Positions 1 to 25,460 of a stretch of 25,460 nucleotides of DNA are shown here, piece by piece (position 1 is the stretch's first letter; every line of letters begins with the position of its first letter). The position numbers were made by a program, and so were the translations under genes. The notes below the pieces were generated by a model, which saw only the letters and a program-made list of their open reading frames with translations, did no database searches and was not told where the DNA came from. Source of the stretch: a virus; IMG/VR virus record IMGVR_UViG_3300031787_000756, positions 1 to 25,460 of that record, one strand, 5' to 3'.

Positions 1-548
1 CAGTTTCCCCCGTACTCCCAACCCCACATGTTGTGGTAAGGGCTAGAGGGATTTAAATAAATACTTTTCTGAATGTTGTTCAATCTATCGTGATCAAGGT
101 CTGATGTTTGAGCCTCAATCACTACGCCATTTTGATCTACAACAACCTTGTAGTTATTATCTTGAACGTACTCTTTTGCAAAGTTCACTTGGATGTTCTC
201 TGTCAATGGCATAATTAAGCCATCTTTGTATAGAGAGATTCTTATCCAGTTCACGTAATCAGACGGAAGAACAAACTTAAGGTTAGGGCCAACTGTCTGC
301 TGAAGGACTTTAATCTCCTTCATAGCGTCGTAGTTAAGTTCCTGAATTCCTCTCTTCGCGTAGAATAAAACCTTGTACCTATTTAGGTTATTCATCAACT
401 CATGGTCTCCCTGGTACATCAACATAAAGTTGTTGACAATATCCTCTAGAGATATGTATTGATAAGACCCCCAATTAGCATCCTCTGGCGTGTTGCCATT
501 ATTGCTATAGTACTGAAGATCAGATAGATATTTATTATATAGACCCAT
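1..548 (-). CDS. Head-tail connector-type phage protein (partial, C-terminus outside window)
   Basis: The reading frame is open for 182 codons from an ATG at 548 to the left edge, so the C-terminus is missing. The protein starts MGLYNKYLSDLQYY. It contains a helical stretch around residues 30-75 (KVLFYAKRGIQELNYDAMK), then the motif FVLPSDY followed by VNWIRISLYKDG. A helical N-terminal part followed by an 'F-x-LP-x-DY' strand is typical of the adaptor or stopper proteins that join portal and tail in phages of Bacteroidota; this is family knowledge, not a search result. The ATG shares one base with the TAA of the upstream gene (TAATG), so translation is probably coupled. The neighbour upstream carries the same motif, which supports a virion role. 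Exact role (adaptor, stopper or tail-terminator) cannot be decided. Confidence 0.72.
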   Translation of the reverse strand, partial: MGLYNKYLSDLQYYSNNGNTPEDANWGSYQYISLEDIVNNFMLMYQGDHELMNNLNRYKVLFYAKRGIQELNYDAMKEIKVLQQTVGPNLKFVLPSDYVNWIRISLYKDGLIMPLTENIQVNFAKEYVQDNNYKVVVDQNGVVIEAQTSDLDHDRLNNIQKSIYLNPSSPYHNMWGWEYGGN

Positions 549-1249
549 TATTTTTCAACAACTATTTCTGATTGTTCTTGCTGAGTGGCAAAGTTAAGAG
601 CTTCAGTCTCTCTAATAGACATTCCAGCAAACTGTAAAATCTTAGCGACAAGCGTTGGCTCATCTGTATTTGGTAACTCAAAATCTTGATAATCAACAGC
701 ATTCTGGTTAAACAAAGGCTCACCAGCAACAAGAGTATACGTCCACTTAGGATCTTTAGGGTACCTTACGTAATAGCAAGAAACCCCAGTACTAATAGTG
801 TCTGGGTAAACAGTAACTTTATTCTCTGACTGAACGTAAGCAGGAAACAACTCAATAGGTTGAGTTAGGTTTGACATCAACAATTGTTGAGCTCTAGCCA
901 TTGAAACTTTCTCGATTTCAACCATCTTTCCAACATTGTTTGTATGAATAATTCTAACAATGGTGTAGTAATCTGTAGGCAAAGCAAAAGTGCCTGACGT
1001 CTTAGTCAGTGCAACTGATTTACTAAACGAGTCAATAACTTCTTCATACTGCTTCTTAATATCTGCATAACCAATACCAGATTCTCTAGCATTCTCCTTC
1101 AAGATCTGGTAGTTGTATCTGTAAAAGTAATTCTCAAATATGTCAAGCTGTGCCTGCTTGGCAAATAGGTTGAAGTCATTAGGGCTGATGTAGCCGTAAT
1201 TATTCTTGTTCAGAACCGATAGAACCGTATTTCTTACTGAGTTTATCAT
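548..1249 (-). CDS. Head-tail connector/adaptor-type phage protein
   Basis: This 233-residue protein begins MINSVRNTVLSVLNKNNYG if the ATG at 1249 is used. An in-frame TTG at 1267 would add six residues, but it lies inside the promoter-like element TATCTTTG, so the ATG is preferred. Residues about 15-75 look helical (NLFAKQAQLDIFENYFYRYN). They are followed by the strand motif FALPTDYYTIVRI and a later 'VTVYPD' strand, the pattern of small connector proteins that dock below the portal. The acidic end (PNTDEPTLVAKILQFAG) is also common in these proteins. It lies in the structural cluster behind the capsid gene and has its own candidate promoter after a terminator. The role is inferred from pattern and position. 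Confidence 0.75.
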   Translation of the reverse strand: MINSVRNTVLSVLNKNNYGYISPNDFNLFAKQAQLDIFENYFYRYNYQILKENARESGIGYADIKKQYEEVIDSFSKSVALTKTSGTFALPTDYYTIVRIIHTNNVGKMVEIEKVSMARAQQLLMSNLTQPIELFPAYVQSENKVTVYPDTISTGVSCYYVRYPKDPKWTYTLVAGEPLFNQNAVDYQDFELPNTDEPTLVAKILQFAGMSIRETEALNFATQQEQSEIVVEK

Positions 1250-1264
1250 TCCATTCTTTTTGTA

Positions 1265-1272
1265 CAAAGATA
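1265..1272 (-). promoter_or_regulatory. Candidate Bacteroidota -7 promoter element (TATCTTTG)
   Basis: The minus strand reads TATCTTTG, a full match to the Bacteroidota -7 consensus TAnnTTTG, 15 bases before the ATG at 1249 and just after a terminator hairpin. No clear TTTG -33 box is seen. It would restart transcription for the two connector genes. Confidence 0.55.
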
Positions 1273-1274
1273 AT

Positions 1275-1303
1275 AAAAAAAAGAGAGGGTTTTACCCCTC
1301 TCT
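1275..1303 (-). terminator. Intrinsic terminator after the 243-aa gene
   Basis: A perfect 8-bp stem (AGAGAGGG with CCCTCTCT, 1282-1289 and 1296-1303) has a 6-base loop and is followed on the minus strand by eight T. It starts a few bases after the stop at 1307. Confidence 0.85.
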
Positions 1304-1306
1304 AAT

Positions 1307-2038
1307 TTACTCTACGTGTCTCTCTAGTAACTTTAGAGTCTCGATACCCTCATCGGACTGCAAGTACTTAGATACTGTTGAAATTCTATGTTCCCCAAAT
1401 GGGATCGTCATGAATTTACTCTTATTTTCAGGGAAGTTGAAATAGATATCTCTATTCTTATTTCTCATTTTAAGGATCTGCTGTTCGAACGCTCTAGCAA
1501 CAATGTCTTGAACTTTCAACAATGGATCATTAAGAATCTCCATAAATCGATATGGTTGATTCTTAGCAAACACAATTACGTCTCTCTTAAGCTCGGCAGA
1601 TGTCTTCTTATCAGCCTGTGCTCCAAGACCAATTCTAGCAACAGTCTCCATCATCGAAATCTCCATTGACTTAGCTGCAATCAATGCATCAACCTCAATA
1701 TCAAGATACTCCAAATCTCTTTGAGCATCTTTTTCAGAGTCTAGTTCTTCAAATATTTTTCCATTACCAGGGTGGTAATAAAGAAACTGCTGAAGGATTG
1801 GATTACTCTCTGGAACGTGCAACATACCATCCTCAAATACGATTGGCTCAAGTAGTACGTTTCCGTCCTGTTCGTCAATGAATGGGCTTGGTTGATTTGC
1901 TGAATACCTCAGCTGTCTGTTTGCCTTTCCATCAAAATAAAGTAGCGGTCTTCTAGCTGTCCCTTTTGATGGGATCATCAAGCTAAGTGGCGCGTCTGAT
2001 CTTAGGAGAACATAAGTTCTCGATTTTAATTGTTCCAT
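1307..2038 (-). CDS. Conserved phage structural-cluster protein of unknown function
   Basis: This 243-residue protein begins MEQLKSRTYVLLRSDAPLS. Visible patterns are LSLMIPSKGTARRPLLYFD near residues 18-36, then LRYSANQPSPFIDEQDGN, and then LQQFLYYHPGNGKIFEELD near residue 85. A helical, charged middle and a C-terminal FMTIPFGEHRIS segment follow. Proteins with the run 'Y-LL--P-S--IPS ... LRY--NQ-SPF-DEQ-G ... LQQFL--HPGNG' recur in the structural clusters of Bacteroidota phages, as far as I recall, without a known role. It sits between the basic proteins and the connectors and ends at a strong terminator. The leader AAAATCAA-ATG is A-rich with no Shine-Dalgarno. A capsid-interior or connector accessory role is possible but not shown. 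Confidence 0.8.
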   Translation of the reverse strand: MEQLKSRTYVLLRSDAPLSLMIPSKGTARRPLLYFDGKANRQLRYSANQPSPFIDEQDGNVLLEPIVFEDGMLHVPESNPILQQFLYYHPGNGKIFEELDSEKDAQRDLEYLDIEVDALIAAKSMEISMMETVARIGLGAQADKKTSAELKRDVIVFAKNQPYRFMEILNDPLLKVQDIVARAFEQQILKMRNKNRDIYFNFPENKSKFMTIPFGEHRISTVSKYLQSDEGIETLKLLERHVE

Positions 2039-2062
2039 TTGATTTTAATTTAATTTGAAATA

Positions 2063-2335
2063 TTACTTTTTACTAACTGGCTTCTTTTTAAGAGCCATAC
2101 TTACTTTTTGCTGAGCAGCTTCAGAAATTCCTTCACTTTGTGCTGAAGTCATAGATTTTAAAGCAGCTTTCTTTTTGGCCGTACTAGAGATAGTTCCAGT
2201 AGTACGAGTAATTTTAGCACCATATTTAGGAGGCGCTTTTGGATTATAAAAGCCAGATTTTACCATTGCTGCTTCTAGTTTCTCCATTTGAGATAATTTC
2301 TTCTTACTAGGAGGATCACTTTTTTTAATAGCCAT
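2063..2335 (-). CDS. Small lysine-rich basic protein, virion-associated candidate
   Basis: This 90-residue, strongly basic protein begins MAIKKSDPPSKKKLSQMEKL and ends KKKPVSKK. No enzyme motif is visible. Its start shares AIKKSDPP with the 94-aa gene at 2830-3114, and the underlying DNA is also shared over 17 identical bases. It is the third of three basic proteins directly behind the major capsid gene. It has the TAAAC leader ten bases before the ATG, as the capsid gene does. The high lysine content suggests contact with DNA or with the inner capsid wall, but that is inference only. It is preceded by its own terminator-like hairpin (2356-2378). Confidence 0.75.
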   Translation of the reverse strand: MAIKKSDPPSKKKLSQMEKLEAAMVKSGFYNPKAPPKYGAKITRTTGTISSTAKKKAALKSMTSAQSEGISEAAQQKVSMALKKKPVSKK

Positions 2336-2350
2336 AGTTTTTTTTGTTTA
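2336..2350 (-). promoter_or_regulatory. TAAAC leader element before the 90-aa basic protein
   Basis: The minus strand carries TAAAC ending exactly ten bases before the ATG, with an A-rich spacer. The same element and spacing occur at 3114, 4589 and 21570, and at nine bases at 14895. It is probably a translation initiation signal. Confidence 0.45.
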
Positions 2351-2355
2351 AAATA

Positions 2356-2378
2356 GAGGGAGTCACAGCGACCCCCTC
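2356..2378 (-). terminator. Terminator-like hairpin between basic-protein genes
   Basis: The minus strand folds as GAGGGGGTC / GACTCCCTC (nine pairs, one G-U) around a 5-base loop, followed by TATTTTAAAC. It lies just after the stop at 2385 and before the TAAAC leader of the next gene. The T-run is short, so termination may be partial. Confidence 0.65.
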
Positions 2379-2384
2379 AGTTAA

Positions 2385-2828
2385 TTAATAAGCTGGACAA
2401 GTTTTGCCACCTTTTCTTCGGCCTCCGCCTCCTCCACCTTTAAAGGTTGCTCTTTTTTGAACGGACGGTCTTAAATTATACCCTACTTGGCCAACAGCAT
2501 AAGAAATACTATCTTTAGCGTCTGAAAGTGCTTGTCCTACTGCACTTTTTCTAGGCGCTCCTGTTGCTAAATTATATCCTCTTTTAGGAACTTTTTTAGC
2601 TGGAGCTACAGGCATAGGGGCAAAGACTCCAACTGGAGTTTTTACTTTTGTTCCAACTGGACTACCCGCAATTGTATTGGTTCTAGTAGCTGGTTCTCCC
2701 TGCTTTCGAACTAAAGTCATCTTGTATCCAGGAGCAGCAACAGTTTGACCATTTTTAGATCCAATTTTTGATTTTGGTTGATCTTTTTTCTTACCACCCT
2801 TTCCAGGGCCTTTAGATAGAATAGCCAT
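2385..2828 (-). CDS. Glycine/lysine-rich basic protein, virion-associated candidate
   Basis: This 147-residue protein begins MAILSKGPGKGGKKKDQPKS. It has a proline/valine-rich middle (GVFAPMPVAPAKKVPKRGYN) and ends with a Gly-Arg-Lys tail (FKGGGGGGRRKGGKTCPAY). It looks disordered and highly basic along its whole length. It starts one base after the stop of the 94-aa gene (TAA-C-ATG), so both are probably translated from one message. The position behind the capsid gene and the composition suggest a nucleic-acid-binding or encapsidated protein. No family is recognised. Confidence 0.74.
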   Translation of the reverse strand: MAILSKGPGKGGKKKDQPKSKIGSKNGQTVAAPGYKMTLVRKQGEPATRTNTIAGSPVGTKVKTPVGVFAPMPVAPAKKVPKRGYNLATGAPRKSAVGQALSDAKDSISYAVGQVGYNLRPSVQKRATFKGGGGGGRRKGGKTCPAY

Positions 2829-2829
2829 G

Positions 2830-3114
2830 TTACTTTTTCTTCTTAGAAGTTACACCCAATAAATTTTTAGCAGGACTTGGAGTTGCTTTTCTTGTTCTTT
2901 GACGTCTTACCATTTCGCTAATCGTAGGGGCCTGTGTTGCAGGGTTCAAATAGATATTAGCATCTTTTTTAATTCCGCCCATACCTTGACCGCCTTCCTC
3001 ATAACGATAATAACGCTCATTTTTTCCTTTACCCGTAATCATTGTGTGAGTAGGATTAAATCCCTTTTTAGGTGGATCACTTTTTTTAATTGCTGTTGTT
3101 TTCTTAATAGCCAT
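2830..3114 (-). CDS. Small lysine-rich basic protein next to the major capsid gene
   Basis: This 94-residue protein begins MAIKKTTAIKKSDPPKKGFN. A middle part, MITGKGKNERYYRYEEGGQG, may form a short beta structure, and the tail is rich in Lys and Arg (MVRRQRTRKATPSPAKN, then four lysines at the end). The N-terminal AIKKSDPP is shared with the 90-aa protein at 2063-2335. It is the first gene after the capsid terminator and has the TAAAC leader ten bases before its ATG. A role as head accessory or DNA-binding virion protein is inferred from place and charge. Confidence 0.74.
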   Translation of the reverse strand: MAIKKTTAIKKSDPPKKGFNPTHTMITGKGKNERYYRYEEGGQGMGGIKKDANIYLNPATQAPTISEMVRRQRTRKATPSPAKNLLGVTSKKKK

Positions 3115-3129
3115 TGTCTTATTTGTTTA
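3115..3129 (-). promoter_or_regulatory. TAAAC leader element before the 94-aa basic protein
   Basis: The minus strand has TAAACAAATAAGACA-ATG. TAAAC ends ten bases before the start codon, the same spacing as at the capsid gene. TACCTTTA directly upstream is a 7/8 match to TAnnTTTG, so it could also be a weak promoter. Confidence 0.45.
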
Positions 3130-3137
3130 AAGGTAAA

Positions 3138-3161
3138 AGGAGAGGCCGAACGGCCCCTCCT
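3138..3161 (-). terminator. Terminator hairpin after the major capsid gene
   Basis: The minus strand folds as AGGAGGGGCC / GGCCTCTCCT (ten pairs, one G-U) around the tetraloop GTTC, followed by TTTTACC. It begins ten bases after the capsid stop codon. The stem is strong and the T-run short, so it may act as an attenuator between capsid and the basic proteins. Confidence 0.75.
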
Positions 3162-3170
3162 AATTTACTA

Positions 3171-4589
3171 TTACTTCTCGAACAAGAAGAAGTTGTTAGC
3201 ACCCATTGTGCACAACGCTCTTTCAGACAAGAAGTGAACTTCCATTGCATCCAAGCTAGAAGTTTCAGCACCCCCAGCAGATCCAGTGATCCAGGTCTTG
3301 TACTTACGATCTTCAGTCTCAGAAGCTCTGTAACGAACGTGCAAGAATGGACGCTTAGCGTTCTTACCAAGTACGTTGTCGTACACAGTAGTAGTTCCAG
3401 CTGGAACAAGAACACCGCTAATTCCGCCACCTACAATTCCACCACGCATGGTAGGATCGTTCAAGTACTTCCAGTCAGACTTGTAGAAGTCATAACCACG
3501 ACGGAATCCAGAGAAACCAAGAGTCAAGGCCATCTTCTCATCGTTGTCAAATAGACCGTAAGAAGTACCTCCAGCTCCGTAGCTGTTCTGTGCTGCCAAC
3601 ATATCGTCGATATCGAAACCAAACTGACGATCCAAGAAGATTACGTTCTCTTCGATAGATCCTTGCTTGTCAAGACGAGATACGATGCTATCGAAATCAT
3701 CCAAAGTAGATGGGTTACCACCAGCCCATACGTTACCTCTCTTACCGATTGCATCAAATAGACCTTCAGATCCTTTGAAACCTAGAGCTTTTGCTCCACC
3801 TGCGGTTACGTTTGCAGCTGGGATAGCTTCAATCATTGCAGTCTCAAGATAATCTTCGAAACGAAGACGAGTCTCATGCTGAGACTTTAGGTACCACAAG
3901 AAACCTGGGCCATTGTCACCTTCAACCTCTACCCATCCGATCTGAGCCATGTCAGAACCAGATACTGCATAGTGGTCTTTGATGATGATTGGAGAGTTCT
4001 CGAAGATCTCGCCATCAGACTCAAGAGACTCAACCATTCCAAGAGTTCCTTTCTTAAATTCAGAACCGTAAACAAATACAGACACAGTCTTAGTTGCTGC
4101 GAAAGTTTGTCCACCAACCTCGTAGTAAGCTACGTCAAAAGTTCTTGCTGCATAGTCAACAGCTGTAACGATACCTTTGTTTAGACCTTGAGCTCCAGCT
4201 CCTTCTTCAGAAATAAGGACAGTTTGTCCAACACGGATAGCAATGCTACCATTTACAAATCCCTTACCAGACAATTGACCAGCTGGAACTGTAAAAGTTG
4301 CATTGGAATCACCTGCTGCTCCATCCTGAGTTACGTTTACGTACTTAGTGTGAAGACGACCTTGCTCAGTCCACTTGATCAAGTCAGAAGTGGAAGGCAA
4401 TTCAGCGCTCACCAATCTCAAGAAAGATGCTACGCTTCTGTTACCGTAACGCTCAAATTCTTTCTCGTAGGTATCAGGAAGATACTGGTTCAAGAAGTTG
4501 AAGTCGGTAATGTAGTTAGTTGCGAGGGCTACTCGCTCTGCACTTGGCTGTAATTGAAAGCCAGGTACAGTTTGTAATGTTCCTGCCAT
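3171..4589 (-). CDS. Major capsid protein (HK97-fold type)
   Basis: This 472-residue protein begins MAGTLQTVPGFQLQPSAER. It shows a pattern seen in major capsid proteins of Bacteroidota phages including crAss-like ones: a conserved N-terminal stretch YEKEFERYGNRSVASFLRLV followed by ELPSTSDLIKWTEQGRLH, then a domain rich in glycine and beta strands. Later parts include VEVEGDNGPGFLWYLKSQ, a loop with FDAIGKRGNVWAGGNP, and near the end PFLHVRYRASETEDRKYKTW. Size and position (portal, scaffold-like, then this gene) fit. It has the TAAAC leader and is followed by a strong hairpin, as expected for the most expressed virion gene. The call rests on pattern and order; a fold prediction would settle it. 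Confidence 0.88.
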   Translation of the reverse strand: MAGTLQTVPGFQLQPSAERVALATNYITDFNFLNQYLPDTYEKEFERYGNRSVASFLRLVSAELPSTSDLIKWTEQGRLHTKYVNVTQDGAAGDSNATFTVPAGQLSGKGFVNGSIAIRVGQTVLISEEGAGAQGLNKGIVTAVDYAARTFDVAYYEVGGQTFAATKTVSVFVYGSEFKKGTLGMVESLESDGEIFENSPIIIKDHYAVSGSDMAQIGWVEVEGDNGPGFLWYLKSQHETRLRFEDYLETAMIEAIPAANVTAGGAKALGFKGSEGLFDAIGKRGNVWAGGNPSTLDDFDSIVSRLDKQGSIEENVIFLDRQFGFDIDDMLAAQNSYGAGGTSYGLFDNDEKMALTLGFSGFRRGYDFYKSDWKYLNDPTMRGGIVGGGISGVLVPAGTTTVYDNVLGKNAKRPFLHVRYRASETEDRKYKTWITGSAGGAETSSLDAMEVHFLSERALCTMGANNFFLFEK

Positions 4590-4604
4590 TGTTTTGTTTG
4601 TTTA
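4590..4604 (-). promoter_or_regulatory. TAAAC leader element before the major capsid gene
   Basis: The minus strand has TAAACAAACAAAACA-ATG, with TAAAC ending exactly ten bases before the ATG. TAGATTTA (4610-4617), a 7/8 match to the -7 element, lies just upstream inside the end of the scaffold gene. No Shine-Dalgarno is present. Confidence 0.5.
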
Positions 4605-5669
4605 TTTTTTAAATCTAATTCTGAGTCCGCGACCATCGCTTTCCCCGACGCTAGTTACCTTGAATCCACCTTTGTTAATTACTTCAGGAGACCTTCTGAC
4701 TTCGAAGTTGATGTTCTTGCTTGATTTAGCTTCTTTTTCGATAGCATCAGCAATCCCCTGCTCGTAGAAAAACTTGGCGAACTTCTCTGGATTCATAGCA
4801 ACAGCTAATGACTTATGGTATCCTTTCGCGTCCTCAATCAACCCATCATTGTTTACAAATTTTCCAATGAAGTTGTTAATGTTGGACTGAGTCTTCTTCA
4901 GTTCATTATAGTCTCCTGGTGAAAACTTCAGCTCTTTATCTCCAACCTTGAAATCAAAACCTTTGAAATCATTATTGAAGACCTCATCTGTCTTCTTTAG
5001 AAACCACTCTGCCTGACGCTGCTCTAGCTCCTGGCTACTTTGCGCTTTCGCTGAATATTCCTTGTAAGCTTTCAACCCCTCTTGTTCTTCAGCAGAAAGG
5101 CTACCATAGCTTGACTCAAGCGGTGCCTTGTATTTCTGCTTCTGTTCCTCAAGGAACTTCTTAGCTTTTGCAAGTTCTTTTTTCTTTTCAATCTGTTTCT
5201 TCTTGATGTCCTTCTCGTCATCTAAGTCCTCATCATAACTGAACTTGTCAGCAATCAAGTACTCGATTTCTTCAGCATCAAGATCACTCTCCTTTTGAGA
5301 GTAATATTCTTTCAACAACTGATCTGGGTTCAAAGAATCCAAATCACTATTAATCCTTACAAAATCGTTAAGGCCTCTGCCTGTTTCCTTCTTGAAATTC
5401 AAGAATGCGGAAACGTCTTCAGGCAACTCATCTTTTTGTGGCACAAATAAATCTTCTACACTAGAAAATTTCTTGCCGTACTTTTTGTCAAGAAAGTCTA
5501 GGACTTTGTCATCTCCAAAATCCTCTACTTGCGGAGTCTCTACCACCGTTGTGGTTTCAACTTGTTCGGAAGCAACAACCTGCTCCTCATGTTTTCTTAG
5601 CACTTCTGCTTCAATCTCTTGCGCAGACTTTTGCTCTAGATCATCTAGAGCTCTTACTTTGATTCCCAT
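4602..5669 (-). CDS. Scaffold-like capsid assembly protein
   Basis: This 355-residue protein begins MGIKVRALDDLEQKSAQEIE. It is very rich in Glu, Asp and Lys and lies between portal and capsid, the usual scaffold position. The N-terminal 50 residues are acidic and probably disordered (VETTTVVETPQVEDFGDDKV). Residues about 60-120 form a compact segment (FLDKKYGKKFSSVEDLF). A long Lys/Glu-rich coiled-coil region follows (KKKQIEKKKELAKAKKFLEE), and the C-terminus is basic (GRGLRIRFKK), as in scaffolds that bind the capsid shell through a basic end. No protease motif is seen. Scaffold function is inferred from composition and order; members of this type are common in Bacteroidota phages. Confidence 0.75.
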   Translation of the reverse strand: MGIKVRALDDLEQKSAQEIEAEVLRKHEEQVVASEQVETTTVVETPQVEDFGDDKVLDFLDKKYGKKFSSVEDLFVPQKDELPEDVSAFLNFKKETGRGLNDFVRINSDLDSLNPDQLLKEYYSQKESDLDAEEIEYLIADKFSYDEDLDDEKDIKKKQIEKKKELAKAKKFLEEQKQKYKAPLESSYGSLSAEEQEGLKAYKEYSAKAQSSQELEQRQAEWFLKKTDEVFNNDFKGFDFKVGDKELKFSPGDYNELKKTQSNINNFIGKFVNNDGLIEDAKGYHKSLAVAMNPEKFAKFFYEQGIADAIEKEAKSSKNINFEVRRSPEVINKGGFKVTSVGESDGRGLRIRFKK

Positions 5670-5676
5670 TAGATTA

Positions 5677-5684
5677 CAAATTTA
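5677..5684 (-). promoter_or_regulatory. Candidate -7 promoter element (TAAATTTG) before the scaffold gene
   Basis: The minus strand reads TAAATTTG, a full match to TAnnTTTG, seven bases before the ATG of the scaffold gene, in the short gap after portal. No -33 TTTG is seen, and the very short leader weakens the case. Confidence 0.4.
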
Positions 5685-5697
5685 GTTATTATTTAAT

Positions 5698-8136
5698 TTA
5701 TTTTGGTTCGAATGAAGCTAGGTCAAAACCATCGAAAGTGTCTTCGTTTGACTCAAACTTCATTGGAGGTAAGTTATTCTTTCTTTGATTGATAAGTTTA
5801 GATTGCTGAGTATTTTGCTTACTGATTCTCTCGTCTTTTCTGTCCTCCTTCATCTGCTCACGATCTTTAAGCAATCGAGTCTGCATTCCATTAATCTGCA
5901 TGTTGTACTGGAACTCACGCTCCATCAACTGCAACTTAAGCATTGCTTCACCCTTAAGTTTTTCAAGATCCATCGCTACCTCAGCCTGCTTGATTTGAAT
6001 TTTGCTTTCGGTCTCAAGTTGAATTTTTTGAATTGCTGCTTGAGCTGCTGCTTCCTGAGACTGCATGTTGATTTGAGCCTGCATCTGCTGTTTCATCATG
6101 TCATTCTTCTGGTCAGTATCCAGCTTCTTAGCTCTCTTAACCTTTAGAAGTTGGTTAGCCATCTTAATATTCTTAATCTCCCGAATGTCAATAGCATCTT
6201 CAAGATTAATATCACCTTTAGCCAAGGCCACTTGGATGTTCTGCTCAAGTTGTGCCTTCTGCTCTTCGTCTGGAGATACTTCAATAAAGATTCCAAAGTC
6301 GTGCAAGTACAAGTCCTTAATTTCTCTTAGGATACTAACATTGTACTTACCAATCTGCATAGCAAACTCCTCTGCAAAGTCAGCATACTCAAGAATGTCA
6401 GAAACACGAACACTCAAGGCTTCGGCAAATGTCTTAGTCATAAACAAACCAGCGTCAAGAATGTGTCTTGTCGCAGTGTTAGAATTAAGAGCTGCAAGCT
6501 TCTGTACGCCAACCAACGCACGTGGATCTGGATCACTTCCGTCACGAGCCTCATTTAGACCCGTCACGCTTCGAATCATCTCAAGGTAATGGTTGTAGTT
6601 GTTTATCAACGCGGACATCTTAGACTGCCCCGTAGTACCCGTGAGAGGCTGGACTGGAACTCGTGCATTATTGAAGTCTCCATCACCAGTGTAACTTCTA
6701 CCAACAACACTACCAGTCTGGAAGTATAGTCTTAGAGCGTCCTCTGGATTGTAAGCATTTCCGTTACCAAGGTCAACCTCATTGAGACCATCTGCGTCAA
6801 TAAACACGCCATCTGGTACCATTCTAGAAATTACTTGCTGTAACTTCAAGTGAGTGATTTGGATAAGGTCAGCAAAAGGAATCATTCGTCTAGTCAAAGA
6901 CTCAATCGTTCCCTTGTACATTCTTGGTGCAACAGCAATGTAGTTTGGCAGAGCCATCTGTGATGCAGACTTAGGACGAACCATGTTCTCCATCAACTGC
7001 CACTTAAGTACAATCTGAGTACCCGCCACCATTACGCCCTCATACCATACATCGATGGTCTTCTCAATTCTTTCAAATCTACCTTCCTCCATCATTTCAA
7101 TAGGAGGGTTAAAAGTATCATCCTTCTCAATTACTCTAGCGGCGTTACCATCTAGAATCTTCTTCTTGTAAACGTAAGTCTTAGTAGTCTTGTAGTTAAA
7201 ATAAAGAAGAGTACAGGTGTCTCTTGAGAATACATCGTCAGAATAGAATCTAGATACTGAGTAGTACTCGCCCCACGACTGGCTAGTCTTTGAGATGATC
7301 TCTAATTCTTCCTTACTAATGTTAGGCTTAATCTTAACTAGCTCCGTCATTGGAACAGTCTTAATCTCTCCCCAGTAAAAGCAATCTCTAAAGTATGGGT
7401 CTTCAGTGTAACTGTAAACCACGTTAGCTGGGTCAACATAATTAAGTTTAACTCCTTCTCCAGGAAGAAACTCATGCTTACCAACAGCAATACCAAGAAC
7501 AGCTAAGTCGTAATCAAATCTTCTCTTGATATCATCGTAATGATTGTCTAAAAGAATTGTATTAATTGCCTCTTCTTCAGCAATCTCGATAGCAGGCTTA
7601 TAGTTAAGCTGCATAAACAAAGACAACTCCTGATCATCATTAGGCAAGTCTTCTGGACTAACCATAAATGGATCAACTCCAAACTTATCCTGAACCTCCA
7701 TCAACACCTCTTTTGCCGCCATTTCTCCCTCGATCATATCTTGGAATTGATTTCTCTTGTCCGCAGACAAAGCGTCTTGTGCGTAGGCTTTAACTGTAAA
7801 AAGTCTGTCAGACATACCGTTCACAACGATATCGACAAACTTAGGTATAATTGGAACTGGGGTCCAGTCAATATTCAAATAAGAAAGGTCACCATCAATA
7901 GCAAGCTCGTTCTTGTATTTCTGAATTGACTGCTCACCACGAGCATACAACCTTAGACGATTAAAGTCTTTCCATTGGTTATAGTATCTCGCAGATCCGC
8001 TGTCTCTCCTAAACCATTCGTATTGAATGGCTTGGCCTACTCGTAATCCAAACTCCAAACTTGCTTTCTCTGCATCGGTGGCAAGTTGGCTAGGAAACTG
8101 CATAGGTGATATGTCAATATTCGACTCTTTCCGCAT
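5698..8136 (-). CDS. Portal protein
   Basis: This 812-residue protein begins MRKESNIDISPMQFPSQLAT. Its length, its place directly behind the large terminase, and its layout fit the large portal proteins of Bacteroidota podovirus-like phages. The N-terminal part has YYNQWKDFNRLRLYARGEQS. The middle has FVDIVVNGMSDRLFTVKAYA and the DPANVVYSYTEDPYF clip/wing-type stretch. The late part has SVTGLNEARDGSDPDPRAL and QKLAALNSNTATRHILDAG, a typical portal signature in these phages. From about residue 670 to 790 there is a long Gln/Lys/Glu coiled coil, likely the barrel or an internal tail extension. The ATG shares a base with the terminase stop (TAATG), which indicates coupling. The portal forms the twelve-part ring through which DNA is packed. 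Confidence 0.9.
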   Translation of the reverse strand: MRKESNIDISPMQFPSQLATDAEKASLEFGLRVGQAIQYEWFRRDSGSARYYNQWKDFNRLRLYARGEQSIQKYKNELAIDGDLSYLNIDWTPVPIIPKFVDIVVNGMSDRLFTVKAYAQDALSADKRNQFQDMIEGEMAAKEVLMEVQDKFGVDPFMVSPEDLPNDDQELSLFMQLNYKPAIEIAEEEAINTILLDNHYDDIKRRFDYDLAVLGIAVGKHEFLPGEGVKLNYVDPANVVYSYTEDPYFRDCFYWGEIKTVPMTELVKIKPNISKEELEIISKTSQSWGEYYSVSRFYSDDVFSRDTCTLLYFNYKTTKTYVYKKKILDGNAARVIEKDDTFNPPIEMMEEGRFERIEKTIDVWYEGVMVAGTQIVLKWQLMENMVRPKSASQMALPNYIAVAPRMYKGTIESLTRRMIPFADLIQITHLKLQQVISRMVPDGVFIDADGLNEVDLGNGNAYNPEDALRLYFQTGSVVGRSYTGDGDFNNARVPVQPLTGTTGQSKMSALINNYNHYLEMIRSVTGLNEARDGSDPDPRALVGVQKLAALNSNTATRHILDAGLFMTKTFAEALSVRVSDILEYADFAEEFAMQIGKYNVSILREIKDLYLHDFGIFIEVSPDEEQKAQLEQNIQVALAKGDINLEDAIDIREIKNIKMANQLLKVKRAKKLDTDQKNDMMKQQMQAQINMQSQEAAAQAAIQKIQLETESKIQIKQAEVAMDLEKLKGEAMLKLQLMEREFQYNMQINGMQTRLLKDREQMKEDRKDERISKQNTQQSKLINQRKNNLPPMKFESNEDTFDGFDLASFEPK

Positions 8137-10418
8137 TAGCTAATTATTTGACTGGTTGTCCCATTGTTCTTGTATCTTGCAAATTTAATGCTTATTTTTG
8201 ACTCTTTTCTTTCAGGCTGATACATGTGTTTTTGATTAGCCATAATGGATAATCCAGAACTAATAGACGCATCGTACTTTGTTCTGTTACTAATATCAAA
8301 TTTAGCCCAATCATTTAATGTTCTGTTGAAGTACATCGAACCCATCTCTGAAGGGTCTCTATACGTCGACTCAAAATCAAAGCCAACGTACTTCTCAATA
8401 TACGTCTCAATCGCTGACGCGTGTGCCTGTCTAACATCCTCACTTGAGTTAGGTATACCACCTAGCTCTCTTTCTGTAGTAGATAGCTTTGACAACGGCT
8501 TGTCAGGTCTATTCAAACAGAAGTGTCTGTACCCTCTATTCTTAAAGTGGTACAGCAACCTTGGCTTGTTGTTTTCTGCTAGTACTGGCATGCTGTAAAA
8601 GAAGCAAGCCATCAGAACCTCCTCGAAGAATATCTCTGCCGTCTGAGGTCTAGCAATGTACTCAAGGAAGAATTCGTTGCTTGGAGCGTCCTCCATGTTA
8701 AACTTAGTTAGTCCGTGCAATGCACCGTTAGATCCGAAACCATCTACGGTTCCTGAGATATCGTAGGAGTCACAACCGAACGCACCGATGTGCTCATTCA
8801 TTGGGTAGAACAAGTCGCCCTTTCTTTCAACTCTATTCTGTAAACCACGTGGAGGCACCCATGATATGTTAAACCTTCCTCGTGGGTCTGGAGTCCAGAT
8901 AACCTCAGTGTCTTTTTTCCCGTCTCTCCAACTAAAGAACCCTCTAGTCGTAAAGCTACCAGCAATTAAACTGTCGTTGAAGTCAATCTGAGTGTAGATC
9001 TTAGTCAAGTTAAATATAGACTGCTTGCTCTCATCTCTAAACGCGTGTGACTCCGTTCGTGGGTACTGACGATAGAATTCGTTCAAGGCATCAGGATCGC
9101 TCTTCAGGGCCTTAACTTCGTTCTCCCAATAGTCTACAGCTCCTAAGTTTATCATCTCACCATCGACACCTAAAACAGGTTTCTCAGGCTTTCTGAATAT
9201 TGGCATGCCATGCTTATCAATGAAGCCTTCCATGTTCCACTCCATCGGAACAAACAACGCGTAAAGTCCTGACTTAGTCTGGTCGTTATCCGAACGCCTT
9301 CTTGGATTAGAGTCCTCGTATAACTTCTTGAAGTTCTCGCCACCTTTATCTAACGCGTTTGACGTTGAACCCATCATACACTTTCCGATAATCTTTCTAC
9401 CCAAACGAAGACATGTTTTTGTTACACGCCAGTTATTCAAAATATTGTTTGGCTGAGACCACTTCCCACTTTCATCATGTACAAGTAGTTGCAGCTTCTC
9501 GCCATCGTAACTATTGTCCGCTGTGTTCTTCCAGTCAATCGTAGTGTTAAGACCTTCCTCTGGCTCCTCATCATCGTGCATCGTCTTAAAGTTCTTTGCA
9601 GTAATCTTTGACGATGGGATTCTAAACGCAAGCTCAGTTCTTGGATTGTCCATACCATCCTGGATAGGCTTGAAGAAGAATGGGTAGTTCCTGAATGTTG
9701 GTACCACCTTATCTGTAAACATAGTCTTCGCGTCAGGACCAGTCTTTGACAGGATACCTATACGACCGTTGTGGATGTTTGTACCCATGTTGACAATCTC
9801 TCCGTCAGCCATGTACGAAAATCCAGAACGACGAATCTTTAGGTACACCATTCCAAATGATCTTGGGTCAGCCTTGCAAGCCTCCCAGTAGATGTAAAGG
9901 ATTCTGTTAGCCTCTCTAAAGTCAGGGAAACCAATGTCAATGCTAGACCACTGTAGGTACATGTAGTGACCTCCTGTAATGTACGTGGATACTCCATTGT
10001 TCTTGAACCAAAATCCATTGTCTCTTCTCTCAAACTCCTGGTCAATGTAATCAACCCAAGAGTTTCTAAACTGAAGAGGCATCTTGTTCCACTGGAAGAT
10101 AGACTTGATTTTAGAAAGCGCAGACGGGAAGTCTGCTCTCTCCCAGTACTGATCATCATTCTTAGTAGATCTACTGTATACTTTCTTAGGCTCTTCTGGC
10201 AATGCCACCTTCAGTCCATTGATTTCATAAATCTCACCAATAGTTCCGTCCTTAGATATAACCACAAGGTCGTACTCAGAATTATACCCGTACTGGTATA
10301 TCTTCTTGGTATTACCTTTAATTCTATCCTTATCGGGTATAACTTCGATGACAGAATAAAGTGGTTTACCCGTGTCTTTTGGCTCTTCGCTCAGCAAAGC
10401 CTCCCTTACCTGTTTCAT
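8136..10418 (-). CDS. terL: Terminase large subunit (packaging ATPase and nuclease)
   Basis: This protein has 760 residues from ATG 10418 (MKQVREALLSEEPKDTGKPL). Starting at an ATG at 10493 would give 785 residues but a 128-base overlap with the previous gene, so the shorter form is preferred. The ATPase part shows the phage-type Walker A variant IRRSGFSYMADGEIV near residue 195-205 and a Walker B LLVHDE near residue 313. The RNase H-like nuclease shows Asp residues in FGCDSYDISGTVDGF near residue 549 and in TKYDASISSGLSIMA near residue 716. The protein pumps DNA into the capsid through the portal and cuts concatemers. The long N-terminal part before the ATPase (about 190 residues) includes KVYSRSTKNDDQYWERADFP and is larger than in classical terminases. 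Confidence 0.93.
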   Translation of the reverse strand: MKQVREALLSEEPKDTGKPLYSVIEVIPDKDRIKGNTKKIYQYGYNSEYDLVVISKDGTIGEIYEINGLKVALPEEPKKVYSRSTKNDDQYWERADFPSALSKIKSIFQWNKMPLQFRNSWVDYIDQEFERRDNGFWFKNNGVSTYITGGHYMYLQWSSIDIGFPDFREANRILYIYWEACKADPRSFGMVYLKIRRSGFSYMADGEIVNMGTNIHNGRIGILSKTGPDAKTMFTDKVVPTFRNYPFFFKPIQDGMDNPRTELAFRIPSSKITAKNFKTMHDDEEPEEGLNTTIDWKNTADNSYDGEKLQLLVHDESGKWSQPNNILNNWRVTKTCLRLGRKIIGKCMMGSTSNALDKGGENFKKLYEDSNPRRRSDNDQTKSGLYALFVPMEWNMEGFIDKHGMPIFRKPEKPVLGVDGEMINLGAVDYWENEVKALKSDPDALNEFYRQYPRTESHAFRDESKQSIFNLTKIYTQIDFNDSLIAGSFTTRGFFSWRDGKKDTEVIWTPDPRGRFNISWVPPRGLQNRVERKGDLFYPMNEHIGAFGCDSYDISGTVDGFGSNGALHGLTKFNMEDAPSNEFFLEYIARPQTAEIFFEEVLMACFFYSMPVLAENNKPRLLYHFKNRGYRHFCLNRPDKPLSKLSTTERELGGIPNSSEDVRQAHASAIETYIEKYVGFDFESTYRDPSEMGSMYFNRTLNDWAKFDISNRTKYDASISSGLSIMANQKHMYQPERKESKISIKFARYKNNGTTSQIIS

Positions 10419-10644
10419 CAGTGTCTGTTTTATTAAGTAGCTCCTGCTCTGCTTCAATACGTTCAAGAATCTCAAACGCATCAAAGATGGCAAGCTTCTT
10501 AGTGGCTGCCGCGTTCTTCAATTTATCTGCTGACAAGTCAGTCTCATCACCAGTTAAAATCTTTTCCTCGGCAACCTCGATAAGATGCTCAACGGCCTTT
10601 CTTCCAGCCTTGATTATCCTTCTCTTTGCTTCATTTATCTCCAT
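10366..10644 (-). CDS. Small helical protein before terL, possible small-terminase-type protein
   Basis: This 92-residue protein begins MEINEAKRRIIKAGRKAVEH. It is mostly alpha-helical by composition: a basic first helix, a middle segment LTGDETDLSADKLKNAAATK, and a helix KLAIFDAFEILERIEAEQEL. Its position right before terL, with overlap at both ends (14 bases with the GroES-like gene and about 50 bases with terL), suggests a packaging partner. Small terminases are often short helical proteins encoded just before terL. No clear helix-turn-helix is visible, so the assignment stays tentative; it could be another packaging or head protein. Confidence 0.7.
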   Translation of the reverse strand: MEINEAKRRIIKAGRKAVEHLIEVAEEKILTGDETDLSADKLKNAAATKKLAIFDAFEILERIEAEQELLNKTDTDETGKGGFAERRAKRHG

Positions 10645-11209
10645 TTAATTCTAAGCAAATGTTTTTAGAATACATCCGATACATGGTAACGTCATCTATC
10701 TGGAACTCATATTCACTCTCAGGAAGGAAACCAACTTTGTCCCCCTTCTTCAACCCCTTATCAATAAGTTCTCTGTTTGGATATGCTAACGTGCCACGTA
10801 AGTACTCTTCGGTACCTAGTTTCTTCATAATGAAGTTGTCTTGTCTCTTCTCTGGTATCACAAAGCAATACCTAGAGTGTGCCTGCCAGTCTCCATCTCT
10901 TTTATACAAGTAGAACTGGTCGTCGTCAATTAGGAAGATTCCTTCTCCTAGAAACGCTCGACCACTTCTCTCGTTACCCTTTATGTCGTTGTAGTACTTG
11001 AACACGTTATGATGCACAATGACGATGTCTCCAGGCATAACCTCTCCTTCATACCCAATAGGGGTAGCAAGTACCTTAGCATGTCTGTTAGACGCCTTGT
11101 GATCCTCTTTAGAAGAGCTTGTGATAAAGTCTATTCCACCGATGCTCTTCACGTTATCATACCTAGATCCACCAACTGGCTCTACGATAAAGTGAAATGG
11201 TGACCTCAT
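10631..11209 (-). CDS. GroES-like protein with two apparent beta-barrel domains
   Basis: This 192-residue protein begins MRSPFHFIVEPVGGSRYDNV. Residues 5-105 follow the GroES order: an opening strand (FHFIVEPVG), a loop with KSIGGIDFITSS where GroES has its mobile loop, then HAKVLATPIGYEGEV, PGDIVIVHHNVF, and a closing IFLIDDDQFYLYKR. Residues about 108-190 repeat part of that pattern, ending KKGDKVGFLPESEYEFQIDD and MYRMYSKNICLEL, which matches the GroES C-terminal strand pattern 'GD-V-(x)n-Y-(x)-ID---Y-(x)n-ILA-L'. It is twice the usual GroES length, as if duplicated. It lies between tiny genes and terL, far from the GroEL-GroES pair. It could be a co-chaperonin (as T4 gp31 is), or a structural protein with the same fold. 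Start and stop overlap neighbours (ATGA at 11209), so it belongs to the operon. Confidence 0.6.
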   Translation of the reverse strand: MRSPFHFIVEPVGGSRYDNVKSIGGIDFITSSSKEDHKASNRHAKVLATPIGYEGEVMPGDIVIVHHNVFKYYNDIKGNERSGRAFLGEGIFLIDDDQFYLYKRDGDWQAHSRYCFVIPEKRQDNFIMKKLGTEEYLRGTLAYPNRELIDKGLKKGDKVGFLPESEYEFQIDDVTMYRMYSKNICLELNGDK

Positions 11210-11439
11210 TCAAAATCAAGATTAAACTCAAAGGTTATAGCCATGTTCTGGTTAAAGGTCTTCCAGAGATAAATTTCTCCAGAACCATCTTCTCCGTGAA
11301 TCACATAGATTGACACGCGTCCGTCCTTCTCTCTAATATCATGTATCCTATACATTTCATTAAAGACTGGTTGACCAACAACGTAGTGCATTGCACTGCT
11401 CTTGTAGTCTGGTCCAATAGATACCTTACGAATTAGCAT
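11206..11439 (-). CDS. Small conserved phage protein
   Basis: This protein has 77 residues from ATG 11439 (MLIRKVSIGPDYKSSAMHYV). An upstream in-frame start at 11484 would add 15 residues without family-like pattern. The sequence looks like alternating strands: MHYVVGQPV, MYRIHDIREKDGRVSIYVIH, and IYLWKTFNQNMAITFEFNLD. Proteins with 'VGQ-V-----Y-IH-I' and 'LWK-FN-NMP' runs recur in phages of Bacteroidota and cyanobacteria, without known role, as far as I recall. It overlaps the previous gene by 14 bases and the next by ATGA. Confidence 0.7.
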   Translation of the reverse strand: MLIRKVSIGPDYKSSAMHYVVGQPVFNEMYRIHDIREKDGRVSIYVIHGEDGSGEIYLWKTFNQNMAITFEFNLDFE

Positions 11440-11656
11440 TAGTAACCTCCCCAGTCTTGAGGTCGATGACTGCATCGCTTCCAAACTGAGTTTTGATAGC
11501 GTCTTCTTCCTCTGTGATTTTACCAGCGATTGACGCTAGATCAATAAATAGACCCTGCTTCTCAATCTCGATTTCTGCGATTCTAAGTTTAGCGGTAGCG
11601 TAAGCTCTACGCAAGTTGTGAATCTTGTCTAGTTGTTGTTTTTCGATTTGTGCCAT
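11426..11656 (-). CDS. Small coiled-coil protein
   Basis: This 76-residue protein begins MAQIEKQQLDKIHNLRRAYA. Residues 3-60 form a clear coiled coil. The end, FGSDAVIDLKTGEVTNANS, is a pattern frequent in short phage proteins. A near promoter element TATATTTA (11663-11670) lies before it, with a leader AAATCAA-ATG. The role is unknown; the gene begins the packaging operon after the lysis genes. Confidence 0.72.
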   Translation of the reverse strand: MAQIEKQQLDKIHNLRRAYATAKLRIAEIEIEKQGLFIDLASIAGKITEEEDAIKTQFGSDAVIDLKTGEVTNANS

Positions 11657-11674
11657 TTGATTTAAATATATTTT

Positions 11675-12208
11675 TTAGAAAATTCTTTTACTAACCCCGA
11701 TTTGATGCATCTTTTGCAGCGGCTGGTATTGATACTCGAACAAATACTTGTTATCTAAGTAAGCCACTTTACCGCTAGGCTGAAGCAAAGAGTTAATTCC
11801 TGCGCCAATATACAAACCTTTTGGCTTTTGTACAATAGTCTTGGTCTCTGTATTCGTAATTGTGTTCGTAACTACTGGTACACTATACTCAGTCTTAGCG
11901 GTCATTTTAAGCACCTCTCCAAGCACTTCTCCGCTAACCTGTGTACTTCCATACTCAAATGGAAAAGTAGTCTCAAATGCATTAATAGTAGGCTTGTAAT
12001 CAACCAAAATTGTATCCCTTAAAAACTCTGTTTTAATCTTAGTTTTTGGCACATAAATAGTGTCGACACTTTCATTGTATACGGTGTCAGTTCTTACTTC
12101 TGTTACAACTTTATAAGTACTTTCATACTCATCAGAAGGATAAAGCAAAACTGTAACAATGCAACCTAAAGTAAAAAATACCAATCCTTTTAGAATTTCA
12201 TCTTTCAT
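11675..12208 (-). CDS. Envelope-anchored protein at the end of the lysis operon, spanin-like candidate
   Basis: This 177-residue protein begins MKDEILKGLVFFTLGCIVTV. One hydrophobic segment (residues 8-22) acts as a signal anchor; the cysteine at 16 lies within it and is not in a good lipobox. The rest (KVVTEVRTDTVYNESVDTIY, KTKIKTEFLRDTILVDYKPT, then VSGEVLGEVLKMTAKTEY) would be periplasmic with alternating strands. The C-terminal 45 residues (KGLYIGAGINSLL ... YLFEYQYQPLQKMHQIGVSK) end in Phe like many outer-membrane beta proteins. It directly follows the endolysin with a one-base gap. Two-membrane contact and place in the cassette suggest a spanin-type role in breaking the outer membrane, but there is no lipoprotein partner and no proof. 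Confidence 0.75.
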   Translation of the reverse strand: MKDEILKGLVFFTLGCIVTVLLYPSDEYESTYKVVTEVRTDTVYNESVDTIYVPKTKIKTEFLRDTILVDYKPTINAFETTFPFEYGSTQVSGEVLGEVLKMTAKTEYSVPVVTNTITNTETKTIVQKPKGLYIGAGINSLLQPSGKVAYLDNKYLFEYQYQPLQKMHQIGVSKRIF

Positions 12209-12209
12209 A

Positions 12210-12815
12210 TTAAGCTTTTTCTAAAAGTGAATAGTACAATTTAAATTTAGCAATTCTGTCAGCAAGCCCATGCGTACCACCATTCACTCTTTTAGTAACA
12301 GCGGTTACTGTAGCATCATCAGCACCTTTTGAGCAAATGTCCCAAAGTTTATTCTTGTCGAAGAACCAAATTGCTGAGTCCATTGGATACTTTGTCGCTA
12401 CTAGATCTGGGTTTGCAACACAGTCTTCTTTAATGAAGTCAGAAAATGCCTTGTAGTTTGCTTTTCCAGTTAACTGGATATACCCTCTACCACGGAATTT
12501 GAATCCTTCCTTAGAAGCCTCATCTCCATTTCCCATTCTATTTGCATAAACTCTAGACCCAATAGCCTCGCTATTTCTAGCGTACTTCATTGCAGTAATG
12601 TTGTCAGCAAAGTACTTAGGGAATATCTTTCTAAGGCCATCAGCAGAATAGTTTAGGTTCTCAGAAACATATTGAAAGTTTCCCGATTCATGACCGATCT
12701 GTGCTAGAAAATGCGCGAGATGTAAAGGGTTTTTAATGTTGTATTTTTCAACAATCTGCACCATATAAGTAGATGCTGCCTTTGGTAGTTTTGCTGCTAG
12801 ATTTGTAGTATTCAT
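12210..12815 (-). CDS. Endolysin, glycoside hydrolase family 19 (chitinase-like)
   Basis: This 201-residue protein begins MNTTNLAAKLPKAASTYMVQ. It is a single GH19 domain. The catalytic acid is in FLAQIGHESGNF (Glu43), followed by YANRMGNGDEASKEGFKFRG and the family signature GRGYIQLTGKANY. It ends with WFFDKNKLWDICSKGADDAT and RVNGGTHGLADRI. In phages, this fold cleaves the sugar backbone of peptidoglycan. It has no signal peptide and no wall-binding domain, so it needs a holin to reach the wall. The upstream PAS-membrane gene overlaps its start by ATGA, and a spanin-like gene follows. The start choice is fixed by that overlap. Confidence 0.93.
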   Translation of the reverse strand: MNTTNLAAKLPKAASTYMVQIVEKYNIKNPLHLAHFLAQIGHESGNFQYVSENLNYSADGLRKIFPKYFADNITAMKYARNSEAIGSRVYANRMGNGDEASKEGFKFRGRGYIQLTGKANYKAFSDFIKEDCVANPDLVATKYPMDSAIWFFDKNKLWDICSKGADDATVTAVTKRVNGGTHGLADRIAKFKLYYSLLEKA

Positions 12816-13564
12816 TCTTTTGATTTTTTATCTTCTGAAGTTGCGTATTTAATACCCATGATTGTGCCTACTATAGAGAAGGCATTTGTTAATAATACTG
12901 AAAACATATTGCTCCAAGTTGAGCCTATAATCTGCGTATCCTTATTTGATAAAATTGCAAAGGAGTACATTAGGGTGGTGATAAATCCTACGCTCATAAT
13001 TACGAACAAAGCAGACTTTACAATCACCTTAATTAACTCGTTTTGACTCTTCTTGATAGTTGCGTCCAAGTCATTTAGCGCTGCGTCCTTTTCTATTTCA
13101 ATGGCAGCTTTTAACTTGTTAGAGTTTTCCAACTCAGCCTTTATACTATTTGAAAGTTCCTCAATTTTATTCTTGCTTACAATAGTTTGACTTATATCGG
13201 TTGCAATTTTCATTATTTTAGTAATCGATCCGCTTTCATCAAAGATTGGGTTGTAAGTCGCCTGCAAATAGATTGGGCTTCCGTCTATTTTACGTCTTTC
13301 AAATTCACCTTCAAAATACTTCCCGTCTCGTAGCGTTTCCCAAAATTTAGTATACTCATCAGACTTTGAATATTCGTAACTCACAAATATTGAGTGATGC
13401 TTCCCGATTAATTTGTTATGCTCATCTTCACCTAACCCCATTGCCTTCAAGAAGATTACATTTACCCCAAGAATAAAACCATTTAAGTCGAAGTAAATAA
13501 TCGCGTTGCTTCGATTAATTGCCTCCATTCGACTCAATAGTTCCTCCTTGCTTAGGTTCTTCAT
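12812..13564 (-). CDS. PAS-domain protein with coiled coil and two C-terminal membrane helices, in the lysis operon
   Basis: This 250-residue protein begins MKNLSKEELLSRMEAINRSN. Residues about 18-125 form a PAS domain of the type found in chemoreceptors. It has 'IIYFDLNGFILGVN', 'IGKHHSIFVSYEYSKSDEYT', 'FWETLRDGKYFEGEFERR', 'IDGSPIYLQATYNPIFDESG' and 'KIMKIATDIS'. Residues about 130-178 are a coiled coil. Two hydrophobic segments follow, about 181-205 (VKSALFVIMSVGFITTLMYS) and 217-239 (SNMFSVLLTNAFSIVGTIMG), then a charged tail. There is no kinase, methyl-accepting or output domain. With no signal sequence, PAS and tail should be cytoplasmic. ATGA overlaps link it to the holin-like gene before and the endolysin after, so it is made together with them. 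A regulated holin or antiholin is the main inference. Confidence 0.88.
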   Translation of the reverse strand: MKNLSKEELLSRMEAINRSNAIIYFDLNGFILGVNVIFLKAMGLGEDEHNKLIGKHHSIFVSYEYSKSDEYTKFWETLRDGKYFEGEFERRKIDGSPIYLQATYNPIFDESGSITKIMKIATDISQTIVSKNKIEELSNSIKAELENSNKLKAAIEIEKDAALNDLDATIKKSQNELIKVIVKSALFVIMSVGFITTLMYSFAILSNKDTQIIGSTWSNMFSVLLTNAFSIVGTIMGIKYATSEDKKSKE

Positions 13565-13791
13565 TCAGTGGGTTTTTTGAATATCTTTTCAGCAGCACTA
13601 ATTCCAAGCGCAGCAGCAGACAAAGCAGCTACTGAATATACAAGAGCCTCAGATGGCTCATTGACTGCATCGTGGTTAGCATATAGCGTGTAACAAAGCG
13701 CGATAGCACTAAACACTCCAACAAATCTTTTGCTTGACGCTTCTCCGTTTTCGGATAGAAACCCTTTTGCCCAAATTAAAAACTTATTCAT
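13561..13791 (-). CDS. Holin-like small membrane protein
   Basis: This 76-residue protein begins MNKFLIWAKGFLSENGEASS. It has two hydrophobic segments, about residues 22-38 (RFVGVFSAIALCYTLYAN) and 49-66 (ALVYSVAALSAAALGISA), followed by a basic end (EKIFKKPTE). Two close helices, small size and position before the endolysin fit a class II-type holin. The 'SS-RF-G-----AL----Y' start occurs in other Bacteroidota phage holins, to my recollection. The start lies two bases after the stop of the previous gene; the end overlaps the PAS gene by ATGA. Confidence 0.78.
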   Translation of the reverse strand: MNKFLIWAKGFLSENGEASSKRFVGVFSAIALCYTLYANHDAVNEPSEALVYSVAALSAAALGISAAEKIFKKPTE

Positions 13792-13793
13792 AA

Positions 13794-14003
13794 TTACTTC
13801 TTAAAGATTTTGCGCCAGATATTTGTAACATCATTCAAAAAAAACTCACTTTTTTTAATCTGCTCCCATAATTTGACTACCAAACCAAGAAACGTGAATA
13901 TTAAAATTAGGAATTTAAGTGACTCGTTCATATCGATTATCGAGGTAACTGTCCCTATAACGCCTAAACCCAGAACTTGCTCGAACGGTGGAATATTACT
14001 CAT
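13794..14003 (-). CDS. Small membrane protein at the start of the lysis operon
   Basis: This 69-residue protein begins MSNIPPFEQVLGLGVIGTVT. Residues about 8-22 are moderately hydrophobic, and residues 27-44 (SLKFLILIFTFLGLVVKL) form a clear membrane helix. An aromatic and basic end follows (DVTNIWRKIFKK). It is the first gene after a strong terminator and a candidate promoter. It may be a second holin, an antiholin or an unrelated membrane protein; sequence alone does not decide. Confidence 0.72.
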   Translation of the reverse strand: MSNIPPFEQVLGLGVIGTVTSIIDMNESLKFLILIFTFLGLVVKLWEQIKKSEFFLNDVTNIWRKIFKK

Positions 14004-14024
14004 TTATCTTGTCGTTTTTTTTCT

Positions 14025-14032
14025 CAAAAATA
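14025..14032 (-). promoter_or_regulatory. Candidate -7 promoter element (TATTTTTG) of the lysis operon
   Basis: The minus strand reads TATTTTTG, a full TAnnTTTG match, 22 bases before the ATG at 14003 and just after the terminator at 14061-14096. A TTTG lies upstream, but its spacing is longer than the usual 19-21. Confidence 0.5.
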
Positions 14033-14060
14033 GCGCTTTTTTGCGACATAAAATTTGGCA

Positions 14061-14096
14061 AAAAAAAATCCCACAACAGCATCTGCCGAAGTGGGA
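14061..14096 (-). terminator. Intrinsic terminator between the 131-aa gene and the lysis operon
   Basis: The minus strand folds with TCCCAC / GTGGGA as outer stem (14069-14074 and 14091-14096) and an inner CAG/CTG pairing, followed by at least eight T. It separates the fibre-side genes from the lysis genes. Confidence 0.82.
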
Positions 14097-14119
14097 CTCT
14101 CTTACGTAATGTTGTGATA

Positions 14120-14515
14120 TTACTTCACAAACAACTCCATGAATACTGGATAAGACTCAGATGACTTAAAGTCAAAATCTTCAATGGAAAATTCAAAATC
14201 TTTAAAGTCAATCTCTTCTTGAAACAGCTCAAATCTTTCTTCACTGAACTTCTTAAACTCTTCACTTTGGAAGAACTCAGGAGATTCGGTAGGCTCGTTC
14301 TCACCGAAGTGCTTTTTAAAAAGCTCTTGCTCAGAAGTTTTCAAGTGCTCAATCTCAGACTCAACCTCTTTTGAAAGTTTAGTCAAGTGATACTTCTGCT
14401 TGAAGTGAACTTCTTGGGATAGCAAACCCTTGTAGAAAATTTGCCCAGTTTTTTGATCGGATAGACCGTTTAGTTCTTGACGTAAAAGAACTAGTTGTTG
14501 AAGCTTTAGTTTCAT
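14120..14515 (-). CDS. Acidic helical protein of unknown function
   Basis: This 131-residue protein begins MKLKLQQLVLLRQELNGLSD. The first third is helical with a middle segment LLSQEVHFKQKYHLTKLSKE. The last half is rich in Glu and Phe (EFFQSEEFKKFSEERFELFQ, then EEIDFKDFEFSIEDFDFKSS). It has its own promoter-like element and ends at a strong terminator, so it is probably a separate short transcription unit. No family is recognised with certainty; it could be a fibre chaperone given its place after the fibre genes. Confidence 0.72.
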   Translation of the reverse strand: MKLKLQQLVLLRQELNGLSDQKTGQIFYKGLLSQEVHFKQKYHLTKLSKEVESEIEHLKTSEQELFKKHFGENEPTESPEFFQSEEFKKFSEERFELFQEEIDFKDFEFSIEDFDFKSSESYPVFMELFVK

Positions 14516-14532
14516 ATTGATTTGATTTTTAG

Positions 14533-14540
14533 CAAATATA
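14533..14540 (-). promoter_or_regulatory. Candidate -7 promoter element (TATATTTG) before the 131-aa gene
   Basis: The minus strand reads TATATTTG, the same octamer found at 21877, 22725 and 25090. It lies 17 bases before the ATG at 14515. No -33 TTTG is visible. Confidence 0.55.
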
Positions 14541-14550
14541 CTACTAATTT

Positions 14551-14895
14551 TTATTCTGCACCAACCTCTGGCTCTACAACTTCTGGTTCAAAAGTTGGCT
14601 CAGGAGCAGGAGGTACTGGTGGTACATAGTCACCTGTGATGGTTAGGTTCAATTGACTTGCAACCCAGTCCCAGGCATAGGAGTCAACCTCCCACTGAGT
14701 GTATGCTTCACCTGTCATAGTCAGGTTCCCTTGTGCTAACTGAGGACCAACTGCTAGGTCTACAGTCTCAGCGAATAGCTGGTAGTAGAATACTGCACTT
14801 GTTCCTAGTGTTACATTGATAGCGTAAGCATTTAATATCTTCGCTTCTTGTACGGTTCCATTGTCCCAAATGGATACTGGTTCTATTGTTTTCAT
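14551..14895 (-). CDS. Small fibre-associated phage protein
   Basis: This 114-residue protein begins MKTIEPVSIWDNGTVQEAKI. It shows a pattern seen in short phage genes near tail fibres: 'I-P-SIW-NG----A--LNAY-INV', then 'LAQGNLTMTGEAYTQWEVDS', 'YAWDWVASQLNLTI', and a proline-rich acidic end (VPPVPPAPEPTFEPEVVEPE). The TAAAC leader lies nine bases before its ATG. It starts just after the fibre stop codon, so it may be a fibre-tip or tail accessory protein. Function unknown. Confidence 0.75.
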   Translation of the reverse strand: MKTIEPVSIWDNGTVQEAKILNAYAINVTLGTSAVFYYQLFAETVDLAVGPQLAQGNLTMTGEAYTQWEVDSYAWDWVASQLNLTITGDYVPPVPPAPEPTFEPEVVEPEVGAE

Positions 14896-14909
14896 ATTGT
14901 TTTTGTTTA
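14896..14909 (-). promoter_or_regulatory. TAAAC leader element before the 114-aa gene
   Basis: The minus strand has TAAACAAAAACAAT-ATG. TAAAC ends nine bases before the ATG, one less than in the other four copies. It overlaps the last codons and stop of the fibre gene. Confidence 0.42.
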
Positions 14910-17900
14910 TACGTAATTACCTAATAAGTCTACTAATACTCCATTTATTTGTACTCTAATAAGCGCATTGTTTGTAGCGGCGCCACCTCTAGCATTTCCT
15001 AATCTCCAGTCAACAGCTGCTGTTTGTGTACCTGCTGTAAGTGTTCCTGTTCTAAACGCTCCATCTACATATAGCCTAGCACCTACATCCGTTGTCGTTC
15101 CAATCAAGACGTTGCCGCCAGAGGTTATGCGCATTCGTTCGGTGTCGGCTGTGTTAAAAAGCAATGGAACGCTTTGAACGCTACTTAATACCGTGTTTAT
15201 TGAATTTGTGTAAAAATAGCCTCCTCTAGTTGACCCGTAATTTATTTCCAGAATTGAGTTAGACGTTCCGCTTATTGTTAAGGCTCTATCAACCGCAGCG
15301 CTATTTGGACTAGCCGTCCCAATCCCAACGTTGCCGCTAGGAGTTACTTGATAAGCATAAGAGCCATCGGTATTATTATAAAGTCCAAAGTTTCCGTTAT
15401 TAAGAGAATACAGATGCCAATCTTTACCAGTTGATGCGGTTGTATTATTTATTCTAACACTTGATAATAATCCAGTTCCTGTAAACGTACCAGCCCCACT
15501 AACCTGCAACCTTGCTCCGTTGTCTGAGGTTGTGCCGACTAGGAGGTTGCCGCCAGAGGTTATGCGCATTTTTTCACCACTCGCGCCAGTCTCAAATGCC
15601 ATTACGCCCCTTGTCCACAAAGCCAAATCCGTAGTTGCTAAACCAGAAATTGCATTGCTTCCCAATGCGACAATGCCGTTTAATGTACCAGATGACGTTA
15701 AAGACAATCGAACTCCAGTAGAATCCGTTGAATTTAATGTAAGTAATCCAGAGCCAGCGGAATTTACTTGCAACCTCGCTCCGTTGTCCGTTGTCGTTCC
15801 AATCAAGACGTTGCCGCTGGAGTAATTAATTACTAAAGGAAATCCATTAGTCCCAACAGAGTAAAACCCAAAGTTATCTGAGTTTTCATAAATGCCAGTA
15901 AACCATCTTTGAGAGCCAACACTAAAATAACCCATTCCAGCCGATGCGCTAGTTGCCCCTCTATTTGCGCCATAGGTTCCGTATGTTGTGCCAGATAAAT
16001 AAACACCGCTAGAGGTTCCATAAGCACCGCTAACCGTAGCCGTCCCACTAACCTGAAGCCTCGCTCCGTTGTCTGTGGTTGTGCCGACTAACAGGTTGCC
16101 GCCTGAGGTTATTCTAGCGCGTTCGGTTCCTAAATTTCCTGGATAAGTTCCTGACCAAAAAGCAAAAGCATTAGTTCCTGCGGGTTGACCTATTCCCCAA
16201 TCAGCAACAGACTCTTGGGTAAATTTCATTATCGCACCTGTTTGAGAGGAAGTTGCGTTGTTAAAAATTTCAAATATAATACCTGTTGTTGGATTATTGG
16301 CATATACAGAAAGTTTTGTACCTGGACTAGCCGTCCCAATCCCAACGTTGCCGCCTGAGGTTATTGTTACTCTAGCCTCTGCACCTGATGTACCATTATA
16401 AAAAACAAACTTTCCATCAGTTTCAATTAATTGTTGAGCAATTGCAACAGAATCGCTACTTGTATTGTAAAATCTTAATCCTCCTACATTTCCAGATGTT
16501 CTCGCTGATTTAAAATCAAGTCCTACAAAGGCAACACCTTCTCTTAATGTTAGGTCAGCGTCAGTATTTATCCCTTGTGTACCCGCACCAATAGCAGCCG
16601 TCCCACTAACTTGCAATCTTGCTCCGTTGTCTGAGGTTGTGCCGACAAGGAGGTTGCCACCGCTGGTTAGCGTCATCGCTTGGGTGAAACTGATTGCGTT
16701 GCCAGCCGTTCCTGAAGGGGCGGTTCTCCATCCGTGAGTTCCTCCACCTTGGAAATAATTAGTTGCACTTACACTTGATGCTATATATATCCAAGAACTT
16801 CCATTCCAAAATGCGTTTGATGAAAGCTGCATCCCATTTGTATCAGTTGAAGCCAATGATACGTTATTAACTTGTAATGCTTTTGCAATTATACCGCTAA
16901 CGCCCCACGCACTAGGAGTTACTCCCAAGCCAAGGTTTCCGCTTGTTGCTAGAACTAAGTCTGAGCTGTTTTCTCTAGCAGATAGAGACAAAGGCAAATA
17001 AACTCCGCCACTTATATAATTAGAACTTATTAAATTATATCCGCTATTATTTGGTCTAAAATAAATAGCGTGAACATTTGCATTTTCTATTAACTCTAAT
17101 GCTAATGGTCTTCCGCTTGCAGCATTTATTACAAATGTTCTAGCATTTATCCCTGTACTATTAAATCCACCAAATCCACCTCCATCATATAAGGCACTAT
17201 TCCCAATCGTTGAAGCTCCAGTAAACTTTGGCAAGTAGTTAGTCGTGCCAGTTCCTGTGACTGGATTGGTTAAAGCGTTTTGCTTAGAGTTAAACGTTGT
17301 CCAATCAGTACTGCTTAGGAATCCACTTTGTGAGCCACTAGCTTGTTGAATAGTAATGTTAGGAGTAGTGCCACCGCTCGAAAATAATGGACTTGTTGCT
17401 GTAACCGCAGTTACATATCCACTAGTAAGCTGACTAAGTGTAACGAACTCATTTGAGTTAACCGCGCTACCTCCAATTACTCTTCCATTGAAGTTAGCAA
17501 CAACACCAGCAGGTAGATCAGCAATAGCCCCAGTTCCAGCGTTAACAACACCAGTTGTCTTGCCTACAATAATACCAGTAGAAAACTGCTGTACGCCTGT
17601 ATTGTAAGCGTACACTGGGTATCTACCACTTGGGTTATTACCGTAGTAGTCAAGTAAGTTTGAATTAATAGATGCACTTAAAAGTCTTTCTCCTGTAACT
17701 AGTACACCTCTAAAGAATGATATAGGAGTTGTCTCGTATCCAACACCATTTCTATTGAACGTGTTTACAAAGCTCCATGTAGCCTCACCACTTGGCACCA
17801 ACTCATTCTGAGAGTAGAACAACTTCAACCCATAAAGAGTATCTGTTCCAATCTTAAAGTTCAATACATCTCCAGACCTTACAATAGTCTTAAGACCAGT

Positions 17901-20900
17901 AACAGTCTGATCAGTTCCTAAAGTTACGTATCCGCTTAAATCAGGAGCGTAGTTAGGAATATTTAAAGTAGCTCCTACTAATGTAGCAGGGCCACTTGTT
18001 CCAGTAGTGGTAAGTGTAATAACATTCTGTTTACCATTAAATGTAATCCAGTCTGCACTGCTTAGCAATCCAGTTTGTGTAGCAGTGGCAACAGTAGAGG
18101 GGATAGTAACAGTCTTAGTGTCAATAGCAGTGATATGTCCCTCAGCAGAAGATGTAACGCTGTCAACAACATTAAATGATCCACCAAAAGACGGAGTCTG
18201 AGTAGATGTTGTATCTGTTCTCGATACAGAAGCATGCGTAAGGGTAATTGTATTGTTAGTCGCTTGGTTAGCACTAAATGTTCCTGACCCTGAAAGCACT
18301 CCCGTACCCTGAACAGTAAGAATACCATCCTTAATGTCACCAATTAAAGGGTAGAACGCTGAGTAATCAGATTGAACAGCAACAATGTTACCAACTCTAC
18401 CGAATACACTGCTTACTGAATCACTGTTATCGACCTTCTGCCAAGCAGTATCATGGAATACAATCCAGTCCCCTACCTGCCAATCGTTAATCCCATTAAT
18501 GTTTGTTGTTCCTGCTACGCTTACAATATAGAATGCGCCTTCTGTTCCAACCCCTGAAGTAATAGTAGGAGTATTTGTTGATGCGTTCCAAGTACCCTGA
18601 TATTGCAATCCACCAACTAATTGGTTTACTTGATGCTGAAGTTTACCAAACGCAGTTAATATTGAATCCGTACTAACAATTGCATTACCAGTTATATTTA
18701 GTCCTGTTAATACTTTTCCTGTTACAGCAGAATTTAATAATGTTACACTTGCAGCACCTGGACCACTAGCAGTAGCCTCACCTGTAAGTGAAGTAATGTA
18801 GTTACCTTGAGGGGCTGGAGTATATCCAAGAATAGTGCTAATTGTTGCACTCTTCCAAAGATTAAGTGTTGTGTCTCTGTATAGTAATCCGTTATTTATA
18901 AACGGTTCAGCAGATACGTCATGAAGTTCCTCAAGCTCATATCCATTGTCAATCTTTACATAGATCTTACCATTGTTAGCGTGAGCGTACTCAACGTATC
19001 CAAGGATAACGGTATGCTGAGGGGCAACTGGTTTTATGTTTGTAATTGCCCCAGCAATGGTTGGACTCAAGTAAAGCACATCACCGTCATTCCAAGTTTC
19101 ACCCTGAAGATTACCAGTAGTGTTTACGTTTACAATCTGACCAATATTAATAATAAATCCATCTTGATTTTTTGATATGTTCTCACAAACCAAACCAAGG
19201 GTCGAAGCACTATTTAAGTCATTATTAGCCTGAGCTAATGAAACAGCAAGCCTTTGTCCTTGAGCTCCAGATACTTTTACAACTTGATAGTTCGTTCTTA
19301 ATAAATCAACATCAGTATTATTACGAACTCTAGATATCACGCTCTGTCCAATCGGAACACTGTATATATTACCCTTAACAGATAGACGTACAGTTCCGTC
19401 AGTATTGTCCCAGGACATCACTCCTTCAGCGGAAGGAATATTTGTTGTTGTTGTGTTAAATTGAGCAAAGTCACCTATTAATCCATAGGTGCCAAGGTTG
19501 ACATCTTGGGTTGCTCCTGTGTAAGGAACATACCCTGTTAATGATGGGAACGTAGCTAAAGAACCATCTCCCCTAACATATTCCAAAATAGTACCAGCAC
19601 CTACAACTGTTAACACTCCAGCTCCTATAACAGGGCTGTTAGATACAGTAAATGCAGATGGCATAGAAAGTCCAACTGAAGTAACGGTACCTACATTCCA
19701 TATTCTATCTGCCGATAGATCGTATGTAGTTCCATTAATTGTTAACTGTCTAGTTCTATAAGCATACCTGGTATCACCCCAAGTAGTATCAAAAGCGATA
19801 TTTACGTCTGATGACAAGTTGCCCCCACCAGTTAAACCAGTGCCAGCGTTTATTGATCTTGTAGTAGGTACGTATTGACTAGTGTCTACAGAACCGTCAG
19901 CCTTCAAGAACTGAGCAGATGTACCTCCAGCTTTTATGAATGAGTTAGCTGTAATATTGTTTGAACCAAGATTGACGTTAGCATTTGCTCCAGTATAAGG
20001 AACAAACTTATTGTCAGCCTCAGTTTTAGTATAAGCGTCAGTAATTCCATACCCACTTAATGTGGTTGGAGTGTTTGTTATTTTTGACCAGTCAATTGAT
20101 CCAATCGAATCACTTGAAATAAGTCCAAACAATAAGTTTCCACCAGATCTTAAAAGCACATGTCCGTCAGTCGTAGCCTGAATGTCAGCTGGGTCACCAG
20201 TAGTCGATGACGCACGTCCTATTACAGACGTTCCTGCGCTGTTCCTGAGCTTCGAATCTGTTACAGCATTATCTGATATGGTTGTAGAAATGGACGTCTT
20301 ACCGCTGCCCGTAACGTCTCCAGAGAGCGTTATGGTTTGGTTCTCCAAAAGGAATGGAGGAACGCCAGTAATCTTTGAGAAAGCAAGCGTGTTAATCCAC
20401 GTAGGATTATCGTAAGCTTGAGAAAGTCTTGGGTAGAAAGATTGGTAGTCTGCTTCCAAAGCCAGGATAGCTCCAATTCTTCCAAAGACACTTGTAACAG
20501 CATCAGTATTATCTACCTTCTCCCAAATTAATCCATTAGATATAATCCAGTCACCTACTGCATAATCAACACCTCCAAATACTCCAGCTACAGAAACAAC
20601 GTAGTAGTGTCCTTTTTCTTCTGGTACAAGAGGATTTAGTGTTGGTGTATTAGTAAGCGCGTTCCAGGTTCCCATGTACTGTACCTGGCCAATGATTGAG
20701 TCAGGAATTTGAGACAATGGGACTTTACCGCCAGCATCCAAAGAAGCAACTCCGTTAGGAACTCCTACGGAAGTTTTGTCAACCTTAAGATCTAACAAAA
20801 TCTCAATATCTCCCTCAAGGGTTGATATAGCGCTGTTAAGTTGACCTAAAGTTGCAGACTCAGTTGTGAGAACAGCAGGCGGATGGTTTATACGTCTTAA

Positions 20901-21281
20901 ACTAGATATTGGCTGACCTAAGTCGTTTGGGATAACAAAAATGTCACCATCCCCACCAATAACTCTAAGTGCGTCAGCACCTGAAACAGTACTATTTATT
21001 ACGGCTCCATTTGAAGCGTAAAGACTTCCACTAACAGCAAGCTTGTAACCTAGAGAATTTACACCTCCGATTACAATGTTTGACCCATGTTGAAAAATAA
21101 CTGAATCACCTATTACCTGTGCTGATGTAAAAACAGGAACATAACCAGGTGTCCCAGATCCACTAATGTTACTAGCAAAAAAATCAGACACATCAATTCT
21201 AATGTTCTGATCATCAGCATAACCAACAATGAAGTCTAAATCCGCAGGATCGCTTACTAATAGAAAGTCCGAAAATCTCAT
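14907..21281 (-). CDS. Giant repetitive tail fibre / tail protein
   Basis: This 2,124-residue protein begins MRFSDFLLVSDPADLDFIVG. The N-terminal part has phage-fibre patterns such as GTPGYVPVFTSAQVIGDSVI and 'VPYTGA---VNLG'. A roughly 100-residue unit occurs twice (about residues 200-310 and 890-985): 'QY-GTWN--TNTPT', '--YYVVSVAG', 'VGDWI', 'W-KVDN-D-V-SVFGR-G', 'DY--FYP'. The last third carries beta-repeat units of the 'SGGNLLVGTT-DNGARLQVSG' and 'GNVGIGTASP' kind, common just before the tip of fibres. It ends VDLLGNYV with no recognisable S74-type self-cleaving chaperone. It likely forms a long trimeric fibre for host contact. The head of the protein and its neighbours suggest virion location; receptor binding is inferred. 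Confidence 0.9.
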   Translation of the reverse strand: MRFSDFLLVSDPADLDFIVGYADDQNIRIDVSDFFASNISGSGTPGYVPVFTSAQVIGDSVIFQHGSNIVIGGVNSLGYKLAVSGSLYASNGAVINSTVSGADALRVIGGDGDIFVIPNDLGQPISSLRRINHPPAVLTTESATLGQLNSAISTLEGDIEILLDLKVDKTSVGVPNGVASLDAGGKVPLSQIPDSIIGQVQYMGTWNALTNTPTLNPLVPEEKGHYYVVSVAGVFGGVDYAVGDWIISNGLIWEKVDNTDAVTSVFGRIGAILALEADYQSFYPRLSQAYDNPTWINTLAFSKITGVPPFLLENQTITLSGDVTGSGKTSISTTISDNAVTDSKLRNSAGTSVIGRASSTTGDPADIQATTDGHVLLRSGGNLLFGLISSDSIGSIDWSKITNTPTTLSGYGITDAYTKTEADNKFVPYTGANANVNLGSNNITANSFIKAGGTSAQFLKADGSVDTSQYVPTTRSINAGTGLTGGGNLSSDVNIAFDTTWGDTRYAYRTRQLTINGTTYDLSADRIWNVGTVTSVGLSMPSAFTVSNSPVIGAGVLTVVGAGTILEYVRGDGSLATFPSLTGYVPYTGATQDVNLGTYGLIGDFAQFNTTTTNIPSAEGVMSWDNTDGTVRLSVKGNIYSVPIGQSVISRVRNNTDVDLLRTNYQVVKVSGAQGQRLAVSLAQANNDLNSASTLGLVCENISKNQDGFIINIGQIVNVNTTGNLQGETWNDGDVLYLSPTIAGAITNIKPVAPQHTVILGYVEYAHANNGKIYVKIDNGYELEELHDVSAEPFINNGLLYRDTTLNLWKSATISTILGYTPAPQGNYITSLTGEATASGPGAASVTLLNSAVTGKVLTGLNITGNAIVSTDSILTAFGKLQHQVNQLVGGLQYQGTWNASTNTPTITSGVGTEGAFYIVSVAGTTNINGINDWQVGDWIVFHDTAWQKVDNSDSVSSVFGRVGNIVAVQSDYSAFYPLIGDIKDGILTVQGTGVLSGSGTFSANQATNNTITLTHASVSRTDTTSTQTPSFGGSFNVVDSVTSSAEGHITAIDTKTVTIPSTVATATQTGLLSSADWITFNGKQNVITLTTTGTSGPATLVGATLNIPNYAPDLSGYVTLGTDQTVTGLKTIVRSGDVLNFKIGTDTLYGLKLFYSQNELVPSGEATWSFVNTFNRNGVGYETTPISFFRGVLVTGERLLSASINSNLLDYYGNNPSGRYPVYAYNTGVQQFSTGIIVGKTTGVVNAGTGAIADLPAGVVANFNGRVIGGSAVNSNEFVTLSQLTSGYVTAVTATSPLFSSGGTTPNITIQQASGSQSGFLSSTDWTTFNSKQNALTNPVTGTGTTNYLPKFTGASTIGNSALYDGGGFGGFNSTGINARTFVINAASGRPLALELIENANVHAIYFRPNNSGYNLISSNYISGGVYLPLSLSARENSSDLVLATSGNLGLGVTPSAWGVSGIIAKALQVNNVSLASTDTNGMQLSSNAFWNGSSWIYIASSVSATNYFQGGGTHGWRTAPSGTAGNAISFTQAMTLTSGGNLLVGTTSDNGARLQVSGTAAIGAGTQGINTDADLTLREGVAFVGLDFKSARTSGNVGGLRFYNTSSDSVAIAQQLIETDGKFVFYNGTSGAEARVTITSGGNVGIGTASPGTKLSVYANNPTTGIIFEIFNNATSSQTGAIMKFTQESVADWGIGQPAGTNAFAFWSGTYPGNLGTERARITSGGNLLVGTTTDNGARLQVSGTATVSGAYGTSSGVYLSGTTYGTYGANRGATSASAGMGYFSVGSQRWFTGIYENSDNFGFYSVGTNGFPLVINYSSGNVLIGTTTDNGARLQVNSAGSGLLTLNSTDSTGVRLSLTSSGTLNGIVALGSNAISGLATTDLALWTRGVMAFETGASGEKMRITSGGNLLVGTTSDNGARLQVSGAGTFTGTGLLSSVRINNTTASTGKDWHLYSLNNGNFGLYNNTDGSYAYQVTPSGNVGIGTASPNSAAVDRALTISGTSNSILEINYGSTRGGYFYTNSINTVLSSVQSVPLLFNTADTERMRITSGGNVLIGTTTDVGARLYVDGAFRTGTLTAGTQTAAVDWRLGNARGGAATNNALIRVQINGVLVDLLGNYV
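15088..15118. repeat. 31-bp exact direct repeat, copy 1 (partner 15787-15817)
   Basis: These 31 bases recur at 15787-15817 without change. The offset is 699 bases (233 codons), so recombination would delete in frame. They encode the 'GNVLIGTTTD' unit of the fibre. Confidence 0.85.
15306..15337. repeat. 32-bp exact direct repeat, copy 1 (partner 16323-16354)
   Basis: The same 32 bases occur at 16323-16354. The offset is 1,017 bases (339 codons), in frame. They encode the 'GNVGIGTASP' unit of the fibre. Confidence 0.85.
15511..15539. repeat. 29-bp exact direct repeat, copy 1 (partner 16618-16646)
   Basis: These 29 bases recur at 16618-16646 at an offset of 1,107 bases (369 codons), in frame; similarity extends imperfectly for about 20 bases more. 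They encode part of 'GTTSDNGARLQ'. A related, less exact copy lies near 16050-16090. Confidence 0.85.
15787..15817. repeat. 31-bp exact direct repeat, copy 2
   Basis: Second copy of the unit at 15088-15118, inside the fibre gene and in the same frame. Confidence 0.85.
16323..16354. repeat. 32-bp exact direct repeat, copy 2
   Basis: Second copy of the unit at 15306-15337, inside the fibre gene and in the same frame. Confidence 0.85.
16618..16646. repeat. 29-bp exact direct repeat, copy 2
   Basis: Second copy of the unit at 15511-15539, inside the fibre gene and in the same frame. Confidence 0.85.
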
Positions 21282-21303
21282 CCGATAATTATTCCAATTG
21301 CAA

Positions 21304-21570
21304 TTACCATAGTGCTAAAATGTTTAGTGCCGATGTTCCTTCAGCCCATACCTTGATTACCTGAACTGGAATAAATGTTCCAGAAACGATACCAGTAAAG
21401 GTGACCTCATCTCCGCCAACTGTAGTAACCTTCAAGGTACCACCAGTTCCGACGTAAAGCACACAACCATTATTACCTGATCCATCTTGCGTAGCTACGC
21501 TTGGAATGTTCAAGGTGTTGCTTGGTGTAACTGCGGCAGCTCGACCTGCCTGTAGTTTTTGTACTGCCAT
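21304..21570 (-). CDS. Small beta-rich virion protein (spike-base / decoration-like)
   Basis: This 88-residue protein begins MAVQKLQAGRAAAVTPSNTL. The pattern 'NNGCVLYVGTGGTLKVTTVG' followed by 'VTFTGIVSGTFIPVQVIKVW' and an end 'SALNILALW' is typical of small all-beta phage proteins annotated as spike-base or head-decoration proteins. It precedes the fibre gene by 22 bases and has the TAAAC leader ten bases before the ATG. A trimeric fibre-base or decoration role is inferred. It is a good candidate for an abundant virion protein. Confidence 0.8.
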   Translation of the reverse strand: MAVQKLQAGRAAAVTPSNTLNIPSVATQDGSGNNGCVLYVGTGGTLKVTTVGGDEVTFTGIVSGTFIPVQVIKVWAEGTSALNILALW

Positions 21571-21585
21571 ATTAGTTTTTGTTTA
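21571..21585 (-). promoter_or_regulatory. TAAAC leader element before the 88-aa gene
   Basis: The minus strand has TAAACAAAAACTAAT-ATG, TAAAC ending ten bases before the ATG. Here it also encodes the last residues (LNKN) and stop of the 50-aa gene. Confidence 0.45.
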
Positions 21586-21724
21586 AAGAGAATGGAACTA
21601 ACTTATTTAACTTCTGCTTTCTTGCAGCGCATCCGCAATCTTTGCCTTTAGTCACACGCTCAACAACTCGTGTTATCCCTGTGCCTTTAGCAACTACTTC
21701 AACTAAGTCCCCTAAGCCCTCCAT
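21572..21724 (-). CDS. 50-aa conserved small protein with Cys-Gly-Cys
   Basis: This gene is short and easily missed. It runs from ATG 21724 to a TAA at 21574-21572 and gives MEGLGDLVEVVAKGTGITRV and onward to KGKDCGCAARKQKLNKLVPF. The 'GLGD-VE---K-TGI--VV' start and 'DCGC--RK-KLNKL-P' end are, as I recall, a recurrent small protein of Bacteroidota phages. The close cysteine pair could bind metal. It begins one base after the stop of the 42-aa gene, supporting co-translation. Function unknown. Confidence 0.78.
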   Translation of the reverse strand: MEGLGDLVEVVAKGTGITRVVERVTKGKDCGCAARKQKLNKLVPFSLNKN

Positions 21725-21725
21725 G

Positions 21726-21854
21726 TTATTTTTTAGTTTTACCTGCCTTAGATAAAGCGATAGCTATAGCCTGCTTGCGAGGTTTACCAGCCTTGATTTC
21801 TTTTCTAATATTCTCACTAACAACCTTTTGTGATTTTCCAGACTTTAGAGGCAT
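21726..21854 (-). CDS. 42-aa conserved small basic protein
   Basis: The frame from ATG 21854 to the TAA at 21728-21726 encodes [20 protein letters not shown] followed by [20 protein letters not shown] and two lysines. 'MPLK-GKS-K--SENI--(E/L)I--GKP-KQA-AIAL--AGK' is a very recurrent small protein of phages and bacteria, to my recollection, without a firm function. A candidate promoter lies 22 bases upstream. It is too short for common ORF cut-offs, but the pattern makes it clearly real. Confidence 0.85.
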
Positions 21855-21876
21855 ATCTTTCGCTTTTTAAACTTGA

Positions 21877-21884
21877 CAAATATA
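21877..21884 (-). promoter_or_regulatory. Candidate -7 promoter element (TATATTTG) before the 42-aa gene
   Basis: The minus strand reads TATATTTG in the gap after the 78-aa gene, 22 bases before ATG 21854. It would drive the 42-aa, 50-aa and 88-aa genes and the fibre. Confidence 0.6.
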
Positions 21885-21892
21885 CTGACTTT

Positions 21893-22129
21893 TTATCGCT
21901 TTTTACCCTTGTGCAGTCCGTGTTTTGCGTATTGCTCTCCTTTTTTTGTAGCCTCTCGCTTCTCAGCAGTGGCTTTAGCAAGTTTAGAACGGCCAGCAGG
22001 AGTCTTCTTAAGAGACGCTATTGTCTTAGCTGGGGCATAAACTTCACCAGTATCCTTAGATCTTTTACCGCTAGGAGTTCTCCACTCCTGTTCGGTCCAT
22101 CGAATAAGGTCTTTCTGCTGCTTTTTCAT
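21893..22129 (-). CDS. Small basic protein, DUF5872-like
   Basis: This 78-residue protein begins MKKQQKDLIRWTEQEWRTPS. 'WTEQEW-T-SGK-S--TGE-Y-P' followed by 'AGRSKLAKATAEKREATKKG' and an end 'GEQYAKHG' matches my recollection of the DUF5872 family, found in many bacteria and phages, function unknown. Its ATG overlaps the previous stop by ATGA. The TGG/Trp-rich start and basic tail suggest nucleic-acid contact, which is inference. Confidence 0.82.
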   Translation of the reverse strand: MKKQQKDLIRWTEQEWRTPSGKRSKDTGEVYAPAKTIASLKKTPAGRSKLAKATAEKREATKKGEQYAKHGLHKGKKR

Positions 22130-22302
22130 TTGTATCCTCCACCTTTCTTCTTATACTCACTAGCAAGAAGTTGTGCTTTCCTAGCTGACCACTCACCAGG
22201 ATCACCACCTTTGCTGCCAGCCTTGATCTTTTCGAACAAAGTTTTACGCATGGTAGGCTTAGTGTAGTTACCAGCTGAGTTTACAGTGCTTTTCTTTTTC
22301 AT
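22126..22302 (-). CDS. 58-aa conserved small phage protein
   Basis: Starting at ATG 22302 the protein is MKKKSTVNSAGNYTKPTMRK and onward (TLFEKIKAGSKGGDPGEWSA, RKAQLLASEYKKKGGGYK). An ATG at 22308 would add two residues; the TGATG overlap with the previous stop favours the shorter form. 'STVN-AGNYTKP-MRK-LF--IKAGSKGG-PG-WSARKAQ-LA--YK--GGGY' is, to my recollection, a common phage small protein. Basic throughout; role unknown. Confidence 0.85.
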   Translation of the reverse strand: MKKKSTVNSAGNYTKPTMRKTLFEKIKAGSKGGDPGEWSARKAQLLASEYKKKGGGYK

Positions 22303-22550
22303 CACCATTTTACCTTATCTGCCCAATAAGCTGCTGACATTGGTCCTTTAGCAATATTTTTACTATGTCTTGCCTTAAAAGACGCTCTTTTCTTCTTCAT
22401 AGTGTCAGACTCACCCATCTTTGGTTTGCCAGCAGTCTTCGCGCCTTGTTCACCAAAGCGGATAACTTTCTCCTTACCAGCAGAGCAAGCCTTAACTACG
22501 TGAGATTTTTTAGGATGTGATGGTGTACTCTTGGGAGAGTTACACTTCAT
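22302..22550 (-). CDS. 82-aa conserved small basic phage protein
   Basis: From ATG 22550 the protein begins MKCNSPKSTPSHPKKSHVVK, followed by ACSAGKEKVIRFGEQGAKTA and an end RASFKARHSKNIAKGPMSAA plus YWADKVKW. An ATG at 22568 adds six residues but overlaps the previous gene by 17 bases. The shape 'MKCNSPK-TP-HP-KSH-VKAC--GKEK-IRFG-QG ... KSFKARH-KNIAKG--SAAYWA-KVKW' recurs in many phage genomes, as I recall, as a small protein of unknown function. Several conserved Cys, His and Arg residues make a nucleic-acid or metal role possible. Confidence 0.87.
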   Translation of the reverse strand: MKCNSPKSTPSHPKKSHVVKACSAGKEKVIRFGEQGAKTAGKPKMGESDTMKKKRASFKARHSKNIAKGPMSAAYWADKVKW

Positions 22551-22551
22551 C

Positions 22552-22707
22552 TCACTTTTTCTTACCATAGCCTAGAGCTTCTTTGGTTCTAACCATAGCA
22601 AGAGCCTCAATTACAGCCTCGGCTAGTTCTTCTTTCTTGTCGTTTGCTTTTTTGACTGCAATACACTTCTCGATTCCAGTCATGCTTAGTTTTGGTCTGT
22701 CCATCAT
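22552..22707 (-). CDS. 51-aa small protein at the head of the small-gene cluster
   Basis: The frame from ATG 22707 (or the second ATG at 22704) to TGA at 22554-22552 gives MMDRPKLSMTGIEKCIAVKK followed by ANDKKEELAEAVIEALAMVR and TKEALGYGKKK. It is helical, lysine-rich and has no known motif. Support comes from the promoter-like TATATTTG 18 bases before the ATG and from tight packing: its stop lies two bases before the preferred ATG of the next gene. It could be non-functional, but spacing argues for a gene. Confidence 0.65.
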   Translation of the reverse strand: MMDRPKLSMTGIEKCIAVKKANDKKEELAEAVIEALAMVRTKEALGYGKKK

Positions 22708-22724
22708 TTTTATTAGCTTTACCG

Positions 22725-22732
22725 CAAATATA
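22725..22732 (-). promoter_or_regulatory. Candidate -7 promoter element (TATATTTG) of the small-gene cluster
   Basis: The minus strand reads TATATTTG 18 bases before ATG 22707. It lies only a few bases from the start codon of the plus-strand gene at 22738, so the two units are divergent and share about 30 bases. On the plus strand TAGCTTTA is a weaker, 7/8 match. Confidence 0.6.
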
Positions 22733-22737
22733 CGAAT

Positions 22738-23322
22738 ATGAATTCATTCAAAAGGAGAGCAAAAAGAGTTTGGGATAAATATGACGTTCCAATCCGAAAT
22801 GTGCGTGACATTTACGACAGACGTCACCCTGAACACGACTACCTAAAGTACTGGAGAGTCATCCGTTACTGGACCATGAGAAAGTACAACCTAAAAAGCC
22901 AGGACCTGGACATGCTCCTATTCCTTTACAGCGAGGGTTACTTCGATAACGAACGCTTTGAAGAGTACAACAACGTCCTAAGCTGGGACATTGACAGGTT
23001 CAGAAGACTACTTGAAGAAGGTTGGATACACGTGTGGAGGGAAAAAACTTACAACTCCAGGGCATTATACGAAATAACCGAAAAGGGAAGGCGTGCCATC
23101 AACACGATGTACAAGAAGTTGAACCGTGAAGAGATCTCAACTGACAGGCACACCAACCCTATGTTCAAGAAGGATACAATCTACACTGACAAAGTCATGA
23201 GAAACTTCATCCGCAAGATGAACCTAGAGATGAAAGAAGCTAAGCGGAGAAATCGTCAGGAGATTGCAGAACGACGACAACGTCTCGCTCAAGTATTACC
23301 GAAAGAATCTCCCCTGAAATAA
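22738..23322 (+). CDS. Winged-helix-like DNA-binding protein (only plus-strand gene)
   Basis: This 194-residue protein begins MNSFKRRAKRVWDKYDVPIR. Residues about 45-130 look like a MarR-type winged helix: KYNLKSQDLDMLLFLYSEGY (helices 1-2), FEEYNNVLSWDIDRFRRLLE (recognition region), EGWIHVWREKTYNSRALYEI (wing), then TEKGRRAINTMYKKLN. The last 60 residues are basic and helical (MNLEMKEAKRRNRQEIAERR). Similar phage proteins of Bacteroidota viruses are known to me by pattern only. It is the one gene on the plus strand and divergent from the small-gene cluster, so a regulatory role is plausible. Its last 83 bases overlap the end of groES on the other strand, and a terminator for it lies inside groES. 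Confidence 0.82.
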   Translation: MNSFKRRAKRVWDKYDVPIRNVRDIYDRRHPEHDYLKYWRVIRYWTMRKYNLKSQDLDMLLFLYSEGYFDNERFEEYNNVLSWDIDRFRRLLEEGWIHVWREKTYNSRALYEITEKGRRAINTMYKKLNREEISTDRHTNPMFKKDTIYTDKVMRNFIRKMNLEMKEAKRRNRQEIAERRQRLAQVLPKESPLK

Positions 23323-23521
23323 TCATCTCATGAGAAGCAAACTTGTCATAGTAAATAAACTCGCCATCCTTGACAGAGTTTACATCGCTACCAACCTTGA
23401 CAATCTGACCTATGCCATAGCGCATTTTGTTTTTATCGTCAGCCGATAGTAGAAGCCCGACTTGTGTTCGGGCTTCTTTTTCTATCTTTCTAATTACCAG
23501 GTACTTACCAATTGGTCTCAT
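23240..23521 (-). CDS. groES: Co-chaperonin GroES (phage-encoded)
   Basis: This 93-residue protein begins MRPIGKYLVIRKIEKEARTQ. Length and order of strands fit GroES: opening strand (GKYLVIRKIEKE), mobile loop (ARTQVGLLLSADDKNK, with VGLLL in place of the usual GIVL tripeptide region), MRYGIGQIVKVGSDVNSVKD, GEFIYYDKFASHEM, and closing ISGEILSVILERDVVVVL. GroES caps the GroEL ring and closes the folding chamber. The ATG shares one base with the groEL stop (TGATG), so both come from one message, with groEL first, the reverse of the usual bacterial order. The coding sequence contains a perfect hairpin that acts as terminator for the other strand, and its 3' end overlaps the plus-strand gene. Confidence 0.88.
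   Translation of the reverse strand: MRPIGKYLVIRKIEKEARTQVGLLLSADDKNKMRYGIGQIVKVGSDVNSVKDGEFIYYDKFASHEMIISGEILSVILERDVVVVLQSPDDFSA
23451..23481 (+). terminator. Plus-strand intrinsic terminator inside groES
   Basis: AGAAGCCCGA and TCGGGCTTCT form a perfect 10-bp stem (23451-23460 and 23468-23477) with a 7-base loop, followed by T-rich sequence on the plus strand. It lies about 130 bases beyond the stop of the plus-strand gene. On the minus strand there is no T-run, so groES should not stop here. It covers codons 15-24 of groES. Confidence 0.82.
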
Positions 23522-25068
23522 CAGTTCGAAATTATTGCATTAGTAGTTAAAATTGTATTTGCTACCGAGACCGCGTTCTTCAGAGCGGTCTTGGTTACTT
23601 TTAGGGGATCAACGATCCCCATCTCGAACATATCGCCAAGCTCGTCGGTTTTTACGTTCAATCCCTCGTTTCCAAGAGTCAAGTTCTCAATTACGTTGAT
23701 GGTCTTCTCAAGGTCAATGTCCGCGTTCTTGATGATTTGCTTCAGTGGTGCCTGGATGGCATTCACAAAACACTCCACAACCTTGTCGTTGTAGCTCTCC
23801 TTGAGCAACTTTTGCCCAACACGGTACAGAGCCAGCCCACCACCAGCAACGATACCCTCTTCCATGGCGGACTGCACTGCGCAAACTGAGTCATCTACCC
23901 TATCGTACAGCTCTTTTTGCTCAACATCTGAGTTTCCACCCACGTGAATGATGCCAACTCCACCAGTTAGGTACGAAATACGCTGTTTGATGAAGTCTCT
24001 ATCTGTTTTTTTAGTAGCCTGGTCGTGTGCAGCCTTTAATTCGCTCACCAAAATGTCAAGTGTCTCCGTATTGTCTACGCTTGGAGACGGTACTAGCACG
24101 GTTTTCTCTCTTGAGACCACTACTTTCGAAGCGAGACCAAGATCTGTGAACGAAATTAGCGCAGTATCATCACCTCCAAGGGCACTAAAGAAACGACCAC
24201 CAGTCGCAACGGCCAAATCTTGCATCAACTCGTGCTGTTTATAGCCAAACTGAGGTGGCTCCACGATGCAGAACTTCAAGTTGCTCTGCATTTTGTTGAG
24301 AGCAATGGTGTTTGTAAAGTTCTGAGAGCACGGTGCCACAATCAACAATGGTTTCCGACTCTGCACAAACGACCCAAGTAGGTTAATGATTTGCTCAATG
24401 GACGAAAGCTCAATGTCAGTCATCAAGATGTAGCAATCCTCAGCCACAAACTCGTCATTCTTCTGATTGTTCACGAACAATTTGTTCGTATATCCCCTAT
24501 CCATGCGGATGCCCTTGATCACCTCAGCGTAGGTCTCCGTAGTCATGGACTTCTCCACCGTCACCAGCCCATTCTTGCCAACCTTCTTGTACGTGTCAGC
24601 AATTAACTTCCCAATGTGCCGATCATTATTGGCAGAGATCGTCGCAATGTCCTCGATCCACCTGTTGGTTGTCCGAACCGACACCTTCTCAAGCTCCTTC
24701 TCAGTCCTCTTCGCCAACCCCTCAATCTGCTTCACGCTGCTCCAGTCAGCATTGATCGCCATCCCACCCTCAACTAGGGCCTCCGTAATGACAACTGCTG
24801 TCGTAGTTCCATCCCCTGCTGTCAACGCAGTACGTTCACTGGCCTCCCGAACGATTCGAACAGCCATGTTCTCCAACGCGTCATCCAGGACAACACTCTT
24901 GGCAACAGTTACACCATCTTTGGTAATAGTAAGCCCACGTGTGTGGTTAGGTGAGTCAATGATCACCGTCTTTCCGCTAGGACCTAGCGTGCTCTTCACA
25001 GCAGCCGATAGGGTCTTTACACCCTGCAAAAGTTTTGTGCGACCTTCATGGTCAAGGTATACCTTCAT
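23521..25068 (-). CDS. groEL: Chaperonin GroEL (phage-encoded)
   Basis: This protein has 515 residues from ATG 25068 (MKVYLDHEGRTKLLQGVKTL). An ATG at 25119 would add 17 residues but falls upstream of the promoter-like element. Core motifs are present: GPSGKTVIID (nucleotide), ITKDGVTVAK, AGDGTTTAVV, ANNDRHIGKLIA, KNGLVTVEKS, and RVDDSVCAVQSAMEEGIVAG, where the second Asp of RVDD matches the ATPase Asp398. The apical region has RGYTNKLFVN and LLIVAPCSQNF. The usual Gly-Gly-Met tail is absent; it ends NAIISN. It is expected to form 14-part rings folding phage proteins such as the capsid. The 5' half is visibly richer in G and C than the rest of the window. GroEL from phages is known (for example giant Pseudomonas phages), but a linked GroES is less common. 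Confidence 0.94.
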   Translation of the reverse strand: MKVYLDHEGRTKLLQGVKTLSAAVKSTLGPSGKTVIIDSPNHTRGLTITKDGVTVAKSVVLDDALENMAVRIVREASERTALTAGDGTTTAVVITEALVEGGMAINADWSSVKQIEGLAKRTEKELEKVSVRTTNRWIEDIATISANNDRHIGKLIADTYKKVGKNGLVTVEKSMTTETYAEVIKGIRMDRGYTNKLFVNNQKNDEFVAEDCYILMTDIELSSIEQIINLLGSFVQSRKPLLIVAPCSQNFTNTIALNKMQSNLKFCIVEPPQFGYKQHELMQDLAVATGGRFFSALGGDDTALISFTDLGLASKVVVSREKTVLVPSPSVDNTETLDILVSELKAAHDQATKKTDRDFIKQRISYLTGGVGIIHVGGNSDVEQKELYDRVDDSVCAVQSAMEEGIVAGGGLALYRVGQKLLKESYNDKVVECFVNAIQAPLKQIIKNADIDLEKTINVIENLTLGNEGLNVKTDELGDMFEMGIVDPLKVTKTALKNAVSVANTILTTNAIISN

Positions 25069-25089
25069 AATAGTAAATTTGATTGTTCG

Positions 25090-25120
25090 CAAATATAGGA
25101 AACCAAGATCAATAATCAAG
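25090..25120 (-). promoter_or_regulatory. Promoter of the groEL-groES operon (CTTG-N19-TATATTTG)
   Basis: The minus strand has TATATTTG (25090-25097) and, 19 bases upstream, CTTG (25117-25120), three of four bases of the -33 consensus TTTG. The -7 element is 21 bases before ATG 25068. A short inverted repeat TGACA-N4-TGTCA lies four bases further upstream, possibly an operator. Confidence 0.65.
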
Positions 25121-25123
25121 CCA

Positions 25124-25137
25124 TGACAGAAATGTCA
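25124..25137. promoter_or_regulatory. Inverted repeat next to the groEL promoter, possible operator
   Basis: TGACA (25124-25128) and TGTCA (25133-25137) form a short dyad four bases upstream of the -33 box. The same pentamer occurs four more times in the following 320 bases (25223, 25275, 25294, 25444), more than chance would give. Confidence 0.35.
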
Positions 25138-25460
25138 GAAAAAAGAGGGCAAATTATATATATATATTTCTATAAATACGTTTTTATTTTTTTTTATTTT
25201 ACGTAATAAAAGTGAGCATTCTTGTCATACTCCTGACTATCAGCAAGTTATCGTACATAAAGTCTGGAATCCAGTGTCATTTTTTAAAAAAGCTGTCACG
25301 ATAATGTAATTTTTCGATGAGATATTTGTACTATTTGGGTTATACCCCCAAAATACGCGCGGCCGCGCAAATGGGAAAACGATCATTTTTCGAGGGTGGG
25401 GGTGCAACATTGTTGCATTTATGCCTAATTTTTTGGCTTTTTGTGACAACTTTTCTTATG
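25138..25460. other. Non-coding, AT-rich and structured region at the right edge
   Basis: No convincing gene is seen in these 323 bases. Present are a TA-repeat and T-rich tract (about 25155-25200), a 12-bp GC palindrome GCGCGGCCGCGC (25357-25368), a surrounding inverted repeat ACCCCC (25344-25349) / GGGGGT (25398-25403), and a dyad TGCAACA-T-TGTTGCA (25403-25417). The stretch could be a regulatory region, an origin-like region or a genome-end region; none is proven. Confidence 0.6.

Follow-up and report, generated by a model that had tools for sequence, protein, structure and literature searches.

The window, by which we mean the whole 25,460-nt stretch of viral DNA that was analysed (IMG/VR record IMGVR_UViG_3300031787_000756), carries on its minus strand a set of adjoining ORFs of which several resemble lysis genes. 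In the 5' to 3' order of that strand, two small membrane ORFs come first: one of 69 aa (13794..14003), a second holin or antiholin candidate by hydropathy with no family match in Pfam, PHROGs or NCBIfam, and one of 76 aa (13561..13791), the first holin candidate, likewise by hydropathy, whose family is present in 48 of the 80 loci closest to the gene studied here. This gene (12812..13564) encodes a 250-aa protein with a PAS domain, a coiled coil and a two-helix membrane hairpin, an assignment based on domain matches, a structural model and relatives. It is followed by a 201-aa GH19-type endolysin (12210..12815; phrog_181 endolysin, 3e-67; Pfam Glyco_hydro_19, 5e-8) and by a 177-aa protein with one N-terminal membrane segment (11675..12208), putatively spanin-like by position and topology only and with no family match in Pfam, PHROGs or NCBIfam. 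The ATGA overlaps with both lysis neighbors described in the sequence-only reading are present on the minus strand, at 13561-13564 with the 76-aa ORF and at 12812-12815 with the endolysin ORF. A fixed ratio of the products, redox or oxygen sensing and a holin function, as proposed in that reading, go further than the observation itself.

By terminase, the nearest isolate relatives are Flavobacterium and Cellulophaga phages, so that the host of the window phage is likely to belong to the Flavobacteriia. Elsewhere in the window, again on the minus strand, lie a gene for a GroEL-like chaperonin (23240-25119; Cpn60_TCP1, 6.5e-51), overlapped by a 93-aa ORF that could be a cpn10 partner, and a gene for a 2124-aa tail-fibre-like protein (14907-21281) in which segments of the SGGNVLIGTTTDNGARLQVSG / NVGIGTASP type recur many times. 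Phage record MW202828 has genes annotated as GroEL and as 10-kDa chaperonin, and a Flavobacterium elemo phage has one annotated as cpn10.

The layout of the 250-aa protein agrees with the earlier description. A PAS domain (residues 18-126; 13187..13513) is followed by a coiled-coil linker (residues 127-176; 13037..13186), which is the least conserved part, and by two predicted membrane helices (residues 177-206, 12947..13036; residues 210-244, 12833..12937), all on the minus strand. In Pfam, the N-terminal part matches PAS_3 (4e-9, residues 35-120, 37 bits against a cut-off of 25.6), PAS_9 (1.6e-8, residues 26-126), PAS (8.8e-8, residues 20-124) and PAS_4; in NCBIfam it matches sensory_box (2e-11). 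An AlphaFold2 model of the monomer, built on 27 relatives, shows a PAS-type alpha/beta fold, a long helix at 125-206 and a second helix at 210-244, with a mean pLDDT of 77.6, and a Foldseek search with this model supports the PAS fold. By hydropathy, the protein spans the membrane at residues ~177-207 and ~220-240, and both C-terminal segments come out as predicted helices. Neither Pfam nor NCBIfam detects a kinase, HAMP or MCP domain, which rules out a chemoreceptor or a stand-alone kinase, and the full length of the protein is not assigned to any known receptor family outside lysis. Pairwise comparisons of the gene with its relatives gave dN values between 0.10 and 0.31, with dS saturated or above 1. 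The family scores, the purifying selection and the existence of hundreds of relatives rule out a chance likeness to PAS domains or a false ORF.

The kinship of the PAS domain bears on what it might sense. By profile, its nearest counterparts are MmoS, Aer, phototropin LOV and NifL; by fold, LOV, NifL and MmoS, and the nearest solved structures are those of MmoS, Aer and NifL. The PAS domains of MmoS, Aer, phototropin LOV and NifL bind flavin. In an alignment with Aer, whose FAD-binding residues are R57, H58, D60, W70 and N85, residues R57, H58 and N85 are replaced by V61, S62 and R90 and D60 by E64, while W75 and the histidine of an upstream GxxH are conserved. The protein further differs from Aer in lacking the HAMP and MCP parts. 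A published survey assigned FAD, by sequence, to several Pseudomonas receptor PAS domains (PMC8694187). Two BFVD entries, R9ZZL0 from Cellulophaga phage phi19:1 and S0A2B2 from phi18:3, also matched; both come from cultured phages, are unannotated and have a PAS-like predicted fold.

Scans of viral contigs returned 266 relatives of the whole protein and 551 of its C-terminus, and a DNA-pattern scan for the hairpin found the same hairpin behind other N-termini as well. In all, the N-terminus is one PAS domain, two PAS domains, a GAF domain (Pfam, 2.3e-17) or a small domain, some 65 aa long, for which no relatives are known; Foldseek with the small-domain protein returned nothing significant. 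In an HMM tally over the loci, the small-domain form was counted 121 times, the single-PAS form 70 times, the double-PAS form 53 times and the GAF form 3 times, and each of 33 records checked had exactly one hairpin protein. The size of the family (more than 500 viral contigs) is a lower bound, and its loci share ancestry and were in part picked out by the search patterns. Judged from these sequences, the family is defined by its membrane hairpin and not by the PAS domain, and the N-terminus is exchangeable.

The hairpin carries the motif DTQIIGSTWSNMF..LLTNAFSI.GTIMG.KYA. Across 407 proteins, the loop and helix 2 (residues 208-242 of the window protein, the KDTQIIGSTWSNMFSVLLTNAFSIVGTIMGIKYAT region; 12839..12943, minus strand) are nearly fixed in amino acids, whereas synonymous codons vary freely; LLTNAFSI and G..GxKYA are kept near 100%, and the small and polar residues (N, S, T, G) of helix 2 are conserved. 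Pairwise dN in the hairpin is 0.03-0.22, with dS above 1. Since the residues are fixed and the codons free, selection acts on the protein, and a conserved DNA element is ruled out. The invariance of GSTWSNMF, QIIGSTW and GTIMGIK arises partly by construction, because these strings served as search patterns; LLTNAFSI never did and is fixed too, so that the conservation is not a pure artefact of the searches.

Among 50,697 phage records and 72,556 plasmids, the hairpin queries gave no match, and they gave none in Pfam, PHROGs, NCBIfam or PADLOC, except for a weak, putative match of phrog_1544 to the coiled coil and membrane part (E between 4e-4 and 9e-4), a family that also matches a nearby 104-aa ORF. 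No cultured representative was retrieved by tblastn with the C-terminus of the PAS protein, two small-domain proteins, the receiver described below or the 76-aa neighbor. A host-genome scan with N-terminal patterns gave one unrelated PAS protein and nothing else. Among viral sequences, two fragments labelled "Listeria phage" and a faecal contig matched in the PAS domain alone. Within the collections searched with the hairpin (viral contigs, phage records and plasmids), the family appears to be phage-only.

The small-domain form sits directly behind two other phage genes, one for a histidine kinase and one for a stand-alone receiver (~145 aa). Among loci with adequate flanks, the receiver is present in 71 of 73 small-domain loci (70 of which also have the kinase), whereas none of 94 sensor-fused loci has either gene; for the receiver, Fisher's test gives p ~1e-45 when loci are taken as independent, although they are related. 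The receiver gene lies within some 30-40 bp on the same strand in 67 of the 73, and a reverse search starting from the receiver found the hairpin protein in all 48 loci with enough downstream sequence. The exclusion extends to whole records of 62-182 kb, in which the receiver was found in 0 of 22 sensor-fused phages as against 11 of 11 in the positive control. With a HATPase_c domain (Pfam, 8e-13), an H box (HAAKILRHDMHS) and a Response_reg match in the receiver (2e-8) whose alignment shows an invariant acidic pair (D12/D13), phospho-acceptor D66 and K119, the two proteins are, by their predicted domains and conserved residues, a two-component kinase and receiver. The receiver has no DNA-binding domain. 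The sensors of the kinases are PAS, PAS-PAS or GAF-PAS-PAS, the same kinds of domain as are fused to the hairpin elsewhere. Two neighboring genes were noted by eye: one for an SmpB-like (SsrA-binding) protein immediately upstream of the kinase gene (locus L178, 9764-10195, minus strand), and one for a late-sigma-factor-like phage protein just upstream of the kinase-receiver-hairpin operon (locus L179, 2937-3662, plus strand).

In a tree of PAS domains, those fused to the hairpin form, together with one kinase PAS, a supported group (100/98) nested among the kinase PAS domains. In the hairpin tree, which rests on 82 columns and is rough, the PAS fusions and the GAF fusions each form a clade of their own among the small-domain forms (95/85 and 100/98), so that at least two replacements are likely. 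The simplest history suggested by these trees is that kinase sensors became fused to the hairpin two or more times, with loss of the kinase, the receiver and the docking domain. The distribution, in which a fused sensor stands in one set of phages where kinase and receiver stand in the other, is a "Rosetta stone" pattern and argues that kinase, receiver and hairpin belong to one pathway, in which they would be in physical contact.

As the earlier reading anticipated, close relatives lie inside lysis operons. In the 80 closest loci, the gene is found among lysis-type genes, beside endolysins of unrelated kinds (GH19, peptidase M15 and GH24 phage lysozyme), and an amidase-type endolysin occurs in kinase-linked relatives (locus L243). 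All sensor-fused loci with enough flank have an endolysin or a holin-like gene within 3 kb (44/44 single-PAS, 28/28 PAS-PAS and 3/3 GAF forms; 75/75 in all). By eye, a phosphoesterase-like gene of 293 aa was seen in cluster C13 (locus L010, 7214-8095, plus strand, and other loci); in nine of the lysis cassettes that contain the PAS gene, it comes after the endolysin. For the kinase form, 29 of 68 loci are without a recognised lysis gene within 3 kb. GH19, Amidase_2 and M15_3 genes were located, as was the hairpin gene, in 36 large records of this form. Two of these (G029 and G035, the 129-kb and 294-kb records behind loci L194 and L283) gave identical hairpin and endolysin coordinates; one apparently contains the other, so one was dropped and the pair counted once. 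An endolysin lay within 3.5 kb of the hairpin gene in 16 of the 25 large records with a recognised endolysin, against 2.0 expected by random placement (p ~6e-13, records taken as independent), and far from it in the remaining 9. The link of the kinase form to lysis is thus strong, yet not universal. The phage of MW202828, whose terminase is 70% identical, is without the hairpin protein, yet carries genes for an endolysin and for a multi-TM holin-like protein, which indicates that lysis in this group can do without the hairpin protein.

Altogether, the evidence, all of it comparative, makes it probable that the protein regulates phage lysis as a signal-gated membrane protein, wired to its signal either directly or by a phosphorelay. 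The domain layout, the exclusion between fused sensors and kinase-receiver pairs, the lysis setting and the selection acting on the hairpin can be read from sequence; the lysis function, the signal and the mode of action are inferred from them. The lysis-timing device proposed from the window alone gains good support in so far as it calls for a membrane protein that belongs to the lysis cassette and responds to a signal; what that proposal had missed is the kinase and receiver version, and that the hairpin, rather than the PAS domain, is the family's defining part. The description of the C-terminal end as holin-like fares less evenly: predicted membrane helices are indeed encoded beside an endolysin, but no holin family in Pfam, PHROGs or NCBIfam matches, and either of the two other small membrane ORFs of the window could be the holin.

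The main alternative concerns this last point. The hairpin might itself form the hole or channel, as a sensor-gated holin or pinholin, instead of regulating a separate holin. The two C-terminal helices predicted here are flanked by charged, lysine-rich stretches and would fit a class II holin topology, the conserved small and polar residues of helix 2 would suit such a role, and in PAS-PAS loci such as L068, L069 and L072 no other small membrane gene lies between the hairpin gene and the endolysin on the same strand. On the other hand, separate holin-like genes are found near 43 of 44 single-PAS loci, and a size of 250-370 aa is untypical of holins, as is near-total conservation: known holins diverge fast, and a nearly frozen hairpin would be unusual for a plain hole-former. 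We regard this alternative as possible though unlikely.

It is doubtful, too, that the protein is a late-infection device for signalling at the membrane or for its protection, serving superinfection exclusion, energy-state control or defence and merely travelling with the lysis genes. The many kinase-type loci away from recognised lysis genes would suit such a role, and the combination of a sensor, a coiled coil and two membrane helices recalls the two-TM effectors of bacterial defence. Against it, fused forms always accompany lysis genes, across unrelated endolysins, and the enrichment near endolysins in large genomes is strong; the lack of any match to PADLOC models speaks in the same direction and rejects a known anti-phage defence effector. 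A captured bacterial receptor (derived from Aer, an MCP or a kinase) engaged in host-type signalling unrelated to lysis would account for the likeness of the PAS domain to receptor PAS domains, but is very improbable given the missing HAMP, MCP and kinase parts, a hairpin without match outside viral contigs in the collections searched with it, and the outcome of the host-genome scan.

Regulation of lysis by a gated hairpin can be compared with known systems. Phage lambda S105/S107, the S21 pinholin and T4 T with RI/RIII are likewise small membrane helices encoded beside an endolysin; control of lysis timing is probably shared with these holins and antiholins, and the two-helix layout is that of class II holins, but the hairpin matches none of their families and is almost invariant. 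No holin or antiholin described so far is known to have a PAS or GAF sensor attached or to receive its input from a histidine kinase, and in the open-access literature we found no sensor-fused holin and no phage kinase wired to lysis. With T4 lysis inhibition, in which RI/RIII act on the holin T, the shared principle would be that a signal from the cell delays or releases lysis. There, superinfection is sensed by a periplasmic antiholin; here, the sensing part would be a cytoplasmic PAS or GAF domain or a phosphorelay, and no homology is seen. Bacterial LytSR-LrgAB/CidAB likewise ties a two-component system to holin-like proteins, but the LytSR regulator controls lrgAB transcription, while the phage receiver is devoid of an output domain, and its gene accompanies that of the putative membrane target; again, homology is not seen. 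Like other histidine kinase-receiver systems, the relatives in large phages use HATPase_c kinases and CheY-like receivers; their output would be a phage-only membrane hairpin, and the sensor fusion would short-circuit the pathway in smaller phages.

We propose the following mechanism for a signal-gated regulator. The two-helix hairpin would be the working part and the N-terminal part its exchangeable input. In the window phage and its nearest relatives, one or two PAS domains, or a GAF domain, presumably cytoplasmic, are joined to the hairpin through the coiled coil, with both termini of the protein presumably inside the cell (N-in/C-in). In large phages, sensors of the same types are part of the phage histidine kinase, which would pass phosphate to the stand-alone receiver; the latter would then dock on the small N-terminal domain that takes the place of the sensor on the hairpin. 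In either case, a change in the sensor or the receiver would be transmitted through the coiled coil, and the hairpin would permit or block permeabilisation of the membrane. It could do so by gating the neighboring small holin in the manner of an antiholin, or by opening itself. The holin-like gene in nearly all single-PAS loci and the unusual conservation favor the former; the PAS-PAS loci without another small membrane gene before the endolysin favor the latter.

In the usual picture of lysis timing, the clock lies inside the holin, and T4 lysis inhibition is the classic sensed exception. The present data make it an evenly balanced proposition that phages of aquatic Bacteroidota-type hosts have a pathway of their own, consisting of kinase, receiver and hairpin or of a PAS or GAF fusion, that reads the state of the cell and times lysis at the membrane and not through transcription. 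It would also be a phage two-component system whose output is likely to be a membrane protein instead of a promoter. If the proposal is correct, active measurement of the cell ahead of lysis is a trait of many uncultured phages, and the question of whether phages sense host physiology to time lysis becomes directly testable with a short operon.
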